A stretch of 64,000 bases of DNA from Nitrospira tepida (GTDB lineage: Bacteria; Nitrospirota; Nitrospiria; Nitrospirales; Nitrospiraceae): assembly GCF_947241125.1 (NCBI RefSeq), contig NZ_OX365700.1, positions 3,132,001 to 3,196,000 on the forward strand, in the 5' to 3' direction. Position 1 is the first letter of the stretch; the number at the start of each line of letters is the position of its first letter. This document shows positions 1-64,000 of the stretch, piece after piece. A program made the translations under genes and the position numbers. The notes under the pieces were generated by a model. That model was not told where the DNA came from. It ran no database searches and saw only the letters and a program-made list of their open reading frames with translations.

Positions 1-1
1 C

Positions 2-1033
2 ATCGACCTCCTCAACACCAAACTGACCAAGACCGCGGCGGAGAAGCTTGTCCAGGCGACCATGATTCCCCAGACCGTGCGGATCACGCTGCAGCAGCAG
101 CCGTCGCTCCTCCGACTGTCCCTGAATCGCAAGGCGGTCAGCCGGTTCAATTACTTCGTTCTCGGCACGCCGAATCGGTTCGTGCTGGATTTCACCCCGG
201 TTCAAGTGGCCTCACCGGCGTCGAAAGATTCGTCCCCCTCTGCATCGACCGATCATGCCAAAACGCCGCCGCCGGTCTCGTCTCCGGCTGTTTCGCCGCA
301 GGCTGCGGACGCTCCCGCCGCTCCATCCACTCCACGTCGGACGGCCAACCAAATCCGGACGATCGTGATCGATCCCGGCCACGGCGGCAAAGATGCAGGC
401 ACGATCAGCCGGCGCGGGTTGGAAGAGAAGGCCATTACGCTGAAAGTGAGCCTCCGGCTGCGCGACCTCATTAAAGCCAGGCTCGGCGCCAGGGTCTTGA
501 TGACGCGGGACCGGGATGACTTCATCGAACTCGGAGAGCGGGCCAAATTTGCCAATGCGAACGCGGCCGACCTCTTTATTTCCGTGCATGTCAACTCGCA
601 CCCCCAACCCTCGGTCAAGGGCATCGAGATCTATCATTTTGGAGAGGCCAAGGATCAACGGGCCCTGGAGGTGGCGGCTCGGGAAAACGGCACTCCGATC
701 AACGGCAACGGCGTGGGGTGGGAATATCTGGTCGCCGACCTCCTCACGACAAAACGCATCGAGGAGTCGCTGGAACTGGCCTGGCAAACCAAGGAGGCGA
801 TGGTCAAGCACCTCAACGGGCAATACCAAACGGTCGATCACGGGGTGAAGACCGCGCCGTTTTATGTGCTGCGCTATACCGCCATGCCGAGCATCCTGGC
901 GGAGATCGCGTTCATGTCCAATGCGTCGGAGGAACAGTTGATGCGCCAAAGTTCCTTTATCGACGACGTGGCAGAAGCCCTCTTCCAGGGCATCAAGTCC
1001 TATCTCGATCCCGTCCTGCCAACCTCCCGATAG
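2..1033 (+). CDS. amiC: N-acetylmuramoyl-L-alanine amidase with AMIN domain (5' partial)
   Basis: This periplasmic zinc amidase cleaves the bond between N-acetylmuramic acid and the stem peptide and normally helps separate daughter cells. The reading frame is open to the first bases of the window, so the ATG at 62 is internal and the true start lies outside. The visible N-terminal part looks like an AMIN targeting domain, followed by a Pro/Ser/Ala-rich linker and an Amidase_3 domain. That domain shows the expected zinc ligands: His in DPGHGG, Glu in GLEEK, His in SVHVNSH and the catalytic Glu in AEIAFMSN. It ends 82 bp before truA on the same strand. Confidence 0.93.
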   Translation: MDLLNTKLTKTAAEKLVQATMIPQTVRITLQQQPSLLRLSLNRKAVSRFNYFVLGTPNRFVLDFTPVQVASPASKDSSPSASTDHAKTPPPVSSPAVSPQAADAPAAPSTPRRTANQIRTIVIDPGHGGKDAGTISRRGLEEKAITLKVSLRLRDLIKARLGARVLMTRDRDDFIELGERAKFANANAADLFISVHVNSHPQPSVKGIEIYHFGEAKDQRALEVAARENGTPINGNGVGWEYLVADLLTTKRIEESLELAWQTKEAMVKHLNGQYQTVDHGVKTAPFYVLRYTAMPSILAEIAFMSNASEEQLMRQSSFIDDVAEALFQGIKSYLDPVLPTSR

Positions 1034-1115
1034 CGGGCGCGGCCCCGATCCATGGCCCGCCATTCAATCGACGCAGGCCTGTCTTCCCACCACGTCATGC
1101 GCGCAAGAGCCGCCC

Positions 1116-1850
1116 ATGCAGACGATCAAACTGACGCTGGAATATGACGGCACGCATTACGCCGGATGGCAACGGCAGGCCGATCAACCGACCATTCAGG
1201 CGGCCCTGGAGCTGGTGATCGGACAAGTGGCTCAGGCCACCCTGGCAGTCGTGGGGGCCGGGCGCACCGATTCAGGCGTCCACGCGCTGGGACAAGTGGC
1301 TAGTTTTCGGACAGAGCGACAGCTCTCGTCCGAGGAGTGGTCGCGAGCCTTGAATGGCCTCCTACCCGACGATATCTGCGTCCGCTCCGTAGAGTTCGTG
1401 CCGGACGAGTTTCATGCCCGGTACTCCGCCGTCGGCAAACTCTACGAATACCGCATTCTCAACCGGCCCCATCGGTCCGCGCTGGATCGCGACCGGGCCT
1501 GGCACGTGAGAAAACAACTCGACCAGGATGCGATGCGGAAGGCGGCGGAGTGTTTGATCGGCCGGCAGGACTTTTCGTCCTTTCAAGGCTCGCCGACCGA
1601 CAACCAGAACCCCGTCTGCCACCTGCGGCAATTGTCGATCCGAGCGGAATCGGACCTGATCCGGATCGAAGCTTACGCCGACCGGTTTCTCAAGCAAATG
1701 GTTCGGGCCATGGTCGGAACGTTGGTGGAAGTCGGGCTCGGGAAACGGACAGAGGCAAGCCTTCAGAACAGCCTCGCGGCCCGCGATCGGTCCGCGGCAG
1801 GCAAAACCGCTCCGGCACACGGATTGTACCTGGTCCGCGTGGACTACTAA
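1116..1850 (+). CDS. truA: tRNA pseudouridine(38-40) synthase TruA
   Basis: TruA isomerises uridines 38-40 in the tRNA anticodon arm to pseudouridine in the cytoplasm. The 244-residue length is typical. The protein opens with IKLTLEYDGTHYAGWQRQ and carries the catalytic motif GRTDSGVHALGQ, whose Asp is the nucleophile, plus the late motif FLKQMVRAMVGTLV. The start ATG has only a weak ribosome binding site. It converges on cysE, with 11 bp between the two stop codons. Confidence 0.97.
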   Translation: MQTIKLTLEYDGTHYAGWQRQADQPTIQAALELVIGQVAQATLAVVGAGRTDSGVHALGQVASFRTERQLSSEEWSRALNGLLPDDICVRSVEFVPDEFHARYSAVGKLYEYRILNRPHRSALDRDRAWHVRKQLDQDAMRKAAECLIGRQDFSSFQGSPTDNQNPVCHLRQLSIRAESDLIRIEAYADRFLKQMVRAMVGTLVEVGLGKRTEASLQNSLAARDRSAAGKTAPAHGLYLVRVDY

Positions 1851-1861
1851 AAAAGGTCTGA

Positions 1862-2509
1862 TCAGGACCGCGGGTTGGTCGGGTTCTCCAGCTTCTTGCG
1901 CAACTCGATCAGCTCCTGTTCGAGCGCCTCGAAGCGGTCGATGACGGGATCGGGGATGTTGGTGTGGTCCATGGTGGCTTCGGGCACCCGTTCGCCCTCC
2001 ATCTTGATGATGCGGGCCGGCACGCCGATGACCGTGGAATGGGGCGGCACGGACTTCAGCACGACGGAGTTGGCTCCGATCTTCACGTTGTCGCCGATCC
2101 GGATGGCGCCGAGGATCTTGGCTCCGGCCCCGACCACCACATGGTTGCCGATGGTAGGATGGCGCTTGCCCCGCTCTTTGCCGGTGCCCCCGAGCGTGAC
2201 CCCTTGAAACAGGGTCACGAAATCGCCGATCTCGGCCGTTTCGCCGATCACGACCCCCATCCCGTGGTCTATGAAGAACCCCTGGCCGATCTTGGCGCCG
2301 GGATGGATTTCAATGCCGGTCAGCCAGCGAGCGACCTGGGAGATCGCCCGTGGGATGAACGGGACACCCTTGCCTCGCAGCCAGTGGGCCAGCCGATAGG
2401 CCAGGAGCGCATGGAAGCCCGCATAGGTGAGGAGCACTTCCAGCCTGCTGGTGGCGGCCGGGTCCCGATCGAACACCGCCTGTAAATCTTGCCGGATGGT
2501 CCTGAACAT
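1862..2509 (-). CDS. cysE: Serine O-acetyltransferase
   Basis: CysE transfers acetyl from acetyl-CoA to L-serine, giving O-acetylserine for cysteine synthesis. A left-handed beta-helix of hexapeptide repeats dominates the protein, with the family motifs [26 protein letters not shown] and the loop [14 protein letters not shown]. The ATG at 2509 is preferred because GGAGGGG lies 8 bp upstream; an in-frame GTG at 2533 would add eight residues. The C-terminus ends in a charged helix. ispF lies just upstream on the same strand, so the two are probably co-transcribed. Confidence 0.95.
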
Positions 2510-2545
2510 GCCAGCCGCCCCTCCGAGCGGCACGATGCCGCTATC

Positions 2546-3028
2546 TTACTTGCCGGGCAGGCCCTCGATCAAACAGGCCGCCTGCGCGGCAATCCCCTGC
2601 TCATGCCCGATCGCATCCAGGCCTTCGCCGCTCTTGACCTTTACGTTGATGCAGCTCGGATCGACAGCCAACACCTCGGCCATCGTCTTGGCCATGGCCG
2701 ACAGATGGGGACCGAGGCGAGGCGCCTGCGCGATGATCGTGCTGTCGATATTGACCAGTCGGTACTGCCGCCGTGCCAAGAGACCCGCCACTTCCTTCAG
2801 CAGTGTCAGGCTGGAAATATCCTTGTACCTCGGATCGGAGCTGGGAAAGTGTCGGCCGAGATCACCCTCCCCCATCGCGCCCAAGAGCGCGTCGCAGACT
2901 GCATGCACCAGCGCGTCGGCATCCGAGTGGCCCAGAAGGCCTTTGTCGTGGGGGATCTCGACGCCTCCCAAAATCAATTTTCTCCCCGCTCCCAAGGGAT
3001 GGATGTCATAGCCCATGCCGATCCTCAT
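2546..3028 (-). CDS. ispF: 2-C-methyl-D-erythritol 2,4-cyclodiphosphate synthase
   Basis: IspF cyclises CDP-methylerythritol 2-phosphate with release of CMP, a step of the MEP isoprenoid pathway. The 160 residues match the family. The metal-binding DIH motif appears in GMGYDIHPLG, the second His in LLGHSDADALVHA, and the substrate segment in STIIAQAPRLGPH. The gene follows ispD in the same direction, but the two are separated by about 100 bp that contains a heptanucleotide repeat array. Confidence 0.97.
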   Translation of the reverse strand: MRIGMGYDIHPLGAGRKLILGGVEIPHDKGLLGHSDADALVHAVCDALLGAMGEGDLGRHFPSSDPRYKDISSLTLLKEVAGLLARRQYRLVNIDSTIIAQAPRLGPHLSAMAKTMAEVLAVDPSCINVKVKSGEGLDAIGHEQGIAAQAACLIEGLPGK

Positions 3029-3107
3029 TGCTAGCCTCGTTGATTGTTGTCCTTATTCGTTCCGCGTTTGAGACCAAGACGGACCATGAGGCGGCCATTT
3101 CGCCAAG

Positions 3108-3149
3108 GATTCACGTGGGACGTTTGACGATTCACGTGTCACGTCTCGT
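3108..3149. repeat. Degenerate heptanucleotide array (GATTCAC type)
   Basis: Six consecutive 7-bp units can be read without a gap: GATTCAC, GTGGGAC, GTTTGAC, GATTCAC, GTGTCAC, GTCTCGT. The period is strict although the units vary. The array spans the 3' end of ispD and the spacer before ispF. Similar arrays occur at 11029-11056, 11491-11518, 12964-12998 and 13029-13056. Confidence 0.8.
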
Positions 3150-3842
3150 GCGCTCCGCCAGAATGGCCTCCCCGATGATGAGATCTTCCGGTCTGGTGAT
3201 CTTGATGTTTTCCCCGCTCCCTTCGACGACCACGACGGGCACGCCGATCCGCTCGACCAAATCCGCCTCGTCCGTCCCCACATACCCTTTGATCACGGCA
3301 TGGTCGTGCGCCTTCTGCAGCACGGACCGCCGAAAGGCCTGGGGGGTTTGGGCCTGCCAGAGCGGCGCGCGATCGACGGTGCGTTCGATGATATGGTCGG
3401 GTCCGACTTGCTTGAGGGTGTCCCGGGAGGGAATGGCGATAATGGCGCCCCCGTGCCGGTCGGCGGCGTCGGTGACGCGGGCGATCATGTCCTCGGTGAC
3501 GAAGGGACGGACGGCGTCATGGACCAGCACGAGTTCGGCATCCGGCTCGACTTCAGCCAGCGCATGCCGCACGGAGTCCTGCCGTTGCTTGCCGCCCGCC
3601 ACGATCCGCCGGACCTTCGAGAACCGGTGGCGGGCGACGATCTCGTCCCGGCAATAGTCCCGGTCCTCGGCCGGCACCGCCAGGATGACTTCCGTGATGA
3701 CCCTCGACGCCTCGAACACCCGCAAGGAATGCACCAGGAGGGGGACCCCGCCGAGCCCCAGAAACTGCTTCGGAGTCTTGGTGCCCATGCGCAGGCCGCG
3801 GCCGGCGGCCGGAACCAGCGCGACGACCTTCCGCCTATCCAC
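3132..3842 (-). CDS. ispD: 2-C-methyl-D-erythritol 4-phosphate cytidylyltransferase
   Basis: IspD couples methylerythritol phosphate to CTP in the MEP pathway. It begins with the nucleotidyltransferase motif [19 protein letters not shown] and contains [14 protein letters not shown]. The GTG start overlaps the stop of the upstream PIN-TRAM gene by 8 bp, with GGAGGAG about 13 bp upstream. The last codons (RRDT and stop) fall inside the heptanucleotide array at 3108-3149, so the C-terminal residues are partly written by repeat DNA. Confidence 0.96.
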
Positions 3843-4851
3843 GCGCGACTTGCAGCTCCTCCCGCTCGTTCTCGTCCTTCAACCGGGTGAAGATCATGCG
3901 GCCCGCCGTGGTTTGCAGCACGCTGGTCACGACCACATCCACATTCCGTCCGATCCAGCGCCGGGCATTGTCGACCACGATCATCGTACCGTCGTCGAGA
4001 TAGGCCACGCCTTGGCCCGGTTCCTTGCCTTCCTTGAGCACGAACACCCGCATCGCCTCGCCGGGCAGCACGACCGGCCGCAGGGCATTGCAGAGCTCGT
4101 TGATATTCAACACCCGCACGCCCTGCAATTCGGCCACCTTGTTCAGGTTGAGGTCATTGGTCACGACCTTGGCGCGGACCTTTTTGGCCAGGGCGACGAT
4201 CTTGGCGTCCACCTCCCGAATGTGGGGGAAGTCGTCTTCGACGATCCGTACTTCCAAATCCGGCATCTTTTGGATCTTGTTGAGGATATCCAGCCCCCGC
4301 CTGCCCCGCGCCCGCTTCAACGTGTCGGACGAATCGGCGATATGTTGCAGTTCCTGCAGGATGAAATGCGGCACGATGAAGGGGCCTTCAAGGAAGCCGG
4401 TTTCGCACAGATCCGACACCCGTCCGTCGATGATTACGCTGGTGTCGAGAATTTTGGAGCCGTTCGTATGGGACACGGGACCGTCCGGCCGAATCACGAA
4501 CCGTTCCTTTCCGAACTGCGCGCCCAGCACCATGCCGAGGTAGGGAAATCCGAGAAGAAAGACCAACCCTCCGACATGAAAGAGCACGGTCTGCACGTCG
4601 AAGACCGCGCTGCCCACCCATTCGGTGAGACCGGTCAACAGCAATCCGACGCCCAATCCCGCCGTTCCGCCCAAGATGATCCCAAACGATAATTTCTGTA
4701 AGACGTACTCGCTCAGCAGGATGATCAATCCTGTGACGGCGCCGATGGCAAACCCACCCAGTAAGCTCGCTGGTTGATACTCGCCCCCTCGAGTAAACAG
4801 GGCTAATCCAGCTACCCCGCTGAGAAGGACGAAGATGGTTCTTGTGACCAT
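3835..4851 (-). CDS. Membrane PIN-TRAM domain protein (YacL-like putative RNase)
   Basis: The N-terminal third holds about four hydrophobic segments (first [15 protein letters not shown]). A PIN nuclease domain follows, with acidic residues in [15 protein letters not shown] and [14 protein letters not shown], and a TRAM-like C-terminus ([20 protein letters not shown]). The family is known as YacL or PIN-TRAM; its biological substrate is poorly defined. The start at 4851 is set by a strong GGAGGAGGTG 6 bp upstream. A longer reading frame extends to 5115, but those extra residues look like non-coding translation. The gene overlaps ispD, which suggests co-transcription. Confidence 0.9.
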
Positions 4852-5162
4852 ACGTTCACCTCCTCCCGATTCGTCGCGATCACCCCTATACCGAATCGAT
4901 CCAACCCGTCCTCCGGCCCCCTCCTGCTCTCCGACCCAATGGACGACTTCCCGCCGACACACCGATCGCGCAACGCGCCTGGCTCTGCGTCCACGAGATG
5001 CGCGTGTCCCGGATCCGGTACAGGCGGACCTGGATGGCAACATGTCCGGAAGGTCGGGAACCGGCGGGGAAAGGGCAAACCCGGACGCGAGCCCTTGGCT
5101 TCGTCCTAGAACCAATTCTCGGAACGCCGCGGTCGCCCCTGCACCATGTGTGACGAGGGGGC
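4852..5162. other. Intergenic stretch between the aldolase and PIN-TRAM genes
   Basis: These 311 bp contain the strong ribosome binding site of the PIN-TRAM gene at the left end. I see no convincing gene, RNA or repeat in the rest. Open frames crossing it on both strands have no recognisable protein features. It is a plausible place for the promoter of the PIN-TRAM/ispD/ispF group. Confidence 0.5.
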
Positions 5163-6086
5163 CTACGGGATCTCTCCCGCGTAGATACCCATGACCGTGC
5201 CAAGGAACTTGAGCGCTTCGGGCTTTGGTCGCTGGAACGAATTCCGGCCGATGATCGAACCAAACCCACCTCCATCGCGGATGGCGCGAACTTCCTCGAA
5301 GACGTTCTTGTCTTCGCTCTTGGCCCCCCCTGAGAAAATGACGATCCGCCGCCCGCTGAACGAACTCTGCACGACATGTCGCACCCGTTCCGAGAGCGTC
5401 TTGATCGGAATCTGCTCGCCCTCATAGACCTTCTTAGCAGCGGCCTGTTCCAAATGGGCGGTCGGAAGCTTGACCTTGACGATGTGCGCGCCAAGTTGGC
5501 AGGCAATCTGCGCGGCATAGGCGACCACATCCATCGCCGTCTCTCCCTCTTTGCTGAGGGCCGAGCCGCGCGGGTACGACCAGACGACCACGGCGAGGCC
5601 GCTGGCCTTGGCCTCTTCTCCCAGCGCCCGAAGCTGCTCATACATGTGCGTGCAATGGGAGGAACCGGGATAAATGGTGAATCCGATGGCGGAACAGCCC
5701 AACCTGAGCGCATCCTTGACGCTGCCGGTCACGGCTGGAAGCGGATCCTTCTCTTCATGCAGCACATCATGATTGTTCAGTTTGAGGATCAACGGAATCC
5801 GGCCGGCATACTGTCCGGCTCCGGCTTCCAGAAAGCCCAGCGGCGCCGCGTAGGCATTGCATCCCGCCTCGATCGCCAGATCAAAATGGTAATGCGGATT
5901 GTAGCCCGGGGGGTTTGGCGCAAAACTTCTGGCTGGGCCGTGCTCGAATCCCTGATCGACCGGGAGAATGACCAGCTTTCCGGTTCCCGCCAACCGTCCA
6001 TGGTTCAGCATCCGGGCCAGATTGGCCTTGGTGCCCGGTGAGTCGCTTTCGTACCAGCTCAGTATGTCCGCTACACGATTAGTCAT
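5163..6086 (-). CDS. Class I fructose-bisphosphate aldolase (DhnA/FbaB type)
   Basis: This enzyme interconverts fructose 1,6-bisphosphate with dihydroxyacetone phosphate and glyceraldehyde 3-phosphate by a Schiff-base mechanism. The 307-residue protein matches the DhnA/FbaB family: [14 protein letters not shown] near the N-terminus, a lysine in [12 protein letters not shown] as likely Schiff-base site, and [12 protein letters not shown] and [12 protein letters not shown] for phosphate binding. GGAGGGTG lies close before the ATG. The FBPase gene lies immediately upstream, which suggests shared service in gluconeogenesis or carbon fixation. Confidence 0.93.
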
Positions 6087-6131
6087 GGTTCACCCTCCGC
6101 AGAAGCCCCGATGTTCCAGTTGAAAAGCATC

Positions 6132-7136
6132 CTATGCCGTCGCCTTGACGGCTGCCTCGGCCTCCAGTACATCCTCCCGACTTCCGATCAGCAGCGGCAC
6201 CCGCTGATGCAGGGTCAAGGGCTCCAGGTCCAGGATCCGCTCCGTCCCGGTGCTGGCGAGCCCGCCGGCCTGCTCCACGACCATCGCCAACGGACTGGCT
6301 TCGTACAGCAACCGGAGCTTGCCTTCCGGCCTTTCGACCTCGGCCGGATACAAATAAATGCCGCCGGAAAGCAGCACACGGTGCACATCAGCAACCAGAC
6401 AGCCGGAATACCGCCCCGTATAGGGCCGCCCCTTAGACTTGTCCTTGACCTTCAATTGATCGATGTACCGCCGCATGCCGGCCGGCCACTTGTGATAATT
6501 CCCTTCATTCACCGCATAGATGGATCCGCGGGATGGCATCTTGATCGATTCGTGCGACAGCACATACTCGCCGATTTGGGGGTCTAAGGTAAACCCATGG
6601 ACCCCCTGTCCGGTGGTATAGACCAGCATCGTGCTGGACCCATAGAGCAGGTACCCGGCGGCCACCTGCTCTCGTCCGCGCCGGATCAGATCGGTTTCTT
6701 GGGGAGATTGCCGCGGATCGTGGTGGCGGAGGATCGAGAAGATCGTACCGAGCGGCATGTTCACATCGGTGTTGGACGAACCGTCCAAAGGATCGAACAA
6801 CAGCATGTACTTGGCCTGCGTCCAAGCCTCGGGCAGCACCAGCGCCTTCTCTTCCTCTTCGGAAGCCAGGGCGCAGACCAAGCCGTTGGTCTGAAAGACC
6901 TTGATAAAGGTCTCGTTGGCGAGCACGTCAAGCTTCTTGACCGCCTCGCCCTGCACATTCGTTTCGCCGCTGAGGCCGAGGATATTGATCAGCCCAGCGC
7001 GCCGCAGGCTGCTCGTGATCATCTTGCCGACCAGACCGATGTGGGCCATCAGCAGGGAGAAATCTCCCTTAGCCCCGGGATGGGCGGCCTGCTGCTCCAG
7101 AATATGCCGAGTCAGGGTGACCGGAAACCGACTCAT
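6132..7136 (-). CDS. fbp: Class I fructose-1,6-bisphosphatase
   Basis: The enzyme removes the 1-phosphate from fructose 1,6-bisphosphate. The length (334 residues) fits class I. Diagnostic motifs are the metal and substrate site DPLDGSSNTDVNMPLGTIFS, GYLLYGSSTMLVYTTG, and the C-terminal YTGRYSGCLVADVHR. It is followed after 45 bp by the class I aldolase. An IS1380-type element sits only 72 bp upstream of its start, so its native promoter region may have been altered. Confidence 0.96.
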   Translation of the reverse strand: MSRFPVTLTRHILEQQAAHPGAKGDFSLLMAHIGLVGKMITSSLRRAGLINILGLSGETNVQGEAVKKLDVLANETFIKVFQTNGLVCALASEEEEKALVLPEAWTQAKYMLLFDPLDGSSNTDVNMPLGTIFSILRHHDPRQSPQETDLIRRGREQVAAGYLLYGSSTMLVYTTGQGVHGFTLDPQIGEYVLSHESIKMPSRGSIYAVNEGNYHKWPAGMRRYIDQLKVKDKSKGRPYTGRYSGCLVADVHRVLLSGGIYLYPAEVERPEGKLRLLYEASPLAMVVEQAGGLASTGTERILDLEPLTLHQRVPLLIGSREDVLEAEAAVKATA

Positions 7137-7208
7137 AGCTGAACAAAATCCGTCGTAAGGGGTTCATTATAGCGACTTCGGATGGGACGAGCAATGAAAG
7201 AGAGGAGG

Positions 7209-8746
7209 CCCTATTCTCCGGCTAAGCGGGGCTGAGCGCCAGGATTTTGCTTCGCGCCAAGGCCAAAAGGGTCTGTTGGACCGCTGCTGTGAGGCGCAAG
7301 AGCGTGCGGCGGGCATGATGGATGACTGTGCCGACCGTATTGAACACCAGAAATCGCAGCCGCTTCGGCCGGGCGTCGGAGAAATCTCCGGGTAGCGCGA
7401 GGCGCTTCAACGCGCTGAGCAGGTTATACGTGAGCACGTTGAGCCGGAACCAGGCGGCATTGGCGCCAAACTTCCCACTGGGCAGGGCCTCTGCCGCCAA
7501 CTCGTTCTTGAGGACATGATGCACATGCTCCACCGTCCCGGCCTTCTCTCGATGCCAGCGGATCAGGGAGCGACCGTCGCCCTCCCGGTTGGTCACGATC
7601 GCGAAGTGTTTCGCGGTGCTGCCATCCGCGAACAGCTCGCCTTGGCGGTGTCGCACGCGAATCGCCAAGTAGCGCCGCGCGCAAGGCCGACCCTTCCGGT
7701 AGTCCTTATCATCGGGGACAGAGGGCACCTCGGCCCACTCGCGGATCATATCCGGCTCGTCGCGGTCTGGTTGCCAGGCGGTCCCCGGCAGCCGCTCGAT
7801 CTCGGCCCGCAACGGCGGGCTCATGTCCGCGCTGATTGCGTAGCCGATCCCTCGCGCCGGCTCCTCGCACCACGCCAGCACCTCCTGTTCATACAGGGCG
7901 CTGTCGCCCCGGACGAAGAGCTGCTCCACGCCGGCTGGCAACGCCGCCACGGCCCGCTCCAGGATGCGCACGTTGCCGCAGCCCGCCGGCACGTTCCCAT
8001 CCCGGAATTCGTCGTGGACGACCAGGTCCTGCTCGGCCCAGACGACCACGACGGGTTGATAGCCCGACGTGCCCTCGTACGTCACCGTCGCCGTGCGCTT
8101 GTGGGCTTCCAGGATCGTGGCATCCACATCCAGCGTGGCGGTGCGCTGCGGCATCTGCTGCTGCACCGCGGCGAGGATGCGCCGGTTCGCGGCCCCCACG
8201 CCCGCCAAGGGCGCCGACTCCTCGGGCACGGCCGTCTGCTCGCCAGCACGCAGCAACGGGAGATCCTCGACATGACACGCCTCCAAGAAGTCGCGCATCG
8301 TGGTGGCCGCGGGCAGCTCATAGCCCAGCAGGGCGGCCAGTGCGGCATCGGCGCGCAGGGTCGTGAGGTCCTGGCAGCGGTCCCCGCCCGCCGCCCACAG
8401 CGCGATCAGCGTCTCCACCCACTGCGCCGACGTCACGCCGCGCTGCCGCTGTTTGATCCGGACCTGCTCATCGACGACCTGCGCCGCTCCGACGCGGCGA
8501 AACAGCTCGATCACCAAGGGCACGCCCGCATGCGCGGTGACCAGACGGGGATCAATGCGGTCGTCAATCTCGAACGGCAGCCGAGGACTCGCAAACGGCT
8601 TCTCAGGCATCAACCTCCTCCTTGGTTGGCGAATCACCCATTGGGTGAATCACCTCGCAAGGCTGATGCCATGCGGTCCCCTGCTGCTCATGCGTCCAGA
8701 CCGATTCCGTGTCCATCACGGTTGGGAGCTTAGCCGGAGAATAGGG
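7209..8746 (-). mobile_element. IS1380-family insertion sequence, complete
   Basis: The element is 1538 bp. Its ends are a perfect 19-bp inverted repeat, CCCTATTCTCCGGCTAAGC at 7209-7227 and its complement at 8728-8746. A 5-bp direct repeat, GGAGG, flanks it at 7204-7208 and 8747-8751 and is best read as the target-site duplication. It contains one intact transposase gene on the minus strand. A TCACCCATTGGGTGA palindrome lies upstream of that gene inside the element. The perfect ends and intact gene suggest a recent insertion. Confidence 0.95.
7222..8610 (-). CDS. IS1380-family DDE transposase
   Basis: This transposase moves the surrounding element by a DDE mechanism. It is about 462 residues from the ATG at 8610, chosen because AAGGAGGAGG sits directly upstream; a longer frame reaches 8637. 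Family features include the acidic catalytic context TATLDVDATILEAHKRTATV, the motif LFVRGDSALYEQE, and the C-terminal region around KAGTVEHVHHVLKNELAAE. The stop codon lies inside the left inverted repeat, so the coding sequence fills almost the whole element. Confidence 0.93.
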   Translation of the reverse strand: MPEKPFASPRLPFEIDDRIDPRLVTAHAGVPLVIELFRRVGAAQVVDEQVRIKQRQRGVTSAQWVETLIALWAAGGDRCQDLTTLRADAALAALLGYELPAATTMRDFLEACHVEDLPLLRAGEQTAVPEESAPLAGVGAANRRILAAVQQQMPQRTATLDVDATILEAHKRTATVTYEGTSGYQPVVVVWAEQDLVVHDEFRDGNVPAGCGNVRILERAVAALPAGVEQLFVRGDSALYEQEVLAWCEEPARGIGYAISADMSPPLRAEIERLPGTAWQPDRDEPDMIREWAEVPSVPDDKDYRKGRPCARRYLAIRVRHRQGELFADGSTAKHFAIVTNREGDGRSLIRWHREKAGTVEHVHHVLKNELAAEALPSGKFGANAAWFRLNVLTYNLLSALKRLALPGDFSDARPKRLRFLVFNTVGTVIHHARRTLLRLTAAVQQTLLALARSKILALSPA

Positions 8747-8780
8747 GGAGGCGCCATTTGGTCCAATTTGCAAGGCGGCA

Positions 8781-9608
8781 TTACGACAGGTCCGCAGGGC
8801 CGAATCCCTCGACCAACTCGGCGACCACCGATCCAATGATCACCTTGGCTTTCATCATCAAGGGCACCCGCCGATCATCGTTGGAAAACCACACGCGCAC
8901 GTTCCCCTCGTTGAGAAAGATGCCCTGGAACGGCATGACGGCCAGCACCCGCACCGCCTCTCGTTTGCCCCAAGGCCCTTCCAAGCGATCGATCCCCTCG
9001 ACCCGGAGTTCGAGCTGATAGTTCTTTTTATCGTGATGGACGTTCAGGAACACCGTCCGGCCTGGGACCAGCGGCACGAAAGACCGGGCAAAATACAGGC
9101 ACGAGAGGGCATCTTGGGTGTCGACGGGAATATCCAATTCCACCGGCTGACCGTCTTTGACGACCGAGACCTTCCCCTCCTCGTGACGGAACCGATACTC
9201 GAAATCGTTCTTCCGCTTCCCTTCCCGCCGGCGGAACGTCATCCGTTGCGGCACGAGGCGTTCCGCGTCCACCCAGGATTCCACCCGATTATCGACCGGA
9301 TAGAAGCGAGTGATCCAGGGACTCGATCGCGCGGTCGTCACCAGCTTGATGACGGGCCGTTCCTGGATCGGCTCTGAACCCTCCACTCCAAGGGCAGCGG
9401 TACCGGCCGTCACACCCAGCCAGGACAACCGATAGGTCAGGTGTTCGCCCACCGTGAAGGGATGAAGGGCTCGATCAGGGGCCGCCAGCGAATCGGATCG
9501 AAACGTGGAAGGAAAAACGACCGACAGCAGAAGGAGCACGAGCCACAGTCCCGGCCCCAGGATAATACGAGGCCATCGCGGAGAGACGGGTCCCCTCATC
9601 GCCCACAT
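8781..9608 (-). CDS. DUF3108 domain protein, probably exported
   Basis: The protein has a hydrophobic N-terminal segment (GLWLVLLLLSVVFPSTF) consistent with a signal peptide or anchor. The DUF3108 body starts around FTVGEHLTYRLSWLGVTAGTA and continues through FYPVDNRVESWVDA and MPFQGIFLNEGNVRVWFSND. The family is uncharacterised; members are predicted periplasmic beta-rich proteins. An ATG at 9599 with GAGGGG 9 bp upstream is an alternative start. The phosphomannomutase gene ends 5 bp upstream, which suggests an operon. Confidence 0.85.
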   Translation of the reverse strand: MWAMRGPVSPRWPRIILGPGLWLVLLLLSVVFPSTFRSDSLAAPDRALHPFTVGEHLTYRLSWLGVTAGTAALGVEGSEPIQERPVIKLVTTARSSPWITRFYPVDNRVESWVDAERLVPQRMTFRRREGKRKNDFEYRFRHEEGKVSVVKDGQPVELDIPVDTQDALSCLYFARSFVPLVPGRTVFLNVHHDKKNYQLELRVEGIDRLEGPWGKREAVRVLAVMPFQGIFLNEGNVRVWFSNDDRRVPLMMKAKVIIGSVVAELVEGFGPADLS

Positions 9609-9613
9609 CCCCT

Positions 9614-11014
9614 CTACAACCTCAGGGCCTGGCGCGCCTGATTCACCTCTCCTTCGATGGCGGCGCGGATAGCCTGGAGCTTAGCGTCTGTACTGGCTTC
9701 GAATCGTAGAACCAGGGCCGGTTGCGTGTTCGACGCGCGGATCAATCCCCACCCGTCGTCGAAGACCGCTCTAATTCCGTCGATCGTGACCACATTGCGA
9801 ATCGTCAAACCCGTGTGATCCAACGGCTGTTGGGACTGGGCCGTGGCCACGAGCTTGGATCGCACCTGTTGCACGAGTTGAAACTTGACCGAATCCGGGC
9901 AATCGACCCGGATCTCCGGCGTCACGCAGGAGGGAGGGAGGTCCGAGACCAGCGAGGACAGCGGCTTCCTGCCCTTGGCCAGGATCTCGATCAGCCGGCA
10001 GGAGGCGTAGACGGCGTCGTCGTACCCGAAGTAACGGTCGGCGAAGAACATGTGGCCCGACATCTCGCCGGCCAGCGCAGCCTGCTCTTCCTTCATCTTG
10101 GCCTTGATCAGCGAATGGCCGGTCTTCCACATGATGGCCTTCCCGCCTCGCTTCGCGACATCGTCGTAGAGGCTCTGCGAAGCCTTGACCTCGGAAATGA
10201 TGGTGCTGCCGGGCTGCGCGGCCAAGATATCTCTGGCATAGATCACCAGCAAACGGTCTCCCCACAGGATGTTGCCCTTTTCATCGACCGCGCCGATCCG
10301 ATCCGCGTCCCCGTCGTATCCGATTCCCAGGTGGGCGCCGGTTTCCCGGACCTTTCGGATCAGATCTTTGAGATTCTCCACCACGGTCGGGTCCGGGTGA
10401 TGGTTGGGAAACCGTCCATCCAGATCGCAGTACAATTCCGTGACCTGACAGCCCAGTTGCGCGACAGCTTCTCCCGCCACCAGCGAGGCGGCCCCGTTGC
10501 CCGCATCGACGACGACCCGCAGATGACCGGCCTGGACATGGGAGAAGCTTTGCTTGAGATAGGCCAGATAGTCCGGGATGATCGGCCGGCTCGTGACGGT
10601 GCCTTGTCCCGACGAAAACTGGCCCCGCTCCACGATCCGCTGCAGTTCCTGGATGCCGTTCCCGTGCAGCGCCTCCTTGCCGACGCACAATTTGAACCCG
10701 TTATAGTCGGCCGCGTTGTGGCTGCCGGTAATCATGATCCCGCCGTCCACCGGCAGGTGGAACAGCGAGAAATACACCAGCGGGGTGGGACAGACCCCGA
10801 GATCGACGACATCAAGTCCCCCCTCCGTCAGCCCCTTCACCAACCGTTCGCGAAGGGCCGGCGAGCTGAGGCGACCATCTCGCCCGACCGTGACGGTCTT
10901 GAGGCCCTTGCCACGAGTCAGCGTGGCATACGCCCGCCCGATCTGTTCGGCATGATCGTCGGTCAGTTCGCTCCCGACGATGCCCCGGATGTCATATTCG
11001 CGGAAAAGTCCCAT
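9614..11014 (-). CDS. Phosphomannomutase/phosphoglucomutase
   Basis: The enzyme interconverts hexose 6-phosphate and hexose 1-phosphate, supplying mannose 1-phosphate for GDP-mannose. It is 466 residues, normal for the AlgC/ManB alpha-D-phosphohexomutase group. It starts GLFREYDIRGIVGSEL, has the phosphoserine loop ITGSHNAADYNGFK, the metal-binding loop GYDGDADRIGAVD and the sugar-binding EMSGHMFF. It lies in the same direction as manC, its likely partner, with a small four-helix-bundle gene between them. Confidence 0.94.
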   Translation of the reverse strand: MGLFREYDIRGIVGSELTDDHAEQIGRAYATLTRGKGLKTVTVGRDGRLSSPALRERLVKGLTEGGLDVVDLGVCPTPLVYFSLFHLPVDGGIMITGSHNAADYNGFKLCVGKEALHGNGIQELQRIVERGQFSSGQGTVTSRPIIPDYLAYLKQSFSHVQAGHLRVVVDAGNGAASLVAGEAVAQLGCQVTELYCDLDGRFPNHHPDPTVVENLKDLIRKVRETGAHLGIGYDGDADRIGAVDEKGNILWGDRLLVIYARDILAAQPGSTIISEVKASQSLYDDVAKRGGKAIMWKTGHSLIKAKMKEEQAALAGEMSGHMFFADRYFGYDDAVYASCRLIEILAKGRKPLSSLVSDLPPSCVTPEIRVDCPDSVKFQLVQQVRSKLVATAQSQQPLDHTGLTIRNVVTIDGIRAVFDDGWGLIRASNTQPALVLRFEASTDAKLQAIRAAIEGEVNQARQALRL

Positions 11015-11028
11015 GGATGGCGCTATCC

Positions 11029-11056
11029 GTTAAAAGTGAATCGTGAACCGTCAAGA
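11029..11056. repeat. Degenerate heptanucleotide array
   Basis: Four contiguous 7-bp units can be read: GTTAAAA, GTGAATC, GTGAACC, GTCAAGA. They occupy the spacer between the phosphomannomutase start and the end of the four-helix-bundle gene, running into its last codons. The units are the complement type of the GATTCAC arrays elsewhere in the window. Confidence 0.65.
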
Positions 11057-11473
11057 AGCACAGGAATGAGATTTCGCTTCGACCAAATATCGGATGTACC
11101 CATTGACAATCAAAACAGCTCGAATCACATCTTCTCGAACGGACTTAAATTGATCGTCCTTGATCAATCCCTCATCGAGTGCCACAGTCAAATGGTCCAA
11201 TACCTCATAGAGCGAACCTGTTGCCTGACGGGCAAATTGAACGTTCTCGGCATAATGAAACCTGCCATATCCCTCCGCCAAGTTAGCCGTGGCTGAGCGG
11301 GCGGCTCGGATCAGTTGATCGGACAAGCGAAATCTTTCGTGCCGTGGAAAGCTACGTGCCAAATTGGCTATCTCGAACCTGAGCTTGCGACAGATTTTCC
11401 ATGCGTCGAGATCTTCAAAAGTCTTAATCGGACCTCGTCTGTCTTTGAGTGTGTTATCATTCTTCTCTGCCAC
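11051..11473 (-). CDS. Four-helix bundle protein (S23 family)
   Basis: The 140-residue protein belongs to the four-helix-bundle family first found in 23S rRNA intervening sequences. It shows the typical opening TFEDLDAWKICRKLRFEI, the middle LSDQLIRAARSATANLAEGY, and helix 3/4 text YEVLDHLTVALDEGLI. No biochemical role is established for the family. It starts with GTG. It interrupts the phosphomannomutase-manC pair and has heptanucleotide arrays on both sides, so it may have arrived as a small cassette. Confidence 0.9.
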   Translation of the reverse strand: MAEKNDNTLKDRRGPIKTFEDLDAWKICRKLRFEIANLARSFPRHERFRLSDQLIRAARSATANLAEGYGRFHYAENVQFARQATGSLYEVLDHLTVALDEGLIKDDQFKSVREDVIRAVLIVNGYIRYLVEAKSHSCAS

Positions 11474-11490
11474 GATCCCGGTGAACTCTC

Positions 11491-11518
11491 GTTTAACGAT
11501 TCACATTTAACGTTTAAC
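11491..11518. repeat. Degenerate heptanucleotide array (GTTTAAC/GATTCAC)
   Basis: Four contiguous units are seen: GTTTAAC, GATTCAC, ATTTAAC, GTTTAAC. The array lies between the four-helix-bundle gene and manC and overlaps the manC stop codon, whose TAA is part of a unit. Confidence 0.75.
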
Positions 11519-12952
11519 ATTCCTGCCATAGTCATCCTGGAACCGGACAATATCGTCCTCGCCCAGATAGGGGCCATTTTGGACCTCGATGATATGGAGG
11601 ATCTCCCGCCCTGGATTTTCCAGCCGATGGCGCGTCTGGGTCGGAATCGCCGTGCTTTGCCCGACGACCAAATCGAAGATCTCCTCCCCCCTCGTCACCC
11701 GGGCGGTCCCGGCGATGACCACCCAATGTTCGCTGCGCTGATGGTGCATCTGAAGCGACAGGCGCCCGCCCGGATTGACCGTCACGCGCTTGACCTTGTA
11801 GCCGGATCCTTCCTCAAGAATCGTGTAGGACCCCCAGGGCCGGTAGACCGTGAGGTGTTCGAGCTGCTCGGGCGCCTTCTGCTTGCGCAAGATCTCGACG
11901 ACCTTTTTCACATCCTGGGACCGTTCTTTCGGACAGACCAAGGTGGCATCCGGCGTATCGACCACGACCATGTCGGACAGGCCGATGGTCGCAACCAGCC
12001 GCCGATCGGCGTAGATGATCGAGTTGCGGCTGTCCAGATCGACGACCTTGCCGTTGATGACATTGCCGGCCTGGTCCTGCGGCGCCACCTCCTCGATGCT
12101 GCTCCAGTTGCCCACGTCGGACCATTGGAAATCGACCGGGATCATCGCGGCATGGGCCGACCGCTCCATGACGCCCGTGTCGATCGAGACCGACGGCAGC
12201 CCGCGATAGAGCCCATCAATATCGCTGCGGGAGGCCCCGGCATCCAACAATTGCTTGATCCGGCCCAGCCCGCGCCCCAAGGCCGGCTGATGCTTGTCGA
12301 TCTCTTCAAGGATCGTCGCCGCCTTCCACACGAACATGCCGCTGTTCCAATAGAACGTGCCGGCCTTGAGATAGCGGGCGGCTGTTCTGGCGTCTGGTTT
12401 TTCCACAAACCGGGCGACCGGATAGCCGGCGAGCTTGCCTTCCTTCCCCAGCCGAGGCGCGCGTTTCGGCTGGATATAGCCGTAGCCGGTCTCCGGCCTG
12501 ATCGGCTTGATCCCGAACGTGACCAGGTGTCCGGCCTCGGCCAGCGTAGCTCCAAGGCGCACCGCCGCCTGGAATCTGGCTTCGCCTTTGACGACATGGT
12601 CCGCGGGAAGAATCACCATCACCCCATCCGGATCCCGTCGCACGACTTCGAGCGCGGCCAGGCCGATCGCCGGGGCCGTGTTGCGGCCTTCCGGCTCGAT
12701 GACAAAATTTCCCTCCAATCGATCCTTCCATTCGCCCAGTTGGACGCGGATCGATTCGGCCTGGGCCGGGTTGGTGGAGATCAACACGCGGCCGGGGTCC
12801 ACGGAGCCGAGCACCCGCCGCATGGTCTGCTGGATCAAGGTGTCGTCTCCCATGATGCGCAGCAACTGCTTGGGATAGAGGTGGCGGCTGAGCGGCCAGA
12901 AGCGGGTTCCGCTTCCCCCGGCGAGGATGACGGCATAGAGATGTGCGCTCAT
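11507..12952 (-). CDS. manC: Mannose-1-phosphate guanylyltransferase / mannose-6-phosphate isomerase
   Basis: This bifunctional type II enzyme makes GDP-mannose from mannose 1-phosphate and can supply mannose 6-phosphate from fructose 6-phosphate. The N-terminal nucleotidyltransferase starts AVILAGGSGTRFWPLSR. The C-terminal cupin isomerase part contains YRPWGSYTILEEGSGYKVKR, LQMHHQRSEHWVV and PTQTRHRLENPG. The ATG at 12952, with GGGAG just upstream, fits the family start better than the longer frame to 13000. With the mutase and Gmd it forms the GDP-sugar branch of the locus. Confidence 0.95.
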   Translation of the reverse strand: MSAHLYAVILAGGSGTRFWPLSRHLYPKQLLRIMGDDTLIQQTMRRVLGSVDPGRVLISTNPAQAESIRVQLGEWKDRLEGNFVIEPEGRNTAPAIGLAALEVVRRDPDGVMVILPADHVVKGEARFQAAVRLGATLAEAGHLVTFGIKPIRPETGYGYIQPKRAPRLGKEGKLAGYPVARFVEKPDARTAARYLKAGTFYWNSGMFVWKAATILEEIDKHQPALGRGLGRIKQLLDAGASRSDIDGLYRGLPSVSIDTGVMERSAHAAMIPVDFQWSDVGNWSSIEEVAPQDQAGNVINGKVVDLDSRNSIIYADRRLVATIGLSDMVVVDTPDATLVCPKERSQDVKKVVEILRKQKAPEQLEHLTVYRPWGSYTILEEGSGYKVKRVTVNPGGRLSLQMHHQRSEHWVVIAGTARVTRGEEIFDLVVGQSTAIPTQTRHRLENPGREILHIIEVQNGPYLGEDDIVRFQDDYGRNVKR

Positions 12953-12963
12953 AACACTCCCAT

Positions 12964-12998
12964 GATTCGTGCGACGTGAACCGTGATTCGTGAATCGC
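12964..12998. repeat. Degenerate heptanucleotide array upstream of manC
   Basis: Five contiguous units are seen: GATTCGT, GCGACGT, GAACCGT, GATTCGT, GAATCGC. They lie 11 bp upstream of the manC ATG and are followed, about 30 bp further on, by another array at 13029. Confidence 0.75.
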
Positions 12999-13028
12999 AA
13001 CCACTCTCCAGGCGTTGAGTCGCCGACC

Positions 13029-13056
13029 GATTCACGTTGAACGACTACCGCTTCAC
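13029..13056. repeat. Degenerate heptanucleotide array at the end of the KdsC-like gene
   Basis: Four contiguous units are seen: GATTCAC, GTTGAAC, GACTACC, GCTTCAC. The array overlaps the stop codon and last residues of the KdsC-like gene (AVKR and stop), as at ispD. Confidence 0.65.
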
Positions 13057-13578
13057 GGCTTTGGCGGCCTGAGCCGCCAAGATGAGGTCCGCGATCTCCC
13101 TCACGGCCCCTTCCCCGCCTTTCTTTCGGCAGACATACTGCACGGATTTCCGGATCGGCGGCAGCGCATCGGCCGGGGCCGCGGAAAAGCCCGCCGCCCG
13201 CAAGGCCTCCAGATCGTTAACGTCGTCGCCGATATAGGCGACTTCCTTGAGCGTCAATCCGTACTTGTGGGCCATCTCGCGGAGACAGGAGAGTTTGTCC
13301 ATCACCCCTTGATGGAGCTCCGGTATCGCCAGCTTGTCCGCCCGCCTCGCCATCAACTTGGTGCGCTCCTGCGTCACGATCGCGGTAATCAAACCCGCCT
13401 TCTGAAGCAGCTTGATCCCCATCCCGTCGCGCGTGTTGAACTTTTTCAGCTCGTCGCCGGATTCCGTGTAGTACATGCCGGCATCCGTCAATACGCCATC
13501 CACATCGGTGGCGACCAGGCGAATGGACCTGAGCAGGGTCTGGCTGGGCGAACGGGTTCGCGAACGCGCGTGGGGCAT
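13045..13578 (-). CDS. KdsC-like HAD phosphatase (KDO 8-phosphate phosphatase family)
   Basis: The protein is a 177-residue HAD phosphatase of the KdsC class, which releases phosphate from KDO 8-phosphate in lipopolysaccharide core synthesis. Motif I is ATDVDGVLTDAGMYY and motif IV is YIGDDVNDLEAL; the short cap-less form is typical of KdsC. Related enzymes act on other nonulosonic acid 9-phosphates, so the exact substrate is not certain. It precedes manC and follows the sugar transferase gene. Confidence 0.85.
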   Translation of the reverse strand: MPHARSRTRSPSQTLLRSIRLVATDVDGVLTDAGMYYTESGDELKKFNTRDGMGIKLLQKAGLITAIVTQERTKLMARRADKLAIPELHQGVMDKLSCLREMAHKYGLTLKEVAYIGDDVNDLEALRAAGFSAAPADALPPIRKSVQYVCRKKGGEGAVREIADLILAAQAAKAVKR

Positions 13579-13724
13579 GATGATCGTCAGTATTCAGTTC
13601 ATGTGGCTCGCGATGTGATCTTAACAATGCGTGCCGCGCAAGACAATAAAAAGGACGGGAGCTTGCACCGGGGATGGACCGATATCGGGTAACCGTAGGA
13701 GCGGGCGAACGGGGGCGGGGCGCG

Positions 13725-15161
13725 TCAACTGGCTCCGCGTCCGGAAAAGACGGCCGGGACCGTCTTCACGAGGATCTGAAGATCCAGCGCCAGTGACCAG
13801 TTGTCGATGTATTCCAGATCCATTTCCATCCACTGCTCGAAGGGGATCAAGGTCCGCCCACGAATCGCCCAGAGGCAGGTGAGCCCGGGCTTCATGCTGA
13901 GCCGGCGGCGCTGCCATCGCTCGTACTTGTCCACCTCCACGGCCAACGGCGGACGCGGGCCGACGACGGACATGTCGCCCTTGATGACGTTGAGCAATTG
14001 CGGTATCTCGTCCAGGCTGCACTTCCGCAAGATGCGTCCCACCCGCGTGACGCGGGGATCGTTCCTCGCCTTGAAGACGGGGCCTGACAGTTCGTTCAAC
14101 TTGGCCACTTCCTGGAGCCTCGATTCCGCATCCACGACCATCGACCGGAACTTATACATCGTGAATCGCCGTCCGTTCAGACCGCACCGTTCCTGGCAGA
14201 AGAAAATCGGACCCTTCGAATCCGCCTTAATGATCACGGCGATCAACAGCCACAAGGGCAGTCCCGCCAAGACCGTCGTCCAGGCGATAGCCAGATCCAT
14301 CACCCGCTTGACGCCCAGGGCAAACCAGCTCGTCGGCTTCGTGGTGAAGGTCAACAGGGGAATGTGGACGAACTCGTCCAGCGACGCCCGCGCGATCAGA
14401 TGCGGGAACATGCCGACGGCGATCCGCGCATTCACGCCCAATTCCTCGCACATGAGAAAGACGTCCTCGAGCTCGCTCACGATCTTGCCCGGCACGACAA
14501 AAATGACTTCATCGACCACGCGCTGGTTGCAGATCCGCTCGAGGTCGTCGAGGGTTCCGATCACCTCGTAGCCCCCGACCCGTTGATCATAGGGTCCCAC
14601 GCGGTTCTCCGAGACCAGGCCCAGAAGACGAAAGCCCCATTTCCGGTTCGTCGCGACCAGCCGGGCGAACTCCAGGGCCTTCTCATTCGTGCCCACGACG
14701 ATGACATTGCACCACTGGAGTTCCTCCCGACCAGAGCGGCGCAGCCAGGCCCGGACCGCCAGCCGCCCCGCCATCAACGTCACTGCCGTCAGCGCGGAAA
14801 ACAGAATCAGAAAGGCCCGGCTGATATCCGGAACCTTCAGGACATAAGTCACCCCCATGAGCAGGAGGAGGCCTGTCCCGCTCACCTTGATCAGGTCAAT
14901 CGGCATCCGCCGGAAGGTGTTCAACCTGGCCGGGTGATAGAGCCCGGCCGAGTACAGGAGTCCCAGCCAAATCGGGAAAATAAACCCGTACATCCAATCA
15001 TATTTCATCGCGGACATGAGCGGAGCGGGAAACCACTGGTCGAAGACCGAGGACAGGATATGGCTCCGAATCCAATAGGCCGTTTCGAACGACAACACGA
15101 GGGCGAGGATATCGACCAGGACGCAACGCCAGATCAGCAATCGCGAGTGTTCCCTAAGCAT
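13725..15161 (-). CDS. Polyprenyl-phosphate sugar phosphotransferase (initiating transferase)
   Basis: This membrane enzyme of the WbaP/WcaJ type transfers a sugar phosphate from a nucleotide sugar to undecaprenyl phosphate, starting a repeat unit or chain. The N-terminal half has four or five hydrophobic helices and a CoA-binding-like fold (VVGTNEKALEFARLV). The C-terminal catalytic part starts VKRVMDLAIAWTTVLAGLPL and contains MYKFRSMVVDAE, CSLDEIPQLLNVIKGDMS, VGPRPPL and MKPGLTCLWAI. The 478-residue length is normal. Its start overlaps the GT2 gene upstream by 8 bp. Confidence 0.95.
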   Translation of the reverse strand: MLREHSRLLIWRCVLVDILALVLSFETAYWIRSHILSSVFDQWFPAPLMSAMKYDWMYGFIFPIWLGLLYSAGLYHPARLNTFRRMPIDLIKVSGTGLLLLMGVTYVLKVPDISRAFLILFSALTAVTLMAGRLAVRAWLRRSGREELQWCNVIVVGTNEKALEFARLVATNRKWGFRLLGLVSENRVGPYDQRVGGYEVIGTLDDLERICNQRVVDEVIFVVPGKIVSELEDVFLMCEELGVNARIAVGMFPHLIARASLDEFVHIPLLTFTTKPTSWFALGVKRVMDLAIAWTTVLAGLPLWLLIAVIIKADSKGPIFFCQERCGLNGRRFTMYKFRSMVVDAESRLQEVAKLNELSGPVFKARNDPRVTRVGRILRKCSLDEIPQLLNVIKGDMSVVGPRPPLAVEVDKYERWQRRRLSMKPGLTCLWAIRGRTLIPFEQWMEMDLEYIDNWSLALDLQILVKTVPAVFSGRGAS

Positions 15162-16005
15162 GGAAACCTGCTCCCCCGTACCGGACGATGCCCTGATCCG
15201 GCGGACCGCTCAACCGCCCGGCCACCCGATGTTTCCATTCGAACTTCAGCCACGACTTGAGATGCTCGACCTTCGCCCGGCTGAGCAGCCCGCCGGCGCT
15301 GGCCCGTTGATGCGCATGCACCATCACCGACTCCGGATTGTAGACGACCCGCCAGCCGGCCCGCCGCAGCCGGAGGCAGAGATCCACGTCCTCGAAATAG
15401 AGAAAGAACCGCTCGTCCATGACGAGACTGTCCTGAAAGGCGCTGCGACGGAGCATGAAGGCTGCTCCCAACACCCAATCCACATCCCTGGGAGCGGCGT
15501 GGTCCCAGGAGGTCATCAGATGATCGCTGATAATACGGTGGCCGGGCAACCATCTCCCTAACGGAGTCCGCCGGAACAGGTACACCCCGAGGCTGTAGTC
15601 CGTGCGGCAGGAGTACTGCAAGGTCCCGTCTTCATTGAGCAGCTTGGGCGCGCAGAGCGCGACATCCTGATGGGATGCCATATAACGATGCAGCCGCTCG
15701 ATGGAATCCGGACGCACGACGATATCGGGGTTGAGCACCAGGACATAGGCGCCCACAGTCTGCCGGAAGGCCTCGTTCACGGCCCGTCCGAATCCCAGAT
15801 TGGTCGAACTGGCCAGCAAACGGACCTTTCGATAGGCGTCGCGCACGGAGGATTGACTGCCATCGTGCGAGGCATTGTCCACCACGACGATTTCATGGGG
15901 GCAGGAGAGCCCTGCCTCCTCAATCGACTGCAAACAACGCTCCAAGTCCTTCCGGCTGTTGTAATTCACGATGATGATCGTGAGATCCACAGGAGCACCG
16001 GTCAC
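15154..16005 (-). CDS. GT2 glycosyltransferase, rhamnosyltransferase-like
   Basis: A cytoplasmic family 2 glycosyltransferase of 283 residues. It opens DLTIIIVNYNSRKDLERCL, has the nucleotide-binding acidic site VLNPDIVVRPD, and carries the late motif FLYFEDVDLCLRLRRAGW that marks WbbL-type rhamnosyltransferases. The donor sugar cannot be proved from sequence, but the RmlA/B/D genes in the locus fit rhamnose. It overlaps the GT4 gene upstream by 4 bp. Confidence 0.88.
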   Translation of the reverse strand: MTGAPVDLTIIIVNYNSRKDLERCLQSIEEAGLSCPHEIVVVDNASHDGSQSSVRDAYRKVRLLASSTNLGFGRAVNEAFRQTVGAYVLVLNPDIVVRPDSIERLHRYMASHQDVALCAPKLLNEDGTLQYSCRTDYSLGVYLFRRTPLGRWLPGHRIISDHLMTSWDHAAPRDVDWVLGAAFMLRRSAFQDSLVMDERFFLYFEDVDLCLRLRRAGWRVVYNPESVMVHAHQRASAGGLLSRAKVEHLKSWLKFEWKHRVAGRLSGPPDQGIVRYGGAGFHA

Positions 16006-17231
16006 GAGATCCGCTTCTCAAGGACCTGCCGATAGACCGCCTCAAGACGTGAGACGTGGTCGTCCATTGTCGCCGGGTGAGCCCAATAGCGCTCATAGGC
16101 CGCTCGTCCCAGACGTCGAACGGTCTCATCGTCGTTCAGCACGGACATTTTCGCGGCCAGATCGTTGACGTCGCCGCTCCGAAACCACAGGCCCGTGACC
16201 CCGTCGGCAACCTCGTCCCGCGCCGCGCAGCCATCCGACACGATTGCAGGAATACCGAGCGCCGCCGCCTCCCGCACCGCCAGCGGCTGGGCCTCGTACC
16301 ACAGAGAGGGAAACACCAGCGCGCGGGCTTGGCGCAGGCGCTCCAGCACTTCGGACGTGGGACCCCAGCCGGTCACGACGGCCCTTGGATTGACCCGATT
16401 GACCTCGTCGCGGCATTCCCCGTCGCCGATGAAGACCAGCGGATGCCCGCTCTGTTCCGCCGCCTGCGCCAGCAACGCCGCGCCCTTCTCCCGGCTGAGA
16501 CGGCCCACCATCGCGTAGGTGGCATTGCGCTCGACCGCGATCGGGGTCGCTCTCGGAACATCGATGACGTTCGGCACGTCGTGCCATACGGCGTCGTGCG
16601 GGAGATACGGAGCCAGAATCCTCCGGCTGAATTCGGAAACGACGACGAAATGCCGTATCCCCTTCGGAATCATACCCCACCGCCGCTGGACGCCCTGGCG
16701 GGCGACTCTCCACAGCTTGTGACCATAGCCACGTTTGTCGCACTGGGTCAGGATGCAGGCCGAGGTCATGGGAGTCAGCCGGCAGACATGCCCTTTCGGA
16801 TAGACGAAAAACCCTCCGTTGGGACAGGCCGTAAAATAATCATTCAGCGTGCAGACCAGGGGGAATTGCCGGCGAAGGACGGGGCCCACGACGCTCGAAG
16901 ATAACGCTTTGGTCCAGCCATGGAGATGCACGATCGTCGTGCGCGGGTCACGGTCGGCAAGAATGGATTCCATCAGCCGGCGGGCCCGCAGGTTCCACCA
17001 TCCCTGAACCATGGCCCGCAGGCGCTTCGGGTCCTGGGCGATTTGATGCTGAGCGGCGCAGACCACCCGGACCCGGCTTGCGCGCAGTTCCGGCATGATG
17101 GGTCCGACCGCGGCCAGCAGCGTCACATCATGGCCTCGGGAAGCCAACCCGATCGCACCGAGCAGCGCCACATGACTAGCCCCCCCTTCGACATGGGCAA
17201 AGTCGTTGACGATCACGACATGCATGGTCAT
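16002..17231 (-). CDS. GT4 glycosyltransferase
   Basis: A GT-B fold family 4 glycosyltransferase of about 409 residues. It begins MHVVIVNDFAHVEGGASH, typical of an N-terminal Rossmann half, and the C-terminal half has the EX7E-type motif FPSLWYEAQPLAVREAAALG. The start at 17231 is chosen because it forms an ATGA overlap with the upstream gene; upstream frame residues to 17363 look like the neighbour read out of frame. Substrates are unknown. Confidence 0.87.
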   Translation of the reverse strand: MTMHVVIVNDFAHVEGGASHVALLGAIGLASRGHDVTLLAAVGPIMPELRASRVRVVCAAQHQIAQDPKRLRAMVQGWWNLRARRLMESILADRDPRTTIVHLHGWTKALSSSVVGPVLRRQFPLVCTLNDYFTACPNGGFFVYPKGHVCRLTPMTSACILTQCDKRGYGHKLWRVARQGVQRRWGMIPKGIRHFVVVSEFSRRILAPYLPHDAVWHDVPNVIDVPRATPIAVERNATYAMVGRLSREKGAALLAQAAEQSGHPLVFIGDGECRDEVNRVNPRAVVTGWGPTSEVLERLRQARALVFPSLWYEAQPLAVREAAALGIPAIVSDGCAARDEVADGVTGLWFRSGDVNDLAAKMSVLNDDETVRRLGRAAYERYWAHPATMDDHVSRLEAVYRQVLEKRIS

Positions 17232-18517
17232 CTCGTGCGGGCAGGCGCGAGTTCCATCAGAAACGTTTCCAATCGCCTGACCTGATCTTCTCTCGTCAAT
17301 CCTGTCCGAGCCTGTCGCGGCACAGCCGCCACAGGTTCTCCGCGGCATTTCCGCGCCATCCAAGCTGAAAGCTGTCGGCCGACCTCCTTGGCATCCTGAC
17401 AGACCGTGCCGGCGCCGCGCTCCCGGATCAAGTCCCCGGCCACATTGTCCGAAGGCCCGATGGCCAGAATGGGCCGGCCGGCCCCGATATACTCAAACAG
17501 CTTGCCGGTATAGATCCCTTTCTCGCCTGTATCCTGCCACAACAACAGCAACAGCGCATCCGCTTCCCGTTGAATTCTGAGGGCGTCCTGATGGGTCACC
17601 TGCCCCATGAGATGCACGAGGTCGGCAACTCCGTAGGCTTGCGCGCACTCGCGGGCCACTTCCAGGTAGCGTCCATAAAACTCCACGCTGACCTGGTGGC
17701 GTTGCCATTTCAGATTTCTCAGGGCCTCGAACAACGGCGCGGGGTCCTGCCTTCCCTCGTAGATCATGCCCGTGTAGACGATGCGAAGCTGCGACGAACA
17801 TAGGGTTTCAACCGGCTCGCCACTATCGTCCGGATCATATCCGTTCAGCATGACCAAGGTCGGCTTCCGGTATTTCCGTTCCAGCACCGAAGCCAACGGC
17901 GGAGAAACCGTCACCAATCCGACGGCGGAGGACAGCACCATGCGTTCCACCCGGCGCTCGATCCTCTTTCGAAGCGCCCCGAATCGATAGCGGTGGAAAT
18001 CCACCCAGAGGTCCCGCAATTCCGCGACCCAGGGAATATGACACCGCCGCGAAACCCGCCAGGCGACGAGCAGCGACGTGTAGGGCATCGCGCTGGCGTA
18101 GATCAGATCTGGTTTCCACTCCGCCATGAGCCGTGACGCCGCGCGGACTGCGAACGGGAACCATCCGATCTGATCGTCCGGGAAACCCACGCCTTGCTTG
18201 TAGACTCTGCGATAGAGCGCCCGGATCGCCTCGATGGCCGGCCGCAGGCGACCCTTGACGACGAGGCCCCGGTCCGCGACCGCCGCGCGCCCTCCAAAGG
18301 CCCACTCGGCCGGCTTGTTGACATTCCACCAATCCGTGGCGATCACCCACTCGGCTGGAATCTCGACCGGAAGCGAGGTCTGATGGGGTTGGTTTCGAGC
18401 GGTGAGCACGCGGATTTCGTGGCCGAACCTGGCCAGGTACTTCGCCGTCTTCCCGACTCGCACATGGCCGATGTCGTTGTACGGCGGAAAGGCATAGGAG
18501 ACAATCAGAATGCGCAA
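17228..18517 (-). CDS. GT4 glycosyltransferase
   Basis: A GT-B glycosyltransferase of about 429 residues. It reads RILIVSYAFPPYNDIGHVR at the N-terminus and has the donor-site segment EYIGAGRPILAIGPSDN near the C-terminus. A TTG start at 18517 is preferred because GGGGAGG lies about 9 bp upstream and the family normally begins at this point; a longer frame to 18586 adds 23 residues without family character. The specific linkage cannot be assigned. Confidence 0.83.
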   Translation of the reverse strand: MRILIVSYAFPPYNDIGHVRVGKTAKYLARFGHEIRVLTARNQPHQTSLPVEIPAEWVIATDWWNVNKPAEWAFGGRAAVADRGLVVKGRLRPAIEAIRALYRRVYKQGVGFPDDQIGWFPFAVRAASRLMAEWKPDLIYASAMPYTSLLVAWRVSRRCHIPWVAELRDLWVDFHRYRFGALRKRIERRVERMVLSSAVGLVTVSPPLASVLERKYRKPTLVMLNGYDPDDSGEPVETLCSSQLRIVYTGMIYEGRQDPAPLFEALRNLKWQRHQVSVEFYGRYLEVARECAQAYGVADLVHLMGQVTHQDALRIQREADALLLLLWQDTGEKGIYTGKLFEYIGAGRPILAIGPSDNVAGDLIRERGAGTVCQDAKEVGRQLSAWMARKCRGEPVAAVPRQARTGLTREDQVRRLETFLMELAPARTR

Positions 18518-18631
18518 GTAGCTATGGCCTCCCCTGGGCGTCCATGGAGGGAGAACGCGTCCCCCCGGCCGGGGGTTCGTTTGCATCCGGCGCCCGGCCG
18601 CCGTGCCAATGCCTGAAGTCTTGGGTCATTC

Positions 18632-20536
18632 TCATAGGTTCACGTTGAAGACCCGGCCCCAAATGCCCACATTCACGATTCGCCACAGTCGGAAGTCGAT
18701 CGGACGGGAGCCGTCCAGCATCTCCTTCACCAACAGGCGCGTGCCTCCGGTGTTCAGAAGTCCCGGGTATCCCGAGAGCACATCCTCCACCGCGACTTCA
18801 AGCGATCGTCGCAACGGCCCCCGGAACCATTCGAGTTCGGGGGTCGCGAATCCGATCTTGTCCCGGCGCTGGCACACCACGTCCGGCATCACACCCGCCA
18901 TCGCCTGTCGGAGCACGAACTTGGTCGTGCCCCCAACAATCTTGTGCCGGGCGCCCAACCCGATCGAGAACTCCACCAAACGATGGTCCAGAAACGGTAC
19001 ACGAGCCTCGACGCTGTGCGCCATGCTGTTGCGGTCCTCGTAATGGAGGAGCATCGGCAAGTTGGTGGCTTGCGTCATCGCCACGCACAAGTCGCCGATG
19101 TCGCGAATAGGTCCAAGCCCCTCGGCCCGGAGCATCGCCCCGAAGGGGTTGGCCGGGAACGCGTCCCCTCGAAAGCGCCCCGACGCCAGCCAATCGTGCT
19201 CGACGAGAGTCTGCCGGGACCGCGCAAGCAGTCCCGCCAACCGTCCCGGCAGAATCGGCCCGACGAGAGCACGAATCTGCTGTCTCAGAGCCACACCGTG
19301 AAACTGCCGTCGTTCCCACATCGTGCGGGCCAATGCCATCCAGCGGCCGCTCCTCAGCAAACTCGCCAGGTGATAGCCGAATCCCCCGTGGTACCCAGCC
19401 AACTGCTCATCGGCACCCTGGCCGTCCAGCATCACCTTGATTTCCTGTCGCTTCGCCTCCTCGAAGACACACCACTGCGCGAAGATGCTGGTGCTGCCGT
19501 ACGGCTCATCCTGATGCCAGGTGATCTGCTCGGCACGGCCGAACGCATCCTCCGGCTTGGGAAACACATAATGCGGCGCCGAGCGAGTTGCGGCGTTGAC
19601 GGCGCGCATGAACGGGCGCTCATCGACTGCGCGTTCCTCGTAACAGGCGCTGACCGTATTAACGGCGGCCTGGCTTCCGTCGAGCCGAAACTGCCGATCG
19701 ATGAGGCTTACGATCGCCGAACTATCCAGTCCCCCGGACAAACACGAGCCGACCGGCACGTCCGAGCGCAGATGCAGGCGAACGGAGTCCGTCAGCAGCT
19801 CACGGAACCTCCGGGCCGCTTCGTCCGCCGAGCATTCGATCGTCCCGGATTGAGGCAACCGGTACCATCGTCGAACCGGCAGGGGATCGGTCCAGCGGAA
19901 CGTGTGCAAATCCGCCGTGAGACATTCGCCGTTGCGAAGCTGGCGCACGTCGGCAAATGTGGTTTCCGCCGTATGGTCGGTAATCCCGGTGGAGAGAAAA
20001 TCATAGAGGCGCGGCAGGTTCATCCGGGGCACGAACCCCGGCACTCTGAGGAGTTGCTTGATCTCTGAAGCGAAAGCCAGGCCGTCACCCCGCACCATGT
20101 AATAGAGGGGTTTGATCGCGAAGCGATCCCGCGCCGCGAAGATCCTCTGCATCTGCGAATCATAGAGGACAAAGGCGAACATGCCGACGAACCGATCGAG
20201 GCAGGTCTCTCCCCATTCGGCGTAGGCGGCCAGAATGACTTCCGTATCCGATTGCGTGGCGAAGCGACGGCCGAGGGTCTCCAATTCGGACCGGAGTTCG
20301 CGATAGTTGTAGACCTCGCCGTTGTACACGATCCAATAGCGTCCGCCCGCATCGCACATGGGCTGTGCGGCGTGGACGCTTGTGTCGATGATCGCCAGTC
20401 GGCGATGAGCGAGCGTGACCGGGCCGAGGGGGCCGGGGAAGACCTTCCACCCGCATCCGTCGGGGCCGCGATGCGCCACCAGATCGATGACCGCCGAGTC
20501 CACCGATATGCCAACCGAAGCCCAGATCCCACACAC
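18632..20536 (-). CDS. Asparagine synthase-like glutamine amidotransferase (first copy)
   Basis: A 634-residue AsnB-type protein. The N-terminal glutaminase has the nucleophile Cys2 (MCGIWASVG) and HRGPDGCGWK; the synthetase domain has the ATP pyrophosphatase loop SCLSGGLDSSAIVSL. Copies inside polysaccharide loci often amidate sugar carboxyl groups rather than make asparagine. It is followed 114 bp later by a GT4 gene and preceded by another with 2 bp spacing, so it belongs to the locus. A second, distinct copy lies at 25096-27021. Confidence 0.92.
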   Translation of the reverse strand: MCGIWASVGISVDSAVIDLVAHRGPDGCGWKVFPGPLGPVTLAHRRLAIIDTSVHAAQPMCDAGGRYWIVYNGEVYNYRELRSELETLGRRFATQSDTEVILAAYAEWGETCLDRFVGMFAFVLYDSQMQRIFAARDRFAIKPLYYMVRGDGLAFASEIKQLLRVPGFVPRMNLPRLYDFLSTGITDHTAETTFADVRQLRNGECLTADLHTFRWTDPLPVRRWYRLPQSGTIECSADEAARRFRELLTDSVRLHLRSDVPVGSCLSGGLDSSAIVSLIDRQFRLDGSQAAVNTVSACYEERAVDERPFMRAVNAATRSAPHYVFPKPEDAFGRAEQITWHQDEPYGSTSIFAQWCVFEEAKRQEIKVMLDGQGADEQLAGYHGGFGYHLASLLRSGRWMALARTMWERRQFHGVALRQQIRALVGPILPGRLAGLLARSRQTLVEHDWLASGRFRGDAFPANPFGAMLRAEGLGPIRDIGDLCVAMTQATNLPMLLHYEDRNSMAHSVEARVPFLDHRLVEFSIGLGARHKIVGGTTKFVLRQAMAGVMPDVVCQRRDKIGFATPELEWFRGPLRRSLEVAVEDVLSGYPGLLNTGGTRLLVKEMLDGSRPIDFRLWRIVNVGIWGRVFNVNL

Positions 20537-20538
20537 TG

Positions 20539-21819
20539 CTACACCTCCATTCGACGCACGTCGTCAACGAGCGCATCATAGGCGGAGATGAGCTTCCGCG
20601 ATTCGCAGTCCCAATTCAACTCCTGGGCCGCGCGGAGGGCGTTCCGCTTGTAGCCTTCGATCGACGCGGGAGTCAGGGCATTGACCGTCGCGGCGATGGT
20701 GTCCGGACAGGTGTCGGGGATGACGACGCCGAGGTCGTGTTCTTTGAGCAGGGCGCTCATTTCTGGAAGATCGCTCACGCACAACGCAAGCCCGGCCATG
20801 ACATACTCAAAGAACTTGTTCGGCAACGCGTATCGGTTATGTCGCGAATGGCCCGGCAACGCAAAGAATCCGACATCGAATCGCCGCGCTTCACTGACCA
20901 GGTCTGTCATCGCCACCGGGGCTGCAAAGATCACCCGGTCCCCTACCCCCAAGGCGTCCGCGCGCGCGCGCAGGGCATCCAGATACGCGGCATTCCCGGG
21001 CCCCCTCAAGGTGAGGCACAAGTCGCTGCGCCAGCTCCGGACGCTTTCGATCGCTTCCTCCAGACCGCGGTTCGGGACCAGGATTCCATGGTACAACACC
21101 TTGATGGATGATCCGACCGGCTGGAAAGTGGCCTCCTGGTAGCTCGGCATATTGCGGATCACGGTCGGAAGCTGGGCCAGACCATATTCCGCTTTCAGCG
21201 TCGCCGCAATGCCGTTCGATACGGCAGAGACGTGCCTGGCTCCTTGGATTCCCGCCCTCTCTATGGCCGCGATGACCGGTCTCTTGAACAATCTCCATTG
21301 CAGCCGCTCCGAGTATTCATGGAGGGCCAACTCGTGTGTGTCGTAGACGTAGACACCTCCACACTCACGCGCGAGGCGCGCCGCCAACGGCAGCGTGATC
21401 CAGTCGTTCGCCAGCCAAATATCGGCGGTCCGGCCTTGGCAGGCTCGGTAGAGTTGGAGCGGTTCCGGCCAGGTCCAATAGAGCCGTTGCGCATGTTCGG
21501 GCCGCCACCATATCGCCAGAAGGTCGGCAAGCCGTTTGGCCGCGCGCACGACGGACCACAGCTTCCGCGCTAACGGGACGCGCTTGAACCGGCTGCGGAC
21601 CCGACGGATCATGCCGGCGAGGCGAGCCCCGCTGGAAGGGACCTGAGGCTCGGCGTCGTACGATAGCTCGGGTTCCGTGAAAATCTTCCAAGCAGGTTGC
21701 GGCGCGGGCCGGCCTGGAAGCCCGACGCCGAACACCGACCAACCAGCCTGATGGAGCGCATCCCCCTGTCGGCGAACCCGCGGGTCATTCGCGATGTCGG
21801 AAAGGGATAGAATCCCCAT
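20539..21819 (-). CDS. GT4-like glycosyltransferase
   Basis: A GT-B glycosyltransferase of about 426 residues starting MGILSLSDIANDPRVRRQGD, with the donor-binding segment NKFFEYVMAGLALCVSDLPE. An in-frame GTG at 21837, one base after the stop of the 2-epimerase gene, is an equally plausible start and would add six residues. The frame extending to 22161 overlaps the epimerase and is rejected. The close spacing suggests co-transcription with the epimerase and AsnB. Confidence 0.85.
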   Translation of the reverse strand: MGILSLSDIANDPRVRRQGDALHQAGWSVFGVGLPGRPAPQPAWKIFTEPELSYDAEPQVPSSGARLAGMIRRVRSRFKRVPLARKLWSVVRAAKRLADLLAIWWRPEHAQRLYWTWPEPLQLYRACQGRTADIWLANDWITLPLAARLARECGGVYVYDTHELALHEYSERLQWRLFKRPVIAAIERAGIQGARHVSAVSNGIAATLKAEYGLAQLPTVIRNMPSYQEATFQPVGSSIKVLYHGILVPNRGLEEAIESVRSWRSDLCLTLRGPGNAAYLDALRARADALGVGDRVIFAAPVAMTDLVSEARRFDVGFFALPGHSRHNRYALPNKFFEYVMAGLALCVSDLPEMSALLKEHDLGVVIPDTCPDTIAATVNALTPASIEGYKRNALRAAQELNWDCESRKLISAYDALVDDVRRMEV

Positions 21820-21838
21820 CGACTTGGTGGGCTTCACG

Positions 21839-22975
21839 TCAGAACAGATCCTCGCGACGCCGCCCTGACGGGCGCGACCAGCCCTCGGCCACTTCCAGAC
21901 ATGCCACGATCCGCGCCACGGCTTCCCCGCCGCCGTACAAATCAACGGGAGCCTGGCGTCCGCGCGCGCGGAGATCCGGCGCCAACAGCGCGTTCCGAAT
22001 GCACGCCGGGCTGGACGGCGGCGCCAGCCGATTCCATCCCAGATCCAGGAGTTCGACCCATTCGGTCTCATCCCGCAGGGTGACGCACGGGACGCGGTAG
22101 AAGAACGCTTCCTTCTGAACCCCCCCGGAATCCGTAGCGATGACCTGCGCGTGCTTTTCAAGCGAGATCATATCCAGGTAGCCGACGGGATCGAGAACGG
22201 TGACTGCGGCTTCCAGTTTTGCCAACAAGTCGATCCGAGCCAAGGCCTGCCGTGTCCTCGGATGGAGGGGCACCACCACCCGCATCTCCCCCGCGACCTC
22301 CGCCAAGGCCTCCACGATGGCCCGCAATCGATCGGGCGCGTCGGTGTTCTCGGCGCGGTGAACGGTGACGAGACAATATTCTCCCGGCTTCAGCCCCAAT
22401 ATGGACAGGATCGCACTCTTGGCCGTGGCCCGCTCCGCATAGTAGAGCGCGGCGTCGTACATGACGTCCCCCACCAGCTTGATCGCCGACCCCGGAACTC
22501 CCTCGCAGCGCAGATGCTCGACCGCGGTCGTCGTCGGCGCGAACAGGATCGTCGATAGGTGATCAGTCACGATTCGGTTGATCTCCTCCGGCATCCGGCG
22601 GTTGAACGACCGGAGTCCGGCTTCGACATGGGCGACGGGAATGTGCAACTTGGCCGCCGCCAGAGCTCCCGCAAGCGTAGAGTTGGTGTCTCCGTACACC
22701 AACACTCGGTCCGGCTGCGCCTTCACCATCAAGGACTCGATCGCCTCCAGCATGCGCGCGGTCTGCACGCCCTGACTGTGAGACCCGATCCCGAGATGAT
22801 GGTCCGGAGCGGCAATGCCGAGCTCGTCGAAAAAGACCGCCGACATGTTGTCATCGTAGTGCTGGCCCGTATGGACCAGTGTTTCGTGCAGCACGGACGA
22901 CCGCCGAAGCGCCCGGGATACCACCGCCGCCTTGATGAACTGCGGGCGGGCGCCCACAATGGACATCACATTCAT
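21839..22975 (-). CDS. Non-hydrolysing UDP-N-acetylglucosamine 2-epimerase family (WecB/WbpI-like)
   Basis: The enzyme inverts C2 of a UDP-N-acetylhexosamine, giving a ManNAc-type sugar. Motifs are IVGARPQFIKAAV, VHTGQHYDDNMSAVFF, VEAGLRSFNRRMPEEINR and the C-terminal ATDSGGVQKEAFFY. The family includes WecB (UDP-GlcNAc) and WbpI, which acts on a 2,3-diacetamido glucuronic acid. A WbpB/WbpD/WbpE-like set in the same locus makes the second substrate possible; sequence reading alone cannot decide. Confidence 0.9.
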   Translation of the reverse strand: MNVMSIVGARPQFIKAAVVSRALRRSSVLHETLVHTGQHYDDNMSAVFFDELGIAAPDHHLGIGSHSQGVQTARMLEAIESLMVKAQPDRVLVYGDTNSTLAGALAAAKLHIPVAHVEAGLRSFNRRMPEEINRIVTDHLSTILFAPTTTAVEHLRCEGVPGSAIKLVGDVMYDAALYYAERATAKSAILSILGLKPGEYCLVTVHRAENTDAPDRLRAIVEALAEVAGEMRVVVPLHPRTRQALARIDLLAKLEAAVTVLDPVGYLDMISLEKHAQVIATDSGGVQKEAFFYRVPCVTLRDETEWVELLDLGWNRLAPPSSPACIRNALLAPDLRARGRQAPVDLYGGGEAVARIVACLEVAEGWSRPSGRRREDLF

Positions 22976-23056
22976 CCGACAACCTGACCAAGAATACGGA
23001 GGAGAAGCGGCGTGTGGGAATGGCTCGGGCGACTCGGTGCCTTCATCCCGCGGCCT

Positions 23057-24109
23057 TCATACCGTCAGGTCCGGCATATGCGGGCGATGCTTGCGGATGC
23101 ACTGCTCGATCCACGGCAGATTGGCTCGTGTCCACTCGATGGTTCGCTCGAGGCCCCGCTTGATCGGTTCCTGCGCCAGGAAGCCCAATCGGAGACGCGC
23201 CTTCTCGACGCTGCCGTACCGTTTTCCGGAAAGATCCCAGGAGCGCGTCGGACCGAGTTCCACCGGAACCGGATTCCCAGTCAGGTCGTTGACCAGCTTG
23301 GCCAATTCTCCGATGGAGATTTCCACCCCGCTCGCCAGGTTAAACACCTCACCGGGGTCGGCATGCGAGGCACAGCGCACCAGGCCTTCCACGATGTCGT
23401 CCACGAAAATGAAATCGCGCGTGGCCACTCCTCCGTTTTCCACGATGAGCGGCATCCGCCGAATGGCGCGAAAGATGAAGCTCGGCGTGACATTGCGCCA
23501 GACGGTGGCTGGGGTTCCCCTCCATCGCCCGGCACCGAGCACTTCCCCGGGACCATACACGTTCTGAAATCGCGCCTTCACCACCGGCAACCCGTATTGC
23601 TTGAAGTAATAGTTGCCGTAGAGTTCCCCGATGATCTTTGAAATCTGGTAGGGGCTGTCCAGATACAGCGAAACCGGCGCCTCTTCCGTCGTAGCTCTCG
23701 CCTGATCGAACGTCTTCTCCGCCACCGTGCATCCGGACGACGCATAGACGACCTTTATCAGCCGGCGGTGATTCTTGATCCAGTCGAACAGCTTGAGGGT
23801 CGTCAACGTATTATTGGCGTGGTCGGCTAAAGGGTCGTGAATGGAGCTTTGGTTGCCGTGATAGGTGGCCAAATGAAACACATAGTCGAACTCGTCGGTC
23901 ACCTGCTTCAGTACGGCATCATCAGCGATCGATCCCTCGATGAAGACTACCGCTGAATGATCGGGCAGATTTTCGCGCTCCGCAGAGAGAAGATTGTCGA
24001 CGACCACGACCCGACCCACCCCTTCGCTTAGGAGCCGCCTGACGAGGTTGCTGCCCACAAACCCTGCACCGCCGACCACCAACACGTCCTTCTTGTTCCA
24101 TACATTCAT
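23057..24109 (-). CDS. NAD-dependent sugar epimerase/dehydratase (extended SDR)
   Basis: The protein has the NAD-binding motif VVGGAGFVGSNLVRRLL and an active-site YQISK. Binding-site text such as VYASSGCTVAEKTFDQ is typical of UDP-hexose epimerases. The start at 24109 is supported by GAGGAGG 6 bp before the ATG; the frame extends 15 bp further. Sequence homology would be needed to name the substrate. It is followed by the 2-epimerase and preceded by a second SDR. Confidence 0.86.
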   Translation of the reverse strand: MNVWNKKDVLVVGGAGFVGSNLVRRLLSEGVGRVVVVDNLLSAERENLPDHSAVVFIEGSIADDAVLKQVTDEFDYVFHLATYHGNQSSIHDPLADHANNTLTTLKLFDWIKNHRRLIKVVYASSGCTVAEKTFDQARATTEEAPVSLYLDSPYQISKIIGELYGNYYFKQYGLPVVKARFQNVYGPGEVLGAGRWRGTPATVWRNVTPSFIFRAIRRMPLIVENGGVATRDFIFVDDIVEGLVRCASHADPGEVFNLASGVEISIGELAKLVNDLTGNPVPVELGPTRSWDLSGKRYGSVEKARLRLGFLAQEPIKRGLERTIEWTRANLPWIEQCIRKHRPHMPDLTV

Positions 24110-24154
24110 CGAATTCCTCCTCACAAGCCGGCCTCCGCCGACGCACGGAAACCG

Positions 24155-25099
24155 CTATCCCTTGCTCTCCAGCGGCTTCAGGTGGGTATAGGTCTGCGCG
24201 ATCCCGAATTTCTTGTACCACTCGATGGCGGCCAGCACCCCCGGCTCCAGCTCCGTGGAGGTCCGCCATCCGAAATCCCGGTTGGTCTTGGAGGGATCCA
24301 GCAGAATCGTAAAGGCATCGTCCGGATTGCGAGGCCTGATCTCGACCTCCTTCTCCAACTTGACGCCCAGCGCCTTCACCGTCGCATCGAAGAGTTCCTT
24401 GATCGAAAAGTCGGAACCGGACGAGATGTGGTAAGCGCCCTTTTCCCCTTTCCCGTGTAAAGCCCGCATCACCACCTCAATGAGGTCCGTGATATAGATA
24501 AAATCGCGGCGCGTATCCATCACGAAGGAGGGCTTCCCGTTCGTCAGGCGATGATAGAACGTGGGAAGCGGCCCGCTGAGATTTCTGGGCCCGTACGCGT
24601 TGGCCAAGCGAAAGGAAATCGCATCCAGCCCGCTCAACATCACGTAGTGCTCACCGGCCGTCTTGCTGATGGCGTAGCTGCTGCCGTCCGGCCGCAGGGG
24701 ATGGCCGAGCGTAATCGGTTGTTCCAGCGGCCGCAAGCCGTAGCACAGTGCGGTCTGGAAGTAGATCAATCGCCGCACCTCGGCAGTCTTCGACGCCCGC
24801 ACGATATTGGCGGTCCCCGCCACGTTCGTCAGGGCGTCTTCGGTCCAGTTGTCCGGATCCTTGTACGCGGCCGCCGCATGCACGACGTGCGAAGGCCGGA
24901 ACGACCCAAACGCGCGGGCGACCAGATCCGCATCGGCGATGGTGCCTTCGATGACGGTCAGGCGCGGATGCGCCGCCAGGTTATCCCGCCGTCCGGTCGC
25001 GTAATTATCGATCACGCAGACCTCTGCTCCGTCGGCCACGAGGCGATCGGCAAGATGGGAGCCGATGAATCCGGCCCCGCCGGTGATCAGCACTTTCAT
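24155..25099 (-). CDS. NAD-dependent sugar epimerase/dehydratase (extended SDR)
   Basis: A second extended SDR (314 residues) with MKVLITGGAGFIGSHLADRL at the N-terminus and the active-site YAISKTAGEHY. The ATG at 25099 overlaps the stop of the upstream AsnB gene as ATGA and has GGAGGTG upstream. It resembles UDP-glucose/UDP-galactose 4-epimerase relatives. It differs clearly from its downstream SDR neighbour, so the pair probably acts on different nucleotide sugars. Confidence 0.86.
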   Translation of the reverse strand: MKVLITGGAGFIGSHLADRLVADGAEVCVIDNYATGRRDNLAAHPRLTVIEGTIADADLVARAFGSFRPSHVVHAAAAYKDPDNWTEDALTNVAGTANIVRASKTAEVRRLIYFQTALCYGLRPLEQPITLGHPLRPDGSSYAISKTAGEHYVMLSGLDAISFRLANAYGPRNLSGPLPTFYHRLTNGKPSFVMDTRRDFIYITDLIEVVMRALHGKGEKGAYHISSGSDFSIKELFDATVKALGVKLEKEVEIRPRNPDDAFTILLDPSKTNRDFGWRTSTELEPGVLAAIEWYKKFGIAQTYTHLKPLESKG

Positions 25100-27021
25100 G
25101 AAGGCACCTCCGCGTTCAAGAGTTGTCGGAAATGAGCCGCCCGATCGTGGAACGTTTGCTGCCAGATCTCCAGGCACAGCAGGCCCCAGAGTTTCCGGCC
25201 GAATCTCGGCTCCCGTCCCAGACCGTCGATGACCCGCCGGTTGTCGACCAACGGACGGGTCGCCGCCTTGGAGGAACTCAGCACATCAAGCACAAAGTTA
25301 CGCACCTGACCGGGTTGCCGCAACCAGTCCTGCAAGGGCACGGGGAATCCCATTTTGTCCGTCCGGTTCACGATGGCCTCGGGCAGCACACGAGCCAAGG
25401 CATTCTTGAACACGTGCTTCAGCCGGCCGTCCTTGAACTTGATGTTGGATGGAATCGTGGCGGCCAGTTCGACCAGGGGATGGTCGAGCAGCGGCACCCG
25501 CGATTCCAGTCCGTGCGCCATGCTCACGCGATCCTCGACATGCAGCAGCGCCGGCAACAGCGTTTTGAAATCAAAATGGGTCATTCGATCGAAATAAGAT
25601 TCTTTCCGGACATTCCTGCCTTGAAAGATGTCCCGGAATGTTTCGAACGGCGAGAATCGATCCAGCGCCACCCAGTTGATTTCGTCGCCAAGATCCGGCG
25701 CCCGGTTGATCAGCCGAAAATACCGCCGATCCAGGTCTTCGAACAATCCCTCTTTCCAAAACTCCTGCAGCAGCGGCTTATAGCTTCGCAGGACCGCCAG
25801 GTTGGGGATGATGGATTCGTACGTCACGATAAAGCTGCCGGAGTGCATGGTCCCATCGATGGCGGCCTTGATACACTGCTCGAAGTAGGCGATCAGATAA
25901 CGCGCGTACCCGCCGAAGATCTCATCGCCGCCCTGCCCTCCCAGAGCCACTTTGCGGTACTGGCTGGCCAGTCTTGAGACCATGAACTGCGGAAAACTCC
26001 CCGGCCCAGCCACTGGGAAGTCCAAGTGGTAGATCACGTTCTGGAGTTCGTCGACGAAATCCCGATCCGAGATGTCGATTTCGTGCAGCTCGAATGATCG
26101 AAACCGCGAGAGCTCACGAGCATACCGACTCTCATCGTAAGCGTCTCCACCTGAGAATTTTCCAGTAAATCCTTTGAACCCCTCTCCCTGGTGCAGGGCC
26201 GCCAGCGACGCCACGATGCTGGAATCCAGGCCGCCGCTCACGTAGGCCCCTACGGGAACGTTGCTCCGCAGGTGCAGCGCGACGGATTCGTCGAGCAAGG
26301 CGTGGATGCGCTCCTCGAAGTACCGTTCGGTATGCAGGAAATCGGGGTGATAATAAATCTCCCAGTATTGCTCCACGCGGAACGCCCCGTTGCGGACGAT
26401 CAGGGAATGTCCCGGGGACAGCTCGCGTATTCCCTTGAACAGGGTCTTGTCCCCCAAACACAACTGGAATGAGAGATACTCCTTGAATGCCTCCAGATCG
26501 GTGTCGATCTCCAAGGAGAAAGGCAGGAGTGCCTTGACCTCCGAGGCAAAATACAGCACGTCATCGGCGATGCAGTAATAGAAAGGCTTGATGCCGAACC
26601 GATCCCGGGCGCAGAACAGCGTCTGAGTCGCTTCGTCCCAGAGCGCAAAGGAGAACATCCCTCGAAACTTCAGAAGGCATTCGCGGCCCCACCGGCGGTA
26701 GGCATGCAGAATCACCTCGGTATCGGATTGGGTTCGGAAGTGTTCCTCTCCCAACTCTTTGCGCAGCTCGAGGTAGTTGTAGATTTCCCCGTTATAGGTG
26801 ATCCAGTTGCCGCCGGCGTCGCGCATCGGCTGCTGGCCGGTTTGCAGATCGATGATGCTGAGCCGGCGATGCGCGAATCCTACGGTCCCACTGGGATGCT
26901 CCCACTTGCCGTCGCCATCCGGCCCGCGATGACGAATGAGGTCGTTCATCAATCCGAGGCGCTTCCCCAATTCCGGAATGCGTTCGCGCTGAAGCTGAAT
27001 GCTACCGGCAATTCCGCACAT
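25096..27021 (-). CDS. Asparagine synthase-like glutamine amidotransferase (second copy)
   Basis: A 641-residue AsnB-type protein. The ATG at 27021, preceded by GAGGGGG, places the catalytic Cys at position 2 (MCGIAGSIQLQRER). HRGPDGDGKW and the ATP loop YVSGGLDSSIVASL are intact. It differs substantially from the copy at 18632-20536, so this is not a recent duplication. It heads a run of SDR, 2-epimerase and glycosyltransferase genes, which fits modification of a uronic acid. Confidence 0.92.
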   Translation of the reverse strand: MCGIAGSIQLQRERIPELGKRLGLMNDLIRHRGPDGDGKWEHPSGTVGFAHRRLSIIDLQTGQQPMRDAGGNWITYNGEIYNYLELRKELGEEHFRTQSDTEVILHAYRRWGRECLLKFRGMFSFALWDEATQTLFCARDRFGIKPFYYCIADDVLYFASEVKALLPFSLEIDTDLEAFKEYLSFQLCLGDKTLFKGIRELSPGHSLIVRNGAFRVEQYWEIYYHPDFLHTERYFEERIHALLDESVALHLRSNVPVGAYVSGGLDSSIVASLAALHQGEGFKGFTGKFSGGDAYDESRYARELSRFRSFELHEIDISDRDFVDELQNVIYHLDFPVAGPGSFPQFMVSRLASQYRKVALGGQGGDEIFGGYARYLIAYFEQCIKAAIDGTMHSGSFIVTYESIIPNLAVLRSYKPLLQEFWKEGLFEDLDRRYFRLINRAPDLGDEINWVALDRFSPFETFRDIFQGRNVRKESYFDRMTHFDFKTLLPALLHVEDRVSMAHGLESRVPLLDHPLVELAATIPSNIKFKDGRLKHVFKNALARVLPEAIVNRTDKMGFPVPLQDWLRQPGQVRNFVLDVLSSSKAATRPLVDNRRVIDGLGREPRFGRKLWGLLCLEIWQQTFHDRAAHFRQLLNAEVPS

Positions 27022-27046
27022 CGATCCCCCCTCTACCCCTCGATCA

Positions 27047-28840
27047 TCATTCGCCGCGAGTGAGCTCAATCATGTTGGTGAAGATCCGCTGTCCCCGATC
27101 GCCTACGCCGACCCCGATCGACACCAACGGTCCCACCCGGCAGGATATATAGACGCCGATGGGCGAGTGATCCCACAATACGCGTTTCAGTCGTCCATCG
27201 ATCAAGGCGTTGCAGATCTCGGACCACCGGTCGTCCGGCGACTGCGTCAGGGTTGCCGCGGACCCATCGAATTCGTCCTGGGATGGATCAGTTGGGACAC
27301 TCGTGAAGGACACCTCTCCCTCCTCCAACTTCACGTCTGCACGCACCCGAAAGGGCCGGCGCACCGAGGGTCTCTCACGATAGGCTATTTGTAAGGCCCG
27401 CCACAAGAGTACCTCTTTTAGCAACCCCTTAAGAGAAACAGTCGTCCTCCGCTGACCTCCGCGCAGATAACTCAGGACGACTCTTCGGAGCGGCGCGCTG
27501 CCGCCCAAGGCGCGCAGCACGAGCAACGCTTCGCCGTGGGACCCCGCCATGATTTCAGAGAGGAATGTCCCGATTCGCCCCTGGAGGCGAGAGGGCCGAT
27601 AGTCTTCCAGACATCGGCAGGCGAGGGTCACCCGGATTCGGACGTGCCGCTCGGCCCGGGTGCCCCGCGCCGCGGCGCGAGCGCCCGCCCCTTGTCTCCG
27701 CTCGGCCGCCACATGTCCGACTTTCGGCCACGAATCCACCAGATCGTCGAACTGACCGATGAACGTCCGATAGCTGTATCGTCCCGACGCCACGATGTCG
27801 TCGTAGGCTCGCGTCGTCATCTCGCGCAGAAACTCTCCGTCGCGAAGCTTCGCCGCGACCTCGGCCATATTGGAATAGTCTTTTTCGAGGGGAATGTAGT
27901 GCACCCACGGGGACAGGATTCCGGAGTAGTCGCCGGGGAATAGGATGAGAGTCGTATGCAAGGCAATCGATTCGAAGATCTTGGGAGAGATCACGTTCAT
28001 CCGCACGTTCCCCTCGTACTTGTGCAGAATCCGATCGAAGATCTCCTCGAAATCGGCCTCTGGCTTCCGATTCAGGTACGCCCGCACCTCCGCCTCGATG
28101 GAGCCGTCGAAATCGGCAATGGTGGCGCCGCTCTCGGTTCCGAGCGTTGCTTTGCAGGAGCTGAGAAACTCATCCCACGTTTTCCCGTACACGCGGTCTT
28201 CCTCGCGCCACGCGATGTCGCACCGGAGTCCGTGCTGGGCACTTCGCGCAAGCACCCCCTGCGCAATCCACGCTTTCTCCTGAGCGATTCGCCCCAACCA
28301 GAACGGCAGCATCCGTCCGCGATACCCGATGTCGATGGGCCGCGCTTCGACGGGCGGAGTCACCAGACCTACAAGACGCTCCGGCACATATCCGGCCAAC
28401 GTCGTCACTTTCAAGACGCCCGGGAGACGGTTCTCGTTCCAGATCCTGGAGATTTCCGCCGGGGGCACCAAGGTGAACAGGACGTCGATCCCGATGTCGC
28501 GCATGACTGCGCAGATCCCGTCGACCCATCGATAGTCGTCCTGAATGAACTGCACCTTCAAGCCGGTAAACCGGCGCAGAGCCTCCTTCATCACCCGAGG
28601 CAGGTAGGTCTCATAGAGCACGCACAGCGAGTAGTGGATGATCACGACATCGAATTGCTCCAGCCTCAAGGCACCCATTCGCTCCAGCCCTCGGGGATTG
28701 AGCAGATGAATCTCGTGGCGCGAGTAGTCCACAAACGCCGACACGTGATCCAGGATCGTATTCGCGTGACCGCGATCGTCGTCGCAGAGCAACAGAATGG
28801 ACAACCGCCGGGCCGGCCTTGTGATATCGGCAAGAGACAT
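27047..28840 (-). CDS. Glycosyltransferase-like protein with uncharacterised C-terminal domain
   Basis: The first ~395 residues resemble a GT-B family transferase: SILLLCDDDRGHANTILDHV near the start, and KIFESIALHTTLILFPGDYS followed by a spore-maturation/CgeB-like closing helix region. Then comes an Arg/Ala-rich hinge (AERRQGAGARAAARGTRAER) and a ~160-residue C-terminal domain that I do not recognise. Length (597) is larger than a usual GT-B enzyme. It sits between AsnB and a methyltransferase gene in the same direction. Confidence 0.75.
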   Translation of the reverse strand: MSLADITRPARRLSILLLCDDDRGHANTILDHVSAFVDYSRHEIHLLNPRGLERMGALRLEQFDVVIIHYSLCVLYETYLPRVMKEALRRFTGLKVQFIQDDYRWVDGICAVMRDIGIDVLFTLVPPAEISRIWNENRLPGVLKVTTLAGYVPERLVGLVTPPVEARPIDIGYRGRMLPFWLGRIAQEKAWIAQGVLARSAQHGLRCDIAWREEDRVYGKTWDEFLSSCKATLGTESGATIADFDGSIEAEVRAYLNRKPEADFEEIFDRILHKYEGNVRMNVISPKIFESIALHTTLILFPGDYSGILSPWVHYIPLEKDYSNMAEVAAKLRDGEFLREMTTRAYDDIVASGRYSYRTFIGQFDDLVDSWPKVGHVAAERRQGAGARAAARGTRAERHVRIRVTLACRCLEDYRPSRLQGRIGTFLSEIMAGSHGEALLVLRALGGSAPLRRVVLSYLRGGQRRTTVSLKGLLKEVLLWRALQIAYRERPSVRRPFRVRADVKLEEGEVSFTSVPTDPSQDEFDGSAATLTQSPDDRWSEICNALIDGRLKRVLWDHSPIGVYISCRVGPLVSIGVGVGDRGQRIFTNMIELTRGE

Positions 28841-28870
28841 CAGGATGAACCTACTTCGCGTCAGACATGT

Positions 28871-29635
28871 TTACCTGCGCTTTCGAAACACGAACCCTCG
28901 CATCCGAGAGAACTCCTTCATGCACTCCGGATTGTGCTGCCGAGCCAACTGGGCACATTTTTCGCTGAAGACGGTGTTGTGCTTGGCGTTCTCGGCTCCC
29001 ACGATCAGCGGATACACGATACGCGTCAGGTAGTCGTACGATCCCAGGTGAAATTCGTCCACGGGCTCGTAGCCAGCGCGGAAAAATGGCAGCAGCTCTT
29101 CCTGCGCGGAGTACACGTTGATACTGGCGGGCTGTACCGGCGGTAAGCCGACGCGTTGCCGAAGCTCGCTCAAGGCGGCGAATCCTTCGCGGAACCCCTC
29201 GGCGAGTATGAAGAGCCCCCCCGGCTTCAGGACACGGTCCAGGTTTTCCAGGGCAGCCCGCTGTTCGGAGAGGTTGCGAAGATTGATGAGTACGCGGATA
29301 CAGACCACTCCGTCGTACGCGCTGCCCATCGACGCCGGAGCCAGCACATTATCAACGAAAAACCGGTTGTTGGTCTCACCCACCCTGGCACGTGCACGAT
29401 CAATCATGTTTTCGGCGTAGTCGAACGCGTCGACGTGTCGCACCAGCGGGCGAAAGCGAGCGGTCGAAAACCCGTTCCCGCAGCCGACCTCCAACAACCT
29501 CATCTCCGCGGTGAGATAGCGGCACACATAGTCATATTCAATCTCGCGTTGGAAGATGTCCATGATATTGACTTCGACATCGTCCTTGACCGTGGCCGCC
29601 CGCTCGTTCCAATGCACATCCGTCGCGCTTTTCAT
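28871..29635 (-). CDS. SAM-dependent methyltransferase
   Basis: A class I methyltransferase of 254 residues with the SAM-binding motif LLEVGCGNGFSTARF and the post-motif FDYAENMIDRARARV. The ATG at 29635 overlaps the SGNH hydrolase stop as ATGA and has GGAG about 13 bp upstream; the longer frame to 29821 is read through that neighbour. It may methylate a sugar or chain end, but no target is visible from sequence. Confidence 0.85.
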   Translation of the reverse strand: MKSATDVHWNERAATVKDDVEVNIMDIFQREIEYDYVCRYLTAEMRLLEVGCGNGFSTARFRPLVRHVDAFDYAENMIDRARARVGETNNRFFVDNVLAPASMGSAYDGVVCIRVLINLRNLSEQRAALENLDRVLKPGGLFILAEGFREGFAALSELRQRVGLPPVQPASINVYSAQEELLPFFRAGYEPVDEFHLGSYDYLTRIVYPLIVGAENAKHNTVFSEKCAQLARQHNPECMKEFSRMRGFVFRKRR

Positions 29636-30324
29636 ATCCGGGGATCTCCTTTCGTTGGCTGCTCTGCGGCGGCTTCCACTGCGGCGAGGATGAAAGGCCA
29701 GATTGCATCGGCGTAGACCCGATTTCCCTCGACGCTCAAGTGAAGTTGGTCGGGTGCCGGCAACAACATGCGCGCAAGTTCCTCGTCGGAAAACGGCTTG
29801 AATACCGCTTGGATGTCGCACAGCGTAACCGCCGCCTCACGCGCCACCGCTCGAATCAGATCGCTGTAGCGCGCATTGGCTTCTTCGTACACCTCGCCGC
29901 TGATCATTGGATCTCGCCGAAGCGTCCGATGATTGGTGGACAGGATAATGTGCCGAGCGCCGAACCGCCGTGCGCGGACGATCATCTCCAACAGGTTGGC
30001 CTTGAATGCCGACTCGGAGACGCGCGGCACCCCCCTATCAGTCTGCCAACAATTGCAGTCGTTGAGTCCGAATTGCAAGGTCATCACGTCTGGACTGAGC
30101 TCTTGGACATCCTTGGGATATCGTTCGAGCCCCATCCGAGTGGTTTCCCCCGAGATCCCCCGATTGTGCGAATCGATCTCCAGGCATCGGGATACGGCGT
30201 GCCGGCGGAGTCGGTCGGCGATCAGCGAGGTCCACCGCAAGGCCGGGTCGATATACTGTCCGAACGTGATCGAGTCGCCCATGTGAACAAGAGTAACTTT
30301 TCGCGTTCGCATATCACTCGTCAC
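29632..30324 (-). CDS. SGNH/GDSL-type hydrolase
   Basis: A 230-residue SGNH hydrolase. Block I has the catalytic Ser in VHMGDSITFGQYIDP, block III the Asn in LQFGLNDCNCW, and block V the Asp/His pair in PDQLHLSVEGN. No signal peptide is seen, so it is probably cytoplasmic. Such enzymes can remove or transfer acyl groups on sugars. It is coupled to the methyltransferase downstream by a 4-bp overlap. Confidence 0.88.
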   Translation of the reverse strand: MTSDMRTRKVTLVHMGDSITFGQYIDPALRWTSLIADRLRRHAVSRCLEIDSHNRGISGETTRMGLERYPKDVQELSPDVMTLQFGLNDCNCWQTDRGVPRVSESAFKANLLEMIVRARRFGARHIILSTNHRTLRRDPMISGEVYEEANARYSDLIRAVAREAAVTLCDIQAVFKPFSDEELARMLLPAPDQLHLSVEGNRVYADAIWPFILAAVEAAAEQPTKGDPRI

Positions 30325-30337
30325 CCATCATATAGGG

Positions 30338-31318
30338 TTAGTGCAGCTTCAGCATCCCGCTCTGGAAGAAGAGTCGGTCGACCAGCCGCGCCGTCAAGGA
30401 GCCATGATAGCGCCTCAGTTCAAACATCTTAAACTTTGCCGGATACCATCGCAGGAGCCACCGTTCTCGTTTGGGAATTTCATGAATCCATACCGATCGC
30501 CTCTGTGCTTCGTATTGGCTGAGGTAGGCGCTGTGGTAATACAGCCGGACCAGCAGGCTATATAACCACGTCGGTACGCGCTCCTCCAAGTGGAACAGAA
30601 TCGGCTCTTCCAGCGAGGGATAGGTCGGCTTGGATTTCACGATGCGGAACCCGTCGGTCCAGAGCTGCGCAAAGGTGTAGGGTCCGAAACTGCGGAGATG
30701 GGCGAATTCGTATTTGGATTGCTTGTAGTGCGAAATGTCCTCGCGCCACGGGACGTGCACGATCAGCCGCGTGTCATCCGTACAGACGGTCCTGAGGTGC
30801 TCCACGAGACGCTCCGGCTTGAGCAGATGTTCCAGAATGTCCGAGATGATGATGACATCGAAGAACCCGGGCCTGAACGGCAGCGTTTCGGCGTCGCCGC
30901 AGACGGGCGCCATGCCTTCCGACTTTGGAATGGCGGCCAAAAATGGCCACGCCAGGTCGAAGGCCACCTTGAACGCCGCATCGAGCTGTCGCAGATAGAT
31001 GCCGTTGCTGGACCCGATATCCAACACGCGCTTACCGCGGACGTCTCCCACGAAATCGAGGAGCACCGAATGCCTCGCCTCCCGCCTGCCCTCGAGCGGA
31101 ACCGCCAGATCGTCCTGCGCGAGCCCTTGATAACAGCACAGATAGCGGCTGCGTTCGGCATCGCCGTAGGTCGGAAGAAAAATAGGGATTCCGTCGCGTA
31201 TCTCGTAGCGAACGGAACAGGTCGCGCATTGCAACGAGGACGCCGAGGCTGTGAGCGATCCTCGACAGGCGGGGCAGATACAAAACTCAGTATAGTCGTG
31301 CTTCACCGGATGCTCCAC
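30338..31318 (-). CDS. SAM-dependent methyltransferase with N-terminal zinc-ribbon-like segment
   Basis: The N-terminus carries a Trm112-like cysteine cluster (C13, C15, C18, C31, C34), followed by IRDGIPIFLP. The methyltransferase domain has motif I VLDIGSSNGIYLRQL and DVIIISDILEHLLKPERL. The start overlaps the 3' end of the ABC ATPase gene by 16 bp. Its position next to the exporter suggests action on the exported glycan or its lipid carrier, but this is only inference. Confidence 0.85.
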   Translation of the reverse strand: MEHPVKHDYTEFCICPACRGSLTASASSLQCATCSVRYEIRDGIPIFLPTYGDAERSRYLCCYQGLAQDDLAVPLEGRREARHSVLLDFVGDVRGKRVLDIGSSNGIYLRQLDAAFKVAFDLAWPFLAAIPKSEGMAPVCGDAETLPFRPGFFDVIIISDILEHLLKPERLVEHLRTVCTDDTRLIVHVPWREDISHYKQSKYEFAHLRSFGPYTFAQLWTDGFRIVKSKPTYPSLEEPILFHLEERVPTWLYSLLVRLYYHSAYLSQYEAQRRSVWIHEIPKRERWLLRWYPAKFKMFELRRYHGSLTARLVDRLFFQSGMLKLH

Positions 31319-33081
31319 GTGGCAAGATGGCGGATAATGCCACTCTCCAGCGGCGGATTCCCAACCACGGCGAATTCGTAGCTCCGGTCGAGCAGGTCGT
31401 ACACTTCCGTCGGTCCGACCGAAGAGAGCTGACGATAGAGCGCCACCGAGAACACGTAACTACCGTTGCCCAGGCGAATCGGTCCGTAGTCGAGATCGGC
31501 TTGCCTCGTCTCGCCCTGGTTCAGTTCCAGATGCATCGTGGGTCCGATGTGGGTCGAAACGACCACGCCGTCGAGCCTGAAGAGCACGGCGACGGGTATT
31601 ACCGGATAGCTGCCGGCGGCTTTGGCGAGAAACCTTATCCGCACCCGCAGCTCACAATCCGGTTCGAAGACAGCCTGCTCTTTCTCCTCGGCGTTGAGCA
31701 GCCGCACTGATTGGATCGCCAAGGATCCTTCCCCGGGCCACCGGCTCACCGTGCGCACTTCGCCGGTCGGCCCGAGAGATGCTTGAGTGGACACCGGACC
31801 TCTATCAAGGCCGCCCGCCTCCGCTACGGAAAAGGGCTTGACCTCCACGTCGTGTGTTCCCCACGTCAGAGCCTTCGGTAGAATATAATGGCCATGAACG
31901 GTCCCGTTCCAACGGATCGTCAACGAGACCTCGCCTGCTCCCCGAGTACGATATCCCACTCGGCAACGATACCGTTCCTCCGGGTACAAATGAAAGGCGC
32001 GGCAGACGACCGTGCCGGAAGTAGCGCCTTTTCCAGCATCCGTCACGCTGCGAAACAGCACGCCCCCCGACTCTTGGGGTTCAGACCAATGTCCGCCCTC
32101 CAGACTGACATAGGCCAGATGCGACGTGTTGACGTCTTGTGCGTCTCCCACCCGAACCCCCGCACCGGCAACCTCGCCCTTGAACAGAGTCACCTCGCAT
32201 ATATCGCACGTCGACCCGGCCGTCGCCGTGAATTGCACGTCCAGCGCATCGCGCGTCTCTCCGCGCTGCGAAGAGTGCAATCCCGGGTCCTGCGCAACGC
32301 GGTTTTTTGCTTTGAGCCGTTCGTCGTCCAAGAAACGGATGTATCGTTCATATTCCTTTACCACTTCGAGACTGGACCCTCGGCACACGATTTTGCCTCG
32401 CTCGATCCAAATGGCCCGGTCGCACAGCTTCACGATTTGATCCAGCGAATGGGACACCAGCAGCACCGACGCTCCTCCGTCGACCAACTGCCGAATGCGG
32501 TCCGCGGATTTGCCCACAAAGTAGGCGTCGCCGGCGCCCAGCATCTCGTCGATAATAAGGATCTCCGGCTTGATCGCCGTGGCCGTTGCAAACGCCAGGC
32601 GAGCCTGCATTCCGGACGAGTAGGTCCGGTACGGCTGTGCCAGAAAGTCCCCCAATTCGGTGAAGTCCACAATGTCCTCGACGGCGGCTTCGATCTCGGC
32701 GGTCGTCAATCCCTGATAGGTCAGCGAGGCGTGAATATTTTCATAACCAGTGAACTCGGGATGAAAGCCTGCGCCCGCGTCCAGCAGCGCCTGGATCTTG
32801 CCGTTCACCTCCACCGTGCCTTCGGTTGCCGGGATGTTGCCCGTGATCAATTTGAGCAGCGTCGACTTTCCCGCGCCGTTGCGGCCGAGAATACCTGTCC
32901 GGCTGCCGACCGGCAGATCAAGATCGATCCCCTTCAGAGCCCAAAACTCCTTGTACCGCTTGCGTCCGCGCCACCCCCATCGGGGAAGACCAATCGCATC
33001 AAGAAAATTGTCGACCCGAGACGGGAAGATCTTGTACATCTTCGCCACCCCGGCCATGCGTATGGCCATTGCGTCAGGCAT
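31303..33081 (-). CDS. wzt: ABC transporter ATP-binding protein of polysaccharide exporter (Wzt-like), extended
   Basis: This is the nucleotide-binding subunit of a Wzm/Wzt-type exporter. The ATPase domain has Walker A LGRNGAGKST (about residue 66), signature YSSGMQARL (154), Walker B ILIIDEMLGAGD (174) and the switch His (209). A ~130-residue beta-rich module follows from about 280, then a Wzt C-terminal domain near 455-575 (VFEPDCELRVRIRF, GNGSYVFSVALYR). It is about 592 residues, longer than the usual 400-470. The start at 33081 overlaps the permease stop by 8 bp. Confidence 0.92.
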   Translation of the reverse strand: MPDAMAIRMAGVAKMYKIFPSRVDNFLDAIGLPRWGWRGRKRYKEFWALKGIDLDLPVGSRTGILGRNGAGKSTLLKLITGNIPATEGTVEVNGKIQALLDAGAGFHPEFTGYENIHASLTYQGLTTAEIEAAVEDIVDFTELGDFLAQPYRTYSSGMQARLAFATATAIKPEILIIDEMLGAGDAYFVGKSADRIRQLVDGGASVLLVSHSLDQIVKLCDRAIWIERGKIVCRGSSLEVVKEYERYIRFLDDERLKAKNRVAQDPGLHSSQRGETRDALDVQFTATAGSTCDICEVTLFKGEVAGAGVRVGDAQDVNTSHLAYVSLEGGHWSEPQESGGVLFRSVTDAGKGATSGTVVCRAFHLYPEERYRCRVGYRTRGAGEVSLTIRWNGTVHGHYILPKALTWGTHDVEVKPFSVAEAGGLDRGPVSTQASLGPTGEVRTVSRWPGEGSLAIQSVRLLNAEEKEQAVFEPDCELRVRIRFLAKAAGSYPVIPVAVLFRLDGVVVSTHIGPTMHLELNQGETRQADLDYGPIRLGNGSYVFSVALYRQLSSVGPTEVYDLLDRSYEFAVVGNPPLESGIIRHLATWSIR

Positions 33082-33874
33082 AGTCGATAAGGACTCGCTT
33101 GCCTTTCGCGAAAATCCACCCTCCGCTGACAAATATTCCGCAGGAAAGGATCACCAGCGCCGCCCACTCCCACCAGTGCGGCAACTGCCCCAGGACCAAG
33201 ACTTTCTGGTAGGCAATGACGAAATACGCAAACGGGTTCAAGAGGATAAGCGGCTTCAACGTGAGCGGCACCATGTCGGGAGTATAGGCGATGGGCGACG
33301 CGATCAACATGATCATGAGCACAATGCCCATCGCGTACTGGAGATCCCGGAACACGACATGGATCAAGGACAGAATCCAATTGAGTCCGACCAGGAACAA
33401 CACTTGGAGCCCCCACAGCAGCGGCCATGCCAGAATGGCCCATGTCACGCGGCCCGTCGCGGCGGACAGCAGCACGATCGTCGCAAATCCCACGATCGAC
33501 ACCGCTTGACTCATCAACACGGGCTTTACCGGCGCCAGATCGATCGGAAAGACGGTATTGTTCAATACCGACCGGTTGGCCACCACCGACGAAACGCCCC
33601 CGTTGAGCGCTTCGCCGCTCATGAGAAAGGGGACCAGCCCCGCGAACATGTACAACACATACTCCAGGGGAGACATCTGCGTGGGACGCACCGCGAAGAT
33701 ATACAGGTAGACAACCGCGTAGATGGCCAGGATCGCCAGCGGGGCGACCAGCGCCCATCCCACACCCAAGAGAGATCCGGCGTAACGGGCGGCCATTTCC
33801 GTCCGCGAGATGCGCAGAAGCAGGCCGAAATGGCTCAGAAGGTAGAGGGCTGAATGAGAACCCGCACGGTTCAA
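33074..33874 (-). CDS. wzm: ABC transporter permease of polysaccharide exporter (Wzm-like)
   Basis: The membrane subunit of the exporter, with about six hydrophobic helices and the family-typical opening [20 protein letters not shown]. Later motifs include [19 protein letters not shown] start at 33874, overlapping the aminotransferase stop as TTGA, gives a 266-residue protein, the normal size for Wzm; no good ribosome binding site is visible, so the start is uncertain. The upstream extension to 34021 is the aminotransferase read in another frame. Confidence 0.9.
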
Positions 33875-35010
33875 GATGAATAAAACCGCTGGATGGTCTG
33901 CACGACCTGTTGTTGCTGCTCCGGCGTCAATTCGGGATAGATCGGCAGCGCCAGCGTTTCCTTCGCGGCGCGCTCGGATTCCGGAAAGTCCCCTTCCTTG
34001 TAGCCCAGCGGCCGGAAACATTCCTGCAAATGGAACGGCACCGGGTAGTAGATCTCGCTGCCGATCCCCTGCTGCTTCAAATGCGCCATCAGCTCATCGC
34101 GCCGGGGCGCCCGAATCACGAACTGATTGTAAATGTGATGATGCTTCACCCCGGCGCGCCGATATCGGGCTTCCGGAAGGACGACGCCCGGCTTGTCCGT
34201 GAGTCCCGCCTGTTGGAACAGCGTCCGGTACCGTTCGGCATTCTCCTGGCGTCGCCTGGTCCATTCGTCCAAATAATTCAATTTCACGTTCAGGACGGCG
34301 GCTTGAACGCTGTCGAGCCGGAAATTGCCACCGATCAGCTTGTGATAGTACTTGGGCTTGCTCCCATGGACGCGGAGCACTCGAATCCGTTCGGCCAAAT
34401 CGAGGTCGTTCGTGACGACCATGCCCGCATCGCCCATCGCCCCGAGGTTCTTGCTGGGAAAGAACGAGAAACACCCGACCGTCCCGACGCTTCCGGCCCG
34501 CCGGCCATCGGCATAGTCCGCTCCGATCGCCTGCGCGGCATCTTCAATGACGTGCAGCCCTCGCTGTTTCGCGAGGGCCATGATCGGAGCCATCTCCGCG
34601 CACTGGCCGTAGAGGTGCACCGGAATGATCGCCTTCGTGTTCGGTCGGATCGCCCGCTCGATTTTGACCGGATCGATGTTGAAGGTCTCGGGCTCGATAT
34701 CGACGAAGACCGGTCGGGCTCCCACCCGGACGATCGCGCCGGCCGTGGCAAAAAAGGAATAGGGACTGGTGATGACCTCGTGCCCAGGCCCGATGTCGAG
34801 CGCCATCAGCGCCACCAACAATGCGTCCGTCCCGGAGGAGACGCCGATGCCGGCGCGGGCCTGCGAATAGGCCGCGACCCGCTCCTCCAGCTTCGTCACT
34901 TCAGGTCCGAGAATGAACGCTTGGCTCGACAGCACCTGTTCGATCGCCGCCATAATTTCCGCCTGAATCGGTTGATGCTGGGCGCTGAGATCGAGCAAGG
35001 GAATCGTCAT
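33871..35010 (-). CDS. DegT/DnrJ/EryC1/StrS aminotransferase (WbpE-like)
   Basis: A PLP-dependent sugar aminotransferase of 379 residues that would transfer an amino group to a 3-keto or 4-keto nucleotide sugar. The PLP lysine lies in [19 protein letters not shown], with [14 protein letters not shown] for PLP ring binding and an N-terminal [13 protein letters not shown]. It is translationally coupled (TAATG) to the oxidoreductase-acetyltransferase gene. Together they resemble WbpB-WbpD-WbpE of 2,3-diacetamido uronic acid synthesis. Confidence 0.93.
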
Positions 35011-36629
35011 TATCGCTCTCCATGCTTTGCGTTGGCTGATACTGGTACCACCCCGTGGGGAGTCTTGCGAAACACCGATCTACAGGCCTCGCAGATCGCC
35101 CGCCCCGCTTTGAGGCGCAACTTCACGCCGCAACGGCACATCCAACCCTTCACACGAGCCGGGCTGCCCACCACCAGGGCATGATCTGGCACCTCACGCG
35201 TCACCACGGCACCCGCCCCGACCAGCGCATACCGGCCAATGGTCGTCCCGCAAATGATGGTGCAGTTGGCACCGAGGGTCGCTCCGCGTTTGACGAGGGT
35301 GGGACGCAATTCGTTCATCCGCGGAATCTCGCTGCGCGGATTAAACACGTTGGTGAACACCATGGAGGGCCCGCAGAACACGTAATCCTCAAGGGTCACG
35401 CCCTCATAGACCGAGACGTTATTCTGAATCTTGACCCCCTCCCCCACCTTCACATTGGGCCCCACCACGACATTCTGCCCGATCTTGCAATTCCTCCCGA
35501 TCGTTGTGCCCTTCAGGATATGGGAGGTATGCCATATGCTCGTCCCTTCCCCGATGTCCACCCCCTCGTCGATGAACGCCGAGGCATGGGCGAAGTAGGC
35601 CGGCTTGGCTTTCGCGGCCGGTGCCGGGGGCTGCTTGCGCTCCAAGGCCTCCTGGCATTGCTGGAGCACGGCGAGGACGCGCAGTCCCTCCTCGCCGTCC
35701 GTCCGGGGCGTCTTCCTGGTTTCGATGCAATCAAGAAAATGCTCGCACTCCGTTCGAAGCGGCTCGCGGAGATCCAAGGCGACGGTCTGCGCCTCGGCTT
35801 TGGTGGGGACCGGGAAGTTGTCCTTCCAGTCGATCGAGTGCGGATACAGCAGCAGCTTGTCCTTCTTTTCCGTATCGTCGAACACGGCCATCTTGCGATC
35901 GCCGACGACGACAAGCTTTTGCTCCTTGTACGGATGGAGCCAGGACACGAAGATATGCGCGCGAATCCCGCTTTTGAATGACAGCAAGCTCGTCGTCACG
36001 TCCGCGATCCCCGGATGCAGAAAATTGCCGCCTTGGGCCTGCACGGTATCAGGCATCTCCTTCACAAGACCGAGGATCACCGAAAGGTCATGGGGGGCAA
36101 ACGACCACAGAATATTTTCTTCACGCCGAATCTTCCCCAGGTTCAACCGATTCGAGTAGAGGTACTGGATGCGCCCCAGCTCTCCGTCCCCGATGAGCTG
36201 CTGAATCCTAAGGACCGCAGGGTGGTACCAGAGCAAATGCCCGACCATGAGAATACAGTTCTGGTGTCTGGCAAGATCCACCAGAGCCCGCCCTTCCGAG
36301 ACCGACAGGCAGAGCGGTTTCTCCACAAACACGTCTTTTCCGGCAAGAAGCGCCTCCCGCACCAACCCGGCGTGCGTCTCCGCGGGCGTGGCGATCATGA
36401 CGCCGCGAATGGTCTTGTCCCGCAACACATCCGAATACGCCCGCACAAGCCGGCAGGAGGGGTATTGGGCGCCGAGCGAGGCCAGTGTCTCGTCATGCGT
36501 GTCGCAGATCATCTCCAAGGCCTGGAGATCGTGCATGTTGCGTACGAGATTTTTGCCCCAGTAGCCGGACCCGATGACCGCAATGCGCGGCCGGCGCGCG
36601 GCAGATTCGTTGGGCGGTGCTGCTTGCAT
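35010..36629 (-). CDS. Oxidoreductase-acetyltransferase fusion (WbpB/WbpD-like)
   Basis: A natural fusion of 539 residues. Residues 14-330 form a Gfo/Idh/MocA oxidoreductase ([29 protein letters not shown]). After a Pro/Ala/Lys linker (333-343), residues 344-495 form a left-handed beta-helix acyltransferase ([33 protein letters not shown]). The tail has a zinc-ribbon-like C498-x-C500...C513-xx-C516. The two activities would oxidise C3 of a UDP-GlcNAc uronic acid and acetylate the amine made by the downstream aminotransferase. Confidence 0.93.
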
Positions 36630-37154
36630 CAGGTTACCTCCGGCAATTCATCTCCATGTAGTCGCAGACCTTAGCGTCTCCTCGCGAGGTTGGATAGAGG
36701 GAACTCGCCGAATCGGCAGGACGCTGTGCACCGACCGATGGTGGAAAACTCTCTCCGCCGCCGAGGAGGAGGAACCGCGCCGAGGTTGGTCTCTTTAGTC
36801 CAACTCGAACAAGACACCCCTGGTCGGCCGATCCTACATCAAATCGGCAGATTCCTCCAGGTCCGAATCGCCGTCACTGGCGCTTCGCATGACCGCCGCC
36901 ACCGAGGCGCCTCCATGCAGAATCGACATGGTTTCCAAAGTCAAAGCACAACTCCCATTGTCCGCCGATGCCGTGGTGATGGCTCGCCTCCGGCTGGCAG
37001 TCGGTGCCGCGCTCAACCGAATGGGAGAATGGGCTGTGTCGATAAAGACAGTTGAATGGACCCCGAGGGCGATTGTGGCGGAAGTGTGATCCCGTTGTCC
37101 AGTCGCTTGTAAAGAAAGTGGACCAGGCCATAAGACGGTAGGGCGAAGACTTTG
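36630..37154. other. Intergenic stretch between the ligase and oxidoreductase genes
   Basis: These 525 bp separate the O-antigen-ligase-like gene from the downstream fusion gene. Short open frames occur on both strands, but none has a recognisable domain, good start context or coding look. No IS end, tandem repeat or RNA was recognised. It may hold the promoter of the 36629-to-31303 group. Confidence 0.45.
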
Positions 37155-38417
37155 TCAGGCGCGTACCGTCGCGGGAGAGTCCTGAGGGATCGACGCGAGA
37201 CGCTCGGCCCGGTCTTGATCGCTCACGCAGAACAAACCGGTGGCAACCAGAATCCAGAACAGATTGGCCAGGCTCCCGATGAACATGTAGTCGAATACAT
37301 TCCGCACGGCGAATCCCACCACCATCAGGGCTGCGCCGAACGGTATTGCTCGGGACGCGCCGTCCGAGAGCGCTCCGACCGCGCGAGTCAGGATCAGGAA
37401 TATCCGGATCAACAGCCAGGCGAAGAATGCCAAGGCCGGCACCCCGCTGCCCAACCCCACCACGACGAACGTGCTGTGCGGCCCATAGGCCTTCTCCAAT
37501 TCAGGCCGTCCGGCATACCGTTTCACAAAGTTGCTGTTGCCGTAGCCGATCCCGACGAGCGGATGGTGCACGAGGTCCTCCGCCGCCAGTTTCCACACGG
37601 CTACCCTGGCCTCCAAGGTCCAGGGATCCGCCGTGCTTCGTTGAAATCCCCTATCCGAGGCGAGGACGAAGCCGAAGCCGATCGCCGTCAAGGCCAAGAT
37701 CACTCCGGCCAACAGCCAGCGCCGCCCGGAGAGCCAACCGCCCGCGAGGCCCTCGGCCGCGAGCCCGGCCCAGCCGGCTCTCGTATAGGCCACGACCTCG
37801 GCGGCCAAGGCCACGACGGCCACTACGAGCGAGAGCCCTTTCATCCATCGAGTCCGCACGACGACCGCCGCCGCCAGCACCATCGGAATCGCCATGACCA
37901 TGTAAGTGCTCAGCCAATTGTAGTCCGAGCCGGGCGCGCCGGCCCGCACGTGACGATCCCGCCAGGTTCCGCCCTGCAGGATGAATTCGACGATCGCGTA
38001 ACCGGCGCTCGTCACGGTCCCAAGCAGCACGGCGATCATGACGTGCCTCACCAGACGATGGTCCGGTTGCGCCCGGAACACGGCCACCGCCCAGTAGAAC
38101 ACCAGCGCCTGCCCTGCCAGCTTGCGCCATTCCCGAAAACTGTAGGCCGGATCGATCGAAAACGGAATGCTCAGCAGAATCCACCCGAGAAACAGCAGCA
38201 GCGGCAGGTCGAGCGGCGTCCGAATCCAGAGCGAGGCCCCTTCCTTCCACCGTGCCGCCGCCGCGATCAGGAGGAGCGAAAAAAACAGGTACCGCGCGGG
38301 ACCATGAGCCGGCGGGATGAAATTCAGGAACGTGAGGACGGCCAGGCCGATGCCCTGCGCGGTCCAGACCCGATGCCGCCAGAGCAGTTCCGCATGCGTC
38401 AAAACGGGCGCGGCCAT
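37155..38417 (-). CDS. O-antigen ligase-like membrane protein (WaaL/Wzy_C family)
   Basis: A polytopic protein of about 420 residues with some ten hydrophobic helices. A large periplasmic loop near residue 270 contains VAVWKLAAEDLVHHPLVGIG and YGPHSTFVVVGLGSG, as in O-antigen ligases and polymerases. It would join the exported glycan to lipid A core or another acceptor. The ATG at 38417 is chosen because an upstream ATG at 38429 lies within the end of the adjacent MITE-like repeat. No strong ribosome binding site is visible. Confidence 0.85.
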   Translation of the reverse strand: MAAPVLTHAELLWRHRVWTAQGIGLAVLTFLNFIPPAHGPARYLFFSLLLIAAAARWKEGASLWIRTPLDLPLLLFLGWILLSIPFSIDPAYSFREWRKLAGQALVFYWAVAVFRAQPDHRLVRHVMIAVLLGTVTSAGYAIVEFILQGGTWRDRHVRAGAPGSDYNWLSTYMVMAIPMVLAAAVVVRTRWMKGLSLVVAVVALAAEVVAYTRAGWAGLAAEGLAGGWLSGRRWLLAGVILALTAIGFGFVLASDRGFQRSTADPWTLEARVAVWKLAAEDLVHHPLVGIGYGNSNFVKRYAGRPELEKAYGPHSTFVVVGLGSGVPALAFFAWLLIRIFLILTRAVGALSDGASRAIPFGAALMVVGFAVRNVFDYMFIGSLANLFWILVATGLFCVSDQDRAERLASIPQDSPATVRA

Positions 38418-38422
38418 CTTAA

Positions 38423-38632
38423 CCCACATTATTCATGAGCAATTCTGCTGCAATTGTGGATTCGCCGCTGCGACTAGCCAACATGCGGCCTCGACGGCCC
38501 GTTGGCGGGCGGGCTCGCCGCTCGATCGGTCAACAGACTGTTTCAAGTCTGCCTCCCTTCCTCGCGGCTCCGCGCGCCCGTCTCGCGTGGCGACTCCGCA
38601 ATTTCGCGACGAACTGTCATGAATAATGTGGG
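38423..38632. repeat. MITE-like element with 16-21-bp inverted ends and TTAA flanks
   Basis: A 210-bp non-coding element lies between rmlD and the ligase gene. The perfect inverted ends including flanks run TTAACCCACATTATTCATGA (38419-38438) and its complement (38617-38636). TTAA on both sides could be the target duplication. Beyond the ends, the arms stay imperfectly complementary for about 30 bp, as expected of a foldback element. The right TTAA supplies the rmlD stop codon. A diverged copy of one arm is at 43717-43793. Confidence 0.88.
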
Positions 38633-39490
38633 TTAAGTCGCGACAGGGCCGGCGGCGGTCGATTCGTGCGTCAGCAGATAGTCCTCCACCATCTCCCGCC
38701 ACCCGCGCATCGAGAGTCCAAGCGCCGGCAGCCGCTCGCTCGCCAGGGCGGTATTGGCCGGCCGCCTGGCCGGCCGGTTCAGGTCGGCGAACTGAATCGG
38801 CTCCAATGGGTGAGAGCGTCCGACCGACTTCAGAATGTGCTCCGCATATTCGAACCAATTGCAGGAGCCGGCTCCTGCCACGTGATAAATGCCGGTAGCC
38901 TTCCGTTCGGCAAGCCGCAGCATCGTTGCGACAAGGTCCTTGGCCAAGGTCGGGCTCCCGTATTTGTCGATCACCGCCCTCACCGGCTCCCCCTGGCGCA
39001 ACCGGTTCAGCACCATCGTGATGAAGTGATGCTTCCCAAGGCCGAACACCCACGCCGTCCGCACGAGACAGACCCGGTCCGTTTCGCTCAACGCGGCCTG
39101 CTCCCCGGCCAACTTGGAATGGCCATAGACATTAATCGGGTTCGGCCGATCGGACTCGACATAGGGGGCTCCCTTGTCTCCGTCAAACACATAGTCGGTG
39201 GAGATGGCGATGAGAAAGGCGCCGGCTTGGGCCGCACCCCTCGCCACCAGCCTGGTCCCTTCCTCGTTCACGCGATAGGCGGCATCAGGATCTCGCTCGC
39301 AGGCATCGACGTCGGTCATCGCCGCGGCATGGATGACGAGGTCGGGCTGTTCCCGCACGATGGTCTCGACAATCCGCCGGTCCGACACATCGTCTGTCCC
39401 ATGGGTTGCCAGATAGAGGGATTCACCTTTGAGCACGCGAGCGACCTCTTGCCCCACCTGGCCGTTCGCACCGGTCACGAACACGCGCAT
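38633..39490 (-). CDS. rmlD: dTDP-4-dehydrorhamnose reductase
   Basis: RmlD reduces dTDP-4-keto-rhamnose to dTDP-L-rhamnose. Motifs are VFVTGANGQVGQEVARVL, STDYVFDGDKGAPYVE, the active-site YGHSK and RTAWVFG. The ATG at 39490 fits the family N-terminus; the frame to 39523 adds residues encoded by heptanucleotide repeats. The stop codon TAA comes from the TTAA at the border of the MITE-like element, so the native end may have been slightly altered. Confidence 0.94.
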   Translation of the reverse strand: MRVFVTGANGQVGQEVARVLKGESLYLATHGTDDVSDRRIVETIVREQPDLVIHAAAMTDVDACERDPDAAYRVNEEGTRLVARGAAQAGAFLIAISTDYVFDGDKGAPYVESDRPNPINVYGHSKLAGEQAALSETDRVCLVRTAWVFGLGKHHFITMVLNRLRQGEPVRAVIDKYGSPTLAKDLVATMLRLAERKATGIYHVAGAGSCNWFEYAEHILKSVGRSHPLEPIQFADLNRPARRPANTALASERLPALGLSMRGWREMVEDYLLTHESTAAGPVAT

Positions 39491-39511
39491 CGTGCCGGTC
39501 CTTTCCCACTG

Positions 39512-39539
39512 CTCATTTCTCATTCCTCATTTCTCATTC
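39512..39539. repeat. Near-perfect heptanucleotide array (CTCATTT/CTCATTC)
   Basis: Four tandem 7-bp units alternate exactly: CTCATTT, CTCATTC, CTCATTT, CTCATTC. The array spans the gmd stop codon (39527-39529) and the spacer before the rmlD start. It has the same period as the GATTCAC arrays but another unit. Confidence 0.9.
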
Positions 39540-40513
39540 CCGGCAGCAAAATGCTTCATGTCGGCCTCGACCATCTCCGCCACCAGCTCCTTGAAGGAGA
39601 TTTTCGAGGTCCACCCGAGCTCCCGCTTGGCTTTGCTCGCATCGCCCAGCAGGGTCTCCACCTCGGCCGGCCGCAGCAGTTGAGGGTCGATCGTGACATA
39701 GTTCCGATAATCCAGGCCGACGCAGGAGAACGCCACCTCCGCAAACTCCCGGACCGTATGTTGCTCGCCGGTTGCGATCACATAGTCTTCCGCCAGCGGC
39801 TGCTGCAACATCATCCACATGGCCCGGACATATTCCCGCGCATGGCCCCAGTCGCGCCTGGCCTCCAAGTTCCCGAGTTTCAATTCCCGGATCAACCCCA
39901 GCTTGATCCTCGCCGCGTGGGAGGTGATCTTTCGCGTCACGAACTCGAAGCCGCGGCGGGGCGACTCGTGGTTGTAAAGAATGCCGCAGGAGGCCTGAAT
40001 GCCATAGGCCTCGCGGTAGTTTCTGGTCAAGTCGAACCCAGCCACTTTGGAAATCCCATAGGCCGATCGGGGATGAAACCGGGTCGTCTCCCTTTGCGGC
40101 ACCTCTGCCACCTTGCCGAACATTTCGCTGGAGGCGGCGAAATAGAAGCGGCAGGCAGGCGCGCAGTCCTTGAGCGCCGCGAGCACGTAGTGGGTCCCGT
40201 TGATATTGGCGTTGAGCGTCGAGAATTCGTCCTCGAACGAATAGGAGACGAAGCTCTGGGCCGCCAGGTGGTAGCACTCGTCCGGCTTGACCGCCTGAAA
40301 CACCCGATAGATGCTCGGCAAGCTTTCCAGCGACGCCGCATGGAGATGCAGCCGGTCCTTGATCGCCAGAATGCGCCACAGGCGGTGGGCAGGGTCCTCG
40401 ATCGCAATCCGCCGGACGATGCCGTGGACTTCGTAGCCTTGTTCGAGCAGAAACTCCGCCAGATAGGACCCGTCCTGCCCGGTAATGCCTGTGATGAGCG
40501 CGCGTTTCGTCAT
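39527..40513 (-). CDS. gmd: GDP-mannose 4,6-dehydratase
   Basis: Gmd converts GDP-mannose to GDP-4-keto-6-deoxymannose, the precursor of GDP-fucose, GDP-rhamnose or GDP-perosamine. The family signature ALITGITGQDGSYLAEFLLE opens the 328-residue protein, followed by GYEVHGIVRR and the active-site YGISK. No GDP-fucose synthase or reductase was recognised nearby, so the final sugar is open. Its last codons fall within a heptanucleotide array. Confidence 0.94.
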   Translation of the reverse strand: MTKRALITGITGQDGSYLAEFLLEQGYEVHGIVRRIAIEDPAHRLWRILAIKDRLHLHAASLESLPSIYRVFQAVKPDECYHLAAQSFVSYSFEDEFSTLNANINGTHYVLAALKDCAPACRFYFAASSEMFGKVAEVPQRETTRFHPRSAYGISKVAGFDLTRNYREAYGIQASCGILYNHESPRRGFEFVTRKITSHAARIKLGLIRELKLGNLEARRDWGHAREYVRAMWMMLQQPLAEDYVIATGEQHTVREFAEVAFSCVGLDYRNYVTIDPQLLRPAEVETLLGDASKAKRELGWTSKISFKELVAEMVEADMKHFAAGNEK

Positions 40514-40535
40514 GGTATCCTCGCGAAATCTCTTG

Positions 40536-41375
40536 TCAGCCCCTGAACCCCTTTTGCATGACCGTCCGATAGAACTGCAGGCTCAGCCAGCGATTGCGAA
40601 AGGGGCGCAGCCGCCTGGCGGCCTGAATGCGCTGCTCCATCACCTTCGGATGGGAGCCCGAATAGTTCTTCAACATGCCGTAGTCCGGAAACTCCGCATC
40701 CATGGCGGCCCAGGCGTCGATCCGCTCCTCGGTCAGCCGGTCGCCCTCGTGGCGGCGGATCTGGTAACGGCGCTTTTCACGCAGCGCGCCCGGGTTTCTG
40801 GCATAGCCGTAGTGAAAGATGCGGGCCTTGATCAGTTTCCCAAGGTTGCCGTTCTTGATGACGCCGGGCAGGCCCGGCACTTCAAAATCGAACCCGTCGA
40901 TCGCCGACCGCACCCGGCCGTCGGTCCGGACGATCCTGGTGGCGCGGTGGTACATCCAGGGATCAAGCGACCAATAATCGCCCTTGAAGTGCAGCACGCG
41001 AAAGACCAGGGCCAAGACCTCCTGTTGGGGCAGGTACTGTTCCATGGCCCGCCGGATCACCGGCAGATCGTCCTCGTGCACTACCTCATCCCCTTGGAGC
41101 AGAAAGGCCCAATCTCCCGTGCAATGGGAGAGGGCGATGTCCTGCTGAATGCCGAAGAGCTTGCCGTCCGTGCGCAAACTGTCGTCCCAGACGGTTTCGA
41201 CGATCTTGATTTTCGGGGAACCGATCGACCGGATGAGGTTCAACGTGTCGTCCTCCGACCGTCCGACATTGACGACGTACTCATCAACCATCGGGAGGAT
41301 CGAGGCGATCGACTCCAGCACGGGAAAGTCGAATTGAATGGCGTTGCGGATCAACGTGAACCCGCTGACTTTCAT
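40536..41375 (-). CDS. Glycosyltransferase (GT2-like), first paralogue
   Basis: A 279-residue GT-A type glycosyltransferase. It starts MKVSGFTLIRNAIQFDFPVL and has the acidic nucleotide site WAFLLQGDEVVHEDDLP in place of a classical DxD. A close paralogue lies at 61932-62777 with matching MKVSGFTFCRNAVKYDYPV and WAFYLQADEVIHEDHLP. It overlaps rmlB by 4 bp. Donor and acceptor are unknown. Confidence 0.85.
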   Translation of the reverse strand: MKVSGFTLIRNAIQFDFPVLESIASILPMVDEYVVNVGRSEDDTLNLIRSIGSPKIKIVETVWDDSLRTDGKLFGIQQDIALSHCTGDWAFLLQGDEVVHEDDLPVIRRAMEQYLPQQEVLALVFRVLHFKGDYWSLDPWMYHRATRIVRTDGRVRSAIDGFDFEVPGLPGVIKNGNLGKLIKARIFHYGYARNPGALREKRRYQIRRHEGDRLTEERIDAWAAMDAEFPDYGMLKNYSGSHPKVMEQRIQAARRLRPFRNRWLSLQFYRTVMQKGFRG

Positions 41376-42418
41376 CGCGATGTCCCTTGCTCGGCCTGCA
41401 AGCCGGCCCCTTCTTGAATTCGCCGCTCATACATGCGCCGGTAATAGGCGGCGAATTCACCCGACTTGATCTTCCGCCACCAGGCTTCGTTAGATTGATA
41501 CCAGCGCACCGTGTCCCGCAAACCCTCCTCGAAGGGCACCGACGGCTTCCAGCCCAAGGCCTCCAGGCGGCGGCATGACACCGCATAGCGCCGGTCGTGG
41601 CCGGGCCGGTCTTGGACGAAACGGATCAACGATGCCGGCTTGCCGAGATGGTGGAGGATCGCGCGGGCCACGTCGATATTTTCCCGTTCGTTGCCCCCGC
41701 CGAGGTTATAGACCTCGCCCGGCTTGCCATGGAGAAACACATGGTGGATGCCGGCGCAATGGTCGAGCACCGAGAGCCAATCCCGCCGGTAGCGGCCGTC
41801 TCCATAGAGCGGGAGCGGCTGGTCGTCGAGCGCGTTGGTGATGAACAGGGGAATGAATTTCTCCGGGTATTGGTTGGGCCCGTAGGTGTTGCTGCCCCGC
41901 GTGATCACCACGGGAAATTGATAGGTGGTCCAGTAGCTCTGCACCAGCAGGTCGGCGCCGGCCTTGCTCGCGGAATAGGGGCTGCGCGGGGCCAGCGGGT
42001 CCGCCTCCGTGGAATGCCCCTGCTCCACGCTGCCGTAGACCTCGTCGGTGCTCACCTGCAGAAACCGGCGGACTCCGGCTTGCTTCGCCTCCTCCAGCAG
42101 CACGGCGGTTCCGATCACGTCGGTCCTGGTGAAGGCCAGTGGGTCCGTGATGGACCGGTCCACATGGGTCTCCGCGGCGCAGTTGATGACGCCCTCGATG
42201 CGATGCTCGCGCAACAGGCGCCGGACGAGAGGGGCGTCCGCCATATCGCCGTGAACAAACGTATAGCGCGGATGGGAGGCCACGTCGGCCAGATTCTCGA
42301 GGTTCCCCGAATACCGGAGCGCGTCGAGGTTGACGACCTGGTCGTCCGAGCCCTTCAGCAACCGCCGCACCAGATGCGAGCCGATGAACCCGGCCCCGCC
42401 GGTCAGCAGGATGCGCAT
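41372..42418 (-). CDS. rmlB: dTDP-glucose 4,6-dehydratase
   Basis: RmlB converts dTDP-glucose to dTDP-4-keto-6-deoxyglucose. It has MRILLTGGAGFIGSHLVRRL, CAAETHVDRSITDPLAF, STDEVYGSVEQG, the active-site YSASKAGADLLV and GPNQYPEKFIPLFI. The ATG at 42418 has GGAGAGATC directly upstream; the longer frame to 42454 is less likely. It is the last recognisable locus gene before the accessory island at 42469. Confidence 0.96.
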   Translation of the reverse strand: MRILLTGGAGFIGSHLVRRLLKGSDDQVVNLDALRYSGNLENLADVASHPRYTFVHGDMADAPLVRRLLREHRIEGVINCAAETHVDRSITDPLAFTRTDVIGTAVLLEEAKQAGVRRFLQVSTDEVYGSVEQGHSTEADPLAPRSPYSASKAGADLLVQSYWTTYQFPVVITRGSNTYGPNQYPEKFIPLFITNALDDQPLPLYGDGRYRRDWLSVLDHCAGIHHVFLHGKPGEVYNLGGGNERENIDVARAILHHLGKPASLIRFVQDRPGHDRRYAVSCRRLEALGWKPSVPFEEGLRDTVRWYQSNEAWWRKIKSGEFAAYYRRMYERRIQEGAGLQAEQGTSR

Positions 42419-42468
42419 GATCTCTCCATATGCAGGTGTGGCACAGATCTCCACTCACCAGCGCTGCT

Positions 42469-42485
42469 AGCCCGCATGATTCACG
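42469..42485 (+). repeat. Outer end motif of the accessory island (left copy)
   Basis: AGCCCGCATGATTCACG occurs here, and its exact complement occurs at 52772-52788, framing about 10.3 kb of accessory DNA. The motif resembles the ends of the MITE-like element at 38.4 kb (complement CRTGAATMATGYGGGYT). It is followed by a small hairpin CACGATATTCGTG. Confidence 0.75.
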
Positions 42486-42695
42486 ATATTCGTGGTGTGC
42501 ACCCGTTGCAGCAACGGAGAAACAGTCAACCGGAAGATGCCTCGCGAGTAGGGTCCTTCTAGCACATACATGAGCCCGCTGGGAAGAAGATCCGAACCGC
42601 CCCGGCTTCCTACACAGCTCGCTCGGGCACCTGGCGTATCTAATGCCGCTACGTCTGTGCCCGAGCCGGCGGTGACACCTACCCCTCTCGGTTGT
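42486..42695. other. Non-coding start of the accessory island
   Basis: No gene is recognised between the left end motif and the SGNH hydrolase remnant. A minus-strand open frame through this stretch reads out to VNHAG and a stop within the end motif, but the protein has no family character. Confidence 0.4.
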
Positions 42696-43198
42696 AGCAG
42701 GCATGGCCAGATGTGCGCATCCTCAACGCCTCGGTCACCGGTTATAACCTCGCCGATTACGCCAATGTCCTGGAAACAATCCTGCCGACACAGCCGGTGG
42801 AAGGGATCATCCTCGGCCTCTGCTTGAACGACGTGATCGGCGCCAGCCAAGCCAATATCCTGACCGTGCTGTCGAAACAGACAGACCACCGCCCGACCCA
42901 GGACCAGGCATCACAAACCGGGCAACAGGCGAAGCAACAACAAGAACAAGATAAGGTTCAGCTACTTGCTCAGCCGGGACCGATCGAAGTCAGCAAGGAC
43001 CGATATCCCAATCCCATCGTCCGGACGATCCGCTACATAAATGACAACTATTTCAACTTTAATGAAGCGCTCAAGCGATATTCCCGGACCTACCTGTGGC
43101 TGAAGAGCCTCGCGACCGACACGTCACGGGATTATTTCCAGGCCGATGCACTGGCCTACCGAGATGACGCAACCATGGCGACAGCCGCGAAGATCTGA
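42696..43198 (+). pseudogene. SGNH/GDSL hydrolase remnant
   Basis: The readable part (QAWPDVRILNASVTGYNL, EGIILGLCLNDVIG) corresponds to the middle of an SGNH hydrolase, including a block III-like LCLNDV. The N-terminal serine block is absent because a TAG precedes the remnant, and the end is cut at TAAKI and a stop, after which another frame continues briefly. It is one of the few plus-strand coding signals in this part of the window, so it belongs to the inserted DNA. Confidence 0.7.
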
Positions 43199-43399
43199 TC
43201 TGAAAGAAGGCGCTGGAATGGGGTTTGATTTCAGACGAGGGTTGATCCTACCAAGCATGCCGAGCCCCAGAAAGGAATATAATGCTCCTCGTCACAACTG
43301 ACACCGATGATGCCGGCGGCAATGGTTGAAAACATCTGCCGGTGGGAGTTAAGGGACTGATTACGGGTCGTTCCAGAATTTCGGAGGATCTCTGACAGA

Positions 43400-43565
43400 C
43401 CTGTTCTCCTTCATGGCTGGTTGGGTCAGTATCGGGGGAGGGACTGTTGCGGTCATAGCTGAAGCGATTCAGATCTTGCGGCCGCCGCGGATCGGACACG
43501 ATCGTGCCGGGCGAGAGGAAGCGGCCCAAGGCCGGGTCGTCGTAGCGCGTGCCGTAATAGTGCAG
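43400..43565 (-). pseudogene. Rhs core remnant
   Basis: The minus strand encodes LHYYGTRYDDPALGRFLSPG and then TIVSDPRRPQDLNRFSYDRN, which matches the conserved end of the Rhs-associated core. It is aligned with YYEARYYDPTLGRFISAD of the Rhs fragment at 51216-52718. Nothing upstream in frame continues the Rhs repeats, and downstream text up to 43248 is not recognised. It is a fragment of a second, different Rhs gene. Confidence 0.8.
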
Positions 43566-43740
43566 CCGAGACCCTCCTCGCGGAGGTCCGCCACATTCAA
43601 AGACTGTGTCGGATCCTCACCAGCAAGCTGACGGATGAGGACGAGGAAAACGAAGAGAGCGAAGTCGCCCACCGCTTAGCGCTGATTGGCGACAAGAGCG
43701 ACGACCTGATCAACGGCATCACACACATGGCCGGCTTGGC
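43566..43740 (+). pseudogene. Coding-like remnant of unknown protein
   Basis: In one plus-strand frame a helical, charged stretch is readable (AETLLAEVRHIQRLCRIL, TDEDEENEESEVAHRLALIG). It has no start codon in a credible context; the left side abuts the Rhs remnant and the right side runs into the MITE-like arm. I do not recognise the family. Confidence 0.4.
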
Positions 43741-43793
43741 GCAGCGGCGAATCCGCGATTGCAGCAGAAGCGCTCATGAACAATGCGCGCTAG
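43717..43793. repeat. Diverged single arm of the MITE-like repeat
   Basis: CGCAGCGGCGAATCC, ATTGCAGCAGAA and GCTCATGAA occur here in the same order and spacing as in the complement of the MITE left arm at 38423-38490. The terminal part reads CATGAACAATGCGCGCTAG instead of CATGAATAATGTGGGTTAA. No matching second arm was found nearby, so this is a relic. Confidence 0.75.
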
Positions 43794-43843
43794 CATTCGC
43801 CGAGCCAGAGCCAACATCATGTCCTCTGACAATCAGGAGTGGG

Positions 43844-44182
43844 CTATCCCAGAATAGTGGTGAAGGCCTGTCGGAGGGCGGCTTGATCGGTTGACATGAG
43901 TCGTCCAAGTTTCTTGAGCACGAGAGCTGGATCGATGGTGGTGAGCACCGGTTTGATGACGGATGGCTTGAGCAACCCCGCGCCCCGCCAGTCCTGGACC
44001 TGAACCTCGCCTACTGACAGTGTCGAGGGCTGTTGGCTCGTGACGGCCATGATGAGGAGATCCGGGCGTGCCCGATGATAGGCGGAGCTGCTGACGACCA
44101 CGGCAGGGCGGCGTTTGGTGGCTGACTGATCCGTAAAGGGAAAGGGAACTAAAACGAGATCCCCGAACTCATAGCCGGTCAT
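43844..44182 (-). CDS. Type II toxin, PemK/MazF family
   Basis: A 112-residue predicted mRNA interferase. It starts MTGYEFGDLVLVPFPFTDQS, followed by KRRPAVVVSSSAYHRARPDL and LIMAVTSQQP, the usual PemK/MazF strands. The ATG at 44182 overlaps the antitoxin end by 14 bp; a frame to 44233 is read through the antitoxin. As in other pairs, overproduction relative to the antitoxin would inhibit translation. Confidence 0.9.
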   Translation of the reverse strand: MTGYEFGDLVLVPFPFTDQSATKRRPAVVVSSSAYHRARPDLLIMAVTSQQPSTLSVGEVQVQDWRGAGLLKPSVIKPVLTTIDPALVLKKLGRLMSTDQAALRQAFTTILG

Positions 44183-44375
44183 AAGCGGCGTCGGCGGGGT
44201 TATCCCAGACACGTGTGAAGGCCGCTGTGGCAAGTTGTCCGGCGGCCTGTGTTAAACCTCGCTCTTCCGCCTGACGATGCGCCAGAAAGTCGACGAAATC
44301 TTCGACTTCGGCCAGTCGTTCCGGGGGCAAGTTCCTGAGCTTGTCTAAAAGCGCCTGTTCATGCGTTTTCGTCAT
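44169..44375 (-). CDS. Antitoxin of the PemK/MazF pair
   Basis: A 68-residue protein with the DUF2281-like core LRNLPPERLAEVEDFVDFLA, common in small antitoxins. It lies upstream of the toxin with a 14-bp overlap. GAGAGG sits before the ATG. A GGAGG/CCTCC palindrome upstream may be the operator for autoregulation. Confidence 0.85.
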   Translation of the reverse strand: MTKTHEQALLDKLRNLPPERLAEVEDFVDFLAHRQAEERGLTQAAGQLATAAFTRVWDNPADAAYDRL

Positions 44376-44389
44376 GGCCGCCTCTCGCT

Positions 44390-44420
44390 ATAAATGTGGA
44401 GGTTACACGCCTCCGCGCTA
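44390..44420 (-). promoter_or_regulatory. Possible toxin-antitoxin promoter and operator
   Basis: On the minus strand GGAGG-N7-CCTCC (44398-44414) forms an inverted repeat just before a TTTATA that could serve as -10 box, 15-20 bp upstream of the antitoxin ATG. The position is typical of an autorepressor site. It has not been matched to a known operator. Confidence 0.4.
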
Positions 44421-44769
44421 AAGATCAATTGAATCTCTGCGCTCACTGACAACACCGCTGGCAAAGTGGCGACCTATGATGATGCGCGGACAAAGAAAGA
44501 ATGGCTCTTCCGGAAATCGTGTGAGTGCAATCGATGACCCCGGCTGACGAAGGACAGACTCTCCAGGTTGCGTCATGATGCGATGGCATCAGGATGCCGT
44601 TCCTGGGCGTACGCTGAGCCACCGCGACTGTGAGGCGACGCCGGAGCGTCACGCCGTCGCGGCGGCACCGATCTCAGCCGTCCTTCGCCCTGGGCCCGCC
44701 ATGACGCGACCCCTTCGTGTCTGCCCTTCCAGCCGGGCAGGCCCGAGTGCGCCCCGTCCGATTGAGCTT
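44421..44769. other. Intergenic stretch between toxin-antitoxin and IS3 element
   Basis: No gene is recognised. Short frames on either strand lack family features. CTT at 44767-44769 could be one half of the IS3 target duplication. Confidence 0.4.
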
Positions 44770-44989
44770 CCCCCCATTGTTTGGACAGGTTTTCATCTGA
44801 ATTAAGCTAATGGATCTTTCCCTCCTTCCCTCCTTTCTTTTAGAGTTCTTCTGACTCCTGTTTCCCCAGAGGCGCGGGCCACAAACCGTCAATGCGTGGT
44901 TTGGGTGCAGGGGCATTTCAACACTTCGCTCCAGGATCGGTTATACGGGGCGATCGCCTGTCGGTCCATACCGGAGTAGCCCCCTCGAC

Positions 44990-45841
44990 TCAGCCAAAAT
45001 GCACCTCGGCCGGGGTCCGTCGGCCCAAGCTCTGGTGCCGTCGTTCGGTGTTGTAGAACAGAAAATACCGCTGCAACCCGGCCCAGGCCTCGGCTCCGTC
45101 GGCGTCGTCCCGCAGGTAGATCTCCTCGTACTTCACGCTCCGCCACAGCCGTTCCACAAAGATATTGTCCAAGGCCCGGCCGCGCCCGTCCATGCTGATG
45201 CGGACGCCCGCGCCCTCCAGCCGCCCCGTGAACTCGTCGCTTGTAAACTGCGCCCCTTGATCCGTGTTGAAGATCTCCGGCTGCCCGCTCCCCAACGCGT
45301 TCTCCAACGCTTCCAGGCAGAACAGCGCGTCCAGCGTGTTGGAGAGCGCCCACGCCAGCACGTAGCGGCTGTACCAGTCCAGCACCGCGACCAGGTACAG
45401 GAACCCGCGCCGCATCGGCACATACGTGATGTCCGCACACCACACGTGGTTCGGCCGCTCCACCGCCAGCTCCCGCAGCAGATAGGGATACGTCGGATGC
45501 GCGGGCTGCCGGCGGCTCGTGTGCGGGCCCGGCAGCACCGCTTGCAACCCCATCACCCGCATCAGCCGCGCCACCCGCTTGTGGTTGACCACGTGGCCCA
45601 ATCGCTGCAGCCAATCGGTCATCCGGGGCACTCCGTAAAACGGCCGTTGCAAGTACAGTTCATCGATCAGCCGCATCAACGTCAGATTCTCGGCCCGTTC
45701 GGGCACTGGCTCGTAGTAGTAGGTCGAGCGCGCCAGGCCCGCCACCACACACTGCTGCACGATCGACACGGCACCCGGGTCGGCGTGGATCCATCCGCGG
45801 CGGGTCTCCCGCGGCACGCTCAGAGCTTTTTTCGCAGCCAC
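44990..45841 (-). CDS. IS3-family transposase OrfB
   Basis: The catalytic part of the IS3 transposase, with an rve integrase core. D of VWCADITYVPMRRGF, D of IFNTDQGAQFTSDEF and E of NIFVERLWRSVKYEEIY form the DDE set. The opening WIHADPGAVSIVQQCV fits the group. It overlaps orfA by 22 bp; a slippery A6G (tgcgAAAAAAGct) at the overlap suggests a -1 frameshift to make OrfAB. Confidence 0.95.
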   Translation of the reverse strand: MAAKKALSVPRETRRGWIHADPGAVSIVQQCVVAGLARSTYYYEPVPERAENLTLMRLIDELYLQRPFYGVPRMTDWLQRLGHVVNHKRVARLMRVMGLQAVLPGPHTSRRQPAHPTYPYLLRELAVERPNHVWCADITYVPMRRGFLYLVAVLDWYSRYVLAWALSNTLDALFCLEALENALGSGQPEIFNTDQGAQFTSDEFTGRLEGAGVRISMDGRGRALDNIFVERLWRSVKYEEIYLRDDADGAEAWAGLQRYFLFYNTERRHQSLGRRTPAEVHFG

Positions 45842-46098
45842 TCCAGCTCCATCTTCAGGCGGCCGATCTCCTGGTACAGCGGGGCCGTCACCACCTCCTC
45901 GCTACGCCCCGTGCCCGCCAGACCTCGCCGGAACACCTCCGGCGCCCCGTCTAGCAACTGTCGCTTCCAATGGGCAATCACCGTCGGGTGCACACCATGG
46001 ACGGCACTCAATTCACTCAGGGTCCGCACCCCCTTGATCGCCTCCACTGCCACCCGCGCGTTGAACTCCTCCGAATGGGTCTTCCGTTTTGGGGCCAT
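45820..46098 (-). CDS. IS3-family OrfA (helix-turn-helix)
   Basis: A 92-residue DNA-binding protein: KTHSEEFNARVAVEAIKG, ELSAVHGVHPTVIAHWKRQL and a leucine-zipper-like tail IGRLKMELEWLRKKL. The stop follows the A6G slippery run used to switch into orfB. Confidence 0.93.
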   Translation of the reverse strand: MAPKRKTHSEEFNARVAVEAIKGVRTLSELSAVHGVHPTVIAHWKRQLLDGAPEVFRRGLAGTGRSEEVVTAPLYQEIGRLKMELEWLRKKL

Positions 46099-46177
46099 AG
46101 GTGTCTCCCGGTTTTTGCGACGGTCGTTCTACCATAATTTCTTGGCTTCACGACCTGTCCAAAAAACGGGGGTAACT

Positions 46178-47044
46178 TCAGATCACGCCCATGACGGCAT
46201 CCTTTGCCTTCGCATTGGAGAGATAGAACGTGCGGACCATCAGATCCTGATATTGGGCGAGCTTCTGTTTGTTGTTCGGCAGGATCAAGAGCGTGTCCGG
46301 TCCGACCTTCTGCGAGACCAGTCCGTTCGTATTGAGGATTAAGGTGAGGGCTTCATCGAACGACATGTCTTTCAAAAAGATCGTGATCGGGTCATCGCGG
46401 ATGTCTTTATCGAACACGACGTTGATATTGGCCGTCCGCGCCACGATCTCGAACACCTCCTTCAACTTCGCATTCTGGAAGCGCATCGTAATCGGCTTGG
46501 TCGATTGCCCCACAGACTGGGCCGCGCGCTGTTGTGTGCTGAGCGTCGTGATTCCCGTCAGAGCCTCGATCAAAGACGGGTCCAGTTCCACTACTCGTTC
46601 ATAGATGGCCAAGGCCTCATCGGTTCGCCCCATGCCCTGAAACTTTCTGGCGAGCTGCAGTTGATCCTGCGCTTGTTTGAGCCGCAGCGCGTCGGCGAGC
46701 GCCGCTTGATAGTCGCGGTTGGATGGATCGTAGCCCATCGCCATCTTCAGCTCGGTCAGCGCCTCAGGCAACTGTCTCTCGGCCAGGTACTCTCGCCCGA
46801 CCTCATAGTGTGCGGCCGCGGCTTCTTGCTTGGCCTCATCCAATCGAGCGACCAGCTCGCGATCGTAGGGGTTGGCTTTGACCGCCTGCCGATAGATCGC
46901 CACGGCTTCGTCCCATTGCCCAGCCGCCGCAAGGTCCTCCGCCATGCGGACTTGACTGGTCGTGCAGGACAACAGGACTAGGCTCATCATCACGAGCCAT
47001 GCCCAGCACCGGAAGATTCGTATTGGGAGACACCACGTCAGCAT
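46178..47044 (-). pseudogene. Truncated secretin-like lipoprotein with TPR repeats
   Basis: The N-terminus has a lipoprotein signal (VMMSLVLLSCTT, Cys at about residue 27 from ATG 47044). TPR-like repeats follow (AAAGQWDEAVAIYRQAVKAN). Then an STN/secretin N-domain-like part, with IVARTANINVVFDKDIRDD and MSFDEALTLILNTNGLV. The protein ends MGVI and a stop exactly at the IS3 end, before the secretin pore that should follow. A longer frame to 47113 exists. Confidence 0.82.
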
Positions 47045-47113
47045 ACGAAACGATTTCCCAACACACGTGGCCACACGTTTCCAAATGGAGTCGACTACTT
47101 GGTGGCACAGCAC

Positions 47114-47408
47114 ATCCCACCTCTATCGGGCAATCACCTAGAAAAGAGTAGCACGGTTGATGCAGGCGTCTAGGCTGGCTGGATCGAAGACTGAAGAATA
47201 GGGACGAACAGCGGCCGCAGGGAAATCTGGATAATACAGAGTCTGGTCTAGTGACCAGTACCCATGACGAGCATGACCGCGACCAGTCAGGTGATAGACG
47301 GCGTTAAGAAGTTCAGGAAGGAGGGAGAGGGGAAAGGGTCCACCCCACTTCGAGCCAATGCGTGATTACAAGACCTGAGCGGACCCCCGCTTCCTTATTT
47401 CTCCCGCA
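47114..47408. other. Gene-free stretch upstream of the secretin-like remnant
   Basis: No gene, RNA or repeat is recognised in these roughly 300 bp. They may include the promoter of the truncated gene. Confidence 0.4.
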
Positions 47409-47412
47409 CTAG

Positions 47413-49026
47413 GAGCCTGTCCGACATTAGCCCCAACGCACTTGTGTGCAGGCTCTGACTCGTGTATCAGCCATGCAGCATCGTGATGAGCGAGGAGGCT
47501 GCGTGATGACGACTCGGACCTTTCGTCCCTATGATCCCGATGAGCTGTGGCTGTTGCCGCCGTCACCCCGCGACTGGTTGCCGGAAGACCACCTGGCGTA
47601 CTTCCTGGCTGATCTGGTGGAGGAATTGAATCTCCAACCCATCCTGGCGACCTATGGTGGGGTGACGCGCGGCACGGCACCGTATCACCCGCAGCTGCTG
47701 GTGAAGGTGCTGCTCTATGCCTATGCCGTGGGGATTCCGGCCTCGCGGCAGATTGCGCGGAAGTTGGAGGAGGATGTGGCCTTTCGAGTGCTGGCGGCGA
47801 ATCAGCGGCCGGATTTCCGGACCCTCAGTGATTTTCGGAAGCAGCATCTGACGGCGCTGGCCGATCTGTTTGTGCAGGTCCTGAAACTCTGCCAGCGGGC
47901 GGGCTTGGTCAAGCTGGGGCATATCGCGCTGGATGGGACGAAGATCAAGGCGAATGCGTCGAAGCATAAGGCGATGAGCTATGGACGGATGGTGACGGAA
48001 GAGGCGCGGCTCACGGCGGAAGTCCAGCGGCTGTTGACGCAGGCCGAGGCGGCGGATGCGCGGGATGATGCGGCGTATGGCCCTGACCGGCGGGGTGATG
48101 AACTGCCCGCCGAACTGGCGCGCCGGGAGCAACGGCTGGAGACCATTCGGGCGGCCAAGGCGGTGCTGGAGCAGGAGGCCCAGGCGGAGGCCGCCCTCAC
48201 ATAGGCGGCACACGAGGGGCGCAAGGCAGAAAGACCGCGCCGGGGACGGCCGCCGCAGCCCCCCAGCCCGGTGCCCCATCCGAAGGCGCAGCGCAACTTC
48301 ACGGATCCCGAGAGCCGGATTATGCCGGCGTCGAACGCCAAGGGGAGCGTCGTCCAAGGGTACAACTGCCAAGCGGCCGTCGATGCGAGGACGCAGATCA
48401 TTGTCGCGGCCGACGTCACCGATGAAGCGAATGACAAGCAGCAAGCGCAGCCGATGCTGACCCAGGTACTGGCCCAGACCGGTCAGGTCCCGCGGACCGT
48501 GAGTATGGATGCGGGCTATTTCAGCGAGGCGAACGTCACGGCCCTCACGGCGCTGGGGTGTCGGCCACTCATCCCGCCGGATCGCCACCGCCACAGCCAG
48601 GCGATACCCGCCGCGCCCCGGGGCCGACCGCCAGCGGGCCTGTCGGTGGCGGATCGGATGCGCCGCACCCTCCGGACCACACGCGGACGACGACTCTACG
48701 CCCGGCGCAAAGCGATCGTCGAGCCGGTCTTCGGCCAGATCAAGCAGGGCCGCGGCTATCGACAGTTCTTGTTGCGCGGGATGCGGCAGGTGCGCGGGGA
48801 ATGGGCGCTCATCTGTACCACGCATAATGTGCTCAAACTCTGGACTGCCCTGCGCCATCGTCGCCAACGCCCCGGCGAGGGGCTGCGGGCCTTGGGCAGA
48901 AGCCGGAAGGCGGAGCGGAAAACCCAGGGGTAGTCGAAAGTCGCCAGGTCAATCCGTCTGTAGCTGTGCGTAGATGGGATTAACCGGAATGCCCATGCTG
49001 TGCTCAGGTCAATGTCGGACAAGCTC
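47413..49026 (+). mobile_element. IS1182-family insertion sequence
   Basis: The 1614-bp element has 16-bp ends that agree at all but one position (GAGCCTGTCCGACATT on the left, complement GAGCTTGTCCGACATT on the right). A palindromic CTAG on both sides (47409-47412 and 49027-49030) is the probable target. Its transposase frame is broken by one in-frame TAG. It lies 8 bp after the stop codon of the lipoprotein gene. Confidence 0.9.
47506..48933 (+). pseudogene. IS1182-family transposase with in-frame TAG
   Basis: The frame runs from ATG 47506 (MTTRTFRPYDPDELWLLPPS) to the stop at 48931-48933 with a single TAG at 48202-48204, in the spacer between the N-terminal and DDE parts (EAALT, stop, AAHEGRK). 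Downstream text stays in the same frame with the transposase motifs VVQGYNCQAAVDARTQIIVA and RRLYARRKAIVEPVFGQIKQ. A CAG-to-TAG change is the simplest explanation. The protein is probably inactive unless the stop is suppressed. Confidence 0.88.
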
Positions 49027-49038
49027 CTAGCACCAGTG

Positions 49039-49758
49039 CTACGGATTCTCTATCACCCATTCTTTGCGAATGGTAACGGGATCGAGAATCGAAAAATAGA
49101 ACTCCCTACTTTGTCTCCTTTCAAATGAAATCAGGATTGGATCGTGTGCACAGTCATGGCGCTGAGTTCTGTCTATGATCACTTTAAATTGTCGATCTGG
49201 GGGGAGTGTTGGGGTTTGAAACATCAAGCCGACCAGCACCTCCTCCGAAATAATGAGTGAGTCGACGATATAGGATGGATTCTTCATGTCAAGGAGCGCC
49301 TCAAGCGAGGTATGACGACCTTTCTGAACTGGATGAGGGCCGCTCATTGAGACAGCGACCAAATGCCTATCCTCTTCGGTGACCAGGACGATGTCTTTCG
49401 GGTCAAATCGAATCGCTCCATCCGTGGAATTCAATGTTAGCAGAACCCAAAAATGATCTTGGGCATGATTGTGCCAGATTGGAATAATAGGCAGAATCAG
49501 ACCCATCATTCCGAACACCTCAGCATTGAGCGGAATCACGTTGAGCTTCAATGAACAGGACAGAACGCCTGTACTCTTGCCTTGGGCGCTTACATGGGGC
49601 ACGCTGCGACTAGAATTTACTATTCCTACGCAACCTAGGCTAGACATCAGTAGCACGGCGACCAGCAAGGCCACAATCGGCTTGAGGAGGCTCAATGATT
49701 GAACAACGGTACCCAATAAAGAGACCAAGCTGTGCTTTCGAGTAGGACTAAAGAACAT
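49039..49758 (-). CDS. Hypothetical lipoprotein, possible Rhs partner
   Basis: A protein of about 239 residues with a lipoprotein signal (ALLVAVLLMSSLGC). The rest looks beta-rich, with LDMKNPSYIVDSLIISEEV. I do not recognise the family. The ATG at 49758 is chosen because the frame further out to 49848 is derived from the IS256 insertion. Before that insertion it lay directly after the orphan Rhs tip on the same strand, a position where immunity proteins are commonly found. Confidence 0.6.
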   Translation of the reverse strand: MFFSPTRKHSLVSLLGTVVQSLSLLKPIVALLVAVLLMSSLGCVGIVNSSRSVPHVSAQGKSTGVLSCSLKLNVIPLNAEVFGMMGLILPIIPIWHNHAQDHFWVLLTLNSTDGAIRFDPKDIVLVTEEDRHLVAVSMSGPHPVQKGRHTSLEALLDMKNPSYIVDSLIISEEVLVGLMFQTPTLPPDRQFKVIIDRTQRHDCAHDPILISFERRQSREFYFSILDPVTIRKEWVIENP

Positions 49759-49801
49759 AAGGTCGCGAAGGCATTTGTTAAGCCCATTTTGAGTTGCTAA
49801 G

Positions 49802-51203
49802 GGTGAAGTCTTAGACTTGCTGGAAAAGTGAGAGGGATGCATCCTCACCGGTTTGAACGTCTGGCGGCGTTCGAATCACAACCAACAAGGAGCATCCCCA
49901 TGGCAAGAGTACCGAGCAGCGTCGGCACGCGCAAGAGGCTGAAAGAGATGTTGGCAGGCGACCCGGGCGAGATCGACACCAGTGTGTTTGTGCGGCAAGC
50001 CGTCCGCCTGATGATCGAAGAAGCGTTGGAGGCCGAAGTCAGTGAGCGCCTGAGCCGGGGCTATTATGAGCGCGGACCGATGGCAGAGGCCCCCGGAACC
50101 CCGCGCGGGTATCGCAATGGGGTACGAGTCGGACGGCTGAAAACTGCCGAAGGCGTCATTGAGTATGGTGTCCCGCAAGTGCGCGGCATCGAGGGCTGGC
50201 AATCAGAGATTCGCGCGGCGCTGGGCGGTAAGAGCGAGGAACTGGAACGGCTCGCCGTAGAGATGTATGCCCGCGGGCTCTCCATGCGCGATATCGAAGC
50301 GGCGTTCACGGGCGCCGATGGGCGCTGCCTGCTCAGTCGCTCCGCCGCGAGCCGCGTGTGCGAGGCCTTGTGGGCCGACTATCAGGAGTTTGCCCGCCGC
50401 GATCTCTCCGGCATCGAGGTCGCCTATCTGTTCATCGACGGCGTCGCCGAGCGACTCCATCTCGGGCAACCTCGCGAGGCGGTGCTGGCGGCCTGGGCGA
50501 TTACGATGACCGGCACCAAAGTGCTCCTGGGACTGCAACCGGGGACCAAGGAAGACACGGTGTGCTGTAGCGACTTCTTGCGAGACCTCAAAGCCCGCGG
50601 CCTCGCGGATCCCGTGCTCGTCGTCACCGATGGCGCGCCCGGGCTGATTCGCGCGGTGGAAGAATGTTTGCCGCGCGCCCTGCGGCAGCGCTGTTTGGCG
50701 CACAAGCTCAGAAACCTTGAAACGAAGGTGCCGGCCGAGCGGTGGCGCGAGGTGAAGGCGATGGCGCTGGCCGCCTATCACGCCTCGAGCCCGAAGACCG
50801 CCGAGCTCGCCGCCGACGAGTTTCGGCACACCTACGCGAACGAGCTGCCCAGCGGCGTGAAATGTTTCGATGATGATTTTGCCGCGTGCATCACCTATTT
50901 GCGTCTGCCCGTGGCGCACCGGCGGGCGACCCGCACGACCAATTTACTGGAACGACTGTTTCTGGAGGAACGCCGCCGCAGCCACACGATCCCGCATGCG
51001 TTTGGCGAACGCGCCGTCCTGAAGCTCATGTATGCGGCGCTCCAGCGAGCCAGCGGCACGTGGCAACGGGTGGCGCTCACCGACTTCGAGCGAAAACAAT
51101 TGCTCACGCTTCGGGAGGAACTCGACCGGGAATTCACGGAGAAACATCGAGTCACTCAATCCGCATCCCGCTCACCAATTTCCAGCAAGCGGGGGACTTG
51201 ACC
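49802..51203 (+). mobile_element. IS256-family insertion sequence, complete
   Basis: The 1402-bp element starts GGTGAAGTCTTAGACTTGCT and ends with the complement of GGTCAAGTCCCCCGCTTGCT; similarity continues inward for about 15 bp. An 8-bp direct repeat, TTGCTAAG (49794-49801 and 51204-51211), flanks it and fits the IS256 target size. It separates the Rhs tip gene from the lipoprotein gene. Confidence 0.94.
49900..51201 (+). CDS. IS256-family (Mutator-like) transposase
   Basis: An intact DDE transposase of 433 residues. The ATG at 49900 has AAGGAG 7 bp before it; the longer frame to 49828 reaches into the terminal repeat. Motifs include VAYLFIDGVAERLHLG, VLVVTDGAPGLIRAVEECLP, the C-terminal TTNLLERLFLEERRR and the RCLAHKLRNLETKVP that follows the second Asp. 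The stop lies within the right inverted repeat. Confidence 0.94.
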   Translation: MARVPSSVGTRKRLKEMLAGDPGEIDTSVFVRQAVRLMIEEALEAEVSERLSRGYYERGPMAEAPGTPRGYRNGVRVGRLKTAEGVIEYGVPQVRGIEGWQSEIRAALGGKSEELERLAVEMYARGLSMRDIEAAFTGADGRCLLSRSAASRVCEALWADYQEFARRDLSGIEVAYLFIDGVAERLHLGQPREAVLAAWAITMTGTKVLLGLQPGTKEDTVCCSDFLRDLKARGLADPVLVVTDGAPGLIRAVEECLPRALRQRCLAHKLRNLETKVPAERWREVKAMALAAYHASSPKTAELAADEFRHTYANELPSGVKCFDDDFAACITYLRLPVAHRRATRTTNLLERLFLEERRRSHTIPHAFGERAVLKLMYAALQRASGTWQRVALTDFERKQLLTLREELDREFTEKHRVTQSASRSPISSKRGT

Positions 51204-51215
51204 TTGCTAAGAAGG

Positions 51216-52718
51216 CTAGAATGGCTCGCCTCTTTGCTGGGGAGGACTGTTTACAACTGCACCAGAACCACTTCTGCACTTCGATCCGTCTATACCCAAG
51301 ATACAATGATAGCCTTTCTCAAAAAACTTTGGTATCTCCCGAGAAAGAAATTTCGACAATGTACTTTCCATAACTTCCATCCCCGAACCGACCGCCAACG
51401 CGGCCTCCGGCATTCCTGGGATGCCAAGTGCGAGTTTGCTTCCGCTTGATTTCGTTAACGGCTCGATTTGCAGAACGTTACCGGGACCAAGAATTGGTTC
51501 GCCAGCTGGAATCGTATTGGCTAAAAAGTACTCTGCCCCAGAAAGAAGCGCCGCCAGAGAAGCTCCGGTAGCGGCACCCCGTAATGCGCTGACAGAGATT
51601 GTGTCCCAGTCCCCGGCTCCACCGCCGTATCCAACGGTGGCGCCCATCCCTCCTCCTACCAGTGCACCGGCTCCGATACGGTTCCCAACAGCGGCAATGG
51701 TTAGCAAGTCAAAGAAACTATCTCCATAAGGTACTTCCCACGCCATCCCTTGGATCGCTCCCGTTATAGCCCCGACCCCTGCCCCGAATAGAATGCCGCT
51801 ACTAAGATCTCCACCCCTCTTTGTTGCACTATACCCTCCAAATCCTCCTCCCAGTGTCGATCCGAGTGCCATGCCGAGACCTGCTCCACACCCCCCGCAC
51901 TGTATTGAGGCAATAATGGAACCAGCTACGATTTCACCAGCGAGAACATATCTTCCCGATCGTGATTGAGTAAGAACTGCCCCGCCAACTACAAAACCGC
52001 AACTGTTTAGCATTCCGCATGTGCTAGGCAATATAGCGGAAAACACTGGCCCGCCAAAGATTTGGATGGCAAGCCCTAATGCAGTGATTCCCTTGTCCCC
52101 TAACGTCTTGTTGAGGAACTTCTTGAGTTTGAAGTGTCCTGTTGGGTCCGTATATTTGAATGGATTGTTCCCCGCATAGGTGTAACGATTCAAATCCTGC
52201 GGATCGCGGGGATTCGGAACGATCGTGTCCGCCGAGATGAACCGCCCCAGGGTCGGGTCATAGTAACGAGCTTCATAGTAGTAGAGCCCCGTTGTGCTGT
52301 CCAACTCCTTGCCCGTGTATTTGTACGGGACATCCACCGTCGGATTGGCGCTGCTCTGATTCGTGCGCGTCGCTCCGTACGGATAGTACGCCAGCCTCTG
52401 CACCAAAGCGCCCGTGTTATCCGTGATGACGCTGCTGGAACCCAAATGGTCCTGATGCCAATAATGGATGGCACCGGTATTGACCGCCACAGTCGCAATG
52501 CGCGTATTTCCTGCAAAGATGAATCGCGTGCAGCTCGTATTGTCGCACTCATAGAGCTTGCCGATGTAGCGGGTCGTCGTGGTGCCCGCAATCTTCTTCA
52601 CTCGCCCACCATCCCCGTCATAGACGAACGTGGTCGTTTGGCCGTTATGGGAGATCCTCAGCGGCTTAGGCGGGATGGCGTGTGTAAGAGGGAATCTACT
52701 GCTCGGATGATACTTCAA
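51216..52718 (-). pseudogene. Orphan Rhs C-terminal fragment with hydrophobic tip
   Basis: Rhs repeat text starts near residue 21 (ISHNGQTTTFVYDGDGGRVK), the core includes DHLGSSSVITDNTGAL and RDPQDLNRYTYAGNNPF, and the core ends at TDPTG about residue 194. The remaining ~300 residues form a variable tip rich in Gly/Ala hydrophobic stretches, which suggests a membrane-active domain. The thousands of bases normally preceding this core are missing, and the first ~18 residues are not Rhs-like. It is probably an orphan tip acquired as a cassette; I cannot exclude translation from TTG at 52718. Confidence 0.85.
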
Positions 52719-52767
52719 ACCTCCACGTATCTGTGTTCAGGGTCATCTTCGGAGGATACAGTAGAAG

Positions 52768-53565
52768 TTACCGTGAATCATGCGGGCTGACATGGACCTC
52801 CGAGGCGACTATACCCTTTTCCGCCACTAATCCCGGGACGGCATCGATCTTGACGGCCTGCACGATGAGGATGTCGCCGAACAGAAGCTTGTCGTCCAAC
52901 AGGACCGACCGGACCTGGGCCGCCTTGGGATTGTTCTTCACCCAGCTTCTCCCCCGCGATCGGATCAAGGGCTTGAGACATTGATGCAGCCACGATCCGG
53001 TCTTGGACAGCTCGTTGGTCTCAACCGTCTGAACCACAAAGCCGTTGTTCTCCAGGATATGTCTGAGCTCGATGTAACTGACCGGATTGATGTGCCACGC
53101 CGGCCCGGCCATGTAATCGAACGTGTTGGGTGCTCCATAGAGAAGATACTGGAGCCGAGACCGAATCGAGGCCACATTCGGCGTCGTCACCACGAGGCTG
53201 CCTCCCGGCCGCAGGACCCGATTGGCTTCGCGCACCAGATGAAAGGGATTTTCGAGATGCTCAATCCCCTCGATACAGGTGTACAGATCAAAACTGCGAT
53301 CCGCAAAGGGCAAGGTCCGGTTGAGATCCACCTTCGCACAGGCGACCTCCCGAAGCTTGAACTGTTGCGGATCGAGATCGCCGCAGGAGATCTCCAGCCC
53401 GAGCCGACGCCGCAGCAAGGTTTGGGCAAAGGCCCCTTCACCGGCCGGCGCGTCCAGAATTCTCTTGCCGTCCAACGGTCCCCGGGCGGACAGGATTTCG
53501 ATGACCTTCTCGAAGATGCCCGGCGCGCTGATCCGACGTATGTCAGCCTGAGCCTGTTCCACCAT
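52768..53565 (-). CDS. SAM-dependent methyltransferase
   Basis: A class I methyltransferase of about 265 residues with motif I ILDAPAGEGAFAQTLLRR, then ISCGDLDPQQFKL and DLYTCIEGIEHLENPFHLV. The ATG at 53565 has GAGGCGGG just upstream; the longer frame to 53709 overlaps rmlA. The last seven residues are written by the island end motif, so the native C-terminus may have been replaced. Confidence 0.85.
   Translation of the reverse strand: MVEQAQADIRRISAPGIFEKVIEILSARGPLDGKRILDAPAGEGAFAQTLLRRRLGLEISCGDLDPQQFKLREVACAKVDLNRTLPFADRSFDLYTCIEGIEHLENPFHLVREANRVLRPGGSLVVTTPNVASIRSRLQYLLYGAPNTFDYMAGPAWHINPVSYIELRHILENNGFVVQTVETNELSKTGSWLHQCLKPLIRSRGRSWVKNNPKAAQVRSVLLDDKLLFGDILIVQAVKIDAVPGLVAEKGIVASEVHVSPHDSR
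52772..52788 (-). repeat. Outer end motif of the accessory island (right copy)
   Basis: CGTGAATCATGCGGGCT is the exact complement of the motif at 42469-42485. On the minus strand it encodes the last residues of the methyltransferase (SPHDSR and stop). The two copies face each other and delimit the accessory island. Confidence 0.75.
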
Positions 53566-53596
53566 CCCGCCTCTTCTTCTGTCCGCGGACGCGCGG

Positions 53597-54328
53597 CTAT
53601 CCCATCCTGTTGGCTCCCGTCTGGGCGACAAACTGGTTCGCCAGGAACAGCGATTCGATCGTCCCGGCGTCGGTCCACCAGCCCTCCAGTTTGTCCCAGG
53701 TGAGTTCATTCTGTCGGATATAGGCGTTGTTCACGTCCGTGATCTCAAGCTCTCCCCGTCCCGACGGTTTCAGCGTCTTGATGATCTCGAACACCTGCGC
53801 ATCGTAAAAATAGATGCCCGTCACGGCGTAGGGAGAGGCCGGCTGTTTCGGCTTCTCATCGATCCGGATCACCTTGTCGCCGTCCAGCGCCGGGACGCCG
53901 AACCGCTGGGGGTCCTTGACCTCCTTGAGGAGGATCTTGGCACCGGTCCGCTGCGCGCGAAAGGCCTCCGCCGCCTTCAGGATATTGCGCTCGATGATAT
54001 TGTCTCCGAGCACGACGCAGATCGGGTTCCGGTCAGCGAAGTGCTCGGCCAGCCGCAAGGCATCGGCAATCCCCCCCTCGCCCTCCTGATAGGTATAGTT
54101 CAGATGCCGGAGGCCGAACTGCTTGCCGTTTCCCAATAACCGCAGGAAGTCTCCCGCGCTGTTGCCGCCCGTCACCAGCATGATTTCGTTGATGCCGGCG
54201 TTCACGAGGGTTTGAATCGGATAGTAAATCATCGGCCGGTCATAGACCGGGAGCAGATGCTTGTTGGTGACCTTGGTCAACGGAAGCAGCCTGGTTCCGA
54301 GCCCCCCAGCCAGCACGACGCCTTTCAT
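53597..54328 (-). CDS. rmlA: Glucose-1-phosphate thymidylyltransferase (short form)
   Basis: RmlA makes dTDP-glucose from dTTP and glucose 1-phosphate. It starts MKGVVLAGGLGTRLLPLTKV and has KHLLPVYDRPMIYYP, CVVLGDNIIE and GRGELEITDVNNAYI. The 243-residue length matches the short class of these enzymes (RfbA proteins of the longer class are near 290). rmlB and rmlD lie at the other side of the island, so rmlA was separated from them by the insertion; rmlC is not in the window. Confidence 0.92.
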   Translation of the reverse strand: MKGVVLAGGLGTRLLPLTKVTNKHLLPVYDRPMIYYPIQTLVNAGINEIMLVTGGNSAGDFLRLLGNGKQFGLRHLNYTYQEGEGGIADALRLAEHFADRNPICVVLGDNIIERNILKAAEAFRAQRTGAKILLKEVKDPQRFGVPALDGDKVIRIDEKPKQPASPYAVTGIYFYDAQVFEIIKTLKPSGRGELEITDVNNAYIRQNELTWDKLEGWWTDAGTIESLFLANQFVAQTGANRMG

Positions 54329-54408
54329 GAGTTTCCCCCTCGAAGTTTGATCAGACTCATGGATGAGACCAGCCGGCCGCGATTCGGACGGCCATCTCCG
54401 CGGACGGC

Positions 54409-55503
54409 TTACGCTTGAGCCGCCACCTTGCGATAGACCTCGACCATCCGGCGGGCCGTCTCATCCCACGAGAACTGCCTCGCCCTGACGAGACCGCGCT
54501 TCCGGAGCTCTTCCCAGCGGCTCTCATCGCTCAGCAGGCTGCGCATCTCCCGAGCCAGTCCCTCCACGTCGTCCGGGTCCACCTGCGCCCCCGCATCGCC
54601 CACCACCTCCGGCAAGGAAGAGGCGTTGGAGGAGATCACCGGACAGCCGCAGGCCATGGCTTCCAACACCGGCAAGCCGAACCCTTCGTAGCGGGAGGGG
54701 AAGACGAAAAGCCGCGCCTGCCGATAGAGACGCAACAGCCGGTCGTCCGACACGGGTCCGGGAAACAGCACGCAGTCCGTGAGGCCCAATCGGGTCACGA
54801 GGTCAACCACGTCGGCGCGCTTTCCCACATCTCCCGCGAGCACGAGATCGTGGCGCTGGCGGATCGGCTGGGGCAAACGCGCGAAGGCGTCGATGAGCGT
54901 CTCCACATTCTTGGTCGGATCCTTTCCCGCGACGCACAGCACATAGGGCTTCGCCCCTTCCCTCTCCTCACAGCGCGCCGCCGGCGCAAACCGTTGCTGG
55001 TCCACGCCGGGATAGACGACCGTCACCCGGTCCTCCTCAACCGGGAGGAGGCGGAGAATGTCGCCCTGCGAGCAGAGGGAATCGGTCACCACGTGGTCGA
55101 GACGGGCCCAACGATCTCCGATCACCAGAGAAAACAGCCGCTCGTTGAAGCTTGGCCGAGGACGATGATGGGCAAGCACCAGGGGTTTCAAGTCATGGAT
55201 CGTCGCGACGAACTTCCCGCGCTTCCATGCGATACAGGAATCATAGGGAAAATGCAACACGTCGTAGGTTCCCGCCGCCAGCGGCGCCACCTGTTCCCAC
55301 ACGCGCCGCCGGAAGAACGGAATGCGGACGGTGCGATAGACCATGTTGGGACGGGCCGTGAAGGCACAGGCCGAAGGCGGCATCAACACCAGATAGTCGT
55401 GCTCCCGATCGACGCGGCCGATGGCTTCGATCAGCTCCCGCGCGTAGCGGCCCAACCCGACGTTGAAGTCCCTCACGTGCCATGCGGCGATGACGATTTT
55501 CAT
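54409..55503 (-). CDS. GT4 glycosyltransferase
   Basis: A GT-B transferase of 364 residues. It starts IVIAAWHVRDFNVGLGRYAR, with the donor-site EX7E motif in FPSRYEGFGLPVLEAMACG. This motif set resembles mannosyl- and rhamnosyltransferases of the GT4 family. It is followed after 80 bp by rmlA. Confidence 0.9.
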   Translation of the reverse strand: MKIVIAAWHVRDFNVGLGRYARELIEAIGRVDREHDYLVLMPPSACAFTARPNMVYRTVRIPFFRRRVWEQVAPLAAGTYDVLHFPYDSCIAWKRGKFVATIHDLKPLVLAHHRPRPSFNERLFSLVIGDRWARLDHVVTDSLCSQGDILRLLPVEEDRVTVVYPGVDQQRFAPAARCEEREGAKPYVLCVAGKDPTKNVETLIDAFARLPQPIRQRHDLVLAGDVGKRADVVDLVTRLGLTDCVLFPGPVSDDRLLRLYRQARLFVFPSRYEGFGLPVLEAMACGCPVISSNASSLPEVVGDAGAQVDPDDVEGLAREMRSLLSDESRWEELRKRGLVRARQFSWDETARRMVEVYRKVAAQA

Positions 55504-55530
55504 GATGGAGAAAATCCCCGTCGCGACCGG

Positions 55531-56409
55531 CTACGGCGTCGGCTTGATCCCTGAGGCCGACGCGCCCGCCGGCGTCGGTTTTTCGATCAAGGCATGGCCG
55601 TATCTCAGCCGCTCATAGCGGGCGGTCACAACGCTCCGCAAGCCGGTCCAGCGGCGCTCCAGCCAATTGCCGCGGACAGTCCGGTTCCACTTGGCGGTGA
55701 AATGGGCCAGGTTGGCGGTCGGATAGGTCCGGCTCTGTTTGTTCTTGATCGCGTCCTGCGTCACCATGCTGAAGTGGTGGATCAGCACCGAGCCGGTCAT
55801 CGCCGCCTGCCATCCGGCTTCACGGGCGCGCCAGAGAAAATCCACGTCTTCGCAGCCGCCGTAGGTAAAGGCTTCGTCGAACAGTCCGACCTGCTCAAAA
55901 ACCCGGCGGTCGATCAGCATGCAGGCCCCGTAGATCTCCTTTCGAATGGCCCCGGCGCACCGGCGGGTAAACTCCGCGGCATACCGTTCCAGATCATAAT
56001 CGAGCGGCCCCTCGCGGGCCGATGGAGACACGATGCCATAGCGGCCGCTCTGCATGAACGCCAGCAAGCCTCTCAACCAGCCCGGCGTCACCACGATGTC
56101 GTTGTTGAGGATGCCGATGACCTGGCCCGTGGAAGCCCGGACCCCTTGGTTCCAGGCCTTGGCGCAGCCCAGGTTGCTGTCGTTGGCGATCACCTGCGCC
56201 GGCACCGTCTTCAAATAGTCGCGCGTGCCGTCCGCCGAGGCATTGTCCACGACGATCACCTCAATAGGAACATCGGTCCAGCGGTGAATGGAATCCAGAC
56301 ACCGGCGCGTATAGTCGAGCTGATTGTAGACCGGGATCACCAGACTGGTCATCAGGCCGGAGCCCGCCGTCGCGGACGGCTCCCCGGCAACCACCGGGCC
56401 GGGGTTCAC
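55531..56409 (-). CDS. GT2 glycosyltransferase
   Basis: A 292-residue GT2 transferase: LVIPVYNQLDYTRRCLDSI, ILNNDIVVTPG for nucleotide binding, and FTYGGCEDVDFLWRAREAGW. A GTG start at 56409 overlaps the next gene's stop as GTGA; the ATG at 56352 (MTSLVIPVYN) is possible too. It is translationally coupled to the GT4 gene before it. Confidence 0.87.
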   Translation of the reverse strand: MNPGPVVAGEPSATAGSGLMTSLVIPVYNQLDYTRRCLDSIHRWTDVPIEVIVVDNASADGTRDYLKTVPAQVIANDSNLGCAKAWNQGVRASTGQVIGILNNDIVVTPGWLRGLLAFMQSGRYGIVSPSAREGPLDYDLERYAAEFTRRCAGAIRKEIYGACMLIDRRVFEQVGLFDEAFTYGGCEDVDFLWRAREAGWQAAMTGSVLIHHFSMVTQDAIKNKQSRTYPTANLAHFTAKWNRTVRGNWLERRWTGLRSVVTARYERLRYGHALIEKPTPAGASASGIKPTP

Positions 56410-57596
56410 AGCGGGGCTCCGATGGAAGACGGTTCCACCGGCCCCTGGATGAGCCCGGCATAGACGGAGGACAGGCCATTCATCATGGCCTCCACGGTGA
56501 ATTGCTTCATCACCCGCTGCCGGCCTTTCCGTCCCATTTCCTTGCGACCGTCAGGGTCCTTCAGCAGGGCCGTGACGGCCCGCGCCAGTTCGCCGACATC
56601 CCCGGGCGGCACCAATAACCCGGTCTCTCCGTTCACGACGATGTCGGGCAAGCCCCCGGTCCGGGAGGCCACCACCGCCCTTTCCCTCGCCATCGCTTCC
56701 AGCACCGCAATGCCGAATCCCTCCATGAGGGAGGGCTGCACGTACAGGTTCATGGCGTCAAGAAGGGCTCGGACCTGCCGCTCGAACCCGAGGAAATGGA
56801 CGCGGCCGGTCAGGCCCAAATCGCGGCACTGGAGCCTTAAGCTCCGCTCATGTTCCTCATCGCCCTGTCCGAGAACCAGATAATGGACATCCGGCACTGC
56901 GGCCAGGATTTCGGGCAGCGCGCGGAGCATGATGTCGTAGCCCTTCCGCGGAAAAATGTTGCCCACGGTGCCGATCACGACGGCGTGGTCGGCGATCCCC
57001 AGCCGGCGCCGTACAGCGGACCCGGCTCCGTCCATCTCCGCGCCCACCCAGCGGCCGTCGAGTCCGCTGTGCAGCACACGGATGCGGTCCCGTTTCACGC
57101 CGCCCGCCTCCAACGTGCCGGCCACCTGGGTGGATACCGCCAACACACAGTCCAACCTGGCCAGTTCATATTGGGCGACCTTGGACACGTCCAGGTCCTG
57201 CCTGAGATGCGCCGCCACCGGAACGCGAGCGGCATGGAGGGCGCGCAGGGTCTGCGGGACCCACCAGAGATCGTTGACATGGATCAGGGAGGGCTTGAGG
57301 TCCTCGATGAGATGCCGCAACAGGCGAACCGCCGGCTTTCGGCGAGGGAAGCTCCACATCTTTCTCCAGGCGGGGAAATCAGCGCCGTGGACCGGGATGC
57401 CGCGCTGCTTCAGCTCCATCGCCAGGGGGCCGCGTTCCGGACAAATCACGGCCGGAACATACCCGAACGATCCCAAGTGCTCGACATAGGCCAGCAGCTC
57501 CCGCTCGGCCCCGCCGATCTCGCCGATGCCGTGGACGAAGAGGATCTTCGTGTGTCGCCCCTCGCGGGGCCGGGACAACAAGGCCGGAGATTTCAC
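56406..57596 (-). CDS. GT4 glycosyltransferase
   Basis: A GT-B transferase of 396 residues starting near [20 protein letters not shown]. The donor-side motif is [22 protein letters not shown] start overlaps the O-acetyltransferase stop as GTGA, so the two are coupled. Specificity is unknown. Confidence 0.9.
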
Positions 57597-58201
57597 GGTT
57601 GCGGCACCCCGTAGCGCCGGATAAAGGCCTTCAGGTCGGAGGACATCAGGAGCGGCAGCGCCTCCTCAATCTTCGCCGGCGGCCAATCCCACCAGGCGAT
57701 CGCCAACAACGCCTCGATCGTCTGCTGATCGAATCGATATTTCACGACCCGGGCCGGCGAACCGGCCACGATTGCGTAAGGAGGCACATTCTTCGTAACC
57801 ACGCTTCTCGCCCCGATCACGGCTCCGTTTCCGATGGTCACGCCGGACAGGATCAGCGCGTCGGTTCCGACCCACACATCGTTCCCGATGACCACATCTC
57901 CCTTCGAGACCGATGGGTAAGGCAAGCGCATCTTGTCGCCCACCATGACTTGGAACGGATAGGTCGAAACCCAATCCGTCCGATGATTGAACCCGGTCAG
58001 GATCGTCACCCCGGAGGCAAAGGAGCAGAACCGTCCGACTGTCAAGGTGGTGCCGTCCTCGCCCCGCGGGACTCGGGGATGGCCGTAGCTCCATTCGCCG
58101 ATGGAGAACCCCTGGTAGTCGGGATTGTTGCCCATGATCGTCCGAGACGGCCGCGGCGCTCTCAATCCGATCTTCACCAGAAAGTCCCTCACCCTTCCCA
58201 T
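57593..58201 (-). CDS. CatB-like O-acetyltransferase (xenobiotic acyltransferase group)
   Basis: A 202-residue left-handed beta-helix acyltransferase with [20 protein letters not shown], the active-site [14 protein letters not shown] (His), and [14 protein letters not shown]. Members acetylate antibiotics or polysaccharide sugars. Its position between two GT genes suggests sugar O-acetylation. Confidence 0.88.
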
Positions 58202-58261
58202 CGCCTCGCTCCGGATCGCTTCGTCCCCTCCGCCGCCCCCTGTTTCCGGCGGCCCTGTCGT

Positions 58262-58789
58262 TCAGGGCGTCCCGACTTTGTCCACGCGAAGCGTGACATG
58301 CATGTTATCGACCACATTCCACAGATAGCGGCGGCACCGTTTCTGAATGTAGGCCGGCAACCACCGGAACGGCTTGCGCACATCATAGGCAATCCGCTCA
58401 ACCCGGAAATCGGTCCTGATTCCATAGTCAGTCGGGGGCTCGAAGTATTGAAAGGTATCCTCGGTGATGTACCGCACGTGAGTGGGATCACGAAACGCGC
58501 CGCGGGACGTGTAGTAGGGCACGACGATTTCCACCTTCCCGCCAGGCCGGCAAATGCGGGAGACCTCCTCCATCAAACCGATCAGATCGCGCACATGTTC
58601 AATCACATGCCTCATCCAGACCACGTCGACCGAGCTGGTCTTGATCGGAAGCCGGTGCTCGATATCGGCCACGACATGAATGCCGGGTTCCCTTCGCACA
58701 TCGACTCCCCAGGCTCCCTCGACTTTGTTCTTTCCACACCCAAGATCGAGAACCACCGGCCTGCCGCTCTCCCTGGTCATCTTTACCAA
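58262..58789 (-). CDS. Small SAM-dependent methyltransferase
   Basis: A 175-residue class I methyltransferase with motif I VLDLGCGKNKVEGAWGVD and DVVWMRHVIEHVRDLIGLME. Short version of the fold, common in polysaccharide loci. The next gene lies 58 bp upstream. Confidence 0.85.
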   Translation of the reverse strand: MVKMTRESGRPVVLDLGCGKNKVEGAWGVDVRREPGIHVVADIEHRLPIKTSSVDVVWMRHVIEHVRDLIGLMEEVSRICRPGGKVEIVVPYYTSRGAFRDPTHVRYITEDTFQYFEPPTDYGIRTDFRVERIAYDVRKPFRWLPAYIQKRCRRYLWNVVDNMHVTLRVDKVGTP

Positions 58790-58847
58790 TCACGCCTTGG
58801 CCGGTTGGCTCGCCGTTACCCGAACAAGTCAATGAAGCGCCGGACCG

Positions 58848-61160
58848 TCATGCGGATCGCTCCTGTGAGCCGTCGCCGACGGATTGTGCCCGGCTTCCTG
58901 ACGGCATGGACAACAGGCGTCGTGCCGTCTCAAACACTTCGTCGACCGTGATCTGCCTCATGCAGCTTTGCTCGCCGCGCATGCAGGTGGGATGGTAACA
59001 GTCCCTGCAATCCAGCCCCTTGTAGATGGTCGTCACCTCCGCCGTCCCGTACGGCGTCCATTCCGAGGGGGAAGACGGCCCAAAGAGCCCGATGACCGGC
59101 GTCCCGACGGCTGCGGCCAGGTGCATCGAGCCATTGTCGTTGCCGATGTATAGGGCGCAGCATTTCACGATGGCGGCGAACTGCCTGAGATCGACTCGTC
59201 CGGTGATATTGATCGGGCGACAGCGGGCCAGTTCCTGTATCTGAGCCGCCACGGCCTGCTCCCGCGCGCCGCCGCCGATCAAGACCCTACAACCGGCCTC
59301 CGAAGAGAGCCGATCGGCCAACTGGGCAAACCGCTCGGCCGGCCAGGCCTTGAACCAGTATCGGGCGCCGGGATGGAACATGACGAGAAGCCGGCCATCC
59401 GGTGAGATGCCCAATTCTTGGAGCAACCGCCCGCCCTGCTCCTCTTCCTCTTTCGTTAACCACACCGTCGGAGGTTCCGGCTTGGCCGTGATCCCGAGCG
59501 GGGCCAGCAGCGCCAGATCCCGGCTGATTCGATGGGTGCCCTCCGGAGGCGAATCGACTTCGTGCGTGTAGGCCAGCCAGCCCCGCCACCGCCGCGATTC
59601 ACGAAATCCGATGCGGACCGGAATGTTGCTCAACAGGCAGGTGAATTCGGCCCGGTCGTTGCCGGTCATGTCGATCACGCAATCGAACCCTCGCTTCCGG
59701 ACCTCGTGATAGAACTGCGCCTGCGTGCCGAAGCGGCTTCGATCGACGAGCAGGACCTCCGCCACGTCAGGGTTGTGCCGCAGCACGTCTTCAGTCCCGG
59801 GGTACACCGCAACCGTCACACGGCTATCCGGAAGCGCCTGACGCAGAGCCCGCAGGATCGGGGTGGCGAGCAGGACATCCCCGATGTAGCGCAGCTTCAG
59901 GAGCAGAATATTCCGCATCGACATCGGGCGCGGCACCAGAGCAGGCCCAACGGAACGATCCGGTGCGAGAGACTGGCTCACGATGCGCGGCCGGTGCTGG
60001 TGGGGGTCGCCGGACGCGGCGTTTCCGGACGAACAGGAACCGGAGGAGCAGGCCGGAGGGCAGAGTTCCCGATAGACGCGCATGACCTGCCGGGCCGATT
60101 CCTCCCACCTGAACAGCTTGGCCCGCTCAAAGCCTTTTGCGACCAGAGAGTCCCGCAAGGCGCGATCCTCAAGGGCCCGCGCCATAGCCTGCCCCAACTC
60201 CGCGGGGTCGTCCGGGTTCGCCAACAGGGCCGCATCCCCGGCAACTTCGGGCAGGGACGAGCGGTCGGAGGTCACCACCGGCGCCCCGCAGGCCATGGCC
60301 TCCAACACCGGCATGCCGAACCCCTCATAGAGGGACGGAAAGACAAACAGATCCGCGTGGGAATAGAGCAGCCGAAGTTCCATCCCCGACACCCGTCCCG
60401 GACAGATGACGCGACCCTCCAGCCCCACGGCCTTCGCGGTCTCCAGATAATTCCCGAACCGGTGGACTGGGTCCCCAACCAGGATCAGCTTGCGCCGCCC
60501 CAGCCGCGCAGCTTGCCCAGCCGCCGCCTGTAGGAACACCCGGTGATTCTTGCGCGGATCCGCGCCTCCGACGAAGAGCACGAATCCCTCGTCAGGGGAG
60601 AGCGCCAGTTTTTCGCGCAACATCGCCATCGCCGCAGGATCGCGCAGCGGGCGGAACTCCTCCGAGACGCCGCAATAGACCACCTCGATCCGCTCCGCAG
60701 GCAGGCCGTACAGCTCCGTGATTTCCCGCGCCGAGAATTGCGAGATCGTCACGACCTTGCGCGCCCGCCAGACCGCGCGGCTGGTCCGGGAGGCCGCGCT
60801 GCGCTGGCCGAACAATCGCGTGGAATATTCCGGATGGCGGTCCAGCCATCCGTCGTAGATCGTCACGACCCCTCCGTACCGCCCGACCGTTTGCAGGCGA
60901 AAGTTGGTCCCATGGTAGAGGTCCAGCCCGTCCCGCTGCGCCCGGAATTTGATCGCCCAACGCGGGGTCTCGCGCCAGCGTACCCGTGGATCGGAAGCCC
61001 AGGCATCGAGCCTGCCGAGATCGAGCGAGCCGCGATCGACATAACAGACCAACTCGAAATCTTCGTTCAACCGCAGAAGCCCGCGCAGGAGGTAATAGAC
61101 GTACCACCCGATCCCTCCCCGGTCCCGCACCGCCGGCGTCGCATAGATTCCGACCCTCAC
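58848..61160 (-). CDS. Fused GT4-GT9 glycosyltransferase
   Basis: A 770-residue two-domain protein. Residues 1-366 form a GT4 enzyme (VGIYATPAVRDRGGIGWYVY, FPSLYEGFGMPVLEAMACG). A ~46-residue linker with a CxxxCSSGSC-like cysteine cluster (about 367-412) follows. Residues 413-755 form a GT9 heptosyltransferase-like enzyme (ILLLKLRYIGDVLLATPILR, LFGPSSPSEWTPYG, GNDNGSMHLAAAVGTPVIG). The internal start candidate at residue 413 has no ribosome binding site. GTGA overlap couples it to the GT2 upstream. Confidence 0.9.
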   Translation of the reverse strand: MRVGIYATPAVRDRGGIGWYVYYLLRGLLRLNEDFELVCYVDRGSLDLGRLDAWASDPRVRWRETPRWAIKFRAQRDGLDLYHGTNFRLQTVGRYGGVVTIYDGWLDRHPEYSTRLFGQRSAASRTSRAVWRARKVVTISQFSAREITELYGLPAERIEVVYCGVSEEFRPLRDPAAMAMLREKLALSPDEGFVLFVGGADPRKNHRVFLQAAAGQAARLGRRKLILVGDPVHRFGNYLETAKAVGLEGRVICPGRVSGMELRLLYSHADLFVFPSLYEGFGMPVLEAMACGAPVVTSDRSSLPEVAGDAALLANPDDPAELGQAMARALEDRALRDSLVAKGFERAKLFRWEESARQVMRVYRELCPPACSSGSCSSGNAASGDPHQHRPRIVSQSLAPDRSVGPALVPRPMSMRNILLLKLRYIGDVLLATPILRALRQALPDSRVTVAVYPGTEDVLRHNPDVAEVLLVDRSRFGTQAQFYHEVRKRGFDCVIDMTGNDRAEFTCLLSNIPVRIGFRESRRWRGWLAYTHEVDSPPEGTHRISRDLALLAPLGITAKPEPPTVWLTKEEEEQGGRLLQELGISPDGRLLVMFHPGARYWFKAWPAERFAQLADRLSSEAGCRVLIGGGAREQAVAAQIQELARCRPINITGRVDLRQFAAIVKCCALYIGNDNGSMHLAAAVGTPVIGLFGPSSPSEWTPYGTAEVTTIYKGLDCRDCYHPTCMRGEQSCMRQITVDEVFETARRLLSMPSGSRAQSVGDGSQERSA

Positions 61161-61927
61161 CGGTCCCCCCCGTCGCCGGCCGCGATCGACTCCCAGGCCT
61201 TGGCGTATTTCAGGAACGTGAACATGCCGGCAAACAGCGCGACCACAAGGCCGTGCACCCCGTCACGCCATCCGCCCCGCAGGACATAGGTCTTGGCGAT
61301 CGTGCCGAGGTGATGGCCGGCGATCTGAGCCGCCGTCACGCGGGACCGGCGTTTGAGCTTCTCCGCGGCGCCGAGCGTGGAATAGGCGACGACCTTCCGC
61401 GCGTGGTGGGCCACCGTGGGCATCGTGTGGTGATCCATCGGATTCGACAGCCGGAGGACGCGCCCTTGGAACAGCAGCCGCTCATGCAACTTGGTATCGT
61501 CGTACCGGCAAGCGGCTCGCCGGATCAGCCGGATTTGATGATCCGGATACATCCCTCCCCCTTGGATCCAGCGGCCGTAAAAGAAGTTGCGCCTGGGGAC
61601 CTCGAAGGCCGCCACGTCCGCCGGGACTTCCGCGGCGAGGACCGTCTGGATTTCGCGCGCAAGGGCGTCCGGCACCCGCTCGTCGGCATCCACGATCAGT
61701 ACCCACTCGCTGCTTGCCTGTTCGATCCCGAAATTTTTCTGCGGCCCGTACCCTGGCCAAGGCCGGACGAAGACACGGGCGCCGGCCTGTTCAGCCAGCT
61801 CCACCGTCCGGTCCGTGCTCTGGGCGTCCACCACGATCTGTTCGCCCGCCCATTGAACGGACTCCAGACAGGCCGGGATGTTGTGCGCCTCGTTCTTGGC
61901 GATGACCAGCGCAGTGACCGCCGGCAT
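61157..61927 (-). CDS. GT2 glycosyltransferase, WaaE/KdtX-like
   Basis: A 256-residue GT2 transferase with AVTALVIAKNEAHNIPACLE, the acidic site EWVLIVDADERVPDAL, and a C-terminal hydrophobic stretch VALFAGMFTFLKYAKAWE. It resembles core lipopolysaccharide beta-glucosyltransferases of the WaaE type. The ATG at 61927 has GAGGG about 7 bp upstream and lies 4 bp after the previous stop. Confidence 0.88.
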   Translation of the reverse strand: MPAVTALVIAKNEAHNIPACLESVQWAGEQIVVDAQSTDRTVELAEQAGARVFVRPWPGYGPQKNFGIEQASSEWVLIVDADERVPDALAREIQTVLAAEVPADVAAFEVPRRNFFYGRWIQGGGMYPDHQIRLIRRAACRYDDTKLHERLLFQGRVLRLSNPMDHHTMPTVAHHARKVVAYSTLGAAEKLKRRSRVTAAQIAGHHLGTIAKTYVLRGGWRDGVHGLVVALFAGMFTFLKYAKAWESIAAGDGGDR

Positions 61928-61931
61928 CGGT

Positions 61932-62777
61932 TTACCCTCGGAATCCACGTTGCGCAATCTCCCTATAAAAACGCCAGTTGAGCCATCGATTGACCCTCGG
62001 TTTCAAGCGCCGGGCCGCAGCGATCCGGTCCTGCATCACAGCCGGATGGCGGCCGCGAAAATCCTTGAGGATGTCATAGTGCTCGAACTCGGCCGCCTCG
62101 GACGTAAACCAACGTGACTCCGACGGCGGAGGCGCGTCCCCGTGGTAGACGGCGGTCTGTTCCCGCTTCTTGGCCGTCATCGTCACCGGAGCCTTGACCC
62201 AGCCGTAATGGAACACCAGGGCGCCGGATGAGGCGAGCCATTCCTTCGGCCCGTTTTGCAGATAGCGCTGCGTCGCCTTCTCATGAAAGCCGACCGCGTC
62301 GCCGCAGGATTCGACTTCGCCGTTGTTGCGGATGATCCGCACCGCCTTATGGTAGTACCAGGGGTTCAGGGACCAGTAATCGCCGACGAAATGCAGGTAG
62401 CGAAAGAGGAGGCCCTTCACCGCCGGATTGTTCACGTGCCTGGCCATGGAACGGACGATGCCCGGCAGATGGTCCTCATGAATCACTTCGTCGGCCTGGA
62501 GGTAGAACGCCCAGTCCCCGCGGCAATGGGACAAGGCGATGTTCGTCTGTTGCGAATAGATCAGCCCGCCTTGCCGCAAGGTCTCGTCCCACACCGAGTC
62601 GATGATCCGGATCTTCGGATCGTTGATGGACTCGATCAACTCGCGGGTGCCGTCCTCGCACCGCCCGACATTGACGATGAATTCATCGACGATCGGCAGG
62701 ATGGATCGGATGGACTCCGTCACCGGATAGTCGTATTTGACCGCGTTCCGACAGAATGTGAACCCGCTGACCTTCAT
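61932..62777 (-). CDS. Glycosyltransferase (GT2-like), second paralogue
   Basis: A 281-residue protein closely related to the one at 40536-41375: MKVSGFTFCRNAVKYDYPV, DEFIVNVGRCEDGT, GDWAFYLQADEVIHEDHLP, and GDYWSLNPWYYHKAVRIIR. The ATG at 62777 matches the paralogue's start. It lies between two GT2 genes of WaaE type. Confidence 0.86.
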   Translation of the reverse strand: MKVSGFTFCRNAVKYDYPVTESIRSILPIVDEFIVNVGRCEDGTRELIESINDPKIRIIDSVWDETLRQGGLIYSQQTNIALSHCRGDWAFYLQADEVIHEDHLPGIVRSMARHVNNPAVKGLLFRYLHFVGDYWSLNPWYYHKAVRIIRNNGEVESCGDAVGFHEKATQRYLQNGPKEWLASSGALVFHYGWVKAPVTMTAKKREQTAVYHGDAPPPSESRWFTSEAAEFEHYDILKDFRGRHPAVMQDRIAAARRLKPRVNRWLNWRFYREIAQRGFRG

Positions 62778-62790
62778 TACTTGCTGGCCT

Positions 62791-63591
62791 TCACCCCTTC
62801 CCACTTGAAGCTAAACATTTACTTGAGCCACTCACCTGAATCTCCCAAAACTTCGCGTACTTCAGGAAGGTGTAGTAGCCGTACAAGCCGGAGAGGATCA
62901 ACCCCGGCATCCCGTCACGCCAGCCGCTTCTGCCGACGTACATCTTCAGAAACGTAAAGAGCGGGTGGCTGACCAGTTGGTGCGGGCGGAACCGGCGGCC
63001 CTGCGCGGCCATGCGCCTGGCCATCAGGTCCGAATACCGGTCCATCTTGGCCAGGTAGTGATCGATATTGCGGAACGGGTATTGGAAGATCGCCTGGGTG
63101 AAATACCCCGCCTTGCCGGTGATGTCGAACCCTTCGTGCACGACATCCCCCTCCCGGTACCGAACGCTCCCCTTGCGGAACAGTTGCGGCTGCCGGTAGT
63201 CGGGATAGAAGCCGCAGTGGCGGATCCACCGGCCCAGAAAAAAATTCTTGCGCGGAATGAAATAGGCATCGGCCTGACCGGAAACCATCGTGCGCCGCAC
63301 TTCATCGCGCACCTCCGGCGTGGCGCGCTCGTCCGTATCGAGGCTGAAGATCCAGTCGTGCGAGGCTCGGGCCGTGGCCTCGTTCCGGAGCCGGCCGAAC
63401 CCTCGAAACTCGTGTTGAAAAATCCTGTCGGTGAACTCCTTCGCGATCACCGCCGTTCGGTCCGTGCTGAAGGAATCCACCACGACGATTTCATCCGCCC
63501 ACGTCACCGACTCCAGGCAGGCCCGCATGTTCGGCTCGTCGTTGTAGGCCATGATGACGGCCGAAACCTTCGGCGACGCGGTTTCCATCAT
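62791..63591 (-). CDS. GT2 glycosyltransferase, WaaE/KdtX-like
   Basis: A 266-residue GT2 transferase with VSAVIMAYNDEPNMRACLES, IFSLDTDERATPEVRDEV and the closing ILSGLYGYYTFLKYAKFWEI. It is a second WaaE-like enzyme and shares layout with the one at 61157-61927. The ATGA overlap couples it to the GT4 gene upstream. Confidence 0.88.
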   Translation of the reverse strand: MMETASPKVSAVIMAYNDEPNMRACLESVTWADEIVVVDSFSTDRTAVIAKEFTDRIFQHEFRGFGRLRNEATARASHDWIFSLDTDERATPEVRDEVRRTMVSGQADAYFIPRKNFFLGRWIRHCGFYPDYRQPQLFRKGSVRYREGDVVHEGFDITGKAGYFTQAIFQYPFRNIDHYLAKMDRYSDLMARRMAAQGRRFRPHQLVSHPLFTFLKMYVGRSGWRDGMPGLILSGLYGYYTFLKYAKFWEIQVSGSSKCLASSGKG

Positions 63592-63998
63592 GACCTGGCA
63601 GCGGCCATGTCAGCCGCGCGGCGGTACACCCGCTCCAGCTCGTCCAACATCCGATCCAGGGAATAATGCCGCTCGACGAGGGATCGCCCCGCCGCGCCCA
63701 GCCGCGCCCGCAGCTCGCGGTCGTTCAACAACAGGCGGATCCGGTCCGCCAGCGCGGCGGCATCACGGGGCGGCACGACGAACCCGGTTTCTCCGTTTCT
63801 CACGACATCCGGAATGGAACCCACCGTCGTCGACACGACCGGCAGCCCTACCGCCATCGCCTGCATGAGCACCTGCGGAATCGTGTCCCCCTCTACAGAC
63901 GGGATGACAAAGACATCGAGCGAGTGGAAGACGTTCAACAGATCGTCCCGATAGCCCAGCATCCGCACCGAATGCCCGACCCCCTGTTCCTGGATGCG
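63588..63998 (-). CDS. GT4 glycosyltransferase (5' partial)
   Basis: The C-terminal part of a GT-B transferase runs off the window; the frame is open to its right edge. Visible motifs are LDVFVIPSVEGDTIPQVLMQ, AMAVGLPVVSTTVGSIPDVV and GFVVPPRDAAALADRI. The true start is outside. Confidence 0.88.
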   Translation of the reverse strand, partial: RIQEQGVGHSVRMLGYRDDLLNVFHSLDVFVIPSVEGDTIPQVLMQAMAVGLPVVSTTVGSIPDVVRNGETGFVVPPRDAAALADRIRLLLNDRELRARLGAAGRSLVERHYSLDRMLDELERVYRRAADMAAARS

Positions 63999-64000
63999 CG

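What the first reader, a model, noticed from the sequence alone, without database searches (positions are those of the whole stretch)
38419..38636. MITE-like foldback element between rmlD and the O-antigen ligase gene
Perfect 20-bp inverted ends bounded by TTAA, imperfectly paired arms and a 210-bp non-coding core are the hallmarks of a MITE. It supplies the rmlD stop codon and leaves an ATG (38429) in frame with the ligase. No transposase with these ends is present in the window, so the mobilising partner is unknown.
Basis: seen in the sequence. Interest (0 to 1): 0.6.

Follow-up and report, generated by a model that had tools for sequence, protein, structure and literature searches.

The report
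MITE mobilised by an IS1380-type transposase
A 210-base non-coding jumping element, one of dozens of relatives in this Nitrospira-family bacterium, has landed exactly in the stop codon between two sugar-coat genes, and the missing enzyme that moves such elements is most likely an IS1380-type transposase found in related species.

Summary
Window 38423-38632 is a 210-bp foldback element with 16-bp perfect ends and a TTAA duplication. It belongs to a large MITE family in this genome: 164 end sequences, none for the reversed-pattern control. The family also occurs in 32 of 60 relatives searched. I identify the unknown partner as a 1.7-kb IS1380-family insertion sequence in other Nitrospiraceae, with the same ends and a 4-bp YTAR duplication. 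No copy with these ends was found in this genome, whose own IS1380 copies have different ends. The true target is YTAR (CTAG, TTAA, TTAG, CTAA), not TTAA alone. A relative has the empty site: rmlD and the ligase gene lie one base apart there with no insert. The rmlD stop codon is therefore the target site itself and was not supplied by the MITE; about 40% of family members sit at such stop codons. The foldback is strongly conserved: 32 of 66 base pairs show compensatory change. Two other mobile pieces exploit the family: an IS110 element (7 of 10 identical copies lie in the MITE core) and a 28-bp dispersed hairpin. This is a new member of a known kind. The effect on the ligase gene is inferred only.

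The parts
38419..38422 (.). left copy of the 4-bp target-site duplication TTAA (YTAR type), 1 nt from the native ligase ATG (38417 on the - strand)
   Evidence: sequence; TSD statistics
38423..38438 (+). left terminal inverted repeat CCCACATTATTCATGA (16 bp); holds an in-frame ATG (38429, - strand) that adds MWVK to the ligase ORF
38439..38616 (.). non-coding core with covarying arms and two internal hairpins
   Evidence: covariation in 30 copies; fold
38617..38632 (-). right terminal inverted repeat (16 bp, perfect)
38633..38636 (.). right copy of the TTAA duplication; on the - strand it contains the rmlD stop codon TAA (38633-38635)
37155..38429 (-). O-antigen ligase/polymerase family gene (Wzy_C), native ATG probably 38417
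   Evidence: PF04932 E 7e-12; homologue start in G020
38633..39523 (-). rmlD (dTDP-4-dehydrorhamnose reductase)
   Evidence: PF04321 E 3.5e-85

Best explanation
This is a non-autonomous MITE moved in trans by an IS1380-family (DDE) transposase that recognises ends of the form CCCRCATTATTCATGA and inserts at 4-bp YTAR sites, which it duplicates. Here it entered the TTAA made of the last base before the rmlD stop plus that stop (TAA), one base ahead of the ligase start codon (TTAA-G-ATG). Because the target contains TAR, the duplication re-creates the stop codon, so insertion at gene 3' ends leaves the upstream protein intact. Shown: family membership, ends, duplication, empty site in a relative, an IS with matching ends, foldback conservation. 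Inferred: the catalytic step by this IS (never assayed), and that the 210-bp hairpin uncouples or lowers ligase translation by placing a stable stem directly before its start codon.
For: There are many copies at 93-73% identity, and 164 ends with 0 in the control. Flanking 4-mers are YTAR on both sides in 30 of 45 elements and identical in 22 of those 30, against 10.4 expected if the sides were independent. Three pairs of copies are 100% identical at different loci, which suggests recent movement. In G020 (L204) rmlD and the ligase gene are joined without insert, TGA-A-ATG, with proteins 69% and 60% identical. IS1380 elements L117-L124 (transposase E about 1e-125) are about 1.7 kb, carry ends YTAR|CCC..AT.ATTCA.GA, and L120 shares its right end CCCACATTATTCATGACGGT with MITE copies. 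26 of 64 elements sit where TAR ends an open frame of at least 150 codons, against 15 of 91 YTAR sites in the window (Fisher p 0.0008).
Against: No partner IS with these ends was found in this genome, so mobilisation must be past or from elsewhere. Homology to the IS is limited to about 20-24 bp at the ends. No transposition was observed. The empty site comes from another genus at 68% DNA identity, so it shows the arrangement without insert but not the exact ancestral site. The stop-codon excess may reflect selection against insertions inside genes, not target choice. No promoter or terminator motif was found.
Confidence: 0.85

Rival explanations
1. The repeat is now mainly a functional structured element (RNA or cruciform DNA, as proposed for ERIC or Correia repeats) kept for mRNA processing or stability between operon genes; mobility is only its origin.
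For: 32 of 66 pairs show compensatory change, 96.7% of cells are paired, no shuffle reaches the covariation score and slid controls collapse to 28-41%. The fold is strong on the transcribed strand and copies sit at gene 3' ends.
Against: Copies are numerous, some are identical, and many copies have different lengths (36-450 bp) or nested inserts. Matching arms can also be kept by transposase recognition at the ends or by template-switch correction of imperfect palindromes.
Confidence: 0.2
2. A transposase of another family (for example an IS5-group or IS701 element, which also make YTAR-type duplications by general knowledge) moves the MITE.
For: The 4-bp YTAR duplication is shared by several families (general knowledge).
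Against: No IS701 hit in the genome. The IS4/IS5-type loci examined carry other ends. The IS1380 elements of relatives carry the matching ends.
Confidence: 0.08
3. The inverted repeat is a chance or purely local structure (operon attenuator) unrelated to mobile DNA.
For: It lies between two operon genes and folds strongly.
Against: Dozens of copies at unrelated sites with target duplications and an empty site in a relative.
Confidence: 0.01

Closest known systems
IS1380-family insertion sequences (Pfam DDE_Tnp_1_4)
   Same: 16-bp ends CCC..AT.ATTCA.GA and 4-bp YTAR duplication; the L120 right end matches MITE ends for about 20-24 bp
   Different: The MITE has no transposase gene and no clear similarity inside; both its ends resemble the IS right end
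Bacterial MITEs such as ERIC, Correia/NEMIS and the MITEs reviewed in PMC10969869
   Same: Short, non-coding, foldback, high copy, largely between genes, target duplication
   Different: Different ends; IS1380 and Nitrospira are not mentioned in that review; the insertion here is within a stop codon
piggyBac (eukaryotic)
   Same: TTAA-type duplication and ends beginning CCC; IS1380 transposases serve as outgroup for piggyBac trees (PMC10813416)
   Different: Eukaryotic; here CTAG, TTAG and CTAA are used as well as TTAA

Membership tests
MITE | short, non-coding, no transposase | tested here: met
   210 bp; only short overlapping ORFs, no room for a transposase
MITE | terminal inverted repeats | tested here: met
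   16 bp perfect plus palindromic TSD
MITE | target-site duplication | tested here: met
   TTAA here; identical 4-mers (all YTAR) on both sides in 22 of 45 copies
MITE | multiple copies at unrelated sites, empty sites exist | tested here: met
MITE | ends shared with an autonomous IS | tested here: met
   IS1380 elements L117-L124 in relatives
IS1380-mobilised element | transposed by an IS1380 transposase | not testable with these tools
   needs an excision or insertion assay
Derivative of this genome's own IS1380 copies | same ends and same duplication length | tested here: not met
   ends CCCTATTCTCCGGCTAAGC, 5-bp GGAGG duplication

The most novel reading that the evidence does not exclude
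The family is a mobile, selectively maintained RNA/DNA foldback that prefers stop codons as landing sites. It becomes part of the 3' untranslated or intercistronic region of many genes without breaking them, acting as a portable operon-spacing module, and in turn serves as a landing pad for an IS110 element and a dispersed mini-hairpin.
Probability: 0.2. Interest if true: 0.6.

Novelty: new member of a known kind. Interest (0 to 1): 0.42.

Why it matters
It links a large repeat family of nitrite-oxidising Nitrospiraceae, for which I found no published name, to a specific transposase family, which makes mobility testable. It shows how a YTAR-targeting element can insert exactly at a stop codon without harming the gene, and it gives a natural case of a stable hairpin splitting a one-base stop-start junction in an O-antigen operon.

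Tried and rejected
IS701 transposase in the genome: none. DDE_Tnp_1 loci: all ends examined differ from the MITE's. Own IS1380 copies as partner: ends and duplication length differ. The interrupted IS1380 next to a MITE at 2.347 Mb: it has the other end type, so the neighbourhood is chance. The 1.35-kb 'full-length' element at 2.769 Mb: an IS110 inserted in a MITE, not the autonomous partner. Ligase protein scan of GTDB contigs: no relative found. Plasmid records: no match. Promoter and terminator scan: nothing. Cross-phylum contigs with the same end: mostly other short MITEs, and only one contig carries the transposase. Literature searches for a named Nitrospira MITE, an IS1380 MITE or IS insertion at stop codons gave no matching description in the held library.

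Full report
Observation. The inverted repeat at 38418-38438 / 38617-38637 is real and perfect. Read with the family, it splits into a 4-bp target duplication (TTAA), a 16-bp terminal repeat CCCACATTATTCATGA and a 178-bp core; the element is 38423-38632, 210 bp. It folds far below shuffles (z = -7.8 as DNA). The end occurs 164 times in the 4.73-Mb genome, balanced 82/82 between strands, while the reversed control gives none. DNA comparison finds about 40 relatives at 93-73% identity.

Mobility. Among 45 reconstructed copies, 35 left and 37 right flanks are YTAR (CTAG, TTAG, TTAA, CTAA); 30 have YTAR on both sides and 22 of these are identical, against 10.4 expected if the two sides were independent. 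Three pairs of copies at unrelated loci are 100% identical and others differ by one or two bases. Lengths range from 36 to 450 bp, leaving out copies with an IS inside.

Empty site. Joining the flanks at one TTAA and searching 175 genomes of the family gave one contiguous match across the junction, in G020 (L204; 68% identity over 847 query bases). There rmlD and the ligase gene (proteins 69% and 60% identical) are separated by one base: TGA-A-ATG. The window without the element reads TAA-G-ATG, the same spacing. The rmlD stop codon is thus the target itself; the MITE did not bring it. The element adds an upstream in-frame ATG (38429, giving MWVK), but the native ATG is most likely 38417.

Partner. 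The genome has no IS701 transposase, and its DDE_Tnp_1 loci carry other ends. Its own IS1380 copies, one of them at window 7223-8748, have ends CCCTATTCTCCGGCTAAGC and a 5-bp duplication. In other Nitrospiraceae, however, the best-scoring IS1380 elements (L117-L124, about 1.70 kb) are bounded by YTAR and CCC..AT.ATTCA.GA. The L120 right end, CTAA CCCACATTATTCATGACGGT, matches MITE ends for about 24 bp, and both MITE ends resemble that right end rather than the left one. The transposases are unambiguous members of PF13701. I take such an IS as the partner, at about 0.85 confidence, with the caveat that it was not found in this genome and no assay was done.

Distribution. Ends with YTAR occur in 33 of the 61 genomes searched, which include the window's own: most of the Nitrospiraceae and a few of the order outside it, up to 37 forward hits in one genome apart from this one. 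The same end is found in named Nitrospira genomes including N. moscoviensis, in short elements of Acidobacteriota, Planctomycetota, Gammaproteobacteria and others, and in two viral contigs.

Structure. Thirty copies of about 210 bp from own and related genomes give a consensus fold in which 32 of 66 pairs show changes on both sides with pairing kept; 96.7% of cells pair, against 86.0% in shuffles and 28-41% when partners are slid. Relatedness and arm correction by template switching can produce this without selection on RNA, so I treat a functional structure as a rival, not a result.

Stop codons. In 26 of 64 copies the TAR of the duplication ends an open frame of at least 150 codons, against 15 of 91 YTAR sites in the window (p = 0.0008). 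The control includes sites inside genes, where insertion would be selected against, so this shows where copies persist rather than where they prefer to land. Effect at this locus: the base of the hairpin ends next to the ligase ATG, so reduced or uncoupled ligase translation is a reasonable inference that was not tested.

Other mobile pieces. A 1.15-kb IS110-family element is present in 10 essentially identical copies, 7 of them at the same point in the core of these MITEs. A dispersed hairpin ACCCRTTGC-N-GCAAYGGGT occurs 64 times in the genome, mostly inside these MITEs where examined, and up to 103 times in relatives.

Verdict. The new parts are the partner family, the YTAR target, the empty site and the correction about the stop codon. 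It is a new member of a known kind.

Noticed in passing
L037:1645-2790 and nine further copies (L193-L202): An IS110-family element (PF01548, PF02371) in 10 copies, essentially identical; 7 of 10 sit at the same point in the core hairpin of this MITE family, so the MITE core looks like its target.
   Followed up: partly
own genome, e.g. G000:C1:13918-13945; L035:1010-1105: A dispersed 26-32 bp hairpin ACCCRTTGC-N-GCAAYGGGT: 64 copies here, up to 103 in relatives. 42 of 51 examined lie inside these MITEs, at several positions, replacing about 8 bp without an obvious duplication; one sits in the loop of another. Its mobiliser is unknown.
   Followed up: partly
window 42471-43789: A 1.3-kb segment bounded by decayed ends of the same family with CTAG on both sides; one MITE arm is preserved at the right and the interior holds what look like gene fragments (no Pfam hit for the 161-aa ORF).
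   Followed up: no
window 7223-8748: IS1380 element of another subgroup with ends CCCTATTCTCCGGCTAAGC and a GGAGG duplication; four full copies and one interrupted copy in the genome.
   Followed up: partly
L342:801-1044: A viral contig (IMG/VR) carrying a paired set of these ends about 240 bp apart, a possible vehicle between hosts.
   Followed up: no
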